From the NCBI GenBank assembly GCA_016200915.1, contig JACQDV010000055.1, positions 1 to 64,000 of the forward strand: 64,000 nt of DNA. The letters are read 5' to 3'. The position numbers were made by a program, and so were the translations under genes. The stretch is from Sphingobacteriales bacterium (GTDB lineage Bacteria > Bacteroidota > Bacteroidia > Chitinophagales > Chitinophagaceae). Below, in pieces: positions 1 through 64,000 of the stretch. The notes under the pieces were generated by a model. The model did no database searches. It saw only the letters and a program-made list of their open reading frames with translations, and had not been told where the DNA came from. How positions within the stretch are numbered: position 1 is the first letter of the stretch; the number at the start of each line of letters is the position of its first letter.

Positions 1-125
1 CGAAATCCCTGGCAGGGTTAAAAACAAGACTGATAACTAAGATTGCCGCAACTACATTGCTCCAATGGATTAATTATCAGAATCAAAAACCAATTAATCA
101 TTTAAAACATGCCTTGGCGGCTTAA
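1..125 (+). mobile_element. Transposase C-terminal fragment (IS982-like), cut by window start
   Basis: A frame open from the window edge (first full codon at 3) encodes about 40 residues ending in KPINHLKHALAA and a TAA stop at 123-125. The basic, Leu/Ile-rich end with a QWINYQN stretch looks like the C-terminus of an IS982-family DDE transposase, recalled from family knowledge rather than searched. The upstream part is outside the window, so it cannot be said whether the element is intact. The putative right end of the element follows directly at 125-138. Confidence 0.45.
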
Positions 126-138
126 TCGCACAACGGGT
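125..138. repeat. Candidate right terminal inverted repeat of the insertion sequence
   Basis: Directly after the transposase stop lies ATCGCACAACGGGT, whose reverse complement begins ACCCGTTGTGCG. An ACCC start is typical of IS982-family ends. The left end is outside the window, so the pairing cannot be checked. The next gene starts 24 bases further on. Confidence 0.35.
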
Positions 139-161
139 TACTAATATTAAAATCATATAAA

Positions 162-437
162 ATGAAAGAAGCCATATTTATTATTGCTTACATATTGGGT
201 GTTTATTTTTTATTTTCTTTTTTTAAAACCCGCTATATCAGCAAATACAAATGGTGGAAACCAATTCAATATACAATCACCATTTTGCTGTTTGTCTGCT
301 TATTCTATAAAAGAATAGATTGGCCCGGTAAATCAGGAAATATCACTTTAACTTTTCTGCTCTTTGTATCCTTGATAGGATATTTTGTTTTTAAGGTATA
401 CAGTGAAACGAGGCTATTGAATAAACAAGAAAAATAA
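162..437 (+). CDS. Small integral membrane protein, function unknown
   Basis: This 91-residue protein is not recognised. It has three hydrophobic segments, at about residues 4-22, 34-50 and 58-80, separated by short basic loops, and a charged tail (ETRLLNKQEK). It starts at ATG 162 after an A-rich stretch, normal for Bacteroidota starts. It is a single gene between the insertion-sequence end and a strong terminator at 462-498, so it is probably transcribed alone. No catalytic or binding motif is visible. Confidence 0.6.
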   Translation: MKEAIFIIAYILGVYFLFSFFKTRYISKYKWWKPIQYTITILLFVCLFYKRIDWPGKSGNITLTFLLFVSLIGYFVFKVYSETRLLNKQEK

Positions 438-461
438 TTTATACGATACTTTTATTCACTG

Positions 462-498
462 AAAGGTATCAGGTACTGAAAACCTGATACCTTTTTTT
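462..498 (+). terminator. Rho-independent terminator after the small membrane protein
   Basis: A perfect 13-bp stem (462-474 with 482-494) closes a 7-nt loop and runs into seven T residues at 492-498. It ends the transcript of the small membrane protein gene. The next gene starts only 10 bases later, with a -7-like TAAGTTTA at 500-507 touching its ATG. Confidence 0.85.
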
Positions 499-507
499 GT
501 AAGTTTA

Positions 508-1371
508 ATGATGAAATGGAGAAAGCTTATGAGAATATCTTTTCGTGTATTTGCAATCTTCCTCATATTGTGGCTGATAATGGCACAGAGCTGTATGAAA
601 TTTAAAATAAGTGACAGCAAAGCCAAAGAAGAATTTAAACAGGCAGGTGTTAACCTCACTACTGTTACCACTAAAGTAGGTGAACGAAATATTCATTACG
701 CAAAAACCGGTAACGATAGTTTTCCAACCATAATTTTTGTGCATGGTTCTCCCGGAAGCTGGGATGCATTTGCACAATACATGCAGGACTCAGCTTTACT
801 TACTAAATACCGAATGATTTCTTTTGACCGTCCGGGATTTGGTAACAGCGATTATGGTGATGCAGAACATATGAGTAAACAAGCTGAATTAATTGAGTCG
901 GTCATTAAGCAATTACAAAATGGTAAACCTATGTATCTCGTTGGTCATTCATTAGGCGGACCGATGATTGTATGGTTAGCCGGAGATAATCCAACCATGT
1001 ATGATGGCTTGGTTTTATTAGCCGCCAGTGTTGATCCTGCTGAAGAAAAAACTGAAGGTTGGAGAGGATTACTGGATAATGGCCCGCTGCGTTTATTTGT
1101 TCCCGGTGCTTTGCGTCCAAGTAACCGTGAATTAAAATTCTTTAAGAAAGATGTGTATGAACTGCAATCAAGATTTCCGAAAATAAAATGCAAAGTGTTT
1201 ATTGTACATGGTACCAAGGATACATTTGTACCTGTGGGCAATGCAGCGTATGCCGAAAAGAAATTAGTGAATGCTGTTTCGGTAGAAACCACTTTAATAC
1301 CCGGCGCTAATCATTTTATTCCCTGGCAGTATTATGATGTAATTAAGAATGTGCTGATGAAATTGTATTGA
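508..1371 (+). CDS. Alpha/beta-fold hydrolase, probably membrane-anchored or lipoprotein
   Basis: This is an alpha/beta hydrolase of 287 residues. The oxyanion motif HGSPGSW lies at about 79-85, the nucleophile elbow GHSLGG at 146-151 (Ser148), an acid candidate in HGTKDTF near 237 and the catalytic His269 in GANH, so the triad looks complete. The N-terminus is a hydrophobic helix ending MAQSC, a possible relaxed lipobox, which would place the enzyme on the periplasmic side of a membrane. The substrate cannot be deduced; esterase, epoxide hydrolase or lactonase are all possible. ATG codons at 508 and 511 both fit as start. It converges with the next gene across a shared hairpin. Confidence 0.85.
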   Translation: MMKWRKLMRISFRVFAIFLILWLIMAQSCMKFKISDSKAKEEFKQAGVNLTTVTTKVGERNIHYAKTGNDSFPTIIFVHGSPGSWDAFAQYMQDSALLTKYRMISFDRPGFGNSDYGDAEHMSKQAELIESVIKQLQNGKPMYLVGHSLGGPMIVWLAGDNPTMYDGLVLLAASVDPAEEKTEGWRGLLDNGPLRLFVPGALRPSNRELKFFKKDVYELQSRFPKIKCKVFIVHGTKDTFVPVGNAAYAEKKLVNAVSVETTLIPGANHFIPWQYYDVIKNVLMKLY

Positions 1372-1380
1372 CCTCCCTAA

Positions 1381-1411
1381 AACCTAACAGGTCTTAAAGA
1401 CCTGTTAGGTT
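1381..1411. terminator. Bidirectional terminator hairpin between convergent genes
   Basis: A nearly perfect palindrome with 14-bp arms (AACCTAACAGGTCT and its complement) around a 3-nt centre lies between the stop of the alpha/beta hydrolase and the stop of the convergent GH3 gene. A/T-rich tracts flank it on both sides, so it could end both transcripts. Confidence 0.8.
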
Positions 1412-4347
1412 TATTGTATTGCCTCATAAATCGCATCCTGTATTTTTCCCCTGATACCTAATGTTGAAAGAGTGGTATTACTACCTCCATCCGGTGTTAC
1501 CCGGTTGGAAAGAAAGATATAGATCAGATTAGATTTAGGATCAACCCATACACAGATACCGGTGTAACCTGTATGACCAAATGTTTCTGGTGACGCATTC
1601 TTACAGGGATAAGGTTCCTTTCTTGTTGCATTATCTTTTTCCGGTTTGTCAAAACCATATCCTCTCCTGCTGTTGTTACTATGATAGGCAGTGAACAATT
1701 CCACTGTCTCCGGTTTTAAATATTGTACACCATTAATAGTACCACCATTTAATATCATCTGCCATAACATAGCCAGGTCTTTTGCATTGCTGAATAATCC
1801 TGCATGACCGGCCACTTCATCAAACATTGCTGCGCCGGGATCATGTACGTCTCCATGCAACAACTGCCGGCGAAAAGCTTTTTCTTTTTCTGTTGGAGCA
1901 ATTTTATTTAATGCAAATTTATCTCTTGGTTTAAAGCCAGTAGTGGTTAATTGCATTGGTTCATAAAACGTTTTCTTCACATATTCATTCAACGACATTC
2001 CAGTTATTACTTCTACAATTTTTCCAAGGAAAATAAAATCATTATCGCTGTATATATAATTCCCGGTTACTCCCAACGGACTTTGCAGCATTCGTTTGTA
2101 CATCGTATCTCTCCAATCAGTACGCATGTACATTTTATCTGCCACACGAATCGTGTATTTCTTATCCGGTTTTGTTTTATAATATCCTTTTAATGGTTTG
2201 CCGGTAATGGTGTCAATCGTTTCTTTATAAAAAGGTATCCATGCCTGCAGTCCTGCCTGGTGTAATAATACATCTTCTAATTTCAACGACTCCTTATTTG
2301 AACCCTTTACCCATGGCAAATAATCACCCAATGTTTTTTTCATATCCAGCTTACCTTCCTCATATAATTTCATTACCGCTAAAGTTGTTGCTGAAATTTT
2401 TGTAACAGAAGCCAGATCATAAATTGTATTGACAGAAACTGCCTGCTTTTTATCATAATTGAAATGCCCAAATGCTTTGTTGTAGATTATTCGTCCGTCT
2501 TTTGCTGCTAACACTACACAACCAGGATATGCTTTTCTTTTTATACCATCCTTTGCAATAGAATCTATAATAGCCAGTTTGTTTGTATTAATCTTGAGTA
2601 TCGATGGATCAACAACCGGAAGATTGGTAGTGGTTAACCCAAGCCCATATTTAAACTGCGGACAAACAGTAACCGGTAATTTTCCTTTTGGTGTATTTAA
2701 GCCCTGCAATACATCTGCGGCTGCTTCCTGGAAAATAGCATCATCTTCATAACAGGCCAATAAGTTTTTTGCTTCGCATATATTCTTAACAGCATAAGGA
2801 TTACCAAAGAATAAGGAAATATTATTATCAGCTGATTGCAGTTGATTTAAAACAGCAACACCTGCATTGCTGATGTTAAAATTATTGCCCGGATAATTAG
2901 CATAACTATGAACTGCTGTAACAGTAACATCAAATTGTTTTAATGAATCAATAATAGATGTAACTCGTAAAGAATCTGTGTTTGCATTGATATAAACGAC
3001 TGTAGCAATATAATCTTTGATCATCCTTTTAGTAAAGGCATTAGCACTATCAATACCAATAGCTACATAAGCGATTTTCTTTTGTGTATGTTTTGCTAAA
3101 GGAAAGATAGCTTTGTTATCATTCTTTAATAAAGTGATGGCATTTTGAGCTACTATTTTTCTTTCTGACGGAACTGAAGCATTGATATCAGCAGATAAAC
3201 TTTCATATGATACAGCAGTAATGTTAGGCAACACATATTTATACTTTGCCATCAACACTCTTTTGGTGTGAGCATACACATCACTCCATTTCAATTTTTT
3301 GTTTTCAATAGCTTCTTTTATTTTACCAATAGCTGCCTGAATATCACCGGGCAGACATAGCATATCATTACCGGCAATAATAGCCTGTGCGGATGCTTCT
3401 CCATCAGGATAATATTTTTTTACACCCTGCATTTCCAATGCATCGGTAAACGTTAATCCCTGGTACTTCATTTCTTTCCGCATTAGCTGCGTAATATTTT
3501 TATAAGAAATAGAAGTAGGCTTGTTGGGTGTGTTATCAATAGCAGGTACACTTAAATGTGCAATCATCACACTGCTCACACCGGCTTTAAAAATTTGTTG
3601 AAAAGGATATAACTCAAGTTGCTGTAATTGCTTTTTTGTTTTGTTAATGACGGGTAAGTCTAAATGTGAATCAACGGCCACATCACCATGTCCCGGGAAG
3701 TGTTTAGCACAAGCCATGATACCGGCATCCTGCATTCCTTTCATAATGGCAATACCAAATTTTGCCACTTTGTATTTGTCTTCACCAAAAGAACGGAAGT
3801 TGATAACAGGGTTATTAGGATTATTATTTACATCTACCACCGGTGCGTAATCAACATGAATACCTATGCGTTTACATTGCTCACCAATTGCTTTGCCTAC
3901 ATTATAAATAATGCGTTCATCCTGCAAAGCACCCATGGTTAATTGGTAAGGAAACTTCTGTACACTATCCAGCATGCGCATACCCAGTCCCCATTCTCCA
4001 TCAATGGCAAACATGATGGGAGTTTGTGCAATAGTTTGATAATAGTTAATGAATTCCGCCTGCTTTACCGGTCCGCCCTGGAATAAACAAATGCTGCCGA
4101 TATTATATTTTTTTACAGCATCAGTTACCGCACTGTCTAACCAGGTGATCTTTTTTGTTTTAAGATCAATAGATGAAAGACGTACTACAATTAATTGTGC
4201 AATGCGCTGGTCATCGGTTAAACTATTAAATACACTGTCAACCCAATGCTGAGCTTTATTTACTTTAACGGTTTGTTGTGCATTGGTGGCAATAATGGAA
4301 ATACAAAAAAGAAAAGCGGCTGTTATTCTGATTATCATCTTAAACAA
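1411..4347 (-). CDS. GH3 beta-N-acetylglucosaminidase fused to a serine beta-lactamase-like domain
   Basis: The 978-residue protein has an export signal (ending near ATNAQQ) and three parts: GH3 N-terminal barrel (about 35-370), GH3 C-terminal domain (about 385-590) and a beta-lactamase/class C PBP-like domain (about 610-970). The NagZ signature KHFPGHGDV is at about 214-222, and the nucleophile Asp sits in TFTDALEMQGV near 300. The second enzyme has SVTK near 645 (SxxK), YSDN near 765 and HTG near 924. NagZ enzymes release GlcNAc from muropeptides. The second domain may act as esterase or peptidase on the same material; that pairing is inference. This fusion is known in Bacteroidota. Export suggests peptidoglycan turnover in the periplasm. 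Confidence 0.9.
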   Translation of the reverse strand: MFKMIIRITAAFLFCISIIATNAQQTVKVNKAQHWVDSVFNSLTDDQRIAQLIVVRLSSIDLKTKKITWLDSAVTDAVKKYNIGSICLFQGGPVKQAEFINYYQTIAQTPIMFAIDGEWGLGMRMLDSVQKFPYQLTMGALQDERIIYNVGKAIGEQCKRIGIHVDYAPVVDVNNNPNNPVINFRSFGEDKYKVAKFGIAIMKGMQDAGIMACAKHFPGHGDVAVDSHLDLPVINKTKKQLQQLELYPFQQIFKAGVSSVMIAHLSVPAIDNTPNKPTSISYKNITQLMRKEMKYQGLTFTDALEMQGVKKYYPDGEASAQAIIAGNDMLCLPGDIQAAIGKIKEAIENKKLKWSDVYAHTKRVLMAKYKYVLPNITAVSYESLSADINASVPSERKIVAQNAITLLKNDNKAIFPLAKHTQKKIAYVAIGIDSANAFTKRMIKDYIATVVYINANTDSLRVTSIIDSLKQFDVTVTAVHSYANYPGNNFNISNAGVAVLNQLQSADNNISLFFGNPYAVKNICEAKNLLACYEDDAIFQEAAADVLQGLNTPKGKLPVTVCPQFKYGLGLTTTNLPVVDPSILKINTNKLAIIDSIAKDGIKRKAYPGCVVLAAKDGRIIYNKAFGHFNYDKKQAVSVNTIYDLASVTKISATTLAVMKLYEEGKLDMKKTLGDYLPWVKGSNKESLKLEDVLLHQAGLQAWIPFYKETIDTITGKPLKGYYKTKPDKKYTIRVADKMYMRTDWRDTMYKRMLQSPLGVTGNYIYSDNDFIFLGKIVEVITGMSLNEYVKKTFYEPMQLTTTGFKPRDKFALNKIAPTEKEKAFRRQLLHGDVHDPGAAMFDEVAGHAGLFSNAKDLAMLWQMILNGGTINGVQYLKPETVELFTAYHSNNSRRGYGFDKPEKDNATRKEPYPCKNASPETFGHTGYTGICVWVDPKSNLIYIFLSNRVTPDGGSNTTLSTLGIRGKIQDAIYEAIQ

Positions 4348-4403
4348 GGGATTCGTGTTTAAAATTACGGGAATATTTTTTTGAAGATAGAAGTAAAAGT
4401 GAG

Positions 4404-4434
4404 AGTTGGCAGTTGCCAGTCGGCAGTTTGCAAC
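4404..4434. repeat. Period-7 tandem array (AGTTGGC-type)
   Basis: Four 7-nt units in phase: AGTTGGC, AGTTGCC, AGTCGGC, AGTTTGC. An array in the opposite orientation (4536-4564) lies about 100 bases downstream, so the two could pair in single-stranded form. It belongs to the dispersed heptamer family described under findings. Confidence 0.8.
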
Positions 4435-4535
4435 ACTAATTTGGATTTACTTAAACCTTTACTGCTTTAGATAATAAAATAGATTACAACTAAGACTTAG
4501 AACTGCTGGTTTTTCCAGAATTGAATAATATGAAA

Positions 4536-4564
4536 TGCCAACTGCCGACTGCCAACTGCCAACT
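4536..4564. repeat. Period-7 tandem array (AACTGCC-type), inverted partner of 4404-4434
   Basis: Units TGCCAAC, TGCCGAC, TGCCAAC, TGCCAAC repeat with a 7-nt period. They read as the complement of the array at 4404-4434. Confidence 0.8.
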
Positions 4565-4591
4565 TATAAAGTCGAATAATATTACTGAACG

Positions 4592-4616
4592 TACAAGAGC
4601 TTGCGAGGCAACAGGC
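4592..4616 (+). repeat. Copy of a dispersed intergenic repeat
   Basis: The stretch GTACAAGAGCTTGCGAGGCA matches, with two small differences, the complement of 24816-24838 (GTACAAGAGTGCGACGCAAC). Both copies are intergenic and both continue with an AAGCT-containing segment. The function is unknown. Confidence 0.55.
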
Positions 4617-4953
4617 GCTGCAACAGTGAACAAAAGCTGGTATCTAAACAATAAAAATGCCATGCCTTTCAGCATGACATATTATGTGTGGGTACGATTG
4701 GTCCTACTAATTGGGAACGGATAGTTTTCAGTGGGAGATAGACTCATCAAACGAGGTTCTTCTAAAGCAACAAATTATTGCCCAAAAACCGGACTTAAAA
4801 ACGGGGCCTGTTAGCATTCATTTGCAGGTAACGGGTAAAATTACATAATAGATGGCAAGTGAAGATGGGTGGTTGTATCCGAAAAAGATTTTTATCCTGC
4901 TCAAAAAGGTTTTAACAAGTTCATTTGTTTTCGGTAAAGCAGCCCGGTTTGGT

Positions 4954-4961
4954 TAACTTTG
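4954..4961 (+). promoter_or_regulatory. -7 promoter box of mutL
   Basis: TAACTTTG is an exact match to the Bacteroidota consensus TAnnTTTG. It places the transcription start at about 4966-4970. The TTG at 4959-4961 therefore lies inside the promoter and cannot be the start codon, which favours GTG 4980. No good -33 TTG at the 19-21 bp distance was seen. Confidence 0.65.
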
Positions 4962-4979
4962 CCGACTAAAATTTTTTCA

Positions 4980-6860
4980 GTGCCGGATATTATTCAGTTG
5001 TTGCCCGATAATATTGCCAACCAGATTGCTGCGGGTGAGGTGATTCAGCGTCCGGCCAGTGCGGTGAAGGAACTGATGGAAAATGCCATTGATGCCGGTG
5101 CCACTGAAATAAAACTTATCATCAACGATGCCGGTAAATCACTGATACAGGTGATTGATAATGGCAAAGGCATGAGTGAGACTGATGCAAGGATGAGTTT
5201 TGAAAGGCATGCTACTTCCAAAATAAAAGAGATAGATGACCTTTTCCGTATAAAAACGATGGGCTTTCGTGGTGAAGCGCTTGCTTCCATTGCGGCGGTT
5301 GCCCAGGTAGAATTAAAAACCAAAAGAGCAGAAGATACTACCGGTGTTTATATAGAAATAGAAAACAGCCTGGTGAAGAAACAAGAGCCGATTGCTGCGA
5401 ATAATGGCACCAGCATTGCCATGAAAAACGTTTTCTTTAATGTTCCTGCCCGAAGAAATTTTTTAAAAAGCAATGCGGCGGAGATGCGCCATATTGTAGA
5501 TGAGTTTACCCGTATAGCATTAGCCTTTCCTGAAATATTATTTACACTTACCAGTAACGGACAGGAAGTTTTTCATTTAGATAAAGGAACCTTAAAGCAG
5601 CGCATTGTACAACTCATGGGCAATAACTATAATGCCAAGTTGGTGAGTGTACAGGAGAATACCGATTATATGAACATTTATGGTTTTGTTGGTAAACCGG
5701 ATGCTGCTAAAAAAACCCGTGGTGATCAGTACTTCTTTGTCAACAACCGTTTTATTAAAAGTGCTTATCTCAATCATGCACTAATGACGGCTTATGATGA
5801 AATGATTGGTAAAGATGCTTTTCCAATGTATGTGTTGTTTATTGATCTTGACCCATCACAGATTGATATCAATGTTCATCCAACCAAACAGGAAATAAAA
5901 TTTGAAGATGAAAAGATTGTGTATGCCTTTGTACAAGCTGCAGTAAAACATGCACTGGCACAATTCAGCATTACTCCTACTTTAGATTTTGATTTGGATC
6001 CAACTATCCAAAAATTAGATGCGGTAAGTAAACCTTTCACTGAAGAAAAAAAATCAGCAACAGCTTCTTCTTCCTTATATCAAACCTTTACTCAAAAGAA
6101 CCAGGCACATAAAATTGAAAGCAAGAGTGAACTAAAGCATTGGAGAGATTTGTACCAGATAGCGGAGAAAAAGTTGACAGATGACAGTGGACAGTTGACA
6201 GGAAGCCAAAAGCAAGAAGTCGGAAGTCAGAAGTCAGAAGAGTATGTTATTGAGAATGTTGTTTCGCCTAAGCAATCTTTGTTTACGATTATAGAAGAGT
6301 ATAAGCCGGTTCAACTGCTCAACACTTATATAATTGTACAAACTAACCGCAGCTTTTTGCTCATTAACCAGCAGGGAACACATGAAAGAGTATTGTACGA
6401 ACGGTTTGCTGTAACTGCCCAGGGCAAAACTATTGCATCACAAAAAAGTTTATTCCCCTCCACACTTCAACTATCATCACAAGACGCAGTAATGCTGAGA
6501 GAACTGATTGGTGATCTGAATCAACTTGGTTATTTAATTGAACCTTTTGGTAACAATGCTTTTGTTATACAGGGAACACCAGCCGATGTGGAGCAGGGAA
6601 ATGAAAAAGCAGCTATTGAAAATTTATTAGAACAATACAAACATTTCTCCAGTGAGGTAAAGTTTTCCAAAAGAGAAAAGTTGATTCGGTCATTAGCATG
6701 GCAGCAATCCATTAAGCCTGGTAAAACGCTTACCAATAAAGAGATGGAAAATTTGATTGCTGATTTGTTCAATTGTACACAACCCAATGTAACACCTGAT
6801 GGCAATCCCACTTACATGGAATTTAAAGAAGATTATTTGAATAAACTTTTTGGAAAGTAA
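4980..6860 (+). CDS. mutL: DNA mismatch repair protein MutL
   Basis: MutL links MutS recognition to strand removal. The GHKL ATPase domain (1 to about 330) is canonical: IAAGEVIQRPASAVKELMENAIDAGA near 15-40, DNGKGM near 60, GFRGEAL near 95. A low-complexity linker (about 345-440) precedes the dimerisation domain. Where endonuclease-type MutL has DQHAxxE this protein has NQQGTHE (about 462-468), and the distal Cys/His motif reads PDGNPT (about 605), so metal-dependent nicking looks absent. The linker encodes two period-7 DNA arrays. GTG 4980 is chosen as start because the alternative TTG at 4959 is in the -7 box. The product is about 626 residues. Confidence 0.95.
   Translation: MPDIIQLLPDNIANQIAAGEVIQRPASAVKELMENAIDAGATEIKLIINDAGKSLIQVIDNGKGMSETDARMSFERHATSKIKEIDDLFRIKTMGFRGEALASIAAVAQVELKTKRAEDTTGVYIEIENSLVKKQEPIAANNGTSIAMKNVFFNVPARRNFLKSNAAEMRHIVDEFTRIALAFPEILFTLTSNGQEVFHLDKGTLKQRIVQLMGNNYNAKLVSVQENTDYMNIYGFVGKPDAAKKTRGDQYFFVNNRFIKSAYLNHALMTAYDEMIGKDAFPMYVLFIDLDPSQIDINVHPTKQEIKFEDEKIVYAFVQAAVKHALAQFSITPTLDFDLDPTIQKLDAVSKPFTEEKKSATASSSLYQTFTQKNQAHKIESKSELKHWRDLYQIAEKKLTDDSGQLTGSQKQEVGSQKSEEYVIENVVSPKQSLFTIIEEYKPVQLLNTYIIVQTNRSFLLINQQGTHERVLYERFAVTAQGKTIASQKSLFPSTLQLSSQDAVMLRELIGDLNQLGYLIEPFGNNAFVIQGTPADVEQGNEKAAIENLLEQYKHFSSEVKFSKREKLIRSLAWQQSIKPGKTLTNKEMENLIADLFNCTQPNVTPDGNPTYMEFKEDYLNKLFGK
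6172..6242. repeat. Two period-7 arrays inside the mutL linker
   Basis: Units AGTTGAC, AGATGAC, AGTGGAC, AGTTGAC, AGGAAGC run from 6172 to 6206, and AGAAGTC, GGAAGTC, AGAAGTC, AGAAGAG from 6215 to 6242. They encode the hydrophilic linker segment KLTDDSGQLTGSQKQEVG and what follows, keeping the frame open. The same unit types occur in intergenic arrays elsewhere in the window. Confidence 0.8.
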
Positions 6861-6901
6861 ATTTTGTCTGACTGTTTTACGGTCTGACCTTCGTACCGAC
6901 C

Positions 6902-6938
6902 TAAAAAAGCCGCTGGACGGTACGATGTCCAAACGGCT
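6902..6938 (-). terminator. Terminator for the PKD protein gene
   Basis: On the minus strand a hairpin (AGCCG pairing with CGGCT, plus inner GTCC/GGAC) at 6938-6908 is followed directly by six T residues. It lies 74 bases past the stop of the PKD-repeat gene. An internal loop makes it imperfect. Confidence 0.6.
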
Positions 6939-7011
6939 ATAATTAAAGCGCCAACTGTAAATTAAATGTGAGCCATCCGTCAGTTGACGAACGACCCACG
7001 GTGATAGGTGT

Positions 7012-9147
7012 TTAAATTTTTTGAAACTTACCTTTACAAACCCGCCCGTTACTCTGAAGAATTTCTATTGTATAATATCCTGCTGATAATAATTCCACAG
7101 GAATACGAATATGGTTGTTACCCTGCTGAGCCGCTACCTGTAATTGCATGTGTTTTACACCTGTAATGTCAAAAATATTCAGGATAAGTGATCCGCTTGT
7201 TTCTGCCTGTACATCAAATTCAATATAACTGCTTGCCGGATTGGGATAAATTTTCAGTTCGCAGGTTGGTGGTGTTACTATTTTATCAATGCGAAGTGTA
7301 TCGCAATATTGTTTATAGCAACCGGTAGTAGTATAACCAACTGCACATACTTTATATAAACCAATTTGATTAAAAGTATAAGTGGGATCAATACCATATA
7401 ATATCACCGGAGTTTGTGAAGATGAATTAGTGTTATAAACCAACCACTTTACACTTCCCAATGGTGCATTACTTACAGCATGAAACTTTATCCTGTTCGG
7501 AACATCATATCCTTTTATATATTCAAACTTAAACTGTACATCTGTACATGCAATGTTTCCGGCAGTTAATTCCATGCAGGTAGTGGAAGCGCAGTTATCA
7601 GATTTATAAACAGTAAGACAAACTGTGTATTTACCTGGTTTTTCATAACGGTGTTTTGCTTCGCTACCTAACATTCCTTGTCCGTCGCCAAACGTCCATA
7701 TATATTTCCAGTTTGGATTACGGTATTTAGCTACAAAATAAAAACCTAATGAATCATTCGTTATTCTTTCAAACCTGAACTTAGAAATTTCTTCGCAGTT
7801 AATATCAGGTCGTGAAACAACTACTGTATTACAGGTTTCTTTGTAACAACTGTCGGCATATTTAATTGTCAAACAAACTTTATAGTTGCCCGGCTCATTG
7901 TATTGATGGAACGGACTCCATTCGCTACTCGTAGTTCCATCACCAAAATTCCATCTTACTCCTGATTGTGTTGTATTGAAAAGCGGAGAAGATAAATTGA
8001 TAAACTGAACTCCTCTCAATGGATGAACTGAGTCCTGCTTCCATTCAAATTTAGCATACAGGTTATCACAAGGAGTATCAATGATTACTTGTTTACAGAT
8101 ATATTTTATACAATCTGTATTAGTTACCTGCATTTTTAAACAAACCTGGTAAGCACCGGGTTTTGTATATAAATGTTGCGGACTTACATCATTAGAAAAA
8201 GTTCCATCACCAAAACTCCAGCTAAAACTTACATTGGGAGAAGTAGTGGGTGCCGAAATATTTTTGAAATAAATCTTTAACGGGTTTAATGCAGTTGATT
8301 CCCATGTAAAATCTGGTTTGATATCACAGAGAGGGCGAATAATAATTGTTTGACAGGAATAGTTTTTACACTGACCATTTAATTGTTCAATTATTAAACA
8401 AGCATTGTACACACCGGTATCGGCATATACATGTGTAGGGTTAGGATCGGTTGACGAAGCACCATCGCCAAACTGCCAGGTAAACTTATAGATTGTTGGC
8501 AATGGCCCGGTTGTATTATAAAATGTTATTGACCTCTTGTTTAAAGAATCCCGTTTCCATTGGAAAGATGGTTTGGGGCAATTAACCGTGTCTTGTATTC
8601 TGAATTCAGCAACGGCGGAATCATAACATTGATGAATGGTATCTTTTATATAATGTACCACCCGGTAGCTGCCATTTGCATAGGTGTGTGATGGGTTAGC
8701 ATCATTTGAAGTAGCACCATCGCCTAATTTCCAGTAATGGAAATTTATATTGGAATTAGTTGCTGAAGTAAATTTAACTGTGTTTCCTGTTATTGAGTAA
8801 GTAAATTTAGCAAGGCCTGCACAGGGATTGATTATTGATTGTATAATAAATTCTGCAACAGCAGAATCATAACACTGATGAACAGTGTCTTTTATATAAT
8901 GCACCACCCGGTAGCTCCCATTTGCATAAATGTGCGATGGATTAGCATCATTTGAAGTAGCACCATCACCTAATTTCCAGTAATGAAAACTAATATTTGC
9001 ATTAGGGGCTGATGTAAACTTAACTGTGTTGCCGGTAATGTTATAAGTGAATTTGGCAAGTCCTGCACAAGGATTGGTGTTTGTTTGTGCTGTCAGTGAA
9101 AATTGCAGCATAATTAATGCTGCAAGCAATGAGTAAATTTTTTTCAT
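7012..9147 (-). CDS. Secreted PKD-repeat protein with type IX secretion sorting domain
   Basis: The protein has 711 residues. A signal peptide (first 20 residues, ending LTAQ) is followed by a chain of PKD domains, each with the core W-x-GDG and a closing Y-x-G-x-Y-x-V/A-C-L. At least six are clear (WKLGDGATS twice, then WQFGDGASS, WSFGDGTFS, WNFGDGTTS, WTFGDGQGM) and a seventh is worn (VKWLVYNTN). The C-terminal 80 residues start KIYPNPASSYIEF and match the type A T9SS sorting domain (TIGR04183 type), so the product should reach the cell surface or medium. No enzymatic domain is visible; adhesion or matrix binding is likely. Repeats 1 and 2 are recent duplicates. Confidence 0.9.
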   Translation of the reverse strand: MKKIYSLLAALIMLQFSLTAQTNTNPCAGLAKFTYNITGNTVKFTSAPNANISFHYWKLGDGATSNDANPSHIYANGSYRVVHYIKDTVHQCYDSAVAEFIIQSIINPCAGLAKFTYSITGNTVKFTSATNSNINFHYWKLGDGATSNDANPSHTYANGSYRVVHYIKDTIHQCYDSAVAEFRIQDTVNCPKPSFQWKRDSLNKRSITFYNTTGPLPTIYKFTWQFGDGASSTDPNPTHVYADTGVYNACLIIEQLNGQCKNYSCQTIIIRPLCDIKPDFTWESTALNPLKIYFKNISAPTTSPNVSFSWSFGDGTFSNDVSPQHLYTKPGAYQVCLKMQVTNTDCIKYICKQVIIDTPCDNLYAKFEWKQDSVHPLRGVQFINLSSPLFNTTQSGVRWNFGDGTTSSEWSPFHQYNEPGNYKVCLTIKYADSCYKETCNTVVVSRPDINCEEISKFRFERITNDSLGFYFVAKYRNPNWKYIWTFGDGQGMLGSEAKHRYEKPGKYTVCLTVYKSDNCASTTCMELTAGNIACTDVQFKFEYIKGYDVPNRIKFHAVSNAPLGSVKWLVYNTNSSSQTPVILYGIDPTYTFNQIGLYKVCAVGYTTTGCYKQYCDTLRIDKIVTPPTCELKIYPNPASSYIEFDVQAETSGSLILNIFDITGVKHMQLQVAAQQGNNHIRIPVELLSAGYYTIEILQSNGRVCKGKFQKI
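8590..9080. repeat. Tandem duplication of the first two PKD domains
   Basis: Two segments of about 246 bases (82 codons) stand in direct tandem, both coding for WKLGDGATSNDANPSH, ANGSYRVVHYIKD and AGLAKFTY. They differ mainly at third positions, which points to a recent in-frame duplication. Confidence 0.75.
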
Positions 9148-9220
9148 AACGCCTGTTTAAATGGTTAGGTCAATTAAAATGATGACAGGTTCAGGCTGGC
9201 GCATTTCTAACAATTAGTTC

Positions 9221-9237
9221 CCCTGCGGGGAAATAAT
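9221..9237. other. Compact GC hairpin downstream of dacB
   Basis: TTCCCC-TGC-GGGGAA forms a tight palindrome in the short gap between the dacB stop and the PKD gene start. It lacks a T-tract on the minus strand, so it may only stabilise the 3' end of the dacB message. Confidence 0.4.
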
Positions 9238-9292
9238 GCTGCCTGGCCTTAAAAAAATTCCGGCGCATGATTTAATAAAAGGTTGGTAATAC

Positions 9293-10603
9293 TCAATAAT
9301 TATTGCGCAGGTATTTAATAAACCGCTCAAATGCAAGTCGTACAGGAGTGGCACCTCCCTGGAAATTACCTGCCTGGAATGAAAAAATGAGCAGCTTATT
9401 TTTCTTTGTAATGAGATAACCGCTGAGTGAAGTATTGTTAGATAATGTTCCTGTTTTGGCAAAGATGAACCCTTTTTCATCCGCATAAAGATTACTCAGC
9501 GTTCCGGTTCCACCGGTAGGCAATAATGCTTTCATTCTTTCCAGGCCAAATTCACTTTTCATTTTGTTGAGCATCCATACAAAAGATTGAGGTGTAAATA
9601 AATTATAGCGGCTAAGACCGCTGCCATCTACCCACTTTGGTTGCTGGGGAATATCTTTCAGATCATTCTTTTTTAAATAGCTGATCATGGCTTCATCGTT
9701 CATCATGCCCAATTTTTCATTGGCAGCCATGAGTAATGTTTGTTCAGCAAAAAAATTATCGCTGCGGTATATCATTATTTTATACAATGAATCAGCTGGA
9801 ATGGAATAAATGGTTTGTAGTTTATAGTTTGTGGTTTGTGGTTGTGATGATGTTATTATATTCAGTTTTAAGGTATCGGATAAAAATAATTTTGCTGTTT
9901 CTGTTCCGTTGGTTACAAATGGAACTTCCTGCGAGGCATTTTCTGATCCTGTTATTATCTGAAAATAATTTTCCTCTCTTTTTCTTTTTACTGAAAACTT
10001 ATTACTGCCTGCGTCAGTTGGTTTGCTTTGCTGCCATTTTAAAAAAGGTGTGGAGCTGATAGTGATTTGTTTTGTTTGCTTATCAACTGTCTGCGACCAG
10101 CGTATAGTATTTCCATAAACTGGCAACGGACTTCTTTCTGCCATATAATCATCATTATAATCATCCCATGCCCAGCCGTAACCCCATGCTTCATCTTTCC
10201 AGTTTACATCATTAAGTACAATAGGTTTGTTTTTGCTTTTTAAAAATTCTGCTACTCTTTGACTTTTAAAATCGGGATGCAATAAAGAAGGATCACCTGT
10301 TGGTTGAATATATAATGTATCTGTCGTTTCATAATATTTTAAACCGGGAATAGAATCACCTAAATATTTCATACCGGCATATAAAGAAAATATTTTGGTA
10401 TTACTGGCCGGAACAAAATATTTATTGCCCTGATATTGGAATAAATATTTATTAGCATCTGCATCATATACCGCTATTCCCACATGCGCCGGAATAAGCA
10501 CTGAATCATTTACGATTTTCTGCTGAGCAACTTTACCAATTTTATGGCTAACCGAGCAGGAACTAAACACCAATAAACCAATAAACCAGCAAACATTTTT
10601 CAT
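9293..10603 (-). CDS. dacB: D-alanyl-D-alanine carboxypeptidase/endopeptidase, PBP4 (S13) family
   Basis: This S13 (PBP4/DacB) penicillin-binding protein trims or cleaves peptidoglycan cross-links in the periplasm. The SxxK motif is ASNTK (about 64-68), the second motif DGSGLSRYN lies near 325-333 and KTGT near 380. The N-terminus is a lipoprotein signal (FIGLLVFSSCSVSHK). ATG 10603 is the preferred start: the longer reading begins at a TTG upstream of the -7 box at 10608-10615. The box lies 4 nt before the ATG, which implies a leaderless transcript. A period-7 DNA array interrupts the gene at 9813-9847 (encoding QPQTTNYKLQTI), probably a surface loop. Length about 436 residues, normal for the family. 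Confidence 0.9.
   Translation of the reverse strand: MKNVCWFIGLLVFSSCSVSHKIGKVAQQKIVNDSVLIPAHVGIAVYDADANKYLFQYQGNKYFVPASNTKIFSLYAGMKYLGDSIPGLKYYETTDTLYIQPTGDPSLLHPDFKSQRVAEFLKSKNKPIVLNDVNWKDEAWGYGWAWDDYNDDYMAERSPLPVYGNTIRWSQTVDKQTKQITISSTPFLKWQQSKPTDAGSNKFSVKRKREENYFQIITGSENASQEVPFVTNGTETAKLFLSDTLKLNIITSSQPQTTNYKLQTIYSIPADSLYKIMIYRSDNFFAEQTLLMAANEKLGMMNDEAMISYLKKNDLKDIPQQPKWVDGSGLSRYNLFTPQSFVWMLNKMKSEFGLERMKALLPTGGTGTLSNLYADEKGFIFAKTGTLSNNTSLSGYLITKKNKLLIFSFQAGNFQGGATPVRLAFERFIKYLRNNY
9813..9847. repeat. Period-7 array inside dacB (GTTTGTA-type)
   Basis: Units GTTTGTA, GTTTATA, GTTTGTG, GTTTGTG, GTTGTGA run in phase within the coding sequence, at roughly residues 252-264 of the product. The same units form the intergenic array at 60023-60057. 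Confidence 0.8.
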
Positions 10604-10607
10604 GCTG

Positions 10608-10615
10608 CAAAGATA
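10608..10615 (-). promoter_or_regulatory. -7 promoter box of dacB, 4 nt from the ATG
   Basis: On the minus strand TATCTTTG matches TAnnTTTG exactly, and CAGC then ATG follows. With the -7 numbering of this promoter class, transcription would begin at or next to the A of ATG, so the message is probably leaderless. Confidence 0.65.
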
Positions 10616-10646
10616 GACGATAGACAACAGACCGCAGACTGCAGGT
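10612..10646. repeat. Period-7 array upstream of dacB
   Basis: Units GATAGAC, GATAGAC, AACAGAC, CGCAGAC, TGCAGGT continue with a 7-nt period directly upstream of, and overlapping, the dacB -7 box. On the other side, the dacB signal-peptide codons (10563-10592) show a looser period of 8 (ATAAACCA twice). Confidence 0.7.
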
Positions 10647-10674
10647 AATTTTTTATGCTATCGCCAATGGTCTT

Positions 10675-10690
10675 TGTAAGGCGTCATGCT
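10675..10690. repeat. Left inverted repeat bracketing the restriction-modification island
   Basis: TGTAAGGCGTCATGCT matches the complement of 13856-13872 (TGTAAGGCGTTCGTGCT) with one mismatch and one single-base gap. Together they bracket the whole restriction-modification island. Confidence 0.5.
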
Positions 10691-10765
10691 ATGGCGACAG
10701 TACTAAACTTCAAAAGTTAGACACAGAATTTCAACATCCCACCTTTTTTTGCCTGAAAAAACTCT

Positions 10766-10795
10766 TTGAAAGAATTAAAAACATACTTACTTTTG
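10766..10795 (+). promoter_or_regulatory. Promoter of the methyltransferase gene
   Basis: A -33 TTG at 10766-10768 and a -7 box TACTTTTG at 10788-10795 are separated by exactly 19 bases, fitting the Bacteroidota sigma-A promoter. The methyltransferase ATG follows 23 bases later. Confidence 0.75.
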
Positions 10796-10818
10796 TTACT
10801 CAAAGTCAACACGGATAA

Positions 10819-12693
10819 ATGGTAAAGAAAGGAATTTTAAATCAGCTAATTCAAACTCAAGACTCGAGAAGTCTTGAGCAGCACTTACTGTATTCCTACC
10901 TGACAAACAATAAAATCAATTTCTCTAAAAGCTCAATCTTGACAAGCTATTTCAAGGACTTTGAACAGATACCACAGCTTTACTTTGACACTTCTTCTTT
11001 AAACATTTCTAACATCAAGGAACTTGAAAATCATTTGGAGTTAATCATTCCAGTTGGCGACAGAAAATTTAACGGAGCATTTTTTACACCTGACTACATC
11101 ATTGATTTTATCATCAACGAAATTCAACCGAAAGAAAACGAAACCAACCTTGACCCAAGTTGTGGTTGCGGTGCTTTCTTAGTTGGCTTGACGGATTACT
11201 ACAAACGGACTTTCAATAAGTCAATTCGCAAAATTGTAAAAGAAAATATTTTTGGCTCTGACATACTTGAATACAACATTCATAGGACAAAACTTATTCT
11301 GACAATTTACGCTTTGCAAAACGGTGAGCAGCTAAAGGAAACCGATTTCAATTTGTTTCATCAAGATAGTTTACGGACAAATTGGAAAATTTCTTTTGAC
11401 AACATTGTGGGCAATCCACCGTATGTAAAATTTCAAGACCTTACAGATGATAACAGAAATTATTTAGCGAAACATTGGACAACAGTTGAAGGTGGCACAT
11501 TTAATCTCTACTTTGCATTTTTTGAATTGGGTTACAAGTTGCTCAAATCAACAGGTAAACTTGGTTACATAACACCAAACAATTATTTCACTTCACTTGC
11601 AGGTGAGGCATTGCGTAAATATTTTCAGCACCAAAAATGTGTAACACGAATAATTGATTTTAGCCACAAGAAAGTTTTTGATGCACAGACTTACACAGCA
11701 ATTACTTTTTTAAGCAAGCAACAAAACGAGGCAATCACATACGACAGAATAAAAGAGCAACAAACACCAGAGGCGTTTGTTGCTAATGCCAACGGTTCAC
11801 CGAACTACCTTGAAAACTTAAATGTAAAAAAGTGGCGTTTACTGAAAACAGACGAACAAAAAAATATCAAAACAATAGAAACGATTGGCAAGCCAATCGG
11901 TAAGTTGTTTGACATTTGTGTTGGTATCGCCACTCTCAAAGACGAAATATTTTTCATTGACGGCAGCAACAAGAAAAACAGTTGCTACATCAAGACAACC
12001 GACAACGGGACATTTGAGATAGAAAAGGAAATTGTAAAACCAGTTTACAAAATTTCCGATTTCAGAACACAAGAAGAAGTTGAACACAACACAAGGAAAA
12101 TTATTTGTCCTTATAATATCAAAAAGGGAATTGCTACCGCAATTCCTGAAAACGATTTCAAAAAGAAGTATCCAAAGTGTTACGCTTATTTTCTTTCAGA
12201 GAAAGAAAATCTTTTGGCAAGAGACAAAGGCAAAGTTGCCTTTGAACCTTTCTTTGTTTGGGGAAGAACACAAGGGTTAACAAGAACAGGGAAAAAGATT
12301 TTGAACCCAACTTTCAGTCAGCACCCAAGATTTTTACTTGTTAATGAAGAAGAAGGATTTTTTACAAATGGTTACGGACTTTATTTCAGAGAGCAAGAAC
12401 CAGTTGGAATGTTTAACGACTTAATAAATCCAATTACGAAACTTGAAAACATAGATGTTGTTCAGAAAATTTTGAACTCATACATCATGGACTACTATGT
12501 GAGTAAAACGAGTGTTGCGATTGAAGGGGGTTATCCTTGCTATCAAAAAAACTTCATTGAAAAATTTACAATTCCCGAACTGACAGAAAACGAAATTGAA
12601 ATTATTAGGAATTTAAGCGACATACGGGAGATTGATGATTTCCTAATTGAAAAATATCAGTTGAATGTATTGGCAGGAAACCTTGCAGAGTAA
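10819..12693 (+). CDS. Type II N6-adenine DNA methyltransferase
   Basis: This 624-residue protein is a gamma-class amino-methyltransferase. The AdoMet-binding motif I is LDPSCGCGAF (about 111-120), and the catalytic NPPY motif IV lies at about 198-201 (IVGNPPYVKF); the order I then IV and the large C-terminal recognition region (about 360-600) fit TaqI-like enzymes. It should protect host DNA by methylating adenine in the site cut by the neighbouring endonuclease. The recognition site cannot be read from the sequence. It has its own promoter and converges on the endonuclease gene, overlapping its end by 37 bases. Island context suggests horizontal acquisition. Confidence 0.9.
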   Translation: MVKKGILNQLIQTQDSRSLEQHLLYSYLTNNKINFSKSSILTSYFKDFEQIPQLYFDTSSLNISNIKELENHLELIIPVGDRKFNGAFFTPDYIIDFIINEIQPKENETNLDPSCGCGAFLVGLTDYYKRTFNKSIRKIVKENIFGSDILEYNIHRTKLILTIYALQNGEQLKETDFNLFHQDSLRTNWKISFDNIVGNPPYVKFQDLTDDNRNYLAKHWTTVEGGTFNLYFAFFELGYKLLKSTGKLGYITPNNYFTSLAGEALRKYFQHQKCVTRIIDFSHKKVFDAQTYTAITFLSKQQNEAITYDRIKEQQTPEAFVANANGSPNYLENLNVKKWRLLKTDEQKNIKTIETIGKPIGKLFDICVGIATLKDEIFFIDGSNKKNSCYIKTTDNGTFEIEKEIVKPVYKISDFRTQEEVEHNTRKIICPYNIKKGIATAIPENDFKKKYPKCYAYFLSEKENLLARDKGKVAFEPFFVWGRTQGLTRTGKKILNPTFSQHPRFLLVNEEEGFFTNGYGLYFREQEPVGMFNDLINPITKLENIDVVQKILNSYIMDYYVSKTSVAIEGGYPCYQKNFIEKFTIPELTENEIEIIRNLSDIREIDDFLIEKYQLNVLAGNLAE

Positions 12694-13562
12694 GTCGCCA
12701 TGAGTTCCGCAACGAAACTGTTATAATTCAAATGAGTGATTGATGCGGTGCTGTTGTTGGGAATTAATCCATCTGCTTTTAATTCCGCATCTGTGTTATA
12801 AACTTTGGGAATATCTTCGCTAAAATCTACAATCAACAAACAAACTCTTTCATACTTATAGAATTCATCAGCAACATTAGTTCTTGAGTTAATTGCGCTG
12901 AACGCTTTGATGTATGTTTCAATTGGTGACATTGCATTTACCCAATCCACTCTTTTACTTTGTGCTTCGTGTTTGTCGTATTCATAAACAGGTATCATGT
13001 AAACTTCTCCCAAGCACATACTTGGACATCTCATATGCAAATTAAGTGCTTCAGCAAAAGTTCTTTCATAAAGTGTATCAATATTATTGCCGAGACTGCT
13101 TAACTGACTTCTAACATTTATGGAGATAGTGTGACCAGTAAGAGCCAACCCAAATTCATCTTGTTGACCTGCAAGTAAGCCATCTGTCATAGTTTCCTCA
13201 ATAGCTGTAATGCCATTGGGCACAACACAAATATCTTGGTCTTTCTTTTTTAAAAATCCAGCTAATTTTAATTCACCTGCTGATGCTCCTAAATTCGGTT
13301 TGATGTTGTTTGGATTAACGCCAAAATTTATAAGTGAAGTTTTCACGACTTCATGTATAATTTTTATCGGTTTTTGTGACCTTATCAAAGCAGTCTTACC
13401 ATCTTCAGCAAGTTCTGCAATAGTTTCTTCAAGGACAGATTTTATTGCATTGAGAGCTTCTTGTAAAGTAATACCATCATCGCCTTTGCTTTCAATAAGC
13501 TCATCAAATTCACTTTTGATTTGTTCAAGTTTTGCCTTTTTTCTGTTACTTAAAACTGCCAT
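12657..13562 (-). CDS. Probable type II restriction endonuclease
   Basis: I do not recognise the exact family of this 301-residue protein. The assignment rests on position between a controller gene and a methyltransferase, plus a plausible PD-(D/E)xK core: NLGASAGELKLAGFLKK with Glu-Leu-Lys as the E-x-K pair near residues 96-98. A well-ordered C-terminal part follows (TISINVRSQLSSLG, FAEALNLHMRCPSM, GEVYMIPVYEYD). The N-terminal 80 residues look helical and may dimerise. It starts at ATG 13562, overlapping the last 17 bases of the controller gene, so the two are co-transcribed. Its 3' end overlaps the convergent methyltransferase gene. Confidence 0.7.
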   Translation of the reverse strand: MAVLSNRKKAKLEQIKSEFDELIESKGDDGITLQEALNAIKSVLEETIAELAEDGKTALIRSQKPIKIIHEVVKTSLINFGVNPNNIKPNLGASAGELKLAGFLKKKDQDICVVPNGITAIEETMTDGLLAGQQDEFGLALTGHTISINVRSQLSSLGNNIDTLYERTFAEALNLHMRCPSMCLGEVYMIPVYEYDKHEAQSKRVDWVNAMSPIETYIKAFSAINSRTNVADEFYKYERVCLLIVDFSEDIPKVYNTDAELKADGLIPNNSTASITHLNYNSFVAELMATYSARFPANTFN

Positions 13563-13764
13563 TGTTGAAAAATTCTTTTAAGGTTACATTTAAGGCAGTA
13601 GCAATCTTTTCTATATTTATAATTGAAACATTCCTTTGCCCATTTTCAATACTTGCAATGTAGCTTCTATCTAAATCAGCAGCATATGCCAAATCCTTCT
13701 GGGACATATTAATTTGTTCCCTAAGTTCTTTAATACGCTGACCTATTTTTAGTTTTACATCCAC
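13546..13764 (-). CDS. Controller (C) protein of the restriction-modification system, XRE-type HTH
   Basis: A small helix-turn-helix protein of about 72 residues. The HTH reads QKDLAYAADLDRSYIASIENGQRNVSI and ends LNVTLKEFFN, typical of Cro/XRE-type C proteins, which delay endonuclease expression until methylation is established. GTG 13764 is preferred as start; the TTG at 13773 lies within a palindrome that looks like its operator. It directly precedes and overlaps the endonuclease gene. Autoregulation through the palindrome at 13765-13784 is inferred from the known behaviour of C proteins. Confidence 0.85.
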   Translation of the reverse strand: MDVKLKIGQRIKELREQINMSQKDLAYAADLDRSYIASIENGQRNVSIINIEKIATALNVTLKEFFNNGSFK

Positions 13765-13809
13765 AGTATACAAAAATCTATACTTGTTGACTATAAATCA
13801 AAGACTATA
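13765..13809 (-). promoter_or_regulatory. Candidate C-protein operator boxes
   Basis: The perfect dyad AGTATA-N8-TATACT (13765-13784) sits immediately upstream of the controller start. A second element with GACTATA repeated at 14-nt spacing (13789-13809) is adjacent. Two neighbouring sites are the usual arrangement for C-protein autoregulation (activator site and repressor site). Confidence 0.6.
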
Positions 13810-13855
13810 AGTAACATTCAAATATTTGTTTGACGCCATTAACCATAGACAGAGA

Positions 13856-13872
13856 AGCACGAACGCCTTACA
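13856..13872. repeat. Right inverted repeat bracketing the restriction-modification island
   Basis: AGCACGAACGCCTTACA is the imperfect complement of 10675-10690, with one mismatch and one gap. Confidence 0.5.
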
Positions 13873-13873
13873 T

Positions 13874-14048
13874 GGGGCTTGCTGCTATGCTGGCAGACGT
13901 AAAAACAATGGGCTGCATATCGCTATCAGCTATTATCGGGCTTGACGTAATTCTATTTAGCTTTTTGTTGTTAACTTCATCACATATTTTCAATCAGCAG
14001 CGGTTCTGGGCTGGACATTCAATGAATACCAGCGTAGCAGCAAGCCCT
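13874..14048. repeat. Imperfect inverted repeat, folded-site-like structure
   Basis: The arms 13874-13893 (GGGGCTTGCTGCTATGCTGG) and 14029-14048 match as inverted repeats at 18 of 20 positions around a centre of about 135 bases. Such long-arm palindromes resemble integron attC-type sites or the footprint of a lost element; neither is proven. Confidence 0.55.
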
Positions 14049-14093
14049 GTACGGTCTGTCGTCTTTTCCTTAGGTTTTCCTTAATTTTAGCGT

Positions 14094-15080
14094 ATGTGGA
14101 AACGATGGCAATTATTTCTTCCTTTGTTTGTTCCCATCCTCATACTTGGCTTTGTAATTATTGCCGGTGTGGCTGGTTATATGATTATTGAAGGATATAA
14201 TTTATTAGATGCTGTGTATATGACCATCATCACCATTGCTTCTGTTGGTTTCCAGGAAGTGCATCCGCTAAGTAATAGTGGCAGGATTTTTACCATTATT
14301 CTTATACTGGTAAATCTTGGTTTATTTACTTACTTCATCACCTTATTATCAAGATTTTTTTTAGACGGAGAATTTATTCGTCGTTATAAATTAGTTAAGA
14401 TGGAAAATGCAATCAGCCAGTTAACTGGCCATGTTATTGTTTGTGGCTTTGGCCGCAATGGAAGAGAAAGTGCTCACATGCTGCACACCAATGGAATTCC
14501 TTTTGTGATTGTAGAAGATAAAATTGAACTGCCGGATGATCTTCCATTTGAAGTAACTCATTTTTTAAAAGGTGATGCCACCCGTGATGAAGTATTGAAA
14601 GAAGCAGGTATTGAAAAAGCCAGAGCCATTATAATTGCTTTACCGGTTGATGCAGATAATTTATTTATTGTATTAACAGCCAAACAACTCAATCCAAAAG
14701 TTAAAATTATCAGTCGTGCTTCACAGGATAGTTCGGTAAACAAATTAAAAATTGCCGGAGCAGACAATGTAATTATGCCTGATAAAATTGGCGGCGCCCA
14801 TATGGCTTCTTTAGTTATGATACCCGATGTAGTTGAATTTGTATCACTGCTTACTTTAAAAAACAATCAATCCTTTAAAGTAGCCGAACTGGAAATAAAA
14901 AAATCTGTCGCCATTGGAGAACTTGATTTATGGCGTAAAACTAGTTGTACTGTTTTGGGTGTGAAAAACAGTAGTCATTATAGTTTAAACCCTCCTGCTG
15001 ATTTTGTGATCAATGATAATGAGCGGCTTATTGTGATGGGAAGCGAAGAACAGATAAGGAAAGCGAAACTGCTTGTTTGA
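14094..15080 (+). CDS. Two-TM potassium channel with RCK (TrkA-N/TrkA-C) domains
   Basis: A 328-residue channel subunit. TM1 (about 10-32) and TM2 (about 65-88) flank a pore loop with TIASVGFQEVHPLS, where the usual TVGYGD filter reads SVGFQE. The cytoplasmic part has a Rossmann RCK_N domain starting HVIVCGFGRNGRES (about 109-122) and a TrkA_C domain (about 240-328). Tetramers would conduct K+ and be gated by nucleotide or ion binding to the RCK ring. The gene appears monocistronic, with a TAATTTTA box four bases before ATG 14094, so probably leaderless. Selectivity for K+ is inferred from the family. Confidence 0.85.
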   Translation: MWKRWQLFLPLFVPILILGFVIIAGVAGYMIIEGYNLLDAVYMTIITIASVGFQEVHPLSNSGRIFTIILILVNLGLFTYFITLLSRFFLDGEFIRRYKLVKMENAISQLTGHVIVCGFGRNGRESAHMLHTNGIPFVIVEDKIELPDDLPFEVTHFLKGDATRDEVLKEAGIEKARAIIIALPVDADNLFIVLTAKQLNPKVKIISRASQDSSVNKLKIAGADNVIMPDKIGGAHMASLVMIPDVVEFVSLLTLKNNQSFKVAELEIKKSVAIGELDLWRKTSCTVLGVKNSSHYSLNPPADFVINDNERLIVMGSEEQIRKAKLLV

Positions 15081-15165
15081 TAGTGGATAATGGATAGTTT
15101 ATAATTGATAATGTTGATTTTTAAAATTTCTTCAACAACAAACCATAAACCACAAACAAAAAACT
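15081..15165. repeat. Pair of period-7 arrays in inverted orientation
   Basis: TAGTGGA, TAATGGA, TAGTTTA, TAATTGA, TAATGTT (15081-15115) is followed by ACAAACC, ATAAACC, ACAAACA, AAAAACT (15138-15165). The two sit between the convergent channel and ureohydrolase-like genes and could form an imperfect stem, perhaps serving as terminator. Confidence 0.7.
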
Positions 15166-16300
15166 AACTCCTCTCCTGTGCCCTTAACCATCTTTCCGGT
15201 ATTTCATTGTTGCTGGCCATTACATAATCAGTGTAACTGCAGGCGATGAATTTTTTATCGGGCATCTGCATCCACCATCTGCCGGTTCGTTTACTTTGTA
15301 AGAAAACAGTTTCTATTTCTGCCAGTGCAGTATGATATTCATTAAAGTCATCCCTGTTTTCCATTTGCACTTCGTTTTTGCAAATTTGTTTGCCATCTGC
15401 AAAATACCAGAGCATATGCGCAATTTGTTTGGCCGTTAAATCATTAGTATCCTTCTCCGGTAAATAACCATAAATACCCAGCGTATTTACATTATGACTC
15501 ATACCGGCATATTTCGTCAGCGTACAAATTTCTTCACCTGTAAATCCGTTCGGACTAATATCTGTTGCCGGCGCATAGGCATTGGCAATGGCAGCGATAT
15601 CTATTGTTACTAAATTAGAATTACGGATCACCGGTTCCATTTCCTCAATATGTTCTTTTACTTTTCCAACCCGGAAACAATCAAAGCGAAGTTTATCCAT
15701 CGTTTCCATCATCTTGGGATGAATATTATAAATCTGGAAACCGATATGATTGTAATGACGGATATAATTGGGTTCACCGGTTAAAACTTCCATTAAAAAA
15801 CTTTCATGTCGCAATGAAGATTCCATATTCAGGTTGATAACCGAATCAACTCCTGTTGCTTCAATGATCTTATTCAAACTTCCGTATGCATAATACTGAG
15901 CTAATGTATTGTCGTGTGAACCACCCAGAATAATTACTGTTTTCTTCTCTTTAATCAATTCTGCAATTACTGTTTTAGCTGCTGCATAACTATCGGTAAG
16001 TAAGGCACCACTTTTTACATTACCAATATCAGCCATCTTCACCTGCGAATGCCAGTAGTATAACTGGTAAAACTGCTCCCGTATTTTATCAGGCGCATCA
16101 GAATAGCCAGTATGTATCCCCTGTCCCCTTACTTCACCAATACCTACCAGCACAATATCTGCCTCATCCAGATCAGGAAATTCCTCCTCATACAAATTAA
16201 TATGAGAACCGATTTGACCATCATTATAGCCATTATCGTTACTGATCACATCTTTACGAACGGGTGTTAAAAAATCCTGCAGGTTCAGGTAGTCGGACAT
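15164..16300 (-). CDS. Ureohydrolase (arginase/formimidoylglutamase) family protein, metal site degenerate
   Basis: About 378 residues with the arginase fold pattern: VILGGSHDNTLAQYY replaces the GG(D/G)H motif, VNLNMESSLRH stands where DAHxD should be, and TIDIAAIANAYAPA where SxDxDxxDP should be. Several Mn-binding acids and His are therefore missing, so ureohydrolase activity is doubtful. It could be a structural or regulatory relative; the family is widely annotated as formimidoylglutamase in Bacteroidota. The start is ATG 16300. A TTG six codons upstream lies inside the -7 box TAAGTTTG (16316-16323). Confidence 0.75.
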   Translation of the reverse strand: MSDYLNLQDFLTPVRKDVISNDNGYNDGQIGSHINLYEEEFPDLDEADIVLVGIGEVRGQGIHTGYSDAPDKIREQFYQLYYWHSQVKMADIGNVKSGALLTDSYAAAKTVIAELIKEKKTVIILGGSHDNTLAQYYAYGSLNKIIEATGVDSVINLNMESSLRHESFLMEVLTGEPNYIRHYNHIGFQIYNIHPKMMETMDKLRFDCFRVGKVKEHIEEMEPVIRNSNLVTIDIAAIANAYAPATDISPNGFTGEEICTLTKYAGMSHNVNTLGIYGYLPEKDTNDLTAKQIAHMLWYFADGKQICKNEVQMENRDDFNEYHTALAEIETVFLQSKRTGRWWMQMPDKKFIACSYTDYVMASNNEIPERWLRAQERS

Positions 16301-16315
16301 GGGTTTAGTTTTGGG

Positions 16316-16323
16316 CAAACTTA
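16316..16323 (-). promoter_or_regulatory. -7 promoter box of the ureohydrolase-like gene
   Basis: TAAGTTTG on the minus strand matches TAnnTTTG exactly and lies 15 bases before ATG 16300. The last three bases form a TTG that mimics a start codon in frame. Confidence 0.65.
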
Positions 16324-16397
16324 CAATATTGAGGCTTATTGCGAAAACTATTCGTTAACAGTTGCGTCTAACTATTAAACTTACTTTGCAGAACGGT

Positions 16398-16817
16398 TTG
16401 AAACAGTCTGTTTACATATTATTGATTATTGCTTTTTTTATCAGCAATACCACCATGCCTTTCTGCAATTTTCAGGAAACCGCCATTGTAGCAGATCTTT
16501 ATCATCAACACCTGCAGCAAGATGCAGATGGAAATGTATTTGACTTTATAGCTGATGATATTTTAACTATCGGTTCTTTATTTGACGGGGAAGAAGAAGA
16601 TATGCAGCCTGTTCAGCAACATCCCATACCACATCCGGTATCCTTCCCGATAACGCAAATACAAACTGGCTTTTATAATTTATCCAAGCCAGTTACATCG
16701 CTTCCTCAATCACCGGTAATATTAGAAAGGGTTTACTCTGTTTTTCTGGAAAAAAAGCACTCAGCTGAATTTTCATTATCTATTTTTCGCCCCCCGGCTC
16801 CTATTAATACCATATGA
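16398..16817 (+). CDS. Small exported protein of unknown function at the head of the efflux block
   Basis: Not recognised. The product is about 139 residues, with a signal-like hydrophobic segment (SVYILLIIAFFISN) followed by an acidic stretch (LFDGEEEDMQPV), a Pro/His-rich stretch and a C-terminal SIFRPPAPIN. No ATG is available upstream of the hydrophobic segment; TTG 16398 (or TTG 16362) would keep the signal. Small proteins ending in a similar RPP motif precede metal or RND efflux genes in other Bacteroidota, from memory. The link to efflux is inference from position. Confidence 0.5.
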   Translation: MKQSVYILLIIAFFISNTTMPFCNFQETAIVADLYHQHLQQDADGNVFDFIADDILTIGSLFDGEEEDMQPVQQHPIPHPVSFPITQIQTGFYNLSKPVTSLPQSPVILERVYSVFLEKKHSAEFSLSIFRPPAPINTI

Positions 16818-16855
16818 TTTTTCGTACGCAGTTTTTCAAACCAAAAAAATGAAAA

Positions 16856-17284
16856 ATGAAAAAAACATTGGTGTTATTTATGGCAATCGTTGCTATATCA
16901 TTGTCATTGCAGGCACAAAAAATAAATGATGCTAAAGTTCCGGCAGTCATAAAATTGTCTTTTGCCAAACAATATCCCGGCAGTACAGCTAAATGGGAGA
17001 AAGAAGATGGCAGGTATGAGGCAAATTTTAAATCAAACGGGAATAATATGTCTGCTCTTTTTGATGTCAATGGCATGTTACTCGAATCAGAAATTGATAT
17101 TAAAAAATCCGATTTACCAACTGTAATTATTTCTTATATAAAAGAACATTATAAAGGATCTGTTATTAAAGAAGCAGCAAAGATTACAAAGGCGGATGGG
17201 ACGGTAAATTATGAAGCGGAGGTAAATCACAAGGATTTGATATTTGATGTCAATGGAAAGTTTATTAAAGAACATAAAGATTAA
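16856..17284 (+). CDS. PepSY-like periplasmic protein
   Basis: The 142-residue protein has a clear signal peptide (MKKTLVLFMAIVAISLSLQAQ) and two copies of a short beta-hairpin plus helix motif: KQYPGSTAKWEKEDGRYEANF then IKEHYKGSVIKEAAKI and VNYEAEV. This is the pattern of the PepSY-like/beta-lactamase-inhibitor-like family (PF11396 type). Such proteins bind an unknown periplasmic partner. It lies between the small exported protein and the beta-propeller gene, with a weak terminator after it. Confidence 0.75.
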   Translation: MKKTLVLFMAIVAISLSLQAQKINDAKVPAVIKLSFAKQYPGSTAKWEKEDGRYEANFKSNGNNMSALFDVNGMLLESEIDIKKSDLPTVIISYIKEHYKGSVIKEAAKITKADGTVNYEAEVNHKDLIFDVNGKFIKEHKD

Positions 17285-17294
17285 AATCAATTTA

Positions 17295-17325
17295 CTAAAG
17301 CGGTTTAACCGCCGCTTTAGCTTTA
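17295..17325 (+). terminator. Hairpin after the PepSY-like gene
   Basis: A perfect 9-bp stem (CTAAAGCGG with CCGCTTTAG) encloses an 8-nt loop, with CTTTAT after it. The T-tract is short, so termination may be partial and allow read-through to the propeller gene. Confidence 0.6.
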
Positions 17326-17355
17326 TAAATATCAATAATCAAATAAAATAATTTT

Positions 17356-18366
17356 ATGAAAAAAAATATTTGTCTGTCAATATTAATAGCATTGTGCGTA
17401 TTTGCTACGGTTTCTGCACAAACAAAAACAGGTTTACATATCACTAATACCTTCCATATTGCCAGTGCTGGCGGTTGGGATTATTTGGAGGTAGGCCCGG
17501 TTAATGATTGGCTTTATGTTAGTCATGGTACGCAGGTTAATATTCTCAATAAAAAAACAGGTGATTCTGTTGGCGTGATTGAAAATACCACCGGTGTGCA
17601 TGGAATTGCATTTGATGTGGCCAATAAAAAAGGTTTTACCAGTAATGGAAGATTAAATACTGTTACTGTATTTGATATGAATACAAATAAAGTAACGGCG
17701 CAAATAGCTGTTGGGCAAAATCCTGATGCAATCAGTTATGAATCCTATTCCAAAAAAATTATTACCTGTAATGGCCGTGGCAAAAATTTAAGTGTGATAG
17801 ATCCGGTAAATAATACTGTTGTTGACAGTGTTGATGTGGGAGGCAAACCGGAAACAGCCGTAAATGATGGTAAAGGCAATTTGTATGTGAATATTGAAGA
17901 TAAAAATGAGATTGTGGCTGTTGATACCAAAACTTTCAAAGTAACACATCGCTGGAGCCTTGCACCTGCAGAAGGACCAACAGGTTTGGCATTTGATGCA
18001 AAGACAAATCGTTTGTTTGCAGGTTGTGATAAATGGTTAGTAGTAATGGATGCAGCAACAGGAAAGATCATTGACAAATTAACTATCGGTGACGGTTGTG
18101 ATGGTGTAGCTTTTGATCCTGCAACGAATATGATCTATACTTCCAATGGTGAGGGAACAATAACGGTAATTCATGAAGATGCTGCTGATAAATATACCGT
18201 AGTGGAGAATGTACCTACTAAACAATATGCAAGAACCATAGCATTAGATAAAGCAACACACCTGATATATTTACCAACTGCTGACCTTGAAAAACCTGAC
18301 CCTAATCAAAAGGGAAGACCGAAGATGATTACCGGAAGCTTCCAGATTTTGGTAATTGGAAAATAA
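17356..18366 (+). CDS. YncE-like beta-propeller protein, exported
   Basis: 336 residues with a signal peptide ending TVSAQ. The body is a series of YVTN/YncE-type blades, each with a G-x-A/I-F/Y-D step (GIAFDVANKKGFTSNG, AISYESYSKKIITCNG, GLAFDAKTNRLFAGC, GVAFDPATNMIYTSNG, TIALDKATHLIYLP), making a seven-bladed propeller. No heme or catalytic motif is seen. Relatives are often encoded next to metal or RND efflux systems, so a periplasmic scaffold or ligand-binding role beside the pump that follows is plausible. The start overlaps an A/T-rich TAATTTTATG context. Confidence 0.8.
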   Translation: MKKNICLSILIALCVFATVSAQTKTGLHITNTFHIASAGGWDYLEVGPVNDWLYVSHGTQVNILNKKTGDSVGVIENTTGVHGIAFDVANKKGFTSNGRLNTVTVFDMNTNKVTAQIAVGQNPDAISYESYSKKIITCNGRGKNLSVIDPVNNTVVDSVDVGGKPETAVNDGKGNLYVNIEDKNEIVAVDTKTFKVTHRWSLAPAEGPTGLAFDAKTNRLFAGCDKWLVVMDAATGKIIDKLTIGDGCDGVAFDPATNMIYTSNGEGTITVIHEDAADKYTVVENVPTKQYARTIALDKATHLIYLPTADLEKPDPNQKGRPKMITGSFQILVIGK

Positions 18367-18403
18367 TATACAGTAAATTACCTGGCATAACTAATACAAC
18401 TTC

Positions 18404-19639
18404 ATGAAAAGCTGTGTAGCTATATTATTTTTTATAACCAGTGCCCTTACAGGTTTTAGTCAGCCAAATTCATTAGGTTATTTTTTGGATAAGGCCAAAG
18501 CCAGCAGCCCCTTATTAAAAGAATATCAGAATCAACTGCAATTAAATGCATATGACAGCTTATTAATAAGGGCTGCTTATAAGCCACAGGTTAATGGGAG
18601 CAGTTTTAACAGTTATTACCCTGTAATAAAAGGCTGGGGATATGATGCAGCCATTACCAACGGAGCAAATTTTGCTACATTGATCGGAGTCAATAAGCTT
18701 TTGGCTAACAAAAAAAACCTCGCCGCACAATTTGAAAATATTCAAATACAAAATCTCTCTGTAACAAATACATCAAAAATTACTGAACAGGACCTTAACC
18801 GGACCATCATTTCTCAGTACATAACCACCTATGGCGATTTGCTGCAACTAAATTTTAATAAGGAAATAATTGCCATGCTGGTAAAAGAAGAAGTTATTTT
18901 AAAAAAACTGACCGAAAGAAATGTTTATAAACAGGCAGATTATCTTGCCTTTTTAGTAACACTTCAGCAGCAGCAACTACTGGTAAAACAACTGAATATT
19001 CAATATAATAATGATTATCTGGGTCTTAATTATTTAAGTGGTATCGCCGATACAACAACTGCTGAATTGCAGGCTCCGGCTATACAACTAAAACCGTTAC
19101 CCGACATTTCCAATTCTGCTTTTTTTAAAAAATTTGAGATAGACAGCATGAAATTGGTAAACAGCCGGGCCCTTGTTGATATAACCTACCGGCCTAAAAT
19201 TAATTTGTTTGCAGATGCAGGATTTTTTTCATCACTGGCCACGCATGTTTATAAAAATGTTGGAACAAGTTTTGGCGTAAGTGCAATTATTCCCATTTAT
19301 GATGGCAAACAACGGAAATTACAATACAACAAAATTACTATTGCTGAAAAAAACCGAACGAACTACAAAGATTTTTTTAAAACCCAGTATTCGCAGCAAA
19401 TTGCACAACTCACCCGTCAGCTGCAATCAACAGAAGAGTTAATTGCAGACATTAATAACCAGTTGAAATATTCCTCAAGTCTCATTGATGTAAACGGCAA
19501 ACTGCTCGAAACAGGTGATGTAAGAATTGCCGATTATATTTTAGCGCTGAATAATTATCTGAATGCCAAAAATCTTATCACTCAAAATAACATTAACCGG
19601 CTTCAAATCATTAACCAGATAAACTATTGGAACCGATAA
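18404..19639 (+). CDS. TolC-family outer membrane efflux protein
   Basis: A 411-residue outer membrane factor with a signal peptide (ITSALTGFSQ). Long amphipathic helices rich in Q, N and L (YQNQLQLNAYDSLLIRAAYK, TRQLQSTEELIADINNQLKY) alternate with short beta segments (KINLFADAGFF, VSAIIPIYDGKQRKL), as in TolC/CusC proteins. It would form the outer channel for the adaptor and pump that follow, 10 and about 930 bases downstream. The GLNYLSGI segment is typical of the family. Confidence 0.9.
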   Translation: MKSCVAILFFITSALTGFSQPNSLGYFLDKAKASSPLLKEYQNQLQLNAYDSLLIRAAYKPQVNGSSFNSYYPVIKGWGYDAAITNGANFATLIGVNKLLANKKNLAAQFENIQIQNLSVTNTSKITEQDLNRTIISQYITTYGDLLQLNFNKEIIAMLVKEEVILKKLTERNVYKQADYLAFLVTLQQQQLLVKQLNIQYNNDYLGLNYLSGIADTTTAELQAPAIQLKPLPDISNSAFFKKFEIDSMKLVNSRALVDITYRPKINLFADAGFFSSLATHVYKNVGTSFGVSAIIPIYDGKQRKLQYNKITIAEKNRTNYKDFFKTQYSQQIAQLTRQLQSTEELIADINNQLKYSSSLIDVNGKLLETGDVRIADYILALNNYLNAKNLITQNNINRLQIINQINYWNR

Positions 19640-19649
19640 AAGAGTTTAA

Positions 19650-20567
19650 ATGAAACAACGAATTTTATATTGTTGGGCGTTGGTATTGATCTTTTCCTGT
19701 AAAAACGAAAATACAACCCAGGAGCAGGAAGTAACAGAAGTAAGTACTCCTGTTACCGCTACGGGTATCAGCCATGAGCCTATGGAAGAATATGTTGAAC
19801 TCAATGCTACTTCTGCCTTTTTACAGAAATGGATTGTACGGGCCAATACCACCGGTTATTTACAAAGCTCCAATGTACAATTGAATAAATATGTAACCAG
19901 CGGTCAGGTGTTGTTTACCGTAAAAACCAAAGAAGCAGAAAGTATTGGTAACACCATTAATGTCCTTGATTCTGCTTTTAAATTTTCAGGTGTAAACAAT
20001 ATTAAAGCCAACCAAAGTGGTTTTATTTCCCAGATAAATCATCAACAGGGTGATTATGTACAGGATGGCGAGCAACTGGCCGTAATTACCGATACCAAAA
20101 GTTTTGTTTTTTTATTAGAACTCCCTTATGAGCTTCGTCCATATATCCTCAACAAAAAAACATTGGAAATGGTATTGCCCGACGGGGAGAAATTAACAGG
20201 AACTATCAGTGGCAATATGCCTTCCATGGATGTTACTTCACAAACACAAAATATTATTCTGCATGTCAATTCCAAACATCCTATTCCTGAAAACCTGATT
20301 GCAAAAGTAAAAGTGGTGAAATCGTTCCGTAACAATATTATTTCTTTACCAAAAGCGGCTGTACTTACAGATGAAACACAAAGTGAATTTTGGGTAATGA
20401 AAATGATCAACGATTCCATGGCGGCTAAAGTAGTTATCAGGAAAGGAATTGAAGCGACTGACAAAATTGAAATTGTTTCCCCGGTATTTTCTGCCAGTGA
20501 TAAAATATTAGTTACCGGAAATTATGGATTGGGCGATACCGCAAAAGTAAAAATCATTCAACAGTAG
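19650..20567 (+). CDS. RND efflux periplasmic adaptor (membrane fusion protein), lipoprotein
   Basis: 305 residues. The N-terminus MKQRILYCWALVLIFSCKN carries a lipobox (IFSC), so the adaptor is probably lipid-anchored. A biotinyl/lipoyl-like hairpin domain is visible as NVQLNKYVTSGQVLFTVKTKEAES and ISQINHQQGDYVQDGEQLAVITD, followed by the beta-barrel (LPDGEKLTGTISG) and membrane-proximal domain. The alpha-hairpin is very short. It links the RND pump to TolC. It sits 10 bases after the TolC gene and 4 before the pump gene, so all three are one operon. Confidence 0.9.
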   Translation: MKQRILYCWALVLIFSCKNENTTQEQEVTEVSTPVTATGISHEPMEEYVELNATSAFLQKWIVRANTTGYLQSSNVQLNKYVTSGQVLFTVKTKEAESIGNTINVLDSAFKFSGVNNIKANQSGFISQINHQQGDYVQDGEQLAVITDTKSFVFLLELPYELRPYILNKKTLEMVLPDGEKLTGTISGNMPSMDVTSQTQNIILHVNSKHPIPENLIAKVKVVKSFRNNIISLPKAAVLTDETQSEFWVMKMINDSMAAKVVIRKGIEATDKIEIVSPVFSASDKILVTGNYGLGDTAKVKIIQQ

Positions 20568-20571
20568 ATTG

Positions 20572-23500
20572 ATGCATAAGTTTTTCCACTCACATAAAAA
20601 TCCTCTTACAGTTTTAATTGCACTTATTATTATGGGTGGATTGTTTGCTTATAGCAAACTGCAAACATCACTGTTCCCGGAGATCACTTTTCCCAAAATA
20701 AAGATCATAGCAGATGGAAGCTTGCAGCCGGTTAATAAGATGATGGTAACCGTTACCCGGCCATTGGAAAATGCTATTAAACAAATCCCCGATTTAAAAT
20801 CTGTACGCAGCATCACCAGCAGGGGAAGTTGCGAAATATCTGCCTATATGGACTGGAAAGCAGATATTAATCTTAGTCAGCAAAGAATAGAAGCAAAGAT
20901 CAGTGAAATAAGAAATGCCTTACCGGCAGATATATCTATTACCGTAGAAAAAATGAACCCGTCTATTTTACCGGTAATGGGTTATACGCTGGAAAGCCAC
21001 GATAAATCGCCAATTGAATTAAAGCAATTAGCTGTTTATACCATCAAACCTTTTTTATCACAGGTAGATGGCGTGTCTGAAGTTCGCATCATTGGCGGCA
21101 AAACAAAAGAATACTGGCTCCAAATGGATCCGCAAAAAATGAGTTCTCTATCAGTTACTCCTGATGCTATTACCAATGCACTCAATGCAACAAATTTTAT
21201 AAAGAGTAATGGTTATCTGGCTGACTATCGCTATTTGTATCTAACTGTAACAGATGCCACTGTTCATACAAAAGACGATCTTGAAAATATCATCATCAGC
21301 AATAATGGTAAAAGAATCATCTATTTAAAAGATATAGCAGCAGTAGATATTAAAGAGGCTGTAGAGTACACTAAAATAAATGCTAATGGGCATGAAGGAA
21401 TACTGGTGGCAGTTATTAAACAACCTAACGCCAATTTAGTAGTACTCTCTGCCAGCATGGAAGAAAAGATAAAAGAATTAAAAACCATTCTTCCATCCGG
21501 GGTAAACATTAAACCCTATTATGTACAGGCAGATTTTGTAAAAGACTCTATTAAAAGTGTAAGCGATAGTTTATGGATCGGGTTATTATTAGCCATTTTT
21601 GTTGCTATTCTTTTCCTTCGTTCATTAAAAGCCAGTACAACTATATTAATTATCATTCCGGTAACATTGGGGCTTACGTTAGTTGTATTGCTGGCATTGG
21701 GTTACACTTTTAATATTATGACATTGGGCGCTATTGCCGCCGCCATTGGTTTAATTATTGATGATGCCATTGTGGTAGTAGAGCAAATTCACCGTACCTA
21801 CGAAGAACATCCAAGAGAATATACGGCTACATTAGTACATCAGTCCATTAAATACTTATTCCCGGCAATGGTAGGCTCATCTATGAGTACCATTGTAATT
21901 TTTCTTCCATTTATTTTAATGAGCGGGGTTGCCGGCGCTTATTTTAAGGTGATGACAGATACAATGATCATTACATTAGTCTGCTCCTTTTTTGTAACAT
22001 GGATTTTATTGCCTGTTGTTTATTTATTCTTAAGCAGCAAGAAAAAAGAAGCGGCAATAGCAAAAAAGAAAAAAGAGCATCCTGTTAAAAGCCAGCGATG
22101 GGTTTCTTTTTTTATCCGCAAACCTTATTTGAGTTTTATTATTGTTGCTGCATTAGGATGGACAATTTATTTTATACTTCCTAAATTAGAAACAGGTTTT
22201 CTTCCTCAAATGGATGAAGGAAGTATTGTGCTCGATTATGCCTCCCCTCCGGGCACTTCATTAGATGAAACAGACAGGATGCTGCGAGAAGCAGAAAAGA
22301 TCATCTCAACAACACCAGAGGTAGCAGCTTATTCAAGAAGAACAGGTACGCAAATGGGTTTTTTTATTACTGAACCGAATACGGGTGATTATCTTATACA
22401 ACTAAAAAAAACACGGAAGAAAACAACTGAAGAAGTAATTAATGATATACGCCTGAAAATAGAAGCTACACAACCGGCATTGCGTATTGATCTTGGGCAG
22501 GTGATTGGGGATATGCTGGGAGATTTGATGCGCTCTGTTCAGCCAGTTGAAGTAAAAGTTTTTGGTGATGATAATAAAAAATTACAACAGTTGTCTGCGC
22601 AGGCAGCAGAGGTGATTCGAAATATAAAAGGAACGGCTGATGTATTTGACGGAATAGTTATTGCCGGCCCATCTGTAAGTATTGAACCAAATTATACAAG
22701 GCTGGCTCAGTTTGGTATTACTCCCGCCAACCTGCAATATCAATTACAAACCTCACTGCAGGGAAATATTGTTGGAAATATTTTTGAAAAAGAACAAGTA
22801 AACACCATCCGTATCGTATATCCCGGCAGCAGGAAAATCAGTGTTGCAGATTTAAGCCGCCTCCGGGTATTCTTACCATCGGGTAAATTAATTCCCATTA
22901 CAGACCTGGCAACGGTAAAAGTAAATGCCGGAGATGCAGAAATACAAAGGCAAAACCTGCAATCAATGGGAGTAATCACTGCCCGTTTGGAAAACCGTGA
23001 CCTGGGCAGTGTAATAAACGATATCCAAAAAGAAATAAAATCTAAGCTCACTTTACCCCAAGGTTATCATATAGAGTACGGCGGTGCGTATGCAGAGCAG
23101 CAACAATCCTTTAAGGAACTGCTGATGATATTAATTACTGCCAGCCTGCTGGTATTCTGCGTTATACTTTTCCTGTTCAAAGAATTCAAAATAGCTTTAT
23201 TGATTTTGACCATTGCTGTTTTAGGTATTGCCGGAAGTTATCTCGCATTATATATTACCGGTACTCCTTTAAATGTTGGCAGCTATACTGGCCTGATCAT
23301 GATTGTTGGGATCATTGGGGAAAATGCCATTTTCACCTTCTTACAATTTAAAGAATCGCTATTAGAAAAAACAGTTGATGAATCTATTATTTATGCTATC
23401 TCCACCAGGTTACGACCCAAACTAATGACAGCATTGGGTGCCATAATTGCTTTAATGCCTTTGGCATTGGGCATTGGCGCAGGGGCACAATTACACCAGC

Positions 23501-23622
23501 CATTGGCTATTGCTGTAATCGGTGGATTTATCATTGCTCTTCCTTTATTGTTGATAGTATTACCAACCTTTATCAGGTTTTTATATAAACATTATACACC
23601 TGTTACAAGCGCAGAGGTATAG
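20572..23622 (+). CDS. RND-family efflux transporter, AcrB/CusA superfamily
   Basis: A 1016-residue inner-membrane pump with twelve membrane helices and two large periplasmic loops. TM4 contains GAIAAAIGLIIDDAIVVVEQIHR: the paired Asp of the proton relay is present, which fits drug-type (HAE1-like) more than the heavy-metal type. TM helices around 330-480 and 835-1005 are plain. ATG 20572 is preferred over the TTG one codon before. It uses the adaptor and TolC encoded just upstream. The substrate is unknown. Confidence 0.93.
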   Translation: MHKFFHSHKNPLTVLIALIIMGGLFAYSKLQTSLFPEITFPKIKIIADGSLQPVNKMMVTVTRPLENAIKQIPDLKSVRSITSRGSCEISAYMDWKADINLSQQRIEAKISEIRNALPADISITVEKMNPSILPVMGYTLESHDKSPIELKQLAVYTIKPFLSQVDGVSEVRIIGGKTKEYWLQMDPQKMSSLSVTPDAITNALNATNFIKSNGYLADYRYLYLTVTDATVHTKDDLENIIISNNGKRIIYLKDIAAVDIKEAVEYTKINANGHEGILVAVIKQPNANLVVLSASMEEKIKELKTILPSGVNIKPYYVQADFVKDSIKSVSDSLWIGLLLAIFVAILFLRSLKASTTILIIIPVTLGLTLVVLLALGYTFNIMTLGAIAAAIGLIIDDAIVVVEQIHRTYEEHPREYTATLVHQSIKYLFPAMVGSSMSTIVIFLPFILMSGVAGAYFKVMTDTMIITLVCSFFVTWILLPVVYLFLSSKKKEAAIAKKKKEHPVKSQRWVSFFIRKPYLSFIIVAALGWTIYFILPKLETGFLPQMDEGSIVLDYASPPGTSLDETDRMLREAEKIISTTPEVAAYSRRTGTQMGFFITEPNTGDYLIQLKKTRKKTTEEVINDIRLKIEATQPALRIDLGQVIGDMLGDLMRSVQPVEVKVFGDDNKKLQQLSAQAAEVIRNIKGTADVFDGIVIAGPSVSIEPNYTRLAQFGITPANLQYQLQTSLQGNIVGNIFEKEQVNTIRIVYPGSRKISVADLSRLRVFLPSGKLIPITDLATVKVNAGDAEIQRQNLQSMGVITARLENRDLGSVINDIQKEIKSKLTLPQGYHIEYGGAYAEQQQSFKELLMILITASLLVFCVILFLFKEFKIALLILTIAVLGIAGSYLALYITGTPLNVGSYTGLIMIVGIIGENAIFTFLQFKESLLEKTVDESIIYAISTRLRPKLMTALGAIIALMPLALGIGAGAQLHQPLAIAVIGGFIIALPLLLIVLPTFIRFLYKHYTPVTSAEV

Positions 23623-23677
23623 CAAACCGCTGTTACGCTGGTTTCCAAACTTATATTATCAAATATTGAGTTCTCTT

Positions 23678-23685
23678 TATCTTTG
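23678..23685 (+). promoter_or_regulatory. -7 promoter box of pheS, 5 nt from the ATG
   Basis: TATCTTTG, an exact TAnnTTTG, is followed by CCGCT and then ATG. Transcription would start at or one base from the start codon. No convincing -33 element was seen. Confidence 0.65.
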
Positions 23686-23690
23686 CCGCT

Positions 23691-24722
23691 ATGGAAAAGG
23701 TTTTGGAACAAATAGAATCCTACAAAAAAGAGATAGAGGCATTAGCGGTAAAAGGAGCTAAAGAACTGGAAGAATACCGTATCAAATTCCTCGGCACCAA
23801 AGGCATTGTAAAAGCGTTGATGGGTGAGATGAAAAATGTAGCCAGTGAACAAAAGAAACAGTTTGGACAGGTGTTAAATGAGTTCAAACAATATGCCGAA
23901 GAGAAATACGAAGAATGGAAAAACATTACGGCCAACGGCCAACCATCAACGGCCAGCGATATTGACTTAACATTACCGGGTGATCCAATTGCCGTTGGCA
24001 GCCGCCATCCCATCAGTTTAATGAGGAATCATATTGTTTCTATTTTCCAACGCTTAGGTTTTGCCGTGGCTGAAGGGCCGGAGATTGAAGATGACTGGCA
24101 CAACTTCGGTGCACTCAACTTAGATGAAAATCATCCTGCCCGTGATATGCAGGACACTTTTTATATCCATACGAATCCCGATTGGTTATTACGTACACAT
24201 ACCAGTAACATACAAATCCGTGAAATGGAAAAAGGCAAGTTGCCGATTCGTATTGTTTGTCCCGGTCGTGTGTATCGTAATGAAACCATCAGTGCAAGAA
24301 GTCATTGTTATTTTCACCAGGTGGAAGGTTTGTACATTGATGAAAATGTTTCGTTCGCTGATTTAAAACAAACATTATACTTCTTTGTACAGGAAATGTA
24401 TGGCAAGGATGTAAAAGTTCGTTTCCGTCCTTCTTATTTTCCTTTCACAGAGCCGAGTGCAGAGATGGACGTAAGTTGTTTCATCTGCGGTGGCGAAGGT
24501 TGTAATATTTGCAAACACACCGGCTGGGTGGAAATATTAGGTTGCGGTATGGTGCATCCAAAAGTATTAGAGAATTGCGGTATTGATAGTAACAAATACA
24601 CCGGCTTTGCTTTTGGTATGGGTGTGGAGCGACCAGCATTATTAAAGTATGGCATCAACGACATCCGTTTGTTCAGTGAAAATGATGTACGTTTCCTTAA
24701 GCAGTTTACGAGTGCAACATAG
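23691..24722 (+). CDS. pheS: Phenylalanyl-tRNA synthetase alpha subunit
   Basis: 343 residues, the usual length. A coiled-coil N-terminus (1-85) is followed by the class II catalytic core: HPISLMRNHIVSIFQRLGF (motif 1 region), RNETISARSHCYFHQVEGLY (motif 2) and GFAFGMGVERPALLKYGI (motif 3). The motif-3 Arg is followed by Pro rather than the more common Leu. A four-Cys insertion (CFICGGEGCNICKHTGW) matches that seen in many bacterial PheS. It charges tRNA-Phe together with PheT, which is not in this window. It appears to be transcribed alone. Confidence 0.96.
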   Translation: MEKVLEQIESYKKEIEALAVKGAKELEEYRIKFLGTKGIVKALMGEMKNVASEQKKQFGQVLNEFKQYAEEKYEEWKNITANGQPSTASDIDLTLPGDPIAVGSRHPISLMRNHIVSIFQRLGFAVAEGPEIEDDWHNFGALNLDENHPARDMQDTFYIHTNPDWLLRTHTSNIQIREMEKGKLPIRIVCPGRVYRNETISARSHCYFHQVEGLYIDENVSFADLKQTLYFFVQEMYGKDVKVRFRPSYFPFTEPSAEMDVSCFICGGEGCNICKHTGWVEILGCGMVHPKVLENCGIDSNKYTGFAFGMGVERPALLKYGINDIRLFSENDVRFLKQFTSAT

Positions 24723-24730
24723 CCCATCAA

Positions 24731-24757
24731 GGCGTCATTCCGACGTAAGGAGGAATC
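24731..24757. repeat. Short dispersed repeat of the GTCATTCCGACG type
   Basis: GCGTCATTCCGACGTAAGGA lies in the gap after pheS. A very similar motif (CGTCATTTCGACGGAGGAGA and variants) is a common intergenic repeat in Bacteroidota genomes, from memory. Only this copy was noticed in the window. Confidence 0.4.
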
Positions 24758-24815
24758 CGCTGATGTTTTGTAATGGGATGAATTATGTACTTAGCTGCAT
24801 TACTACTATTAAGCT

Positions 24816-24838
24816 TTGGTTGCGTCGCACTCTTGTAC
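24816..24838 (-). repeat. Copy of the dispersed repeat found at 4592-4616
   Basis: On the minus strand this reads GTACAAGAGTGCGACGCAAC followed by AAAGCTTAATAG. It shares the GTACAAGAG and GCAAC blocks with the copy near mutL. Confidence 0.55.
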
Positions 24839-24867
24839 AGCATCAACACTATTGATCAATATAATTT

Positions 24868-24922
24868 CCTTTCAATCCCTCAAATCCAATAAATCATGAT
24901 TCAAACAATGGGCACCTGTGGC
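24868..24922 (+). repeat. Direct repeat 1: truncated copy of the dehydrogenase 5' end
   Basis: 55 bases identical at 51 positions to 25531-25585. The unit includes 28 bases of leader, an ATG (24896) and about eight codons of the 3-hydroxybutyryl-CoA dehydrogenase gene. Here the frame continues only to a TAG after about 20 codons, so it is a broken copy. It lies just upstream of the antitoxin gene. Confidence 0.85.
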
Positions 24923-25010
24923 ATTCTTGCTTTTGATCAGAATAATTTTATTTAGCTTTTATTGCTTCTTTACTATCAATCATTTCAGTAACTTTATTAA
25001 AAAGAACTGT

Positions 25011-25193
25011 ATGCTAACTAAAAAGGATGTTATCAAATCTATTGAATCACTTCCTTCCAAATTTGAAGCCGAAGAAGCAATTGAGCGTATTGTGCTGCTG
25101 GAGAAAATCCGTATTGGCATGGAACAATCACTGTTGGGAAAAGTGCTGAGTAAAGAAGAAGCAAAGAAACACCTGAAAAAATGGGTGAAGTAA
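25011..25193 (+). CDS. Antitoxin of a ParE/RelE-type toxin-antitoxin pair
   Basis: A 60-residue acidic/helical protein (MLTKKDVIKSIESLPSKFEAEEAIERIVLLEKI) ending in a basic KKHLKKWVK. The SLPSKFEAEEAIERIVLLEKI type is common for antitoxins of RelE/ParE toxins in Bacteroidota. ATG 25011 is preferred; a longer reading from 24918 would add a hydrophobic lead derived from the repeat. A TAACTTTA box about 20 bases upstream may be its -7. It overlaps the toxin start by 13 bases, as usual for co-translated pairs. Confidence 0.8.
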   Translation: MLTKKDVIKSIESLPSKFEAEEAIERIVLLEKIRIGMEQSLLGKVLSKEEAKKHLKKWVK

Positions 25194-25501
25194 GATTTAC
25201 CGAACAATCAGTAAATGACCTGGAGGAAATAGGCCGCTATATCAGTCTTGATTCAACCACTTATGCCCGCCTGCAAATAGAAAAAATTATCAGCCGTACA
25301 GATATTCTTGAAATATTTCCACGAATAGGGCGGGTTGTGCCAGAATTAAACAATAAATCAGTAAGAGAAATTATCGAAGGCAATTTCCGTATTATTTATT
25401 TAATCGTTAATAAGCAAACCGTTCATATTCTAACCATTCATCATTCCGCCAGGAGGTTTAATGCCACCCAATTAAGAAAATTAATAAGAAAAATAAAGTA
25501 A
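25181..25501 (+). CDS. ParE/RelE-superfamily toxin
   Basis: 106 residues with the compact RelE/ParE fold signature: VRFTEQSVNDLEEIGRYIS, IFPRIGRVVPELNN, VREIIEGNFRIIYLI and HILTIHHSARRF. ParE members poison gyrase and RelE members cleave mRNA; which applies is not clear from sequence. The start overlaps the antitoxin gene. The pair lies exactly between the two 55-bp direct repeats, so it seems inserted at the 5' end of the next gene. Confidence 0.88.
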   Translation: MGEVRFTEQSVNDLEEIGRYISLDSTTYARLQIEKIISRTDILEIFPRIGRVVPELNNKSVREIIEGNFRIIYLIVNKQTVHILTIHHSARRFNATQLRKLIRKIK

Positions 25502-25530
25502 GCACAATAGTTATGAACCCATAATTTTAT

Positions 25531-25585
25531 CCTTTCAATCCCTCAAATCCAATAAATCATGGTTCAAACAATCTGCATCTGTGGC
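25531..25585 (+). repeat. Direct repeat 2: intact 5' end of the dehydrogenase gene
   Basis: This copy contains the functional start (ATG 25559) of the 3-hydroxybutyryl-CoA dehydrogenase and the same 28-base leader as 24868-24895. Confidence 0.85.
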
Positions 25586-26404
25586 GCCGGAACAATGGGC
25601 AGCGGTATTGCACAAGCTGTCGCTCAGTCAGGCTTTACTACTATATTGTTTGAAGTAAATGTTGTTGTGCTGGAAAAAGCCAAAGCATCCATAGAAAAGA
25701 ATCTGCAATCATTAGTGGAGAAAGGAAAAATATCAACTGCCAATAAAGAAACGATTCTCAGCAAATTTCAATTCACCACTGATATTAATAATTGTGTAGC
25801 CCATGTCATCATTGAAGCCATCATTGAAAAAACCGAAGCCAAAGTTTCTTTGTTCAATCAACTGGCTGAAATCAATCACAGCAATACCATCTTTGCTTCC
25901 AACACTTCTTCCTTATCTATTACTGATATACAAAAAAATGTAGCGCATCCGCAAAGAGTGGTTGGCATGCATTTCTTTAATCCTGCTACTGTCATGAAAC
26001 TGGTGGAAGTGGTGAAAGGAGAATTAACACATGAAGCATTTGCGCAACAGGTATATGAGCTTTGCGAACGAATGGGCAAAACTCCCGTGATGTGTAAAGA
26101 CGCTCCGGGTTTTATAGTCAATCGTGTAGCCCGTCATTATTATCTCGAAGCATTTAAACTGGTGGAAGAAGGCCTGGCAGATTTTTCTACCATTGATAAA
26201 CTAATGGAAGCATCCGGTTTTAAAATGGGGCCATTCAAACTGATGGATTTAATTGGCAATGATATTAATTTGGCCGTGAGCCAATCTTTATACGATGCGT
26301 TTAATCATATTGAACGTTTTAAACCCTCTCCCATTCAGCAGGAAAAAGTAGCAAATGGTGAATTAGGAAGGAAGACGGGCAAAGGATATTATCAATACAG
26401 TTGA
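25559..26404 (+). CDS. hbd: 3-hydroxybutyryl-CoA dehydrogenase
   Basis: 281 residues, full length. The NAD-binding motif is GAGTMGSGIAQAVAQSGF (residues 8-25), the catalytic region has NTSSLSITDI and GMHFFNPATVMKLVEVV (His-Glu dyad), and the C-terminal domain has KDAPGFIVNRVARHYYLEA. It oxidises (S)-3-hydroxybutyryl-CoA to acetoacetyl-CoA with NAD(P), in fatty acid degradation or butanoate metabolism. It stands alone without thiolase or enoyl-CoA hydratase nearby. Its 5' end is duplicated upstream of the toxin-antitoxin pair. Confidence 0.93.
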   Translation: MVQTICICGAGTMGSGIAQAVAQSGFTTILFEVNVVVLEKAKASIEKNLQSLVEKGKISTANKETILSKFQFTTDINNCVAHVIIEAIIEKTEAKVSLFNQLAEINHSNTIFASNTSSLSITDIQKNVAHPQRVVGMHFFNPATVMKLVEVVKGELTHEAFAQQVYELCERMGKTPVMCKDAPGFIVNRVARHYYLEAFKLVEEGLADFSTIDKLMEASGFKMGPFKLMDLIGNDINLAVSQSLYDAFNHIERFKPSPIQQEKVANGELGRKTGKGYYQYS

Positions 26405-26456
26405 TTAGATTATCTTCGCTCACCTTATCATCTATTAATATTCAACCAATCAACGA

Positions 26457-27440
26457 ATGATTTTAGTTACCGGTGGCACAGGTTTAGTAGGCAGTGAATT
26501 ACTCCGTCAGTTAATGGCACAGGGTAAGTCGGTAAGAGCTATTTACCGCAGCAATATCTCCGCACATCTTACTGAAGAAGAAAATAAAAAAGTTGATTGG
26601 GTTAATGGTGATATCAATGATGTTCTTTCATTAGAAGATGCTATGCAGGGAGTAGAACAGGTGTATCATTGTGCAGCGGTAGTAAGTTTTAATCCAAAGA
26701 AAAAGCAAGAGTTATTTCATACTAATGTAGAAGGAACAGCTAATGTAGTAAATGCCTGTTTAACTAATGGCGTAAAAAAGTTGATTCATGTAAGTTCAGT
26801 TTCAGCATTGGGCAGAATAAGAAAAGGCGAAACCATTACTGAACAAACACAATGGAACGAAGAAACCAATAACTCTGCTTACGGAAAAAGCAAGTACTAT
26901 GCTGAGCTGGAAGTTTTCCGTGGTATTGCAGAAGGACTAAAAGCAGCAGTGGTTAATCCAACTATTATATTAGGCCCTGCCAACTGGAACGATGGTTCTT
27001 CTGCCTTATTTAAAAAAGCTTATGATGAATTTCCCTGGTACACATATGGTGTAACCGGTTTTGTAGATGTAAGAGATGTGGCCACGGCTATGATACGATT
27101 GATGGAAAGTGATATCAGTGGTGAAAGGTTTATACTGAGTGCTGAAAATCGTTCTTATAAAGAAATGCTCACTATGGCAGCAGAAGGTTTTGGTAAAAAA
27201 CCTCCTGGCAAAGAAGCAAAAAAATGGATGGGTGAACTCATCTGGCGATTAGATAAATTAAAATCCATATTCACTGGAAGCAATCCGTTGTTAACCAAAG
27301 AAACTACCCGAACCGCAAGAGCTAAAGTATATTTTGACAATAGTAAAATAGTAAAAGCACTGCCTGGTTTCCAGTTTCGTAAAATGGAAGATACCATTAG
27401 AGAAACCTGCGCTATCTACCTGCAAAGAATAAAAAGTTAA
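26457..27440 (+). CDS. NAD-dependent epimerase/dehydratase (extended SDR)
   Basis: 327 residues. The glycine motif TGGTGLVGSELL is at 5-16, HVSSVSALG around 118-126 and the active-site YGKSK around 146-150, so the extended SDR core is complete. The C-terminal half (PPGKEAKKWMGELIWRLDKLKS) is closer to dihydroflavonol reductase or 3-beta-HSD-like members than to sugar epimerases. The substrate is unknown. It follows hbd by 52 bases in the same direction and may be co-transcribed. Confidence 0.85.
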   Translation: MILVTGGTGLVGSELLRQLMAQGKSVRAIYRSNISAHLTEEENKKVDWVNGDINDVLSLEDAMQGVEQVYHCAAVVSFNPKKKQELFHTNVEGTANVVNACLTNGVKKLIHVSSVSALGRIRKGETITEQTQWNEETNNSAYGKSKYYAELEVFRGIAEGLKAAVVNPTIILGPANWNDGSSALFKKAYDEFPWYTYGVTGFVDVRDVATAMIRLMESDISGERFILSAENRSYKEMLTMAAEGFGKKPPGKEAKKWMGELIWRLDKLKSIFTGSNPLLTKETTRTARAKVYFDNSKIVKALPGFQFRKMEDTIRETCAIYLQRIKS

Positions 27441-27465
27441 TTCTCCCTTTATTCCGGCTTACAAT

Positions 27466-27496
27466 TTGCATAAATAATAATCGTTTATCATCTTTG
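27466..27496 (+). promoter_or_regulatory. Promoter of the carboxypeptidase-regulatory-like gene
   Basis: TTG at 27466-27468 and CATCTTTG at 27489-27496 (one mismatch to TAnnTTTG) are separated by 20 bases, which fits the Bacteroidota -33/-7 spacing. Confidence 0.55.
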
Positions 27497-27515
27497 AATC
27501 ATAATTCAGTATTCA

Positions 27516-28586
27516 ATGAAAAGATTATTGCTACTCTTAACATTTTTTGTTTTCAGCAAAACATACAGCCAGCAGTATTACACTATCATTGGTAAAGTTC
27601 TGGATACGTTACAGCAACCATTATCAGGTGCTTCTGTATTTGCACAAAACACAACCATTGGTACTGCAGCAAACACAGCCGGTGAGTTTAAAATTTATTT
27701 ACCCGATGGTGGTTATAATCTCATCTTTACCGTAGCCGGTTATCAAACACAATCCATACAGGTTTCCAACAACAATAAAGAGCCGCTCACTATCATTTTA
27801 AAACCAAAAGAAAAAGAAATGGGTGAAGTGGTGATACAGAACAGTAATGAAGTGGCGGATGGATGGCAGAAATATGGCAAGTTTTTTACTGAAAATTTTA
27901 TCGGCACTTCTCATAATGCGGAAAAATGTACTCTTCAAAATCCCGAAGCATTAAAATTTCTCTTTATTAAAAAGAAAAACAAATTAAAAGTACTGGGCAA
28001 AGAAGATCTCATCATTAACAACAACGAATTGGGTTATCGTATTCGGTATAAATTAGATTCATTTATGTACGAATACAACACCGACATGAGTGGTTTTCTT
28101 GGTTATCCTTTTTATGAGGAAATGGAGGGAAGTGATTCTTTAAAAGCGGTATGGAAGAAGAACAGGGAGAAAGCATATTATGGTTCCCGTTTGCATTTTA
28201 TGCGTTCTTATTATGACAGTAGTTTAACCGAAGAAGGATTTGTACTGGAGATGAAAGATACTTTGCCGGGTTCTGCTAAATATCTTCCCATCACCAATCC
28301 ATATGATACTTCTTTTTACAATATACTCGACAGTGCCAACGTAGAGATTGGGTTCCCCGATGAAGTAAAAGTGATCTATAAAAAGGCAAGAGCTGATGAT
28401 AAATTCTTAGCTGCCAATAAATATCCCAAAGGAACACCCAATCAAACATCCGCTCTTACGGTAAGAGACTATTTTATCATACAGGAAAACGGTTTCTTCT
28501 TTCCGCAAACTGCTGTGGTGAATACCGGCTACTGGACCTGGAAAAAACTGGCCGATATGCTGCCTTACGATTATTATCCTGAATAG
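27516..28586 (+). CDS. Exported protein with carboxypeptidase-regulatory-like domain
   Basis: 356 residues with a signal peptide (LLLLLTFFVFSKTYSQ). Residues 22-105 form a CarboxypepD_reg-like beta-sandwich: IIGKVLDTLQQPLSGASVFA, then GEFKIYLPDGGYNLIFTVAGYQTQ. The remaining 250 residues are not recognised; Tyr-rich and charged, with EMKDTLPGSAKYLP and YDTSFYNILDS. Bacteroidota have many such proteins in the periplasm or on the surface without a TonB-receptor barrel. It precedes the sensor kinase by 40 bases, but a hairpin and promoter lie between. Confidence 0.75.
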   Translation: MKRLLLLLTFFVFSKTYSQQYYTIIGKVLDTLQQPLSGASVFAQNTTIGTAANTAGEFKIYLPDGGYNLIFTVAGYQTQSIQVSNNNKEPLTIILKPKEKEMGEVVIQNSNEVADGWQKYGKFFTENFIGTSHNAEKCTLQNPEALKFLFIKKKNKLKVLGKEDLIINNNELGYRIRYKLDSFMYEYNTDMSGFLGYPFYEEMEGSDSLKAVWKKNREKAYYGSRLHFMRSYYDSSLTEEGFVLEMKDTLPGSAKYLPITNPYDTSFYNILDSANVEIGFPDEVKVIYKKARADDKFLAANKYPKGTPNQTSALTVRDYFIIQENGFFFPQTAVVNTGYWTWKKLADMLPYDYYPE

Positions 28587-28594
28587 CTTTTGTG

Positions 28595-28619
28595 AAAGCA
28601 TCGCCATGCTTTATCTTTA
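28595..28619 (+). promoter_or_regulatory. Hairpin and -7 box upstream of the sensor kinase
   Basis: A perfect 7-bp hairpin AAAGCAT-CGCC-ATGCTTT (28595-28612) runs into TATCTTTA (28612-28619, one mismatch to TAnnTTTG), which lies 7 bases from ATG 28627. The hairpin may act as a weak terminator for the upstream gene or modulate the promoter. Confidence 0.5.
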
Positions 28620-28626
28620 ACGCAGC

Positions 28627-31548
28627 ATGACGAACTGCCTGCGAACATTTTTTTATATCATTGTCATTACCTGCTGTACTATGCCGGCAACTGCACAGGA
28701 TTACAGTTATGCCCATTACGATGTGCAGGATGGTTTGGCCGGCGCCAATGTGTATGCTGTTTACCAGGATCCGCAAAATTTTTTATGGTTTGGTACCGAA
28801 ACAGGCGTAAGCCGTTTCGACGGCACTCATTTTAAAAACTATACTACTGCTGATGGCTTACCCGATAATGAAATATTAGAAATATATGGTGATGACGAAG
28901 GAAGGGTGTGGTTAGTTCCTTTTAAAAAAACCATCTGCTATTATTACAAAGGGAAAATATACAATCAGCAAAATGATTCTGTTCTCCAAAAAATACAAAT
29001 CCATTCCAATGTCTTAAGTGTATGCACTGATAAATATAAAAATACCTGGATACTTGAAGAGAAGGGATTATTTCTCATCACCCCTCAAAAACAGCTTCAT
29101 TATTACGACCGGATCAATAATCACCAGCTGAGCGGATATATGTCTATTGGGCTAAACAAAAACCGGGAATTAATATTGCAATGGGAAGATCAGCTTTATA
29201 CCTATGAAAACAACAGCTTCTTGTTTCTTTTTACCATCAACTATCCGGAAGATTACCGGAGTTTTAAAAACATTCATATTTCGGGAGATTTTATAGTTTG
29301 GAGAAGCGGTAAAAATACTTCTTGTGCACAATCATTAAGCAGCGGAGAAATGCATTGTTTTCAATATCCTGATAATGCATTGCGTTTTTCTTCTCCCGGT
29401 AATGGAACTATTGCAGTATGCTCCACAAGCGGTGTATCCATTTATAGCCCCGTTATTAAAAAAGAGGAATATTATTTCTTAAAAAACTTTTCAGTAAGCA
29501 AAGTATTAATTGATCATGAAGGAAGCTGGTGGTTTACCACGTTAGGAGATGGTGTTTACCAGCTTTTATCTACTGAATACAAAAATTACAAGCCATGGAA
29601 AGAAGGAAACAACCAGGAAATTTTTTCACTTTCTAAGATTGGGAATAAAATATTAATGGGTACCAACTTTGGAAAATTATTATATACTGATCATTTTAAA
29701 AATACCGGTACTCTTGCTTTACCGGCTACTATAGCAGATAAATATGACCGGATAAACTGCCTGGCAAAATTACCTTCCGGAAAAATATTAGTGGGTTCAG
29801 ATGAGCATTTGGCTTTATTAAATACAAATCTGCAACTGGAGCAAATAACAACTATGAACTCCGCTAAAAGCTTTTATTATGTAAATGATGATAGCGTTTT
29901 TATCGCTACCAGTAATGATACCCGTTTAATCAGCCTGAAGGATATTAAACAATTTAAAAAAGTATGGGATGAACGATCCACTGCTGTTTGTCTTTATAAA
30001 GGCACTTTGTTTGTTGGCACATTAAACGGTTTATATCATCTGCCCCCCGGAAAAAAACCCGTATATATGGGTGAATACGATACTTTATTTACGAGACGCA
30101 TATCATCAATGGTAGTTAGTAAGGATACCACTCTTTGGGTGGCTACTTATGATGGCGGGATTGTTGGAATGAAAAAAGGGCAGGTAAAAGATACTTTCAC
30201 CACCAAAGAGGGATTAACCAGTAATATCTGCCGCAACCTTATTATTAACGGCAATGTTTTATGGGTGGGTACTGATAAAGGTGTTTCAAGAATTGATTTG
30301 AATGTAAAACCATACCGTATTACACCCTTTACAGTAAATGATGGTTTATTATCCAACCAGGTTAATGCCATTTATAAGGATAATGACACTGTATTTGTGG
30401 CTTGCCAGGAAGGGATTACCTATTTTGACATCACCAAAGTGTTTAACACTTCCCAATGCAGTCTTGTAATAACTAATGCATACGAGCAAATGAAAGAGTT
30501 GCCGGTACAGGCTAAATATGAGTTTAAAAGCGATCAGAATAATTTCAAGATTGAATTTGTAGGCATCTCCTTTAAATCAACCGGCGATATTACTTACCAG
30601 TATAAACTAAATGGGTTAGATACGGTTATGAAATCTACCAAAGAAACGACGCTGGAGTTTCTTTCATTGCCGCCAGGCAATTATGAATTGCAATTGATTG
30701 CCGTTAATAAGTTTGGTGTTAAAAGTGATTTAAAGAAAATTGCTATTATTATTAACCCGGCATTTTATCAAACAAAGTGGTTTTTTATACTGGCTATATT
30801 AGCTTCGGCAGTTACAAACTTATTACTTGTTTTACTTTACAACCACTACAAAAGAAGAAAAACAGAAAAAGAACAGGTAACCACTAAACGAATTACTGAA
30901 CTGGAGCAAATGGCTTTGCGGGCCCAGATGAACCCTCATTTTATTTTTAACTGCCTTAACTCTATTCAGCAATTTGTGTATGATAAAGATATTCAGTCGG
31001 CTAATCGATTTATCAGTGGTTTTGCAAAGCTGATACGGCAAACATTAGATAACTCCGCCAAGTCCACCATCTCTATTGCCGATGAGTTGGAATATCTGAA
31101 CAGTTATTTAACGCTGGAGAAAATACGTTTTGAAAATAAATTTGACTACCGCATCAGTGCTGATCCCTCTATAAAGCAGGAAGAATACAAGATACCGGTA
31201 ATGTTGTTGCAGCCATATATTGAAAACAGCATTCGTCATGGTATACGATACAAAAAAGACGGAGAAGGGCATATCGATATTCGTTTTACCGCACAGGAAG
31301 GTTTTATGCATTGTTCAATTGAGGATAATGGTATCGGCAGAGAAAAAGCAAGAGAGTTAAAAAGTCGCCAGCATATAGAATACCAGTCAAAGGGAATGCT
31401 GTTAACCAGAGAAAGAATTGAGGCAATTAATAAAAGTACTGCCGAAAAAATCTCTATTGAGGTAATTGATCTTTATAAAGAGAATGGTGAGGCTGCCGGT
31501 ACAAAAATTTTAATTCATTTCCCCATCAGCCTTGTGCAAAACAATTAA
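28627..31548 (+). CDS. Sensor histidine kinase with reg_prop/Y_Y_Y periplasmic domain and LytS-type kinase
   Basis: 973 residues. After a signal peptide (CCTMPATAQ) come periplasmic propeller repeats (DVQDGLAGANVYAVYQDPQN, LWFGTETGVSRFDG, EGLTSNICRNLI, LWVGTDKGVSRIDL, NDGLLSNQVNAI) and a Y_Y_Y-like domain (about 640-705). One TM helix follows at about 718-740, and then a His_kinase (PF06580-type) core with QMNPHFIFNCLNS near 767-779 (phospho-acceptor His) and the ATP-binding PYIENSIRHG near 861 and DNGIGREKA near 899. It senses an unknown extracytoplasmic signal and should phosphorylate the LytTR regulator encoded 8 bases downstream. Confidence 0.92.
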   Translation: MTNCLRTFFYIIVITCCTMPATAQDYSYAHYDVQDGLAGANVYAVYQDPQNFLWFGTETGVSRFDGTHFKNYTTADGLPDNEILEIYGDDEGRVWLVPFKKTICYYYKGKIYNQQNDSVLQKIQIHSNVLSVCTDKYKNTWILEEKGLFLITPQKQLHYYDRINNHQLSGYMSIGLNKNRELILQWEDQLYTYENNSFLFLFTINYPEDYRSFKNIHISGDFIVWRSGKNTSCAQSLSSGEMHCFQYPDNALRFSSPGNGTIAVCSTSGVSIYSPVIKKEEYYFLKNFSVSKVLIDHEGSWWFTTLGDGVYQLLSTEYKNYKPWKEGNNQEIFSLSKIGNKILMGTNFGKLLYTDHFKNTGTLALPATIADKYDRINCLAKLPSGKILVGSDEHLALLNTNLQLEQITTMNSAKSFYYVNDDSVFIATSNDTRLISLKDIKQFKKVWDERSTAVCLYKGTLFVGTLNGLYHLPPGKKPVYMGEYDTLFTRRISSMVVSKDTTLWVATYDGGIVGMKKGQVKDTFTTKEGLTSNICRNLIINGNVLWVGTDKGVSRIDLNVKPYRITPFTVNDGLLSNQVNAIYKDNDTVFVACQEGITYFDITKVFNTSQCSLVITNAYEQMKELPVQAKYEFKSDQNNFKIEFVGISFKSTGDITYQYKLNGLDTVMKSTKETTLEFLSLPPGNYELQLIAVNKFGVKSDLKKIAIIINPAFYQTKWFFILAILASAVTNLLLVLLYNHYKRRKTEKEQVTTKRITELEQMALRAQMNPHFIFNCLNSIQQFVYDKDIQSANRFISGFAKLIRQTLDNSAKSTISIADELEYLNSYLTLEKIRFENKFDYRISADPSIKQEEYKIPVMLLQPYIENSIRHGIRYKKDGEGHIDIRFTAQEGFMHCSIEDNGIGREKARELKSRQHIEYQSKGMLLTRERIEAINKSTAEKISIEVIDLYKENGEAAGTKILIHFPISLVQNN

Positions 31549-31556
31549 ATTAATCT

Positions 31557-32303
31557 ATGATCAAAGCGATTATTGTTGATGATGAGCCACGTAACATCAG
31601 GATATTAAAAAATCTGCTGGAGGAGTTCTGCCCGGATGTAATTGTTGGCGGAGAAGCTGAAAGTGCTGAAACAGCAATCAATGTTATTCGTTCTTCACAT
31701 CCGGATATTGTATTCCTGGATATTGAAATGCCTTTTGGTAATGCTTTTGATTTGCTGGATAAATTAATACCGGTTAATTTCCAGGTGATCTTTGTAACAG
31801 CATTTGATAACTATGCGTTAAAAGCCTTTCGTTATTATGCGCTGGATTATTTACTTAAGCCGGTAGATATAGAAGAATTAAAAGCTGCAGTTAAAAAAGC
31901 CGTTGAAAGAGTAAAAGAAAAGAATATGAGCCAGACACTGGACGTATTCATACAGACTATGAAACCATCAAAAAACACACTGCAGAAAATAGGATTACCA
32001 ACAAATGATGGATTGGTATTTACTAATATTGAAGATATAGTTCGTTGCGAAGCCAGTGGAAGCTATACCATCATTTACCTGCACGATAAACAAAAATTCA
32101 TTGTAAGTAAATCACTCAAAGAATACGAAGATCTTTTACCGGAAGATAATTTTTGCCGCATACATCACTCCCATATTGTAAACCTGGCTTATGTAAAGAA
32201 ATACTTTAAAGGCCGGGGAGGGTACATTGAAATGAATGATAATACGACCATTGAAGTAGCTACCCGCAAAAGGGACGAATTCCTGGCAAAATTTGAACAA
32301 TAA
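31557..32303 (+). CDS. LytTR-family response regulator
   Basis: 248 residues. The receiver domain (1-125) has DDEP at 8-11, phospho-acceptor Asp near 54 in FLDIEMP, and Thr/Lys switch residues (FVTAFDNYALKAF, YLLKPVD). A LytTR DNA-binding domain (about 145-248) follows: EDIVRCEASGSYTIIYL, FCRIHHSHIVNLAYVKKYFKG. It is encoded 8 bases after its sensor kinase. LytTR proteins bind direct repeats about two helical turns apart; such a pair (32334-32344 and 32355-32365) lies just beyond its own stop codon. Confidence 0.92.
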   Translation: MIKAIIVDDEPRNIRILKNLLEEFCPDVIVGGEAESAETAINVIRSSHPDIVFLDIEMPFGNAFDLLDKLIPVNFQVIFVTAFDNYALKAFRYYALDYLLKPVDIEELKAAVKKAVERVKEKNMSQTLDVFIQTMKPSKNTLQKIGLPTNDGLVFTNIEDIVRCEASGSYTIIYLHDKQKFIVSKSLKEYEDLLPEDNFCRIHHSHIVNLAYVKKYFKGRGGYIEMNDNTTIEVATRKRDEFLAKFEQ

Positions 32304-32333
32304 AGGAATTTCCTCTTGAAATTTTTGAAAGGC

Positions 32334-32365
32334 CTGCACAGTTATTCATGTAAGCTGCACAGTTA
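32334..32365. promoter_or_regulatory. Direct repeat pair with 21-bp period, candidate LytTR site
   Basis: CTGCACAGTTA occurs twice (32334-32344 and 32355-32365), exactly 21 bases apart. LytTR regulators typically bind two such direct repeats. The site is directly downstream of a LytTR gene and upstream of a structured, terminator-ended stretch. Confidence 0.5.
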
Positions 32366-32536
32366 CCAATTTTAGGTTAGAGCAACAAAAATGGCTTTGT
32401 AATTTAGCTGTACCGATGGCTATATGCCTTTGGGAATTAAAAAACGGGTTATGGTCAGAAATGACCAAAAAATTTTCAGATTGAGTTATTCATTGCTAAC
32501 TTATGAATTGCGGGGAGGTGTCAACCTCCCTTTTTT
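32366..32536 (+). ncRNA. Candidate structured RNA downstream of the LytTR gene
   Basis: No reading frame is visible, but the stretch contains TGGTCA-GAAA-TGACCA (32452-32467), a perfect 6-bp hairpin with a GNRA tetraloop, and ends in a strong terminator (32513-32536). It could equally be the long 3' UTR of the regulator message. No clear -7 box was found for an independent start. Confidence 0.35.
32513..32536 (+). terminator. Rho-independent terminator after the LytTR operon
   Basis: GGGAGGT-GTCA-ACCTCCC is a perfect 7-bp stem with a 4-nt loop, followed by six T residues. It ends rightward transcription and lies right at the 3' end of the convergent LpxD-like gene. Confidence 0.85.
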
Positions 32537-33482
32537 ATTTCAGGTTCTTCACCTTTTCCCAAATCTCCGGCAGCCGTTTTAATAAAACTATTTCTCTCTT
32601 CTTAATATTTGCGTCCTCAACCGGGGTACCGAAATAAACCTTATTTCCCTCAATAGAAGAGGCTACACCGCTTTGTGCAAAAATAACAGCATTAGCACCT
32701 ATGGTTAATGTTTTACTTACCCCTACCTGCCCCCATAAAATTACTCCATCTTCAATTATAACAGCTCCTGCTACTGCAACTTGCGCAGCAAATAAACAAT
32801 TTTTGCCAATCACAGTATCATGACCAATATGTACCATATTATCAAACTTGGTTCCACGGCCAATAATTGTATCACCACTCACACCACGATCAAGTGTACA
32901 ACCGGCTCCTATCTCCACATCGTCTTCAATCACCACTCTTCCGCAACTTTCCATTTTCTTATACCATACTTCACGGTCTTTTTTGGTGTTGAAATAAAAA
33001 GCATCCGAACCAATAGTGGTACCGGAATGAATTACAACATTATTTCCAATTACCGCATCATCATAAATTGAAACATTGGGGTGAATAATGCAGTTATCAC
33101 CGATGATAACATTATTACCGATAAAAACATTAGGAAAAACAACCGTATCCTGTCCAATTACTGCAGACTCGCTGATCGGTTTGGAAGAAGGTGTAAACGG
33201 GCGAAAATGATGAACTAATTTTAAATAGGCATCAAAAGGAGCATCAACCACCAGTAATGCTTTTCCTTCCGGAAAAGTTGTTTTTTTATTGATGATGATA
33301 AACGATGCAGCAGAGTTAATGCATTTATCATAATACTTGGGATGATCAACAAAAACAATATCACCAGGTTCTACTTTATGTATTTCATTTAATCCGGTTA
33401 CCTGCCCTTCACTGTTACCAATGAGTTCTGCTGATATAAATTCAGCTATCCATTTAACCGGAACGGGTGATTTAAATTTCAT
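32535..33482 (-). CDS. lpxD: LpxD-like UDP-3-O-acylglucosamine N-acyltransferase
   Basis: 315 residues. The N-terminal UDP-binding-type domain (1-95) precedes a left-handed beta-helix of hexapeptide repeats (about 105-285): [46 protein letters not shown], with the catalytic His in the VHIGHD turn. A short helix ends the protein. It transfers a 3-hydroxyacyl chain to the glucosamine N in lipid A synthesis. No other lpx genes are adjacent, and Bacteroidota often have two LpxD-type paralogs, so this may be the second one. A -7 box at 33500-33507 drives it. Confidence 0.85.
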
Positions 33483-33499
33483 TGTTCAATAATTTCCGG

Positions 33500-33507
33500 C
33501 AAAGTTA
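33500..33507 (-). promoter_or_regulatory. -7 promoter box of the lpxD-like gene
   Basis: TAACTTTG on the minus strand is an exact TAnnTTTG and lies 17 bases before ATG 33482. Confidence 0.65.
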
Positions 33508-33920
33508 ACGGGTGCTACTATTCCACAATCATTGTGTTAATGAAGTAAAAACACAGTTAAAAAGTCAATTCTGTTCTTTTTACGGCTTCAGTCAAAAGAA
33601 TTTTAAAAAATATTTTTAGCTCATTTTAACTGTAATTAAAATGATTTATCGCAGTTCATTGTTCAATTATGCATTATTGCTTACTAATAATATTGATCAT
33701 CAGTTAAAAATGCGTACCAATGAAATGCTGTGCAGCACTGCGTTTCATTAAACTGATTTTAATAACATCAATTGGCTGATTTATACAATTCATCTTATCC
33801 TCTTTAAAAACATAGTTATTAAGCAATAAAATGCATAAGCCTTTTCCACAAGCAAAAAAAAAATGTGAATAAAATAATCAAAGAATTTTTTTTCTTATGA
33901 TAAAATTATTTTTAATATTG

Positions 33921-34000
33921 TGATGGGAAATTTACTTCCCGGTACTTACTAACCCATCCATATAATGAGATCCTCCTGTTTCCAGGAGGATTTTTCTTTT
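33921..34000 (+). ncRNA. Candidate small RNA with its own promoter and terminator
   Basis: TAATATTG (33913-33920, one mismatch to the -7 consensus) precedes a stretch that can fold in two exclusive ways: GATGGG (33922-33927) with CCCATC (33953-33958), or GGGAA (33925-33929) with TTCCC (33936-33940). It ends in a 9-bp terminator hairpin with AGGAGGA in its 3' arm and a T-rich tail. No gene lies upstream on this strand, so the terminator must serve a transcript that starts within the gap. Confidence 0.5.
33970..34000 (+). terminator. Strong rho-independent terminator in the intergenic region
   Basis: ATCCTCCTG-TTTC-CAGGAGGAT forms a perfect 9-bp stem, followed by TTTTTCTTTT. The only + strand transcript it can end is the small RNA candidate. 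Confidence 0.85.
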
Positions 34001-34113
34001 ATGATGTTTAATGATTTATTGCATAAAGCCATATCACTTCATTTAAATTACCGGTAACAGTGCAGCCATTTAGTATTATTAAAAAAACTATCTTACACAT
34101 AAATCGATAACTT

Positions 34114-34989
34114 ATGCTTAAATCAATGACCGGGTTTGGAAGGACAGAACAAACAGCAGGTGATAAAACTTTCCTGATAGATATTAAATCCCTCAATGGG
34201 AAACAGTTTGAACTTTCATTAAAGCTCCCGGGATTTTTAAAACCTTTTGAATTTGATATCCGCACTGTTTTAATGGGAAAACTGGGGCGTGGCAGTATTG
34301 ATTGTTTAATCAGTTTAAAAGAATCCGGTAATTCAAAACCCGTTTCCATTAATGTAGAATTAGCCAAAGCTTATTATGCTCCGGTTGAAAAATTATCGAG
34401 AGAATTAAACCTGGATGCTTCAGGTATATTAAGCTCCTTATTAAAACTGCCCGAAGTAATTACTCCCACCGGTGAAACATTAACCGATGAAGAATGGGAA
34501 CAGTTTAAAAAAATATTATTAGCCGCCATTGAAGACCTTAATATTCACCGGCTTGAAGAAGGCAAAGTACTGGAAGATGATCTTTTACTACGCATAGATA
34601 ATATTACAAAACTGCAGGAAGAAGTAGCCAAACTGGAACCGCTGCGTCAGCAAAAAATAAGAGAAGGGATTACCAGGCTATTGGAAGAGCATGTAGGAAA
34701 AACCAATTATGACAGCAACCGCCTGGAACAGGAACTCATTTATTATATTGAAAAAATAGACATTAGTGAAGAACAGGTTCGCCTTAAAAATCACTGTGAA
34801 TATTTTAAAACTTTACTGGCAGAAGTAGAAGAAAGTAAAGGTAAGAAACTATCTTTTGTACTACAGGAAATTGGAAGAGAAATCAACACTACCGGTGCTA
34901 AAGCTTATGATGCATCAATACAAAAATGTGTGGTGATGATGAAGGATGAACTGGAAAAAGCAAAAGAACAGGTATTGAACGTGTTGTAG
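34114..34989 (+). CDS. yicC: YicC/YloC-family endoribonuclease
   Basis: 291 residues. The N-terminus MLKSMTGFGRTE and the C-terminus GREINTTGAKAYDASIQKCVVMMKDELEKAKEQVLNVL are characteristic of YicC. Residues 155-250 form long helices with acidic Glu/Asp clusters (DSNRLEQELIYYIEKIDISEEQVRLKNHCEYF). YicC-type proteins have endoribonuclease activity in E. coli and B. subtilis. It is usually next to gmk; here GldH follows instead. A period-7 array lies directly after its stop. Confidence 0.93.
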   Translation: MLKSMTGFGRTEQTAGDKTFLIDIKSLNGKQFELSLKLPGFLKPFEFDIRTVLMGKLGRGSIDCLISLKESGNSKPVSINVELAKAYYAPVEKLSRELNLDASGILSSLLKLPEVITPTGETLTDEEWEQFKKILLAAIEDLNIHRLEEGKVLEDDLLLRIDNITKLQEEVAKLEPLRQQKIREGITRLLEEHVGKTNYDSNRLEQELIYYIEKIDISEEQVRLKNHCEYFKTLLAEVEESKGKKLSFVLQEIGREINTTGAKAYDASIQKCVVMMKDELEKAKEQVLNVL

Positions 34990-34990
34990 G

Positions 34991-35025
34991 GTTTAAAGTT
35001 TAATGGTTTAAGGTTTAGTGTTGAG
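34991..35025. repeat. Period-7 array between yicC and gldH
   Basis: Units GTTTAAA, GTTTAAT, GGTTTAA, GGTTTAG, TGTTGAG with a 7-nt step, starting two bases after the yicC stop. Confidence 0.65.
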
Positions 35026-35073
35026 TATTATTTATGCCGGTAAAGTTTTAAATAAAAGTTTGTGCTGGTCAAT

Positions 35074-35081
35074 TATTTTTG
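35074..35081 (+). promoter_or_regulatory. -7 promoter box of gldH
   Basis: TATTTTTG matches TAnnTTTG exactly. It lies inside the longest possible reading frame of gldH, so the start must be downstream, at TTG 35098. Confidence 0.6.
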
Positions 35082-35097
35082 CAAAAAAACATCCCGC

Positions 35098-35580
35098 TTG
35101 AAAAGTAGATATTCCATTTATCATTTGCTTATTGCCTCTTGCCTGTTGCCGTTTGCTTCGTGTATGAAGATTGATGTATTTGAAAAAAATGTACAATTAC
35201 CCAATCACGAATGGAAATATGAGAATAAGCCGGAAATCAAGTTTGATATTACTGATACTACAGCTGCATACAATATATCTATAACCCTTCGTCATACTGA
35301 AGCATATGAATATCGTAATATCTGGTTATTTGTTTCTACCAAACAACCCGGCGATACGACTTATCAAAAAGCAAGGATAGAACTACCACTTCAAAATGCA
35401 GAAGGAAAATGGTTATCTGCTACCGGAATGGATGATATATGGGAGCATCGTATCAAACTGTTTGAAAATATTAAATTCAAAAGATCCGGCACATATAGTA
35501 TTCAATTAGAACAAAACATGCGGGATAACCCTTTAAAGCATGTGATGAATGCCGGTGTACGAATTGAAAAAGTCAATTAA
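35098..35580 (+). CDS. gldH: Gliding motility lipoprotein GldH
   Basis: About 160 residues. A lipoprotein signal (YSIYHLLIASCLLPFASC) is followed by a beta-rich domain with PNHEWKYENKPEIKFDI and ends with the GldH hallmark DDIWEHRIKLFENIKF, GTYSIQLEQNMRDNPLKHVMN and GVRIEKV. GldH is needed for gliding motility in Flavobacterium and is found in non-gliders as well; its precise role is unknown. TTG 35098 is preferred as start because the -7 box lies upstream. The signal peptide is encoded by a period-7 array. The stop overlaps the next start (TAATG). Confidence 0.88.
   Translation: MKSRYSIYHLLIASCLLPFASCMKIDVFEKNVQLPNHEWKYENKPEIKFDITDTTAAYNISITLRHTEAYEYRNIWLFVSTKQPGDTTYQKARIELPLQNAEGKWLSATGMDDIWEHRIKLFENIKFKRSGTYSIQLEQNMRDNPLKHVMNAGVRIEKVN
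35123..35157. repeat. Period-7 array coding for the gldH signal peptide
   Basis: Units ATTTGCT, TATTGCC, TCTTGCC, TGTTGCC, GTTTGCT repeat with a 7-nt step and encode LLIASCLLPFA. Frame use cycles through all three phases over 21 bases, giving hydrophobic and Cys residues throughout. Confidence 0.75.
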
Positions 35581-36557
35581 TGCCTTTTGGAAAAAAATTA
35601 TATAAGTTCTCCGTTATTACAATTGTTTATTGGTTCCTGCTCATATACATTATTGCTGCTCTTAGCTGGTGGTACATAGCCCTGGAAAAACAAAACCAGG
35701 CAATGACAGATTATAAGATACAGGAATTGATTAAAGACGATCCGCTATACGAATCAAAAATTACACAGTTAAATAACGAACATTACCGGAAACATGCCCG
35801 AAACATTGGCGAAGGATTAATCTTCTTGCTGATAACATTAGTCGGAGCTATTTTTGTTTACCGTTCGGTTCGCAAACAAGTTAAGTTCTCTCAGCAGCAA
35901 CAAAACTTTATGATGGCAGTAACACATGAATTAAAAACTCCCATTGCCGTTATCAAACTCAGTCTGGAAACTTTGCAAAAAAGAAAATTAGAAGAGGAGA
36001 AACAACAACGATTTATTGAACAGGCGTTACAGGAAACCAACCGCTTAAATACATTAACCAATAATATTTTACTGGCGGCGCAAATTGACAGTGGTAATTT
36101 AAGTAGCGAAAAAGAAGAGGTCAATCTCTCTGTTTTAACTGATGGATGTGTACAGGATTTTAAACAACGTTTTCCTAATCGCAATATTGAAGCTTCCATT
36201 GAGCCGGGACAATTTATTTATGGCGATACTTTGCTGATGCAGATAGCTATAAATAACCTGATTGAAAATGCTTTGAAATACTCACCCGAAGATTCAATTG
36301 TTCATGTTGATCTTACTGACGAAGGAGAACGCACCTCTGTAGGAATATCTGACGAGGGTGTTGGTATTAGTGAAGAGGAAAAGAAACGGGTGTTTGATAA
36401 ATTTTACCGGGTGGGTAATGAAAACACCCGTAAAACAAAGGGTACTGGTTTGGGATTATATATCACTAAAAAAATTATAGAAGATCATGGGGCTGAAATC
36501 AACATTACCGATAATACACCAACCGGAACTATCTTTGGGATTAATTTTTATAAATAG
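35580..36557 (+). CDS. Sensor histidine kinase (HisKA type)
   Basis: 325 residues with two TM helices (about 10-33 and 78-98) around a short periplasmic loop. The HisKA domain has VTHELKTPIAVIKLSLETL (phospho-His near 118), and the ATPase has NLIENALKYSP (near 226), ISDEGVGISEEEK (near 258) and KGTGLGLYI (near 287). It is translationally coupled to gldH (TAATG) and lies two bases from its regulator gene. The signal is unknown. The arrangement is like the RprX/RprY pair of Bacteroides. Confidence 0.92.
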   Translation: MPFGKKLYKFSVITIVYWFLLIYIIAALSWWYIALEKQNQAMTDYKIQELIKDDPLYESKITQLNNEHYRKHARNIGEGLIFLLITLVGAIFVYRSVRKQVKFSQQQQNFMMAVTHELKTPIAVIKLSLETLQKRKLEEEKQQRFIEQALQETNRLNTLTNNILLAAQIDSGNLSSEKEEVNLSVLTDGCVQDFKQRFPNRNIEASIEPGQFIYGDTLLMQIAINNLIENALKYSPEDSIVHVDLTDEGERTSVGISDEGVGISEEEKKRVFDKFYRVGNENTRKTKGTGLGLYITKKIIEDHGAEINITDNTPTGTIFGINFYK

Positions 36558-36559
36558 AC

Positions 36560-37267
36560 ATGGTAAAAGATAAAGCAGCATCCATATTATTAGTGGAAGA
36601 TGAAGAAAATTTACAGGAAGCATTAAAGTTAAACCTGGAAATGGAAGGTTATGAAGTAACTTCTTCCTTTGATGGACCTTCCGCATTAAGATCATTGCAA
36701 AACGAATACTTTGACCTGGTAATACTGGATATAATGCTGCCGGAAATTGATGGTATTACTGTTTTGGAAACATTACGGTTGCAACATTCCGCTTTACCTG
36801 TTTTAATATTAAGTGCCAAAAGCAGTTCAGCCGATAAAGTATTGGGATTAAAAAAAGGTGCTGATGATTATTTAACCAAACCCTTCAACTTAGAAGAACT
36901 TTTACTTCGTGTACAAAAGCTCATTGACAAAAATAAACAGCTTCAGGATAAAGAAACCGTTGGTATTAATTACAACTTTGGAAATAACAATATAGATTTT
37001 AAAGCACTGGAAGCAACCAATTACAAAGGCGATAAAATTGAGCTGAGCAAGAAAGAAGCCATGCTGTTGAAACTGCTGATTGAAAACAAAAACGAAGTAG
37101 TAACAAGAGAAAAGATATTACAGGCGGTATGGGGTTACAATGTTTATCCCACCACCAGAACGATTGATAATTTCATCTTAAGCTTCCGTAAATATTTTGA
37201 AGAAGACAGCCGCAATCCACATCATTTTCATTCGGTGAGAGGCATGGGATATAAATTCACCGATTAA
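36560..37267 (+). CDS. OmpR-family response regulator
   Basis: 235 residues. Receiver (1-122): DDE-type acidic pair as VEDEEN, phospho-Asp near 57 in LVILDIMLP, SAKSS and the switch Lys in YLTKPF. The winged-helix DNA-binding domain (about 138-235) ends VTREKILQAVWGYNVYPTTRTIDNFILSFRKYFEEDSRNPHHFHSVRGMGYKF, a textbook OmpR end. It is the partner of the kinase just upstream and resembles RprY. Confidence 0.94.
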   Translation: MVKDKAASILLVEDEENLQEALKLNLEMEGYEVTSSFDGPSALRSLQNEYFDLVILDIMLPEIDGITVLETLRLQHSALPVLILSAKSSSADKVLGLKKGADDYLTKPFNLEELLLRVQKLIDKNKQLQDKETVGINYNFGNNNIDFKALEATNYKGDKIELSKKEAMLLKLLIENKNEVVTREKILQAVWGYNVYPTTRTIDNFILSFRKYFEEDSRNPHHFHSVRGMGYKFTD

Positions 37268-37270
37268 TTG

Positions 37271-39256
37271 CTACACAATTTTATACTCAATTGTTTTTAT
37301 AAATGTCTCCGCCCGTTGCAGCAGTTGATACATTTCTTCCTGCGAATGATCGGGAGTATATAAGGCCAATTCGCAGGTATTAAGTATTTGAACAAAATCT
37401 GCAACAATATTTTCTCCAAATAAATCAGCTCTCAATTTATCTGACACCGATCTTTTATTCATATCCATTGGACTAAGCTGGTATTTCTGCTGGAGGAAGG
37501 ACCACACGGCTGCATGCAATTCATTATAAAATCCAATGGCATTATTGTTTTTTAGTTGCTGTCTTGCCTTATCTAAAGGATCCGTATTGAAGGTTGTTAT
37601 CAATCCTTCTGTTAGCGGAACAGCCTCGGCATCTGCTTCTTTATTCTCTTCTTCAATAATGCGTTTTAATTCATTTTTTGCACGGGATAATTTTATTTTT
37701 TGCCGCCACTGATAGCCTCCCCAAATCAATAATACCAATGCAATTGCAGGCCACCACCACTCTCCTTTCAAAGTATCATCATAGAAATTCTTTGCTTTAT
37801 CAATAAATATTTCTTCTTCTTCCTGCGGATAATCTTTTACTGCAACAAGTGGCGTTTTCTTTTCGGCTACCCTATTAACAGCAAAATCCAATACGGCTGA
37901 ATTAGCGGTTTCATATTTCTCAGTCTCAGGATTAAAATACGAAAGACTAACTGCAGGGATTTCATACTTACCTTTTTCATTTACTGTAAAAGGATATTCA
38001 AATGCTTTTGTTCCGCTTGTGGGTGAAGTAGCGTTATCAATATTTTCTCTTGCAGTAGCTTCAAAACCTTCCATACCATTTGGCCAGTTAATAGCAGGAG
38101 TGTTGATCATGGAAAGATTGCCCTTTCCTTCAACAACCACCTTTAATGTACCATTTTCATTAGCGGCAATATCATTATTATTTAAAGCTGTTTGAATAGT
38201 AAATTTTCCTACTGCACCATTAAAGTTGACCGGCTTCCCTGCTTCGGGTAATGGTTTTACAGTAATAGTTACCGGTTTACTTTCTTGTGTAAGATTATGT
38301 TCTTCTGTTTCTCCATTCAGCATTTCATCATCAAAAAAATCATTGAACAGATCATCAACATTGTTATTGGTCTTAGGTTTTTCACCTGCTTTTAAAAAGC
38401 GAACCTGGCTGGCGATCTCTACCGGTTCTAATATTAGCTGACCAGATTGCAATGGAAACAATTGTACTTTTCTTATGATGGTAGAATAAATCGGTTTGCC
38501 ATTTAACTGGTCGGGACGAAAATCCATATTCTCCGGCTGCGTCATTTCCACCACTGAAAAACCATTGAATGAAGGACGCTTTGTTACTCTTGATACCGAT
38601 CTTAATCTTGTATATAATTTATAAGTAGCTACTATCGGTTCTCCTTCGTAGCAGGTTTGTTTATTTACTTCTACCTGTACAAATAAATTCTTTTGGATCT
38701 TGGCAATCGGATCTTCCCCTTTTCTTAAAATAAATTCTTTGTTGTCCGGGTTATTACTGCTATTACTACGAAAGCCCGGTAATGGGGGCACTGTAACAAT
38801 TGCATTATTATTACTGCTACCTGATAATTGATTTAGAACAGTAATCGTTACAGGGTTGGAACGATAAATCTTTCCTTTCACTTTTACCTGTGCGGCATCA
38901 ATCACCAGCTTACCGGGTTTTTGCGGCATCAGTATATAAGTAATGTTGATCCCTTTTGTAACCTCGCCATTATTAACAGAGAAATAACTGCCATAAGCCG
39001 GGCCCTGTAATATATTGAAGCCGGTAAAAGATGGTGCGGTAAAATCATCTGCTCCTTCTGCTCCTTCCACAACAAACTCCAATTGTAATGCCTGGTCTCT
39101 TGCTACAGTATTATAGCTAACATGAGCAGTAAATTTTATTTGGGCAAAAGTTGCTGGTGTCGCCATACAAAAGGCAACCACTAACAATAAAGTAAGAAGA
39201 GGGAAGTGTAAATTTTTCTTCAATACCATTTTCATTTGACAGGACACAATATTCAT
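37271..39256 (-). CDS. batD: BatD family protein
   Basis: 661 residues. The signal peptide (LLTLLLVVAFCMATPATFAQ) is followed by several Ig-like beta domains: TAHVSYNTVARDQALQLEFVV, FTAPSFTGFNILQGP, ILMPQKPGKLVIDAAQVKV, the BatD pattern. A TM helix near 503-520 (WWWPAIALVLLIWGGYQW) precedes a cytoplasmic helical tail (DPLDKARQQLKNNNAIGFYNELHAAVW). BatD is named for aerotolerance in Bacteroides and usually lies with batA-E; none is adjacent here, so the gene is detached. Two start codons (39256 and an internal Met ten residues in) are possible. Confidence 0.88.
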   Translation of the reverse strand: MNIVSCQMKMVLKKNLHFPLLTLLLVVAFCMATPATFAQIKFTAHVSYNTVARDQALQLEFVVEGAEGADDFTAPSFTGFNILQGPAYGSYFSVNNGEVTKGINITYILMPQKPGKLVIDAAQVKVKGKIYRSNPVTITVLNQLSGSSNNNAIVTVPPLPGFRSNSSNNPDNKEFILRKGEDPIAKIQKNLFVQVEVNKQTCYEGEPIVATYKLYTRLRSVSRVTKRPSFNGFSVVEMTQPENMDFRPDQLNGKPIYSTIIRKVQLFPLQSGQLILEPVEIASQVRFLKAGEKPKTNNNVDDLFNDFFDDEMLNGETEEHNLTQESKPVTITVKPLPEAGKPVNFNGAVGKFTIQTALNNNDIAANENGTLKVVVEGKGNLSMINTPAINWPNGMEGFEATARENIDNATSPTSGTKAFEYPFTVNEKGKYEIPAVSLSYFNPETEKYETANSAVLDFAVNRVAEKKTPLVAVKDYPQEEEEIFIDKAKNFYDDTLKGEWWWPAIALVLLIWGGYQWRQKIKLSRAKNELKRIIEEENKEADAEAVPLTEGLITTFNTDPLDKARQQLKNNNAIGFYNELHAAVWSFLQQKYQLSPMDMNKRSVSDKLRADLFGENIVADFVQILNTCELALYTPDHSQEEMYQLLQRAETFIKTIEYKIV

Positions 39257-39332
39257 AACTTCAAACCGGGTAACAAATTTAAAAATTAGTATCCGGTGGT
39301 ATTCCTTTAACAGCGGTTAAATAGCTGTTAAA

Positions 39333-40049
39333 CTAAAGATCGCCCAGCTGTGGCCGGATTAAAATATCTTCTACACAAGCCGTTGGTGATAGTTGTGAAG
39401 CGGTGTAAACCAATTTAGCAATATCTTCTGATTCCATGATACGTTTAGGATCAACATCCGAACCACTCCACGAATCAGTATATACGGCGCCGGGAAATAC
39501 GGATGTTACTTTTATCTTATACGATTTCATTTCTTCCCGCAGGTTTTTTGAAAACCCATGCAAGGCATATTTGCTGATGCTGTAAGCTCCACCATTTTTA
39601 TAAGCACTTAGGGAAGCAGTTGAACAAATGTTGAATATATGTCCTCTTGATCCGTGATAATCGCTTTGTTCCATCATTTGATGAATGAGTTTACGGGTAA
39701 GATGATAAGCACTGTAAAAATTCACCGCCATCATTCTGTCTATAGCCCCTTCCGGCTCATTATATACACTGCCGGGCTCAAACAAGCCTGCATTATTCAC
39801 CAGCACATCAATATTGATGGAGTTATTCAGTATCCAGTCGCCAAAACTATCTACTCCTTCTCTTGTACTCAGGTCTCTTGCTTTGGCTTTTACATGAATG
39901 TGCGGATGCTTAGTAATTAATTCTTCCATGGCTTTATACAATGCTACTTCATTGCGACTACATAAGTAAAGATTATGCCCATTAGCCGCAAATATTTCAG
40001 CTATTGCCCTGCCAATACCTTTGGATGCTCCTGTTATAACTACATTCAT
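39333..40049 (-). CDS. SDR-family oxidoreductase
   Basis: 238 residues of a classical short-chain dehydrogenase. The cofactor motif TGASKGIGRA is at 6-15, NNAG near 86-89 and the active-site YSISK near 157-161 with an upstream Ser (CSTASLSAYKN). The residue order is that of 3-oxoacyl-ACP reductase-like SDRs, but the substrate is unknown. Its start region overlaps a period-7 array, and a second, inverted array separates it from the divergent phosphatase gene. Confidence 0.88.
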   Translation of the reverse strand: MNVVITGASKGIGRAIAEIFAANGHNLYLCSRNEVALYKAMEELITKHPHIHVKAKARDLSTREGVDSFGDWILNNSINIDVLVNNAGLFEPGSVYNEPEGAIDRMMAVNFYSAYHLTRKLIHQMMEQSDYHGSRGHIFNICSTASLSAYKNGGAYSISKYALHGFSKNLREEMKSYKIKVTSVFPGAVYTDSWSGSDVDPKRIMESEDIAKLVYTASQLSPTACVEDILIRPQLGDL

Positions 40050-40124
40050 GATTGTAGATTTAAGATTGTAGATTGCAGCCTTTTATAAACCGGGTACAAA
40101 TCTAAACCCGGCAATCCGCAATCT
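40050..40124. repeat. Pair of period-7 arrays in inverted orientation
   Basis: GATTGTA, GATTTAA, GATTGTA, GATTGCA (40050-40077) and CAAATCT, AAACCCG, GCAATCC, GCAATCT (40097-40124) face each other between divergent genes. The GATTG and CAATC cores could pair. Confidence 0.75.
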
Positions 40125-40127
40125 CAA

Positions 40128-40823
40128 ATGAAATATAAACATATCTTTTTCGACCTGGATCATACCATCTGGGATTTTGAAACTAATTCTTCACTTACAT
40201 TAAAAATAATGTATGAAGAGTTTGATTTGCCTTCTAAAGGAGTTGGACCTTTTGCAGAATTTCATGCTATTTACCGTGAACATAATCAAAAACTCTGGGA
40301 CCGTTACAGTAAAGGTTTTATTAAACAGGATGAGTTACGCTGGAAAAGAATGTGGCACACATTACTTGATTATAAAATTGGAGATGAGAAGCTGGCCAAA
40401 GCGATCAGTCTTCGTTACTTAGAAGTATTACCCGATCAAAAAGAGTTATTTCCTTACACGAAAGAAATATTACAATACCTGCTAAATAAAAAATATAAAC
40501 TGCATATAGTCTCCAATGGTTTTGAAGAAGTACAGCATAATAAATTGCGCAACTCAGGCCTCACCAATTATTTTACTGAAATTGTAACTTCAGAAGGATG
40601 TAATTATGTAAAACCACAAAAGGAGATATTTGAATACGCCATGAACAAAGCCGGTGCCATGCTGAATGAAAGTATTATGATTGGCGATAATGAAGAAGCA
40701 GATATATTAGGTGCCGTTAACACAGGAATGGATAGTGTGTTTATGAATCATATTAACGGAGATAAAAACGAACAGGCAACTTATACAATCCATCATTTAA
40801 AGGAACTGGAAGGAATATTGTAA
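40128..40823 (+). CDS. HAD hydrolase, YjjG family noncanonical nucleotidase
   Basis: 231 residues with HAD motifs FFDLDHTIWDFE (nucleophile Asp9, acid Asp11), IVSNGF (motif II Ser/Asn), KPQKEIFEYA (motif III Lys) and MIGDNEEADILGA (motif IV). The four-helix cap between motif I and II matches YjjG-type 5'-nucleotidases, which clean noncanonical pyrimidine nucleotides in E. coli. It is a single gene with a period-7 array upstream. Confidence 0.85.
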   Translation: MKYKHIFFDLDHTIWDFETNSSLTLKIMYEEFDLPSKGVGPFAEFHAIYREHNQKLWDRYSKGFIKQDELRWKRMWHTLLDYKIGDEKLAKAISLRYLEVLPDQKELFPYTKEILQYLLNKKYKLHIVSNGFEEVQHNKLRNSGLTNYFTEIVTSEGCNYVKPQKEIFEYAMNKAGAMLNESIMIGDNEEADILGAVNTGMDSVFMNHINGDKNEQATYTIHHLKELEGIL

Positions 40824-40876
40824 CTGTTTTTATATTTAGTACATGATTTTGTAACTTTAGAAAAACGTATTATCGT

Positions 40877-41296
40877 ATGGGTCTTGTATATGCAGAAATA
40901 ACTTTAATAAATGGCGAAGATTTAATGCTTGCCAAAAGGCATATTATTGGCGAAGAGGAGATAAAGAAAATGAATGTAAAAATGCTTGTTGATTCCGGGG
41001 CTTATATGATGGCTATAAATGAAACTATCCAGGAGCAGTTACAATTGCCTTTACTTGAAAAAAGGAAGGCCCAAACGGCCAACGGTCATGTTGAAGAATA
41101 TGATGTTGTTGGGCCAATAGAAGTAAAATTTAAAAATCGCCGCACTGTGTGTAACGCTATGGTACTATCCGGTGATAATGAGCCACTGCTTGGCGCTATT
41201 CCAATGGAAGATATGGATGTACTCATTCATCCCCAAAGGCAAGAGTTAATTGTAAACCCTGAACACCCATACTTTGCACAAATGAAAATGAAATAA
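40877..41296 (+). CDS. Small retropepsin-like aspartic protease
   Basis: 139 residues. MLVDSGAYMMAIN (Asp39-Ser-Gly) is the retropepsin-type active-site loop, and LLGAIPMEDMDVLIHP near 107-122 is the matching hydrophobic-hydrophobic-Gly motif. Such clan AA proteins act as homodimers; there is no membrane segment or signal, so it is cytoplasmic. The same fold is annotated as 'clan AA aspartic protease' in many bacteria. No substrate is known. A TAACTTTA box lies shortly upstream of ATG 40877. Confidence 0.75.
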   Translation: MGLVYAEITLINGEDLMLAKRHIIGEEEIKKMNVKMLVDSGAYMMAINETIQEQLQLPLLEKRKAQTANGHVEEYDVVGPIEVKFKNRRTVCNAMVLSGDNEPLLGAIPMEDMDVLIHPQRQELIVNPEHPYFAQMKMK

Positions 41297-41299
41297 AAA

Positions 41300-41320
41300 T
41301 CCCCCATCAACGACGGGGGA
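41300..41320 (-). terminator. Terminator for the Cys/Lys-rich peptide gene
   Basis: TCCCCC at 41300-41305 pairs with GGGGGA at 41315-41320; on the minus strand the hairpin is followed by ATTTTTA. It lies just past the end of the small minus-strand gene and also after the protease stop. Confidence 0.7.
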
Positions 41321-41345
41321 AGTTCCATAGGCTAATAATAATTTA

Positions 41346-41507
41346 TCAGCATTTTTTACCGCTACCTTTTTTGCAGCAGGATTTGCCATCTGCTTTCGCT
41401 TCTTTTTTGCAGTCTTTCTTTCCGCATTTTTTTCCATCGCCACCATGGGCAAAAGCCACTCCGCTAACTAAGAAAGCAGCTACAGCAAGTATGAATATTT
41501 TTTTCAT
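41346..41507 (-). CDS. Small exported Cys/Lys-rich protein
   Basis: 53 residues: a clear signal peptide (MKKIFILAVAAFLVSGVAFA) then a mature part of about 33 residues made mostly of Lys, Gly and Cys (HGGDGKKCGKKDCKKEAK, SCCKKGSGKKC). Five Cys and one His suggest metal binding or disulfide clusters in the periplasm. A longer reading from 41561 would bury the signal, so ATG 41507 is chosen. It has its own terminator. I know of no named family for it. Confidence 0.6.
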   Translation of the reverse strand: MKKIFILAVAAFLVSGVAFAHGGDGKKCGKKDCKKEAKADGKSCCKKGSGKKC

Positions 41508-41553
41508 ATCGATCGATGTTTTTAATGTTGCTAAATTACTAAGACAAACCGAA

Positions 41554-42213
41554 TTAAGCAAAAGTTGCTATGACGGAAACACCGCCTTTAACATTTTCGT
41601 TCAGCTTAATGTTCACTTTGGCATCGGTTGGCAATAAAATATCTACCCTTGATCCGAATTTGATGAAACCCATTTCTTCGTTTTGAGCTACTTTTTGTCC
41701 CACCCGCAGGTAGTTTATAATTCTTTTGGCCAATGCTCCGGCAATTTGTTTAAACAGCACTTCACCTTTAGGGTTACGGATCACCACACTATGCCGTTCA
41801 TTTTCAGTTGATGATTTAGGATCCCATGCCACCAGGTATTTTCCTTTATGGTATTGATTGTACACCACCTCACCTGCCACACCACTACGGTTCTGGTGCA
41901 CATTGGCCGGACTCATAAACACACTTACCTGTATGCGGCGATCTTTAAAATATTCTTCGTCCACGATCTCTTCAATCACTACTACTTTACCATCCGCCGG
42001 AGAAATGATTTGATTTTCATTATAAGTTAATTGTCTGGCCGGCACACGGAAGAATGAAATGATAAACAATAACAGTCCTAAAGTTGCAAAGAAGATTATC
42101 CAGCTTAATACCGGCATATCACCGCTGAAAAAATAAAAACAGATGAGATTGATTGCCACAAAAATAATCAGTGTAATGGCAATGCTTTTATATCCTTCCT
42201 TATGAATTGTCAT
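41554..42213 (-). CDS. psd: Phosphatidylserine decarboxylase family protein
   Basis: 219 residues, the short form. Two TM helices (about 10-30 and 32-52) are followed by the catalytic domain with NQIISPADGKVVVIEE, RIQVSVFMSPANVHQNRSG and FIKFGSRVDILLP (Gly-Ser near 186-187, the self-cleavage site that gives the pyruvoyl group). It converts phosphatidylserine to phosphatidylethanolamine at the inner membrane. cdsA, the previous step of the pathway, is the next gene upstream on the same strand. A -7 box is at 42231-42238. Confidence 0.92.
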   Translation of the reverse strand: MTIHKEGYKSIAITLIIFVAINLICFYFFSGDMPVLSWIIFFATLGLLLFIISFFRVPARQLTYNENQIISPADGKVVVIEEIVDEEYFKDRRIQVSVFMSPANVHQNRSGVAGEVVYNQYHKGKYLVAWDPKSSTENERHSVVIRNPKGEVLFKQIAGALAKRIINYLRVGQKVAQNEEMGFIKFGSRVDILLPTDAKVNIKLNENVKGGVSVIATFA

Positions 42214-42230
42214 TGGTTGTAATTAGAGCG

Positions 42231-42238
42231 GCAAAGAT
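42231..42238 (-). promoter_or_regulatory. -7 promoter box of psd
   Basis: TATCTTTG on the minus strand, exact to consensus, 17 bases before ATG 42213. Confidence 0.65.
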
Positions 42239-42245
42239 AAGGGTA

Positions 42246-42280
42246 AATGCGAAAGGCTGAATGCTAAACGCTGAACGCTG
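42246..42280. repeat. Period-7 array between cdsA and psd
   Basis: Units AATGCGA, AAGGCTG, AATGCTA, AACGCTG, AACGCTG with a 7-nt step fill the gap between the two phospholipid genes. Confidence 0.75.
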
Positions 42281-42286
42281 ATATAC

Positions 42287-43159
42287 TTACATAGTAAAGA
42301 AGTAAATGTATAACCAAACAAAAGGAGTAGCCAGTAAAAGTGAATCAAACCGGTCTAAAAAACCACCGTGACCGGGCATAATACTACCGCTGTCTTTAAC
42401 GCCAGCTAAGCGTTTGAGTTTACTTTCTAATAAATCCCCCATTGTGCCGAAGATGGCTGCGACGGCTGCAACAATTCCAACCTGCAGTAAATCTGACCCC
42501 AATAACCATTTAGATAAAAGAACAACTACCACTATTGCCAATATTGCACCGCCGATAGTTCCTTCCCATGTTTTCTTTGGAGATATTTTTGAGAACGGTG
42601 TTTTACCAATAAGAGAACCGACAATGTAAGCCATTGTATCATTGACCCAAATACTGGCAATGACAATTAATGGTATAACATAACCGGGAATTTTTACAAA
42701 CACATTCTCTACACTTGATAGAGAAAACAAACTCATCATCAACCCCCAACTCAATGAAATATAAATCAATCCAAAAATTGAATGAGCAAATAATTTTGGA
42801 TTCAATGGCTTAGTAAAAATTAAATCGCCAATTATTACTACCGGAATCATTGCCAGCAATAATAGCTTTCCTACCTCATTTAACGCAACACCAAATAAAC
42901 TATAAGCACCATTTGTAAACCAAAGCATCAATCCAAATCCTAATAACATTATTCCATACTTATGAAACGGAGAAATTTTTTGATATTCTTTATCAATCAA
43001 TCCCACAAGCTTAATATATTCCCACCAGCAACCAAAATGAATGACAGTAAACAATGCCAGGAAACTCCATTGATTCCATAATAATCCGCCCAGCATTACT
43101 ATTACAAATACTACTGCGGTTAATGCTCTTGTCTTAAATGTTGCGGGGTTAAATGCCAT
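42287..43159 (-). CDS. cdsA: Phosphatidate cytidylyltransferase
   Basis: 290 residues with about seven TM helices. The signature SPKKTWEGTIGG and the C-terminal GDLLESKLKRLAGVKDSGSIMPGHGGFLDRFDSLL are diagnostic. It makes CDP-diacylglycerol from phosphatidic acid and CTP for all phospholipids. It precedes psd on the same strand and follows the CPBP gene with an 18-base gap. Confidence 0.95.
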   Translation of the reverse strand: MAFNPATFKTRALTAVVFVIVMLGGLLWNQWSFLALFTVIHFGCWWEYIKLVGLIDKEYQKISPFHKYGIMLLGFGLMLWFTNGAYSLFGVALNEVGKLLLLAMIPVVIIGDLIFTKPLNPKLFAHSIFGLIYISLSWGLMMSLFSLSSVENVFVKIPGYVIPLIVIASIWVNDTMAYIVGSLIGKTPFSKISPKKTWEGTIGGAILAIVVVVLLSKWLLGSDLLQVGIVAAVAAIFGTMGDLLESKLKRLAGVKDSGSIMPGHGGFLDRFDSLLLATPFVWLYIYFFTM

Positions 43160-43177
43160 TGCTTTGCTGTAGAGTGG

Positions 43178-44128
43178 TTAAAGATTCATCCAGTTATCTT
43201 CTTCGGGTGCAGCAGCTTCCTGTTCAATTTTTGCCTTTATGGGTTTACTAACTCTTATGAAAGCAATTATAAGTCCCACTAATATCACCACTGCAATAGC
43301 ACCGGACCAGAGTGGCATGGTTGATTCCAGTTCTTTATCGGGTACTTTGCCGGTCTTCATTGTTTTTACATACATAAAAGTTACTGCTGCCCCATTATTA
43401 AATAAATGTGCTGTGATGTTAAGCCAGATGTTTCCGCTGTAGTAATAAATCAATCCTAATACAATACCCAACGCTGCTCTTGCAAAAAATCCATAGAATG
43501 AAAAATGTACCGCACTAAATACGATACTGGTTAAGATGATTGCCAGCACAGGCAATTTTGTCCAACGGGTGAGTACATTTTGCAAACCACCCCTGAACAA
43601 AGTTTCTTCAAACACTGCCGGTAATATTGCCACTATCAGCATACTCCATATATAATCCGCACTGTTCTTCATGGCCATTATCAGCTCTACCTGTTTTTCA
43701 TAACTCTCTTCGGCCGCTTTAAATCTTTTTGCTAATGATGGAGATAACGGAATTTTTTCAGCGAGTTCTCCCAATGCACCTACTACCGGTAAGCAGGCAA
43801 TCATAATCAGTATCACCAGTATTACCTGCTCCAGTCTTATCCATTGATTATATCCTAAATACTGAAATGGTTTTTTAGAAACAATCCTGGCAAATATCAC
43901 TGCCGGTATAAAAAACATAAAGAAGGTGGAAACGATTTGCAGCCAGCGAATCATATTCACATTTTCCGGCTTCAGTAATTCATTTACATCTTGTGCCTTT
44001 GTCATGCCCAACTGGGAAAACATGATGGCCACACTTAAAATACGGCCAAACAACAAGCCTGCCCCCACTAAACCAATGAGAATTCCTAATTGAGAAGGAT
44101 ATGAAATATTCGGTCGTTGCTGATTCAT
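43178..44128 (-). CDS. CPBP-family intramembrane protease
   Basis: 316 residues, about eight TM helices. The CPBP motifs are EETLFRGGLQNVL near 172-184 (catalytic Glu pair), FSAVHFSFYGFFARAALG (His) and LNITAHLFNN (His/Asn). Members process membrane peptides or prenylated proteins, and in bacteria some act in bacteriocin self-immunity; which applies here is not known. It is the first of three minus-strand genes ending in psd. Confidence 0.9.
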   Translation of the reverse strand: MNQQRPNISYPSQLGILIGLVGAGLLFGRILSVAIMFSQLGMTKAQDVNELLKPENVNMIRWLQIVSTFFMFFIPAVIFARIVSKKPFQYLGYNQWIRLEQVILVILIMIACLPVVGALGELAEKIPLSPSLAKRFKAAEESYEKQVELIMAMKNSADYIWSMLIVAILPAVFEETLFRGGLQNVLTRWTKLPVLAIILTSIVFSAVHFSFYGFFARAALGIVLGLIYYYSGNIWLNITAHLFNNGAAVTFMYVKTMKTGKVPDKELESTMPLWSGAIAVVILVGLIIAFIRVSKPIKAKIEQEAAAPEEDNWMNL

Positions 44129-44169
44129 AAAAATCCGGAATAGATGATTAAATTTGCAGGCTCAAAAAT

Positions 44170-44241
44170 AGTTGACAGTTCGCAGTTGACAGTTGACAGT
44201 ACCACATTTATTTTCTGTCAACTGTAATCTGTCATCTGTCA
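44170..44241. repeat. Inverted pair of period-7 arrays upstream of dus
   Basis: AGTTGAC, AGTTCGC, AGTTGAC, AGTTGAC (44170-44197) and TCTGTCA, ACTGTAA, TCTGTCA, TCTGTCA (44214-44241) are opposite in orientation, with 16 bases between. They could form a long imperfect hairpin ending 9 bases before ATG 44251. Confidence 0.8.
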
Positions 44242-44250
44242 ACTTAACTG

Positions 44251-45291
44251 ATGGTAAAAATAGATAACATATCATTACCGGATTTTCCGTTGCTTCTTGC
44301 TCCCATGGAGGATGTGAGTGACCCGCCGTTCCGTGCCGTATGCAAGGATAATGGTGCCGATTTGATGTACACCGAGTTTATTTCCAGCGAAGGATTGATA
44401 CGGGATGCTATTAAAAGCCGCAAAAAACTCGACATATTTGATTACGAACGACCGGTTGGTATTCAGATTTTTGGTGGCGATGAAGAAAGTTTATCGTTGG
44501 CTGCAAAAATTGTTGATGTTACTCAGCCCGATTTGCTCGATATCAATTTTGGTTGCCCGGTAAAAAAAGTAGCGTTAAAAGGCGCCGGTGCAGGAGTATT
44601 GAAAGATCTTGATCTGATGGTTCGCTTAACAAGTGCAGTGGTTAAATCAACTTCATTACCGGTTACAGTAAAAACAAGATTGGGCTGGGATGATAATACT
44701 AAGAACATTGAAGAAGTAGCTGAACGTTTGCAGGATGTAGGTATTAAAGCTCTCGCTATTCACGGACGTACAAGAACACAGATGTATAAAGGTGTGGCCG
44801 ACTGGACGCTGATTGGTAAAGTAAAAAATAATCCACGCATTAAGATTCCCATCTTTGGCAATGGCGATATTGATTCTCCAGAAAAAGCACTGGAATATAA
44901 AAATCGTTATGGTGTGGATGGTGTTATGATTGGCAGAGCTGCTATTGGTTATCCCTGGATATTTAACGAGATAAAACATTTTGTACAAACAGGTGAACAT
45001 TTACCTGCTCCCACTATTGAGCAAAGAGTGGAAGTATGCCGTAAACATTTGTACAGAAGTGTAGAATGGAAAAACCCTGTGGTAGGTATCAATGAAATGC
45101 GCCGTCATTATGCTAATTATTTGAAAGGACTTCCTAACATTAAGGAATACCGTAATAAATTAGTAACGCTCAAAACTGTAGAAGAAATTGATGAAGTGTT
45201 CAATGAAATTTCTGCTATGTATGCCGGTTATGAGTTTATTAAGACTTCTATTGAATTAATTAATTATCATGAAAAATGTCCTATTGATTAA
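44251..45291 (+). CDS. dusB: tRNA-dihydrouridine synthase
   Basis: 346 residues of a FMN-dependent TIM barrel. LLAPMEDVSDPPFRAVCKDNGADLMYTEFISS opens the barrel, DINFGCPVKKVALKGAGAGVL holds the catalytic Cys near 101, and VKTRLGWD, HGRTRTQMYKG and FGNGDI follow. It reduces uridines in the tRNA D-loop. The DusB assignment over other Dus paralogs is from general resemblance. The 5' region carries an inverted pair of heptamer arrays. Confidence 0.92.
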   Translation: MVKIDNISLPDFPLLLAPMEDVSDPPFRAVCKDNGADLMYTEFISSEGLIRDAIKSRKKLDIFDYERPVGIQIFGGDEESLSLAAKIVDVTQPDLLDINFGCPVKKVALKGAGAGVLKDLDLMVRLTSAVVKSTSLPVTVKTRLGWDDNTKNIEEVAERLQDVGIKALAIHGRTRTQMYKGVADWTLIGKVKNNPRIKIPIFGNGDIDSPEKALEYKNRYGVDGVMIGRAAIGYPWIFNEIKHFVQTGEHLPAPTIEQRVEVCRKHLYRSVEWKNPVVGINEMRRHYANYLKGLPNIKEYRNKLVTLKTVEEIDEVFNEISAMYAGYEFIKTSIELINYHEKCPID

Positions 45292-45457
45292 TAGTTGTGT
45301 CTAAATAGCTAAGGTTCAGCAATTTTATTTTCGTTCATTCTTTTAACATCTTCTTCCCTCATTCTATCTTCATCATTGGCTATCTTACTTATTACTATTG
45401 GCAAGGTGCTTGCATAAGAGCAGTTGCCCGTAATTGTTAACCAATAAAAACCAGCCT

Positions 45458-46828
45458 ATGGTATCCGTAATTATACCTGCATTAAATGAAGAAGCTACTA
45501 TCCGTAAAGTGATACAGATAGTAAAACGCTCTGCTGCTGTTGGAGAAATCATCGTTATAGATGATAAATCTACTGATGCCACTGTAAAAGAAGCAAGAAA
45601 GGAACATGTAAAAATTTTTACCAGCAGCATAAAAGGCAAGGGCATATCGATGAGAGAAGGGATTATGCTGGCCTCTTATGATATAGTTGCATTTGTGGAT
45701 GCGGATATTACTACTTATCCTGATGATGTGATTGACCGGCTCACCAAACCAATTACTGAAGAAAGAGCAGATTTTGTAAAATCATATTTTGAAAGACAGG
45801 CTGGCCGTGTAACAGAATTGGTTGCAAAACCATTACTGAGTTTTTTGTTTCCTTCTATCAGTCATTTTAAACAGCCATTAAGTGGTATGATTGCTGGTAG
45901 GAAAGAATATTTTCAGCGAATCCTAATTGAAGATGATTATGGTGTGGACATAGGAATATTGATTGACATGCATAAAGAAGGAGCAAGAATAACAGAAGTA
46001 AGTTTAGGTTATATTGAAAACCGTATGCAAAGTATTACGCAACTGGCAAAGATGAGTAAAGAAGTAACCAAAGCTATCTTAAAACGTTCGGGTCAATTTT
46101 TGGAAGATACATTTGAAACCATCACTGGCATTCATTTTGAAGAAGACGAACAAATGGAATTTGCTGCTAAAGAAAGTAATAAGAAATACCGTAAGATGGC
46201 CATCTTCGATATGGATAAAACTATTTTAAAAGCAAGTTTTATTTATACGCTGGCTGATAAGTTTTCCCTTACAGATGAATTAAAAGCTATTGCTAAAATG
46301 GCGATCAATCCTTTTATACGCATTAAACAAATTGCACAGTTGCTAAAAGGTATTCCTATTTACGAGATATTAAAAACAGCTGATGAAATTGAAATTGTGG
46401 AAGACACCGCACAGGTGATAAAAGAACTGCAGTTCAGGGGATATGTGTGTGGCATCATCAGCGAAAGTTATGATGCTGTAACCAATCATATCGCCAACAA
46501 ATTAGGATTAGATTTTTCATTGGCAAACGAACTGGAATTTCACAGAGGCATAGCTACAGGTGAAGTTAAAATTCCGTCTTTCTTCCTATACAATAAACAC
46601 AGTATTTGTAAACATGATTATTGCAAAACCAATGCTGTGCTGGAACTGAGCAAGCGGTTTAATATCGAGATTAAAAACATTATGGCGGTAGGCAATGGCA
46701 AAAATGATATCTGTATGATAAAAAATGCGGGTGTGGGTGTTTCCTTTTGTACCGATAACAAACAATTGGAAACAGCAGCAGACCATCGCATTGCTGAACC
46801 AGCATTTACAGGCTTGCTGGCTTTTTAA
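45458..46828 (+). CDS. GpgS-like glycosyltransferase fused to a HAD-IB phosphatase
   Basis: 456 residues. Residues 1 to about 225 are a GT-A glycosyltransferase: VSVIIPALNEEATIRKV, IIVIDDKSTDAT, VAFVDADITTYP (DxD) and GYIENRMQS, the layout of GpgS (glucosyl-3-phosphoglycerate synthase) proteins. Residues from about 245 are a HAD-IB phosphatase: FDMDKTILKASF (Asp nucleophile near 250), GIISESYDA, KIPSFFLYNKHSICK, VGNGKNDICMIKNAGVGV. The two activities in one chain suggest synthesis and dephosphorylation of one glycosylated product; this is inference. ATG 45458 is chosen over TTG 45434. Confidence 0.82.
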   Translation: MVSVIIPALNEEATIRKVIQIVKRSAAVGEIIVIDDKSTDATVKEARKEHVKIFTSSIKGKGISMREGIMLASYDIVAFVDADITTYPDDVIDRLTKPITEERADFVKSYFERQAGRVTELVAKPLLSFLFPSISHFKQPLSGMIAGRKEYFQRILIEDDYGVDIGILIDMHKEGARITEVSLGYIENRMQSITQLAKMSKEVTKAILKRSGQFLEDTFETITGIHFEEDEQMEFAAKESNKKYRKMAIFDMDKTILKASFIYTLADKFSLTDELKAIAKMAINPFIRIKQIAQLLKGIPIYEILKTADEIEIVEDTAQVIKELQFRGYVCGIISESYDAVTNHIANKLGLDFSLANELEFHRGIATGEVKIPSFFLYNKHSICKHDYCKTNAVLELSKRFNIEIKNIMAVGNGKNDICMIKNAGVGVSFCTDNKQLETAADHRIAEPAFTGLLAF

Positions 46829-46830
46829 TA

Positions 46831-47355
46831 TTACTTCAATAAAGATTCTAATTGCGCTGTGTAAAGATGTGCCCTTTTCTCAGCAAAATAATCTGCTCCA
46901 AGCATGATTAGCGATTGTATAGCAAGAGTGATTCCCAATCCAAACCAAAATGCTTTTCCTCCATTATTTCTAAAAGCAAGCAGCAGTACTATGCCTGTTA
47001 TTGCTAAAGCGATTTCAGTGTAACGGTAAATGACAAAATTTCCGTTCACAATTTTCATTCTCGGTAATTCTTCATTCTTTGTACAACCAATTGAATCCAT
47101 TCCCATTTTATAAGCAACATCTAAACGCTGCTTATCACTTCTTGCCCATACTGTATAACCTACTGTTACCTGCATTAACCCAATCAGCAATAAAGGAATG
47201 GCTGCACCTTTATAAAAAGAAGGGTTGGTCTTCATCACAAAAAAGAATACAACGGATAATAACACAGCAGCAATTCCAATAATCAAAAACAATAAACTTT
47301 CCTGCTTTTCGGCCATGAAATATTTATGAATGAAAGTGAAATCTTTTGTTTGCAT
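46831..47355 (-). CDS. Four-TM membrane protein, function unknown
   Basis: 174 residues with four hydrophobic segments at about 20-40, 48-68, 112-130 and 136-156, and a central hydrophilic loop with WARSDKQRLDVAYKMGMD. No motif is recognised. It converges on the fusion gene 2 bases away, and sits 5 bases after the small membrane protein gene on the same strand, so the two are co-transcribed. Confidence 0.65.
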   Translation of the reverse strand: MQTKDFTFIHKYFMAEKQESLLFLIIGIAAVLLSVVFFFVMKTNPSFYKGAAIPLLLIGLMQVTVGYTVWARSDKQRLDVAYKMGMDSIGCTKNEELPRMKIVNGNFVIYRYTEIALAITGIVLLLAFRNNGGKAFWFGLGITLAIQSLIMLGADYFAEKRAHLYTAQLESLLK

Positions 47356-47360
47356 AATTA

Positions 47361-47597
47361 TTATTTAGCAAATGATTTAATTAAACCGGCAACAGATACT
47401 ATTGTCCAGGTAGCTTCTAAAATTACAAAAGGCCAGTAATCTATCAGCCAGGATGCATAACAGGCCATTGCTGCTCCAATTATATTGAGTACAAAAAACA
47501 ACTTGCCCTCTTTTGTAATCAGTGAAAAGATATTGCTGAAATAAGCAATCAATATAAGTCCAACTCCAATTGTACCAATAATATCATTGTAATTCAT
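47361..47597 (-). CDS. Small membrane protein of the CBU_0592 type
   Basis: 78 residues with three TM helices: IIGTIGVGLILIAYFSNIF, FFVLNIIGAAMACYASWLI and WPFVILEATWTIVSVAGLI. The I-L-E-x-x-W-T-I-V-S end and the G-x-x-L-I-L-I-A-Y-F start are typical of the CBU_0592 family (related to the lipid-A-disaccharide synthase N-terminal region). Its function is unknown. It forms an operon with the gene after it. Confidence 0.7.
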   Translation of the reverse strand: MNYNDIIGTIGVGLILIAYFSNIFSLITKEGKLFFVLNIIGAAMACYASWLIDYWPFVILEATWTIVSVAGLIKSFAK

Positions 47598-47606
47598 GCT
47601 GGAAAA

Positions 47607-47975
47607 TTATGCATTAACAATAAAACCGGCTTGCTGTAAAGCACCAATAGCAACAGACAGTTTTTCCTGCTTCACCATTATATAATCAGTATCATAAGTA
47701 GCAATCACACAAAGATTAACTCCCGCTGCGGCCAGTGCCGTTGAAAATTTTGCGGTGATACCCGTTAAAGCCAAATCCAACGTTTGTTCAATCTTTAAAA
47801 TACACCAACCGCTTTCTGCTTTAATTTCAGCAGGAACAAGGTTTGATTCAGCAATGATAGATAATTCATCTGCTGATTTTGAAATAGTATAAAAGGCAGA
47901 GGAAAACACCCACGACGGTATGGATTCGTTTGACGACATCCGGCAAAGTGAATACCCGCCGGGTAATAGTATCAT
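47607..47975 (-). CDS. ACT-domain protein
   Basis: 122 residues. The C-terminal part (LTGITAKFSTALAAAGVNLCVIATYDTDYIMVKQEKLSVAIGALQQAGFIV) is an ACT domain of the ACT_7/CASTOR-like kind, and the N-terminal part (SIPSWVFSSAFYTISKSADELSIIAE) is its partner repeat, so it should bind a small amino acid. ATG 47975 or GTG 47990 can start it. It probably shares a transcript with the two small membrane proteins downstream. Confidence 0.75.
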   Translation of the reverse strand: MILLPGGYSLCRMSSNESIPSWVFSSAFYTISKSADELSIIAESNLVPAEIKAESGWCILKIEQTLDLALTGITAKFSTALAAAGVNLCVIATYDTDYIMVKQEKLSVAIGALQQAGFIVNA

Positions 47976-48020
47976 GCTAAGCTGATGCACGGAAAATTAA
48001 ATTATTGCACTTTTATAATT

Positions 48021-49019
48021 TCAGATAAAATGTTTTTCTCCAATATTCAGATGTAATACGCCATTTATACTTTGCTCTTCGCTTAATGCCATTATTTCCT
48101 GTTTGGGATAAAAGATTGGCTCATCACTTAAATCAAAAGTGCCATGATGCACGGGAATGAGTTCTTTTGCTTTCAGTTGCTCAAAAGCAATTAATGCATC
48201 AGCAGGGCTGGTGTGTGCTGTGCTCATAAACCATTCCGGCTTGTAAGCTCCAATACCAATCAGCGCATAATCTATATTAGGAAATAGTTGAGCAGTTTCT
48301 TCAAAATGCATTCCTAATCCGCTATCAGCACCAAAGTATATAGTGGCATCTTTTGAGTGTAACATGAAACTTCCCCACAACATTTCATTCATATCATGCA
48401 AGCCACGTCGGTTCCAGTGTTTGGCAGGAAGATAAGTGATGGAAACATCGGCATCAATTGGATAAGTTTGATACCATCCTGCTTCAATAATTGGATTCGT
48501 GATCTTCCAGTTACGAAGCAGCTTGCCAATTTCCAGTCCAGTTAAAATAATTGCTTTAGGGTTTAAGACACAGAGTTGCTGCATACTTTTCTTATCGCAA
48601 TGGTCACGGTGATTATGTGATAAGAGTATAAAGTCAATATGTTTTAAATCTTCAGTTGAACAGGGCAATGGTGTAAACCGTTTTATCACACTTACATTGT
48701 ACAACACAGGGTCAGTAATAAAATGTTTACCGGCAATTGTAAACAAAAAACTGGCATGACCCAGCCACACGATTCCATTATCCCTGTTTTTGGTAATGGA
48801 TTTGTTATTCACCACCTCAACATTGCTCTGTTGTTTTTTCTTTAACGGTTTTAACGGATTCCTTTCCCGTTGCCATTTTAATAATTCAGCAAAACTTTTT
48901 TCACTGGGCCCATCAAGATTGATATACTGGCCGAGTTCATTTAAAGGATTACCCTGCCAGTTTTCTTTAATAAAAGAAATCGAGGTGTTATGTGCAGGTA
49001 GTTTTTGTCCTTTTTTCAT
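48021..49019 (-). CDS. Metallo-beta-lactamase-fold hydrolase (NAPE-PLD-like)
   Basis: 332 residues. IVWLGHASFLF near 82, the metal motif LSHNHRDHCDKKS near 133-144, GLEIGKLLR and a late PVHHGTFDLSDEP (His near 299) give an intact dinuclear site. The length and N-terminal extension fit the NAPE-PLD/UlaG-like group, phosphodiesterases acting on lipids or sugars. ATG 49019 overlaps the peroxidase stop (ATGA), so translation is coupled. It is the last gene of a three-gene operon. Confidence 0.85.
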   Translation of the reverse strand: MKKGQKLPAHNTSISFIKENWQGNPLNELGQYINLDGPSEKSFAELLKWQRERNPLKPLKKKQQSNVEVVNNKSITKNRDNGIVWLGHASFLFTIAGKHFITDPVLYNVSVIKRFTPLPCSTEDLKHIDFILLSHNHRDHCDKKSMQQLCVLNPKAIILTGLEIGKLLRNWKITNPIIEAGWYQTYPIDADVSITYLPAKHWNRRGLHDMNEMLWGSFMLHSKDATIYFGADSGLGMHFEETAQLFPNIDYALIGIGAYKPEWFMSTAHTSPADALIAFEQLKAKELIPVHHGTFDLSDEPIFYPKQEIMALSEEQSINGVLHLNIGEKHFI

Positions 49020-49681
49020 TTCTGATGGATAGCCGATAAAACTTCATTGCTTAATGGAGATACAGAAGGGCTAAAATAATTGGTGAGTGCCCCTTCTTCG
49101 CTCACCAAATATTTGGAAAAATTCCAGGAAGGTTGTTTGTTACTCCAGCCATTTAAGGTAGAATCACTCAGCCATTTGAATACTTCATTTTGTTCTGCTC
49201 CTTTAATTACTACTGATTTTTTCATCAACGGGAATGTTACACCGAAATTGAGTTTGCAAAACTGTGCTATCTCTTCATCACTTCCTTTTTCCTGTTCTTT
49301 AAAATCATTAGCAGGAAAACCAAGAATCACCAGTTTATCTTTTTCCTGTTCGTATAACTTTTGCAAGTCGTCGTATTGATTAGTGTAGCCGCAATCACTG
49401 GCGGTATTCACTAACAATATTTTTTTCCCTTTTAGTTGCGACAAATCATATACTATTCCATTATTTAAAACTGGCTTTAAGGAATAAAAAGATACGGAAG
49501 GTTGTGTTTGATGATTAGAAAAGGATTTTGCCTTTCTTCCACTTAACCACATAAAAGCCGGGTATACCGTTTTTAAAACTTTTTGGCGTAATGTCATATG
49601 CTTCGAATTTCTATTAATAATAAATACATATACCACGAATGCTATTAATAACAACAATACTATTTTAATTGTTTTAATCAT
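49016..49681 (-). CDS. Glutathione peroxidase family protein, membrane-anchored
   Basis: 221 residues. A single N-terminal TM helix (IKIVLLLLIAFVVYVFII) is followed by a thioredoxin-fold peroxidase: LLVNTASDCGYTNQYDDLQKLYEQ (peroxidatic Cys near 95 rather than selenocysteine), VILGFPANDFKEQE, WNFSKYLVSEEG. It probably reduces lipid or organic peroxides with thioredoxin at the inner membrane. ATG 49681 overlaps the aldehyde dehydrogenase stop (ATGA), which decides the start over GTG 49693. Confidence 0.88.
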   Translation of the reverse strand: MIKTIKIVLLLLIAFVVYVFIINRNSKHMTLRQKVLKTVYPAFMWLSGRKAKSFSNHQTQPSVSFYSLKPVLNNGIVYDLSQLKGKKILLVNTASDCGYTNQYDDLQKLYEQEKDKLVILGFPANDFKEQEKGSDEEIAQFCKLNFGVTFPLMKKSVVIKGAEQNEVFKWLSDSTLNGWSNKQPSWNFSKYLVSEEGALTNYFSPSVSPLSNEVLSAIHQK

Positions 49682-51045
49682 CGTATCACCCACTTAAACA
49701 ATTTCAATTTTCCTTTGAACGGAGGATATTTTATATCCGGGTCAAACCAGGTGGGTGTTTTCATAATGGCCTTGCGGTGACTGAAAGTTTCAAAAGAATA
49801 TTTACCATGATAATTACCGGCGCCACTAAATCCTCTTCCGCCAAATGGTAAATGATGATTAGTTAAATGCCAGCTGCTGTTATTGATACAACCACCGCCA
49901 AAAGCAATGCTATCCATCCAGTATTTTTCTTTTTTATTGCTGGATGTATATACATAAAAAGCTAATGGATTGGGATGTTGTTCAATAATTTGTTTTGCTT
50001 CCTCCTCTGTTGCAAAACTGATAACAGGTAACACTGGTCCAAATATTTCATCCTTCATCACCGGTGCGTCTAATGATACATTGGTAAGTATGGTGGGCTC
50101 AATAAATAATTTTTCTTTATCCGTTCTTCCTCCATGAACAACTGTTCCATTATTTAGATAGCCAGTAAGCCTGTTAAACTGTCTTTCATTGATGATCTTA
50201 CCATAACTATAAGCTTCTTCAGGTTTTTCCTCAAAGAATTTCAGCAGGGAATTTTTTAATGCATTAATAAATTTTTCTTTTACTGATTCATGCACCAGTG
50301 CATAATCAGGGGCCACACACATTTGTCCTGCATTGCTGAATTTAGTAACAGCAATTCGTCTTGCTGCCACTTTTATATTTGCATCTTCTTCTATCACAGC
50401 CGGACTTTTTCCTCCCAACTCTAATGTAACCGGCACTAATCTTTCTGCTGCCATCTTATAAATTATTTTTCCAACAACAGTACTTCCGGTATAAAACACG
50501 TGGTCAAACGTAAAATTGTTCATCATCTCCGGAACTACGGTTGCTCCATCACCCTCCACATACAAAATATATTCCGGCGGAAAAACATCTTCAATAATTT
50601 TTTTCATTACTGCTGTAGTAGCAGGAGAAAATTCACTTGGTTTCAACACCACACAATTACCAGCTGCTATGGCTCCCAGCAATGGATTTATCAATAATTG
50701 AAACGGATAATTCCATGGACCAATAATGAGCACTACACCCAACGGTTCTCTCAATACATAACTGGATGATGGAAGGTTCAGCAAATTTGTTCCTGCTCTT
50801 TCGGGTTGCATCCATTCTTTTAAATCAGCCTTAATCGCATTCAGTTCGCTTATCACCATTCCCAGTTCTGTTACCCAGCTTTCTTCCTTACTCTTCTTCA
50901 AGTCTGAATATAATGCTGCATACAAATCTTCTTCGTGACGAAGAAGAGATTCTTTTAAAGCTTTTAATTGTTTAATGCGGAATGCATAAGGCCTGGTGGC
51001 GCCACTGTTAAAAAATTTCCGCATAGTATTAAGAGAAGCAATCAT
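49678..51045 (-). CDS. Aldehyde dehydrogenase (ALDH3-like)
   Basis: 455 residues. NYPFQLLINPLLGAIAAGNCVVLKPSE binds NAD, the general base is in TLELGGKSPAVI (Glu near 207) and the catalytic Cys is in SNAGQMCVAPDYALVH (near 241). The C-terminus (FKGKLKLFKWVIR) is hydrophobic and basic, and the short length is that of ALDH3, which oxidises fatty or aromatic aldehydes. Operon context with a peroxidase and lipid-type MBL hydrolase suggests clearance of lipid-derived aldehydes. ATG 51045 is preferred over the TTG at 51084. Confidence 0.9.
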   Translation of the reverse strand: MIASLNTMRKFFNSGATRPYAFRIKQLKALKESLLRHEEDLYAALYSDLKKSKEESWVTELGMVISELNAIKADLKEWMQPERAGTNLLNLPSSSYVLREPLGVVLIIGPWNYPFQLLINPLLGAIAAGNCVVLKPSEFSPATTAVMKKIIEDVFPPEYILYVEGDGATVVPEMMNNFTFDHVFYTGSTVVGKIIYKMAAERLVPVTLELGGKSPAVIEEDANIKVAARRIAVTKFSNAGQMCVAPDYALVHESVKEKFINALKNSLLKFFEEKPEEAYSYGKIINERQFNRLTGYLNNGTVVHGGRTDKEKLFIEPTILTNVSLDAPVMKDEIFGPVLPVISFATEEEAKQIIEQHPNPLAFYVYTSSNKKEKYWMDSIAFGGGCINNSSWHLTNHHLPFGGRGFSGAGNYHGKYSFETFSHRKAIMKTPTWFDPDIKYPPFKGKLKLFKWVIR

Positions 51046-51092
51046 AATAAAACGATTAATCTGTAATTTACACTCAATCTTCAATTAATCAG

Positions 51093-52088
51093 ATGACAGG
51101 ATCAAAAATAAGATGGGGCATATTGGGATGTGGTCGAATTGCCCGGAAATTTGCAGCCGATCTTACCTTAGTTACAGATGCTGAACTGGTAGCTGTTGCC
51201 AGCAGGCAAAAGGAAACCGCTGAAGTTTTTGCCAATGAATTTCCCTGCAAATATGCACATGGTAGTTACGAAGAGCTGGTGAACAATCCCGAAGTGGATG
51301 TGATCTATATCGCTTCACCACATTCGCATCATTATGAACACACATTGCTCTGTCTTAATCATCATAAAGCAGTGTTATGTGAAAAAGCATTTGCCATCAA
51401 CAGCAGACAGGCAAAAGAAATGATTGCATTAGCAAGAGGGAAGAAAGTTTTTTTAATGGAAGCATTGTGGACGAAATTTCTTCCCCATTATAATAAGTTG
51501 TTGGGTTTATTAAAAGATGGAACATTGGGTGATATAAAAGCGATGCTGGTAAATTTTGGTTTCCGCACAGGAGAAAATGCACCACAGCGATTGTTGGATC
51601 CTGCCTTGGGTGGTGGTACTTTATTGGACATTGGTATTTACAATGTTTTTATGACTCTATCTGTGTTGGGTAAACCGGATAAAATTGAAGCTTCGATGAT
51701 TCCTGCTGTTACTGGTGTAGATGAACAATTATCTGTGTTGTTTAAATATAATAATGGTGCAATAGCGCAACTGTTCTCTTCGTTCACCACCAATCTTCCT
51801 ACTGAAGCTGAAATTGCAGGGACAAAAGCCGGCATTACACTTACCACGAGATTTTATGAACCATCGGCGACAATACAATTGTATCATGAAGTAAAAGGAG
51901 AAAGAAAATTAATTGAGTTTGAAAAAGAACCTGGCTTTGGTTATCAATATGAAGCAAGACATGTGAATGAATGTGTGAAAAAAGGATTGACTGAAAGTTC
52001 GGTTATGACACATGCTGATACTTTATTGCTGATGGCAACAATGGATAATATCCGCAGCATTGCCGGAATTAAATATGCTGTTGATTAA
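51093..52088 (+). CDS. Gfo/Idh/MocA-family oxidoreductase
   Basis: 331 residues. The Rossmann motif GILGCGRIARKFA is at 9-21, and ASPHSHHYEHTLLCLNHHKAVLCEKAFAINSRQAKEM carries the family's E-K substrate motif (usually EKP, here EKA). The C-terminal sheet region has DPALGGGTLLDIGIYN. Members oxidise sugars or dihydrodiols; a trans-1,2-dihydrobenzene-1,2-diol dehydrogenase-like assignment is possible. It is divergent from the aldehyde dehydrogenase operon and close to the esterase gene. Confidence 0.88.
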   Translation: MTGSKIRWGILGCGRIARKFAADLTLVTDAELVAVASRQKETAEVFANEFPCKYAHGSYEELVNNPEVDVIYIASPHSHHYEHTLLCLNHHKAVLCEKAFAINSRQAKEMIALARGKKVFLMEALWTKFLPHYNKLLGLLKDGTLGDIKAMLVNFGFRTGENAPQRLLDPALGGGTLLDIGIYNVFMTLSVLGKPDKIEASMIPAVTGVDEQLSVLFKYNNGAIAQLFSSFTTNLPTEAEIAGTKAGITLTTRFYEPSATIQLYHEVKGERKLIEFEKEPGFGYQYEARHVNECVKKGLTESSVMTHADTLLLMATMDNIRSIAGIKYAVD

Positions 52089-52129
52089 TAAAAATTAATA
52101 TTAAATACTGCTAACAATTTTTATTTGAC

Positions 52130-53530
52130 ATGATGAAACGTTTGCTCACTCTTGCTTGCTTTATTACTCTTACTTATTTTAACTCCAATGCTCAATTACG
52201 TTTACCGGCCGTTCTTTCTTCAGGCATGGTTTTACAACAAAATGATTCGGTTTTTTTATGGGGCTGGGCCAATCCTGATGAACCAATTAACATTAACACG
52301 AGTTGGAATAACCAGGATTATAAACTGAAAGGATTAAATACCGGCAAATGGAAAATAAAGATCAGCACTCCTGTAGCTGGTGGGCCATATACTATTACTG
52401 TTAAAAGTTGGGGAGAATCCATTGTGTTGACTGATGTATTAATTGGCGAAGTATGGATTTGTTCTGGTCAGTCAAATATGGAATGGAGTTATTATAATGG
52501 TGAAAAAGATATTCCAAAAGAACTGGCAACATGTTACAATAAAAATATCAGGTTTTTTCATATTCCAAGAAGTTCCAGTGAATATCCGCAGGATGATGTA
52601 CATGCACAATGGGAAGTATGTGACTCCAATTCATTAAAATCATTTAGTGCTGTTGGTTATTTCTTTGGAAAAAAACTTAACAGTGAATTAAATATTCCTA
52701 TTGGGCTAATTAATGCCAGTTGGGGTGGCACCTCTGCTGAAGCATGGACACCGGCTGAAGTAATACAAAACAATCCCGAATTAAATAAAGCTGCCAATAT
52801 CTTAACAGAAGTTCCGTGGGGACCTGTAAAACCAGGTAAACTATATAATGGTATCATTGCTCCCATTACTTTTTATTCTATTGCCGGTGCATTGTGGTAC
52901 CAGGGTGAAGCGAATGTTCTTAATGGAGAAACATATAACAAGTTATTATCGGCAATGGTAGATTCATGGCGATCCTTATTCAGAAAACAATTTCCTTTTT
53001 ACCTGGTGCAGATAGCTCCATTTACCTATGGCCGTCCATTTGAGGGATCAATAGTGGAGGAGCAACAAACAAAAATGCTGCAACATCCAAATACAGGTGT
53101 AGTAATCGTTACTGATCTGATTGATTCTGTCAGCAATATTCATCCATCACATAAAAAAGAAGCGGGCATCCGTTTAGCTAATTGGGCATTAGCACAAACT
53201 TATCATAAAACAGGTATTGTTTATAAGAGCCCTTCTTTTAAAAGCATGGAGATAAAGAAGAATAAAATTATTCTGTCCTTTAATGATGCTGATAATAGTT
53301 TAATAGCAAAAGATAAAATCATTACCGGTTTTTACATCTGCGGTAATAATAAAGAATGGTTACCGGCTGAAGCAAAGATTGACAACAATAAAATCATTCT
53401 CTTCAATAAAAAGGTTACTGATCCCATACAAGTCAGATACGGTTTTGGTAACACGGTAGTTGGCAATGTGTTCAGCAAAGAAGGGTTGCCATTAATTCAA
53501 TTCCGCACAGATGACTGGAAAGTTCAATAA
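52130..53530 (+). CDS. Sialate O-acetylesterase (SGNH hydrolase)
   Basis: 466 residues with a signal peptide (ITLTYFNSNAQ). WICSGQSNMEWSY holds the SGNH nucleophile Ser, ALWYQGEANVLNGETYNK the block with Gly and Asn, and SVSNIHPSHKKEAGIRLA the catalytic His; an N-terminal Ig-like module (VLQQNDSVFLWGWANPDEPI) precedes them. It removes O-acetyl groups from sugars such as sialic acid, or from xylan-type glycans, outside the cytoplasm. No other glycan enzymes adjoin. A GNAT gene follows 8 bases later. Confidence 0.88.
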   Translation: MMKRLLTLACFITLTYFNSNAQLRLPAVLSSGMVLQQNDSVFLWGWANPDEPININTSWNNQDYKLKGLNTGKWKIKISTPVAGGPYTITVKSWGESIVLTDVLIGEVWICSGQSNMEWSYYNGEKDIPKELATCYNKNIRFFHIPRSSSEYPQDDVHAQWEVCDSNSLKSFSAVGYFFGKKLNSELNIPIGLINASWGGTSAEAWTPAEVIQNNPELNKAANILTEVPWGPVKPGKLYNGIIAPITFYSIAGALWYQGEANVLNGETYNKLLSAMVDSWRSLFRKQFPFYLVQIAPFTYGRPFEGSIVEEQQTKMLQHPNTGVVIVTDLIDSVSNIHPSHKKEAGIRLANWALAQTYHKTGIVYKSPSFKSMEIKKNKIILSFNDADNSLIAKDKIITGFYICGNNKEWLPAEAKIDNNKIILFNKKVTDPIQVRYGFGNTVVGNVFSKEGLPLIQFRTDDWKVQ

Positions 53531-53538
53531 CAAAAGGT

Positions 53539-54021
53539 ATGATCAGGAAAATAACAGCACAGGATTTTAATTATATCTATCAACTCTATATGCACCCGGT
53601 AACTAATCCGTGGTTGCTATATGAAATGATGGATAAAGATTCTTTTCAACCCATCTTTGATGATCTGCTGGTTAAAGACATCATTTACATTTATAGTGAT
53701 GAGGGAATGGATATTGGCATGTTTAAATTCATCCATCAGCAGCACCGTAATGCACATATGGCTTACTTAGGTGGTTTGGCCATTCATCCTGATTATGCTG
53801 GCAAAGGTTACGGACAAAAAATGATGCAGGATATAATTGCATTGGGAAAACAAATGAATTTAATCCGAATTGAGTTAAGCACTGCTACTGTCAATGAAAA
53901 TGCGATTCGCTTATATGAAAAAGCCGGTTTTGCAAAAGAAGGAATATTAAGAAAATATACCTGGCTCAAAAATGAGAACAGGTTTATTGATGAAGTGATG
54001 ATGAGCATAATACTGGTCTGA
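53539..54021 (+). CDS. GNAT-family N-acetyltransferase
   Basis: 160 residues with the acetyl-CoA motif LGGLAIHPDYAGKGYGQKMMQDII (about 77-100) and the C-terminal motif ENAIRLYEKAGFAKEG. It probably acetylates an amine on a small molecule or protein N-terminus; the substrate is unknown. It follows the esterase gene by 8 bases and is likely co-transcribed. Confidence 0.85.
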   Translation: MIRKITAQDFNYIYQLYMHPVTNPWLLYEMMDKDSFQPIFDDLLVKDIIYIYSDEGMDIGMFKFIHQQHRNAHMAYLGGLAIHPDYAGKGYGQKMMQDIIALGKQMNLIRIELSTATVNENAIRLYEKAGFAKEGILRKYTWLKNENRFIDEVMMSIILV

Positions 54022-54050
54022 CCGGGACGGTGAGACTGGGTTAAAATAAG

Positions 54051-54077
54051 AAACCGCCTCTTTTTGGGAGACGGCTT
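54051..54077 (-). terminator. Terminator at the end of the sugar-oxidation locus
   Basis: On the minus strand AAGCCGTCTC pairs with GAGGCGGTTT (10 bp, two G-U pairs) around a short loop, followed by TTATTTTAA. It lies 22 bases past the stop of the last minus-strand gene. Confidence 0.75.
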
Positions 54078-54098
54078 CTGGTTGGATTTAGAAAAAAA

Positions 54099-55004
54099 CT
54101 ATTTGTTGTAATTATAAAAACCGTTCTTCTTCATATTAGCAATGCTGCGCTTGATGCATTCTTCTTCCGGCATAGTGTATGCTTCCTGTTCCATAAAGGC
54201 ATATTTCAATCCGGCTAATTTTCGCTGAGCAAAAATTGATTTATAATCAATTGTTCCATCTCCTACCTGTGTACTTTCTTTTTTACCCTCCTTATTCACC
54301 CACATATCTTTTACATGCCACATTTTAAAACGACCGGGATATTTTTTAAACCAGTCCTGTGGTTTTTGCCCGGCATAAACTACCCAATAAAGATCCATTT
54401 CAAAATCCACTAAGTTCTTATCAGTATGATGTAAAAGCTGTTCATAAAATGTTTTACCATCATCACCGGTTTTAAATTCAAAATCATGATTGTGGTAAGC
54501 TAATCTCATCCCTGCTTTTTTAGTAAGCTCAGCAGCAGTGTTGATGGTTTCAGCTAATTGTTTAAAATAATCACCGGTACGATGCTGTTCATCTACCCAG
54601 GGAATAACCATGTATTTATGACCGAGTGCATGACCTGCTTCAAGGCATTGTTTCCATAAGTCCATATTATTTTCATACATCACCTTTGGCAAATAATAGT
54701 GGCCGCTTGGAGCGGAAAGATTATTAGCTGATAATAAATCTTTCATTTCTTTCGCTGACTTCTTACCAAAGAAACTTGTCCCGTCAAAGCCATACATTTC
54801 TATTTGATTATAACCGGCTTTAGCTACATATTTAACTGTTCCATCCACATCTTTAGCCACATCACCTCTTACTGTGTATAATTGCATGCCGATATATTTA
54901 CCGGTAGTTCCTGCTGCAAATGATTCAAATGGCAAACCAGAAATAGCAGCACCAGCTGCTGCTGCACCGGATAATTTCAGAAAGTCTCTGCGTTTAATAT
55001 CCAT
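54099..55004 (-). CDS. Tat-exported sugar isomerase/epimerase, TIM barrel
   Basis: 301 residues. A twin-arginine signal MDIKRRDFLKLSGAAAAGAAISG is followed by a xylose-isomerase-like TIM barrel: QIEMYGFDGTSFFGKK, YMVIPWVDEQHRTGDYFKQ, RLAYHNHDFEFK, NLVDFEMDLYWV, WHVKDMW and YAFMEQEAY supply the His/Glu/Asp metal ligands. It is the last gene of the locus. Family members epimerise or isomerise sugars and inositols; the partner genes suggest a 3-keto-sugar or inositol-type substrate. Confidence 0.85.
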   Translation of the reverse strand: MDIKRRDFLKLSGAAAAGAAISGLPFESFAAGTTGKYIGMQLYTVRGDVAKDVDGTVKYVAKAGYNQIEMYGFDGTSFFGKKSAKEMKDLLSANNLSAPSGHYYLPKVMYENNMDLWKQCLEAGHALGHKYMVIPWVDEQHRTGDYFKQLAETINTAAELTKKAGMRLAYHNHDFEFKTGDDGKTFYEQLLHHTDKNLVDFEMDLYWVVYAGQKPQDWFKKYPGRFKMWHVKDMWVNKEGKKESTQVGDGTIDYKSIFAQRKLAGLKYAFMEQEAYTMPEEECIKRSIANMKKNGFYNYNK

Positions 55005-55046
55005 AACAATTGAGTTATTAAATTATAGAAAGATGTTTTTACTTTA

Positions 55047-55610
55047 TTAAGTTGCCCATGCTTTTTCACCTTTAGTATATGGCACACAACCATCATATCT
55101 TCCGGGCACTGCTATATAACGTAATGCCTGTGTGGCGCCTGGCTTAGAGGTGAAGAAGCCGAGCAAAGTTAGTTGCTTGATCATGGTGAAATAATGATTT
55201 GGATCATCTGGCTTCTTTGTTTTATTGTATTCTTTAGCCTCTTTGTCAATACTCAGCAGCAAATCATTTCTTTGCTGTGGTGTTGCCTTGATAAAACTGG
55301 TGCTGTGCATTTTATTACAGGCATCATCCAGTTTACCTAAACCTTCCACAAATATTTTCTGATCCTTTTCTTCATAACAATCGGTCACCATCAGCTTCAT
55401 AAACTTACCTGCTTCTGCATCTTTGGCTCCGGGTGTGTTGGTTTTAGGAAGAATGGTTTCAGCAATTTCATCCAGTAATGCCACATCAACTGAAGCTAAT
55501 GATGTAACACCGGAGGAACCGGACTTACAACCACTCAGCAGCAATTCTCCGCCAATGATCGTAGTGCCTGTTGCCAACGCAATCATTTTTAAAAGCTCTC
55601 TTCTGTCCAT
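55047..55610 (-). CDS. Gluconate 2-dehydrogenase subunit 3-like, Tat/lipoprotein small subunit
   Basis: 187 residues. MDRRELLKMIALATGTTIIGGELLLSGCKSG combines a Tat-like RRELLK start with a lipobox (LLSGC). The mature part is the gluconate 2-dehydrogenase subunit 3 family (IAETILPKTNTPGAKDA, FMKLMVTDCY, FFTSKPGATQALRYIAVPGRYDGCVPY). In such dehydrogenases the small subunit carries the signal and pulls the signal-less GMC subunit across the membrane. It lies 20 bases after the GMC gene just upstream on the minus strand. Confidence 0.88.
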   Translation of the reverse strand: MDRRELLKMIALATGTTIIGGELLLSGCKSGSSGVTSLASVDVALLDEIAETILPKTNTPGAKDAEAGKFMKLMVTDCYEEKDQKIFVEGLGKLDDACNKMHSTSFIKATPQQRNDLLLSIDKEAKEYNKTKKPDDPNHYFTMIKQLTLLGFFTSKPGATQALRYIAVPGRYDGCVPYTKGEKAWAT

Positions 55611-55629
55611 ATTGAAGTTTTTATATTTT

Positions 55630-57351
55630 TTAAATGTTACCTTTTTTTAATTCTTCCACTGCATGATTCGCTGCTCTTGCAGTAAAAGCCATATAAGTTA
55701 ATGATGGGTTTACACAGGAAGAGGAAGTCATGAAAGCACCATCGGTTACAAACACATTCATTGCATCCCATACCTGGTTCCATTTGTTGAGCACAGATGT
55801 TTTAGCATCATTCCCCATACGGGCTGTTCCCATTTCATGAATACCATGACCCAATGCATGACCAGTATCATAAGTAGTTACATTCTTTGCTCCTGCTGCT
55901 TCAAACATTGCTGTTAGTTCACTCTTTATATCCTCCCGCATTTTCATTTCGTTATCACGAATGATTGCATCCATTGCCAGCACCGGTAATCCCCATTTAT
56001 CTTTTACATTCTTATCTAATGAAATTTTATTTTCATGATAAGGAAGTACTTCACCAAAACCAGTGGCACCAATTCTCCAGGCACCGGGCTCAGTTAATGC
56101 ATCTTTAAATCCACCACCTATATTCATCTCGGCTACTTCACGGCTCCAACCCTGTCTGCTGGCAGCACCCTGGTAACCAAAGCCACGCAAATAATTTCTT
56201 TTATCCCCAAAGAGATTGGCAAAACGTGGAATATAAAAACCAGTTGGTCTTCTTCCGTAATAATATTGATCTTCAAAACCTTCAATATCACCACTGGCGC
56301 CTAAGTTATAGTGATGATCCATAATGTTATGGCCTAACTCACCGCTGCTGCTTCCCATTCCTTCGGGCCATATATCTGTTGCTGAATTAAACATCACCCA
56401 TGCGGAGTTTAGTGCAGATGCATTTAAGAAAACAATCTTCGATTTGTATTCGTATGTTTTATTATTTTCTGCATCCAGTACTTCTACCCCAGTTGCTTTC
56501 TTTGAATTTTTATCGTATAAAATTTTGGTAACAATAGACCATGGTCTTACTGTAAGATTGCCGGTTGTTTTTGCTGCCGGCATCGTAGATGATTGTGTAC
56601 TGAAATATCCACCAAAGGGACAACCTTCCCAGCAACGATCCCTGTACTGGCATTGTGTTCTTCCGGGAATAGGTTCAGTAAGATTGGCTACTCTTCCAAT
56701 AAAAAGATGACGGGTGTTATTATAATGCTTCTTAATTCTTTCTGCCACATCTTTCTCCACACAATTCATTTCGTATGGTTTCAAAAATTGTCCGTCAGGC
56801 AATTGTTCCAATCCCTGCTTTGAGCCAGCGATGCCGGCAAATTTTTCTACATGATCATACCAGGGAGCAATTTCATTATAACGAACTGGCCAGTCAATGG
56901 CAACCCCCTCTTTAGCGTTGGCTTCAAAATCCAGATCACTCCAGCGATAGCTTTGACGGCCCCACATAATAGATCTTCCGCCCACCTGGTAACTGCGCCA
57001 CCACGTAAAGGGTTTTACTTCTACATAGGGACAATCTTTTTCATTGGTCCAGTATTTCATTATCCGTTCATACGCAGCCCAGCCACGATGAACAACCGGG
57101 TAATCTTTATGCTGTGCTGCAGTGGTACGACCCCGATGTTCAATTTCCCAGGGATCTTTATTAGCCGTGTCATAATCTTTGATATGCTCAAGAGGACGAC
57201 CTCTTTCAAGCATCAGCACTTTTAATCCTTTTTCGCATAATTCTTTTGCTGCCCAGCCACCGCTGATACCTGAACCAACTACTATAGCATCATAAGTATT
57301 TTGTTCTTCGGCTTTGTTATTGATATGAACGTTTGATGAATCGCCTGGCAT
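55630..57351 (-). CDS. GMC-family FAD-dependent dehydrogenase, large subunit (copy 1)
   Basis: 573 residues. FAD-binding GSGISGGWAAKELCEKGLKVLMLERGR (about 22-48) and GGRSIMWGRQSYRWSD open it. QCQYRDRCWEGCPFGGYFSTQS has the spacing C-x5-C-x3-C used for a 3Fe-4S cluster in glucose dehydrogenase alpha subunits. The end has HEMGTARMG and SSCVNPSLTYMAFTARAA. No signal peptide is present, fitting export as a passenger of the small subunit encoded directly downstream. It probably oxidises a glycoside or polyol in the periplasm; the exact substrate is unknown. Confidence 0.88.
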   Translation of the reverse strand: MPGDSSNVHINNKAEEQNTYDAIVVGSGISGGWAAKELCEKGLKVLMLERGRPLEHIKDYDTANKDPWEIEHRGRTTAAQHKDYPVVHRGWAAYERIMKYWTNEKDCPYVEVKPFTWWRSYQVGGRSIMWGRQSYRWSDLDFEANAKEGVAIDWPVRYNEIAPWYDHVEKFAGIAGSKQGLEQLPDGQFLKPYEMNCVEKDVAERIKKHYNNTRHLFIGRVANLTEPIPGRTQCQYRDRCWEGCPFGGYFSTQSSTMPAAKTTGNLTVRPWSIVTKILYDKNSKKATGVEVLDAENNKTYEYKSKIVFLNASALNSAWVMFNSATDIWPEGMGSSSGELGHNIMDHHYNLGASGDIEGFEDQYYYGRRPTGFYIPRFANLFGDKRNYLRGFGYQGAASRQGWSREVAEMNIGGGFKDALTEPGAWRIGATGFGEVLPYHENKISLDKNVKDKWGLPVLAMDAIIRDNEMKMREDIKSELTAMFEAAGAKNVTTYDTGHALGHGIHEMGTARMGNDAKTSVLNKWNQVWDAMNVFVTDGAFMTSSSCVNPSLTYMAFTARAANHAVEELKKGNI

Positions 57352-57363
57352 AAGTTTATGGTA

Positions 57364-59040
57364 TTATAAGTTTTGTTTTTTTAATTCACTTACGGCATAA
57401 TCAGCAGCTCTTGCAGTAAACGCCATATAAGTTAATGATGGGTTTTGGCAAGCGGCAGATGTCATGAATGATCCATCTGTAACAAATACATTTTGTGCAT
57501 CCCATACCTGGTTCCATTTGTTGAGTACAGATGTTTTAGAATCATGACCCATACGGGCTGTTCCCATTTCGTGAATACCACGACCGGGAGTACCATCTCC
57601 TTCACCTGCCATTACATTTTTTAAACCGGCAGCTTCTAATATTTCTTTTGCATCATTCATCATGTCTTTGCGCATCTTCTTTTCATTTTCTTTCAACTCA
57701 CAATCGATGGCTAATACATTCAATCCCCATTTATCTTTTTTGGTTTTATCTAATGTTGCTTTGTTTTCATGATAAGGAAGTATTTCACCAAAACCTCCCA
57801 TACCAAATACCCATTGACCTGGTTCAGTTAATGCATCTTTAAATCCACCACCAATCGCTAACTCAGGTATCTCACGGCTCCATCCATCTCTTGAACCACC
57901 GCCCTGGTAACCAAAACCACGCAGGTAATCTCTTTTATCACCAAAGAAATTACGATAACGTGGAATATAAACACCATTGGCTCTTCTTCCGAAGACATAT
58001 TTATCTTCAAAACCTTCCACTGTTCCCTGTGCACCTACACCTAAATGATGATCCATTAAGTTATGACCTAACTCACCGCTGCTGCTGCCTAAACCATCCG
58101 GCCATATATCAGTAGCAGAATTCATTAATATCCACGCACTGTTAAGGGTAGAAGCATTTAAGAAAATGATCTTTGCTTTATATTCATAAGTCTTCATTGT
58201 TTCTGCATCCAGTACTTCCACACCAGTTGCTTTCTTTGAATCTTTATCGTATAAAATTTTTGTAACGATTGACCAGGGTCTTAATGTAAGATTACCTGTT
58301 TTCATAGCAGCAGGTAAAGTAGCAGATTGTGTGCTGAAGTAACCACCATACGGACAACCATACCAGCATTTATCACGGAACTGGCACTGACGGTTATTTA
58401 GTGGAACCGTAGCATGTGCACAACGACCAATAATTATTTTGCGGCTATTCTTATAATGTTCTTTTACTCTTGCTGCTACTTCTTTTTCCACGCAATTCAT
58501 TTCCATTGCTGGTAAGAAATGACTATCGGGCAGTTCTGGCAATCCTTCAACCGAACCACTAACACCGGCAAATTTTTCTACATAAGTGTACCAGTCTTCC
58601 ACATCTTTATAACGAACCGGCCAGTCAACAGCAATACCATCTCTTGCATTCTCCTCAAAATACAGATCACTCCAGCGATAACTCTGGCGACCCCACATCA
58701 ATGAACGTCCGCCAACATGGTATCCTCTGAACCAGTCAAATCTTTTTACTTCAGTATAAGGTGAATCTTTATCGCTTGCCCACCAGTCGAGATTGCGTTC
58801 GTTTAATGGATAATCTCTTTTTAATACAGGATAATCTTTGATCATTTGCTGGGTTCTGTCGCCACGATGAGGGTGATCCCAAGCTTCTTTATTTGCTTCT
58901 GTGTAATCTTTAATGTGTTCAATGTTCTTTCCTCTTTCCAGCATAATTGTTTTGAGACCTTTCTCACATAATTCTTTAGCTGCCCATCCGCCACTGATAC
59001 CGGAACCAATTACAATCGCATCATAAATATTCTCTGCCAT
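57364..59040 (-). CDS. GMC-family FAD-dependent dehydrogenase, large subunit (copy 2)
   Basis: 558 residues, clearly paralogous to the copies on either side over the whole length (GSGISGGWAAKELCEKGLKTIM, GGRSLMWGRQSYRWSD, QCQFRDKCWYGCPYGGYFSTQS, GTARMGHDSKTSVLNKWNQVWDA). It has no signal peptide and no small-subunit gene directly after it; copy 1 follows 12 bases later, so the two large subunits may share one small subunit. C-x5-C-x3-C is conserved. The Cys in the end motif AACQNPS replaces SSCVNPS. Confidence 0.88.
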   Translation of the reverse strand: MAENIYDAIVIGSGISGGWAAKELCEKGLKTIMLERGKNIEHIKDYTEANKEAWDHPHRGDRTQQMIKDYPVLKRDYPLNERNLDWWASDKDSPYTEVKRFDWFRGYHVGGRSLMWGRQSYRWSDLYFEENARDGIAVDWPVRYKDVEDWYTYVEKFAGVSGSVEGLPELPDSHFLPAMEMNCVEKEVAARVKEHYKNSRKIIIGRCAHATVPLNNRQCQFRDKCWYGCPYGGYFSTQSATLPAAMKTGNLTLRPWSIVTKILYDKDSKKATGVEVLDAETMKTYEYKAKIIFLNASTLNSAWILMNSATDIWPDGLGSSSGELGHNLMDHHLGVGAQGTVEGFEDKYVFGRRANGVYIPRYRNFFGDKRDYLRGFGYQGGGSRDGWSREIPELAIGGGFKDALTEPGQWVFGMGGFGEILPYHENKATLDKTKKDKWGLNVLAIDCELKENEKKMRKDMMNDAKEILEAAGLKNVMAGEGDGTPGRGIHEMGTARMGHDSKTSVLNKWNQVWDAQNVFVTDGSFMTSAACQNPSLTYMAFTARAADYAVSELKKQNL

Positions 59041-59379
59041 AACAATGTTGATTTATCCTTTTTGAAAATTGATTTTTTTGTGAATTGAATTTAAATACTA
59101 TTTAAAAACTCTTTTTATGAATTGATTTTTAATTTACCCAACTTTAAATCCCGGTTGAGCTATGGTTGCGCTTGTCCCCAACTTGTTGGCGGGTCGCACA
59201 CTTCGGTGTTCTGTAATTCTATTCAGCATTTTACCCACCCCTTACCCCTCCCGGGAGGGGATACTTTTCTCTCAATCTTCATCGTCCATCTTCATGCAGC
59301 TATTGCGAAATTGCGTTATTACGCCATTGAGCCATTATGCAATTCCATTAGCACATTTTCTCATTTGCTAACTTGCTAA
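59041..59379. other. Intergenic region with an octamer array
   Basis: 340 bases split the sugar-oxidation locus, between the copy-2 gene and the second small-subunit gene. No gene is seen. It includes a GC-rich stretch (about 59158-59205), a short run of C/G (59226-59265) and the period-8 array at 59302-59381. Transcription may restart here. Confidence 0.5.
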
Positions 59380-59381
59380 TT
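59302..59381. repeat. Period-8 tandem array
   Basis: Ten units with an 8-nt step: ATTGCGAA, ATTGCGTT, ATTACGCC, ATTGAGCC, ATTATGCA, ATTCCATT, AGCACATT, TTCTCATT, TGCTAACT, TGCTAATT. It ends at the stop codon of the small-subunit gene. The step differs from the heptamer family but the style is the same. Confidence 0.7.
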
Positions 59382-60015
59382 AAATAGAATCAGCCCAGGC
59401 CTTATCTCCTTTTTTATACGGCAATGCCCCATCATATTTACCAGGCACCTGTATGTGGCGCAAAGTTTCTGTAGCTCCTGTTTTGGAAGTAAAGAAACCT
59501 AACAGCGTTAATTGCTTCATTAATGTGAAATAATGTGATGCTACCGGGTTCTTAAAATCCATTATAGGTAATATATTTCCTTTTGCTCTTTCTGCTTTTA
59601 CAAAATCATCGTATGCTTTTTTTCTTTGATCTTGCACCGTTTTTGCTTCTTTATCTAATGAAACCAGTAATTCTTTCCGGTGTTCGGGAGTAGCTTTTAA
59701 ATAATCATGTCCGTGCATTTTGTTGCAGGCTTCATCGAGTTTGTTTACACCTTCGAGGAAAGCTTTTTGATCATCTGCATCATAGCAATCGGTAACATAT
59801 ACTTTCATAAACTCACCCACTTGAGCAGCTTTTGCACCGGGAGTTGATGTAGCCGGAATAATTGTTTCTGCTACTTCATCTAAAAAAGCAATCGTTTCAG
59901 GTGTAAAGGTTACTGGTCCTCCAGTTGATTTACATCCTGAAAAAAACAATTCACCACCAACCAGTGCACCACCGGTAGCTAAAGCAATCATCTTTAAAAG
60001 TTCTCTGCGTTCCAT
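59380..60015 (-). CDS. Gluconate 2-dehydrogenase subunit 3-like small subunit (copy 2)
   Basis: 211 residues, paralogous to the copy at 55047: MERRELLKMIALATGGALVGGELFFSGCKS gives the Tat-like and lipobox signal, then IAFLDEVAETIIPATSTPGAKAAQ, VYVTDCYDADDQ and GKYDGALPY. It has an insertion of about 20 residues (KAERAKGNILPIMDF) relative to the other copy. It follows the copy-3 GMC gene with a gap that contains a heptamer array. Confidence 0.88.
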   Translation of the reverse strand: MERRELLKMIALATGGALVGGELFFSGCKSTGGPVTFTPETIAFLDEVAETIIPATSTPGAKAAQVGEFMKVYVTDCYDADDQKAFLEGVNKLDEACNKMHGHDYLKATPEHRKELLVSLDKEAKTVQDQRKKAYDDFVKAERAKGNILPIMDFKNPVASHYFTLMKQLTLLGFFTSKTGATETLRHIQVPGKYDGALPYKKGDKAWADSI

Positions 60016-60022
60016 ATAATTC

Positions 60023-60057
60023 GTTTATAGTTTGTAGTTTATGGTTTGTGGTTATTT
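60023..60057. repeat. Period-7 array upstream of small subunit 2
   Basis: Units GTTTATA, GTTTGTA, GTTTATG, GTTTGTG, GTTATTT, 8 bases before the ATG (minus strand). The same unit type interrupts dacB at 9813-9847. Confidence 0.8.
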
Positions 60058-60124
60058 AATAAATACCGTTGACCACTACTCTTTGTAAACTTTAACTCTA
60101 AGCCCTTTTAGGGGGTTTGGGGGT

Positions 60125-61822
60125 TTACAAATTTCCTTTCTTTAATTCACTCACTGCATGATCTGCTGCCCTTGCCGTAAAGGCCATATAAGTAAGTGAA
60201 GGATTAACACAGCTTGAACTGGTCATAAATGAACCATCGGTTACAAATACGTTTTGAGCATCCCACACCTGGTTAAATCCATTGAGCACTGATGTTTTTG
60301 AATCACGACCCATACGGGCTGTACCCATTTCATGAATACCCATACCATGCGCATAGCCAGTATCATAGGTATGGACATTTTTTACACCAGCTGCTTCTAA
60401 CATTTCTGCTGCATCATTAGCCATATCCTTACGCATCTTAATTTCATTTTCTTTTAGCTCTACATCAAAAGCAAGAACAGGCAGGCCCCATTTATCTTTT
60501 TTGTTTTTATCTAAACTGATCTTATTACTATGATCGGGCAATATCTCACCAAAACCACCAAGACCCATGCTCCATGAACCCGCTTCACTCAACGCATCTT
60601 TTAATTCAGCACCCAGTGTAAATTCTGGTACCTGAAGTCCACGACCACGATTTGCCCCGCCCTGGTAACCAAAACCACGCAGGTAATCTCTTTTGTCATC
60701 ATAAATATTTCTAAAACGTGGAATGTACACACCGGTTGGTCTTCTGCCCCAAATGTATTTATCCTGGTAACCTTCCACAGTTCCACCTGCCCCTACTTTT
60801 AAATGATGATCCATTACATTATGGCCAAGCTCACCACTGCTGCTGCCTAAACCATCGGGCCATATATTAGTAGCACTGTTCATTAATATCCAGGTGCTGT
60901 TGAAAGTAGAGGCACAGAGGAAAACGATCTTAGCGTTGTAAGTATATGTTTTATTGGTATTCGTATCCAACGCTTCTACACCTGTTGCTTTCTTTTTGTC
61001 TTTATCATATAAAACCTGTGTAGCAATTTTATCTGCTTCAATGGTGAGGTTGCCTGTTTTCATGGCTACGGGTAGTGTAGCAGCGTTACTGCTGAAGTAA
61101 GCACCAAAGGGACATCCATACCAGCAACGGTTGCGGTATTGACAGTTCACACGGTTTTGTTCAGGCTTTGGTTGAGTGATGTTAGCACTGCGACCAATAA
61201 ACATGTGACGTTTTCCCTGGTAATGATCTTTAATTTTTGCAGCTACATCTTTCTCCACCACATTCATTTCCATACCGGGAAGAAATTCGCCATCGGGCAA
61301 TACATCCAATCCTTCTTTTGTTCCCTGAATACCGGCAAATCTTTCTGCATAACTATACCAGGGAGCAATATCATCATAACGAACAGGCCAGTCAACTCCA
61401 ATTCCTTCTTTAGCATTGGCTTCAAAATCCCATTTGTTGAAACGGTAAGACTGACGTCCCCATAACAATGAACGGCCACCTAAAATATATCCACGAAACC
61501 AATCATAACGTTTGATCTCTGTATATGGATTGTCTTTATCACTTGCCCATGGGCTCCAGTTATCATCCGCCATTGATTCTCTCAACGGATAATCTCTTTT
61601 TAAATGCGGATAATCATTGATCTCTTGTTGAGTGCGTCCGTTGCGGTGAGGGAAATCCCAAACTTCTTTGGTGGTGTTTTTATAATCTTTGATGTGTTCA
61701 ATGTTTTTACCACGTTCCAGCAGCAAAACTTTCAGACCTTTCTCCGTTAATTCCTTAGCAGCCCATCCGCCACTAATACCGGAACCAACTACAATTGCAT
61801 CGAATGTGTTGTTATCGGGCAT
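60125..61822 (-). CDS. GMC-family FAD-dependent dehydrogenase, large subunit (copy 3)
   Basis: 565 residues. GSGISGGWAAKELTEKGLKVLLLERGK binds FAD, GGRSLLWGRQSYRFNKWDFEANAKEGIGVDWP follows, and NCQYRNRCWYGCPFGAYFSS keeps the C-x5-C-x3-C cluster motif. HEMGTARMGRDSKTSVL and SSCVNPSLTYMAFTARAADHA end it. It is the first GMC gene after the isomerase gene and pairs with small subunit 2 downstream. No export signal of its own. Sequence divergence from copies 1 and 2 suggests a different sugar. Confidence 0.88.
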   Translation of the reverse strand: MPDNNTFDAIVVGSGISGGWAAKELTEKGLKVLLLERGKNIEHIKDYKNTTKEVWDFPHRNGRTQQEINDYPHLKRDYPLRESMADDNWSPWASDKDNPYTEIKRYDWFRGYILGGRSLLWGRQSYRFNKWDFEANAKEGIGVDWPVRYDDIAPWYSYAERFAGIQGTKEGLDVLPDGEFLPGMEMNVVEKDVAAKIKDHYQGKRHMFIGRSANITQPKPEQNRVNCQYRNRCWYGCPFGAYFSSNAATLPVAMKTGNLTIEADKIATQVLYDKDKKKATGVEALDTNTNKTYTYNAKIVFLCASTFNSTWILMNSATNIWPDGLGSSSGELGHNVMDHHLKVGAGGTVEGYQDKYIWGRRPTGVYIPRFRNIYDDKRDYLRGFGYQGGANRGRGLQVPEFTLGAELKDALSEAGSWSMGLGGFGEILPDHSNKISLDKNKKDKWGLPVLAFDVELKENEIKMRKDMANDAAEMLEAAGVKNVHTYDTGYAHGMGIHEMGTARMGRDSKTSVLNGFNQVWDAQNVFVTDGSFMTSSSCVNPSLTYMAFTARAADHAVSELKKGNL

Positions 61823-61905
61823 ATAGCATTAAGTGTTTGAAAAAATATAATTGGTTTCAATGTAGATGAATTACTAATTGCTTCATTTGATATTAATCAA
61901 ATAAC

Positions 61906-62802
61906 TCACACATCACATCTCCTGATCGCATCTTTTAATGCAGCGATCTTTTCTTTATTATCCTTTCCTGTTGACATAAATTCCTGTGCTACATATCCTT
62001 TGTGCCCCACATCAACAATAGCCTGCATAATGGCAGGATAATACAATTCCTGTGTCTCGTTAATCTCATGTCTTCCCGGTACACCGGCTGTGTGATAATG
62101 AGCAAAGTACTGGTGATTATCCCGTATGGTGCGAATCACATCTCCTTCGTTTATCTGCATATGATAGATATCGTACAGGAGTTTGAAATTTTCAGAGCCA
62201 AGTCGTTTACACAGTTCAACTCCCCAGGCACTTTTGTCGCACATATAATCCGGGTGATTTATTTTGCTGTTGAATAACTCCATTTGAACGATAACACCAT
62301 TCTTCTCGGCTAAAGGAAGAATTTTCTGCAAACCTTCCACGCAATTCTTTAAACCGGTCTCATCATCCATACCATTGCGGTTACCACTAAAGCAGATGAG
62401 ATTTTTATAACCAGCCTTATTCATTAATGGAATAACATCTAAGTATTCTTTTACCAACCCTTCGTGGTATTCTTTATGATTAAATCCTTTGGTAAGACTT
62501 ACTTCACCGGCGATATAACACATGGAAGCATAGAGACCATGTTTTTGTAATGTTTCCCACTCCTGTGGTTTTACTAAATCAATAGCGCCAAAACCAATTT
62601 CTTTTACTACCAAACATAATTCTTCCAGCGAAAGAAAATTATAGGTCCAGTAACAAACGGAGTGATTGATATTACCTTTCAATTTGAGTTTTTTTTCGAA
62701 CAGCACTTCGTCGAGTTCTTTGTCTTTAAAAGAAGATAATCCTCCCAAAGCCAGCGAACCTAATGCAACCTGTTTTATTAAATTACGGCGTGATGTACTC
62801 AT
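61906..62802 (-). CDS. Tat-type hydroxypyruvate isomerase-like TIM barrel protein
   Basis: 298 residues. The N-terminus MSTSRRNLIKQVALGSLALGGLSSF is a Tat-like signal. The barrel carries FGAIDLVKPQEWETL, NLICFSGNRNGMDDETG, VIVQMELFNSKINHPDYM, LLYDIYHMQINEGD, FAHYHTAGVPGRHEINETQELYYPAIMQ and GYVAQEFMSTG, the hydroxypyruvate isomerase group layout with metal-binding Glu/Asp/His. It lies between the MFS gene and GMC copy 3 and likely acts on an oxidation product of the locus. Confidence 0.85.
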   Translation of the reverse strand: MSTSRRNLIKQVALGSLALGGLSSFKDKELDEVLFEKKLKLKGNINHSVCYWTYNFLSLEELCLVVKEIGFGAIDLVKPQEWETLQKHGLYASMCYIAGEVSLTKGFNHKEYHEGLVKEYLDVIPLMNKAGYKNLICFSGNRNGMDDETGLKNCVEGLQKILPLAEKNGVIVQMELFNSKINHPDYMCDKSAWGVELCKRLGSENFKLLYDIYHMQINEGDVIRTIRDNHQYFAHYHTAGVPGRHEINETQELYYPAIMQAIVDVGHKGYVAQEFMSTGKDNKEKIAALKDAIRRCDV

Positions 62803-62849
62803 TTCTATAGCGATCTTTACAAGTTACTAATGTTAGCATTATGTTGTTG

Positions 62850-64000
62850 TTAAGCTTCCTTTGTTTTCTTTGGATCTTTAAAGAAAACAAGGAACAATAA
62901 AGTTACAACCACTGCAATACCAGCCGGCACCATCCATATATTTTTCCAAAAATGTGTTGATGTTGTTGACTTTACTACAAGTTCACCACTCTTTACATTT
63001 TTTGAGTCTTTATCTGTTTCAATACCTACTTTTTCATATGCATCAGCACTTACAACCTCTGTATATATCGCAGGGAATTCCTTTAATTTTACATCTGTGC
63101 TTGCTTCGACACTATTCCTTAGGTAGCTGATCTTTACTGCCTCGCCAGCTTTAGCAGTATTAATTTTTGCTTCGAAATCTTTATTATCTGTAAAGGTTGC
63201 ATTGTTGACTTTAATAACAATGTCGCCCTTTTTAATCCCCGCATATTTTGCACCCTGATCTGCTAATTCATATTTATTTGAAATGATTCCTGCAAACCAA
63301 AATCCTATCAACATTCCTGTTCCATAAGTAGCCAGCGTAATCATACCCTGAGCAGAAGACCGAATCTTTTCACCAGCTCTTTCATCAGTATATATTTGTC
63401 CGGTTACAAAAAAGAAATCGTAACAAATACCATGCAATACAATACCAATATATAGCAACCATACTCCACTGCCTGTATTGCCAAAACCAAACATCAGGTA
63501 TCGAACTGCCCAGGCGATCATGCCTAACAACAGCATTTTCTTCACACCTAATTTTCGGAAAAATAATGGCATAAGGATCATAAATATCATCTCACTCATT
63601 TGTCCCATACTCATCTTACCTGCAGCACCTGACAATCTCAGTTCATTTAAAAATTTGTTTGTTTCCTGGTAATAAAATGCAAGCGGTATGCAGATCAATA
63701 ATGATGATAAAAAGAACATTAAAAAACTTTTGTCTTTTAAAAGGCTTAATGCATCAAGTCCTAAAATTTCACTTACGGTAACTTTTGTTCCGGCCTTCGG
63801 TGGGGGAGTATTGGGTAAAGTAAAACTGAAAACACCCAGTATCGCCGATATGATCGCTGTTAAGCGAAATGTATTTACCAGGGACCCTTTTTGTTCCCAT
63901 GCTAACCAGCCAATAATCAACCCGGCTACAATCCATCCAATAGTTCCCCACACACGAATACCTGAAAATTCTTTTTCAGGATTAGTTAATTGTTTAAAAG
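62850..64000 (-). CDS. MFS transporter (NupG/nucleoside-H+ symporter-like) with inserted PDZ domain, truncated by window end
   Basis: The reading frame stays open to the window edge (TNPEKEFSGIRVWGTIGWIV continues upstream), so the start is outside; the GTG at 63953 is internal. The membrane part resembles nucleoside/sugar MFS permeases (RVWGTIGWIVAG, LGVKKMLLLGMIAWAVRYLMF). Between the last two TM helices a soluble stretch of about 100 residues appears, with AKYAGIKKGDIVIKVNNATFTDNKDFEAKINTAKAGEAVKISYLRN, the form of a PDZ domain. A final TM helix (FWKNIWMVPAGIAVVVTLLFL) follows. It heads the sugar-oxidation locus and may import its substrate or product. Confidence 0.85.
   Translation of the reverse strand, partial: FKQLTNPEKEFSGIRVWGTIGWIVAGLIIGWLAWEQKGSLVNTFRLTAIISAILGVFSFTLPNTPPPKAGTKVTVSEILGLDALSLLKDKSFLMFFLSSLLICIPLAFYYQETNKFLNELRLSGAAGKMSMGQMSEMIFMILMPLFFRKLGVKKMLLLGMIAWAVRYLMFGFGNTGSGVWLLYIGIVLHGICYDFFFVTGQIYTDERAGEKIRSSAQGMITLATYGTGMLIGFWFAGIISNKYELADQGAKYAGIKKGDIVIKVNNATFTDNKDFEAKINTAKAGEAVKISYLRNSVEASTDVKLKEFPAIYTEVVSADAYEKVGIETDKDSKNVKSGELVVKSTTSTHFWKNIWMVPAGIAVVVTLLFLVFFKDPKKTKEA

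Follow-up and report, generated by a model that had tools for sequence, protein, structure and literature searches.

A Do-protease-like PDZ segment between the last two helices of a predicted NHS-family transporter

The transporter gene and its setting

The window analysed here is the whole stretch of 64,000 nucleotides at the start of contig JACQDV010000055.1 (assembly GCA_016200915.1), from a Sphingobacteriales bacterium of the family Chitinophagaceae. At its end lies a transporter gene in which a first-pass annotation had placed a PDZ domain, between the penultimate and last membrane helices. The annotated coordinates were correct; the gene however extends past the end of the window, to position 64355. 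The gene, its relevant parts and its downstream neighbours are as follows.

62850..64355 (contig G000:C89), minus strand: gene for an NHS-family MFS transporter of 501 amino acids with an ATG start; 62850..64000 is its 3' part, inside the window
63285..63341, minus strand: TM11, residues about 339-357 (hydropathy; a helix in the structural model; aligned in relatives)
62958..63260, minus strand: inserted segment, residues 366-466, about 100 amino acids (alignment of relatives; Do-type profile)
63084..63251, minus strand: part matching Pfam PDZ_2 (profile positions 25-80 of 80)
62883..62939, minus strand: TM12, residues about 473-491, with a lysine-rich tail after it (hydropathy; model pLDDT; aligned in relatives)
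61906..62802, minus strand: xylose-isomerase-like TIM-barrel protein, next gene downstream (PF01261, 1.8e-21)
60125..61822, minus strand: GMC oxidoreductase, next downstream of the isomerase-like gene (PF05199 and PF00732)
59380..60015, minus strand: gluconate 2-dehydrogenase subunit 3-like protein (PF13618, 4e-33)

The full 501-residue protein matches PF03825 (Nuc_H_symport) at 1.2e-109, with 367.4 bits against a cut-off of 25.9, and the best Foldseek matches for the model of its window part are YegT (8zoj) and NupG (7dla/7dl9). A GXXXD motif in TM10, given as the protonation motif of the NHS family in PMC11979927, reads GICYD in this protein; the motif is intact, and all 33 rows of our alignment share the G and the D. 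Hydropathy of the full protein shows 13 peaks, of which the weakest (188-206) was judged to be a loop and not a helix, plus a stretch of 115 residues that separates TM11 from TM12. By its sequence, the protein is predicted to be a 12-helix NHS-family proton symporter of the YegT/NupG type. It resembles YegT and NupG of E. coli in sequence (8zoj, 6.4e-92; 7dl9, 6.8e-57), in fold and in the TM10 GXXXD motif, but the chains of those two transporters (425 and 418 residues) have no domain in the TM11-TM12 loop. Against TIGR00889, a narrower subfamily of nucleoside permeases, the full protein scores 359 bits, below the cut-off of 446.1, and we therefore do not claim a nucleoside substrate. Also in the neighbourhood of the genes listed above are a Gfo/Idh/MocA protein and a second MFS transporter. 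The transporter probably imports a compound, sugar- or nucleoside-like as we infer, for the adjoining isomerase, GMC and Gfo/Idh genes.

A segment of Do-protease type in the TM11-TM12 loop

Residues 366-466 are cleanly inserted between TM11 and TM12. The corresponding columns hold 1-4 residues in all 29 family relatives aligned (those fetched from a search of 147 family genomes), the flanks align, and the reading frame stays open over both junctions. In the full protein, PF13180 (PDZ_2) matches residues 369-424 at 2e-10, with 41.2 bits against a cut-off of 27, and the window part of the gene gives 1.3e-10 by itself (41.2-41.8 bits across both runs). The location of PDZ-type sequence between the last two MFS helices, first read from the sequence alone, is thus borne out by a profile search of the full gene and by the relatives. 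On the window part, two further profiles remain under their cut-offs, PDZ (PF00595) with 18.7 bits against 23.2 and PDZ_6 with 16.5 against 27. The PDZ_2 match covers profile positions 25-80 of 80, with positions 1-24 missing in front, and the residues that precede it are the end of TM11; for these reasons a conventional whole PDZ domain was rejected.

What the segment resembles instead is the junction of the two PDZ repeats in Do-type proteases, which are periplasmic enzymes. We built a profile of the PDZ1-PDZ2 region from 16 proteins (the Do-type protease of the host genome, C15; six insert relatives from family genomes; nine hits of the phylum search described below), and its positions 36-133 match residues 366-457 of the transporter colinearly, with 70.5 bits. 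The aligned stretch opens with the first PDZ1 helix, crosses the linker and ends early in PDZ2, so that the insert begins without the usual opening strands. The annotated 'PDZ domain' is PDZ-type in its sequence but looks like a PDZ1-to-PDZ2 fragment of Do type. The NCBIfam Do model matches residues 367-480 with 38.7 bits, far under its whole-protein cut-off. Nine solved chains match the insert, all named serine proteases and mostly Do or DegQ (4ynn, 6.6e-5; 6z05, 1.1e-4); their matches end at residues 417-426, and none of them supports the tail of the insert. The seven best insert relatives fetched from the 147 family genomes are 33-38% identical to it, and six of these are frames of 506-519 residues with the GNSGG serine-protease motif, the seventh (L047) being a 247-residue frame without it. 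A viral contig collection contains Do-type relatives at three loci, at most 33% identical, which were left out of the structure-prediction input. The PDZ1 part of the insert is homologous to this region of the Do proteases. In Do, DegP and DegQ, however, the region aligned with residues 366-457 spans two separate PDZ domains behind the protease, whereas here it stands alone, inserted in a loop.

The host genome has nine PDZ_2 matches, one of them in the transporter gene; among the other eight frames, C15 was read as a Do-type protease. The host-genome matches listed are just 31% identical to the insert (C15) and 39% over 59 residues (C36), and a recent copy from the host genome was rejected on this basis. 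The same values speak against an assembly artefact or chimera, which would account for the presence of the segment in one assembly only and for a third-position GC of 25.7%, some 5 points under the 30.9% of the remaining gene. Overall GC, however, matches (36.0% in the insert, 36.7% in the rest), both junctions are in frame and lie in a loop between two conserved helices, and the genome is rated 100% complete with 0.15% contamination; we regard an artefact as very improbable. No target-site duplication was seen flanking the insert, the three families of direct repeats and one inverted pair that were found not bracketing it.

Distribution among relatives

Relatives of the transporter are widespread in the family, occurring in 136 of 147 genomes with the host included (E-value limit 0.001). 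Of the matches listed for these 147 genomes, only that of the host gene aligns past residue 374. Both further genomes of the same genus lack the insert, their relatives (73% and 64% identical) aligning to residues 365 and 364, and in 396 genomes of the order (up to three candidates per genome scored, matches kept to 1e-80) the matches listed, the host gene aside, end by residue 372. From a collection of genome contigs we fetched 80 Bacteroidota relatives, which measure 399-422 residues between the start of the match and the stop, the nearest being that of Flavisolibacter ginsengisoli (76% identical in the best segment).

A query of 163 positions comprising TM11, insert and TM12 was also searched, scoring up to nine candidates per genome. 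At a limit of 1e-8, matches came from 14 of the 395 phylum genomes, and at 1e-10 from 15 of the 394 family genomes, the host being counted in both. Outside the host gene the matches fall within query positions 29-149, in frames of 247-557 residues, and therefore none reaches TM11. Nine of the 13 non-host hits of the phylum search were fetched; all align with the PDZ1-PDZ2 region of Do and contain GNSGG. For the family search, eight of the 14 non-host hits lie in opened loci (seven with GNSGG, L047 without it); for the other six, query range and frame length were the criteria. In the viral contig collection no carrier of the insert was found, and one NHS relative there matches residues 1-374. 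Among the samples searched, the insert is known so far from a single genome, and its absence from relatives is supported across the family, genus, order and phylum samples and the 80 Bacteroidota relatives. The open-licence literature searched yielded no report of a PDZ inserted in an MFS or NHS transporter, nor of a permuted PDZ in an HtrA or RseP context.

Of 80 related loci, including some truncated by contig ends, 41 have an isomerase relative no more than 600 bp downstream of the transporter. These 41 loci are all insert-free, so the isomerase context is probably older than the insert.

This restriction to one genome, with absence from both congeners and from the relatives examined, counts in favour of a neutral insertion, that is, a domain fragment, folded or not, that is tolerated in a permissive periplasmic loop and has no binding role. 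Against it stand about 300 bases that are open and in frame, and a PDZ core (GIKKGDIVIKVN and following) that is recognisable although identity outside the transporter gene is at most 40% among the matches listed. A recognisable core at that identity indicates that the insert either diverged under constraint or came from an unsampled donor.

Possible fold and role of the insert

In MFS topology, the TM11-TM12 loop lies on the periplasmic side. The C-terminal tail of the transporter, with four K/R and two D/E among 10 residues, fits a cytoplasmic end, which in turn implies an outward-facing TM11-TM12 loop, so that both lines agree with a periplasmic position for the insert. The segment may be regarded as about one PDZ repeat in another register, with the cut placed in the loop that precedes the first helix. 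With such a cut, the usual opening strands of a PDZ domain would come last, which amounts to a circular permutation, and the ends of the folded unit would be adjacent, allowing it to be added without disturbing the packing of the helices.

Whether the tail could supply these strands and the carboxylate-binding loop was assessed by shuffling and rotation. In its natural place the tail adds to the score: with shuffling confined to the last 40 residues, 3 of 2000 sequences matched or exceeded the 73.5 bits of the real one, the mean being 65.8. The tail alone did not reach significance, since 117 of the 1753 shuffles reported scored at least as high as the real tail, and it is some six residues shorter than its counterpart in the Do profile. 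Moving the tail to the front raised the score against the PDZ1 profile from 61.5 to 68.4 (63.7 without the tail), a value equalled by 109 of 2000 shuffled tails, and against the PDZ2 profile from 13.3 to 19.9, equalled by 12 of 2000. With Pfam profiles, for which two of the six shuffled controls made were used, rotation changed PF00595 from 21.2 to 31.0 (controls 25.7 and 23.9), PDZ_2 from 44.7 to 51.1 bits (one of the two controls, 51.3) and PDZ_6 from 19.4 to 19.7 (controls 24.1 and 19.5). The shuffles give modest support to homology of the tail with the start of PDZ2 and the rotations are equivocal; a permuted PDZ fold is plausible rather than established.

Structure prediction, put forward with the first-pass annotation as a check, gave no confident fold for the insert. 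With input that contained no homologues of the insert, AlphaFold modelled the insert alone at low confidence (pLDDT 42), and the window part (382 residues, 33 sequences, likewise with no insert homologues) at a mean pLDDT of 73. In this longer model the pLDDT is 86-94 across most of TM11 and 96-98 across most of TM12; the core of the insert, at 39-54, is modelled as two strands, a helix and two more strands, and its tail is unstructured at about 30. The lack of a confidently predicted fold and the missing opening strands at the expected place both count in favour of neutral insertion.

We tentatively prefer a different explanation, in which an NHS symporter would have gained, in frame, a segment of about 100 residues homologous to Do (DegP/DegQ) protease. 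In the periplasmic TM11-TM12 loop this segment would fold as a circularly permuted PDZ with its ends side by side, and would give a still functional transporter a docking site in the periplasm, to which a partner protein would be brought through its C-terminal tail or through an exposed strand, by peptide binding as we infer. This Do-derived docking module leads among the readings considered, if only just, since neutral insertion is nearly as credible. A comparable arrangement occurs in the site-2 protease RseP, where a periplasmic loop joining two membrane helices also carries PDZ modules, but RseP is an intramembrane protease with two such modules. In Do and RseP the PDZ modules have roles in regulation and in sensing substrates, and the insert adjoins both TM11 and TM12; it might instead control the transporter without tethering an enzyme, for example by folding over the periplasmic entrance or by marking the protein for quality-control proteases. 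The sequence bears no evidence on such control, and no such MFS case was found in the open-licence literature searched; we consider such control unlikely.

The nearest parallel within the MFS is that of mammalian PepT1 and PepT2 (SLC15), where an outward loop in the second half of the transporter carries a folded extracellular domain, with docking of a partner proposed as it is here (PMC4597091). The PepT case differs in its TM9-TM10 loop, its two immunoglobulin-like lobes and trypsin as the partner; the authors call it highly unusual (PMC4597091). The PepT domain is reported there to bind trypsin and to be removable without appreciable loss of transport (PMC4597091), and this dispensability for transport also suits neutral insertion. 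Folded domains inside the MFS core being rare, an insert that folds and binds would be a bacterial parallel with a different domain in a different loop. Repeat units of tandem-PDZ proteases would then be re-usable in a shifted register as loop inserts, and one way for periplasmic oxidation to be coupled to uptake would be illustrated; a neutral insert would still mark the TM11-TM12 loop as a tolerant site.

As to partners, the insert had been suggested to tether the C-terminal tail of a dehydrogenase or isomerase of the locus. Among the best 14 of 42 isomerase relatives the tail ends in -CDV in ten, -CDI in three and otherwise in one, the host having -CDV, and among the best 14 of 43 GMC relatives all 14 have N as the penultimate residue and L, I or V as the last, the host having -NL. 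Tails thus being alike in insert-free relatives, those listed show no adaptation to the insert and indicate no partner. The subunit-3 tails of the best 14 of 31 relatives are AWA, AWAT, AWALS, AWAIS or AWALV, and that of the host is -AWADSI. The host tail is a possible ligand of the insert and is offered as a lead only, because this tail varies anyway. A stronger proposal, that a permuted, ligand-binding PDZ1/PDZ2 hybrid couples a periplasmic oxidoreductase of the locus (e.g. the subunit-3 protein, with -DSI) directly to uptake, strikes us as improbable.

Some further features of the locus may be recorded. The second MFS transporter lies directly upstream on the minus strand (L009 6377-7600, window equivalent 64376-65599), and a relative of it occurs in 10 of 80 related loci, some ended by contig ends. 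Three related GMC oxidoreductases are clustered with the subunit-3 protein at 55630-61822 on the minus strand. Outside the window, the opposite strand encodes a fourth with its own subunit 3 (L009 7891-10386). After AWA, the host subunit-3 tail is 1-3 residues longer than those of the best 14 of 31 relatives, and its last residue is hydrophobic.
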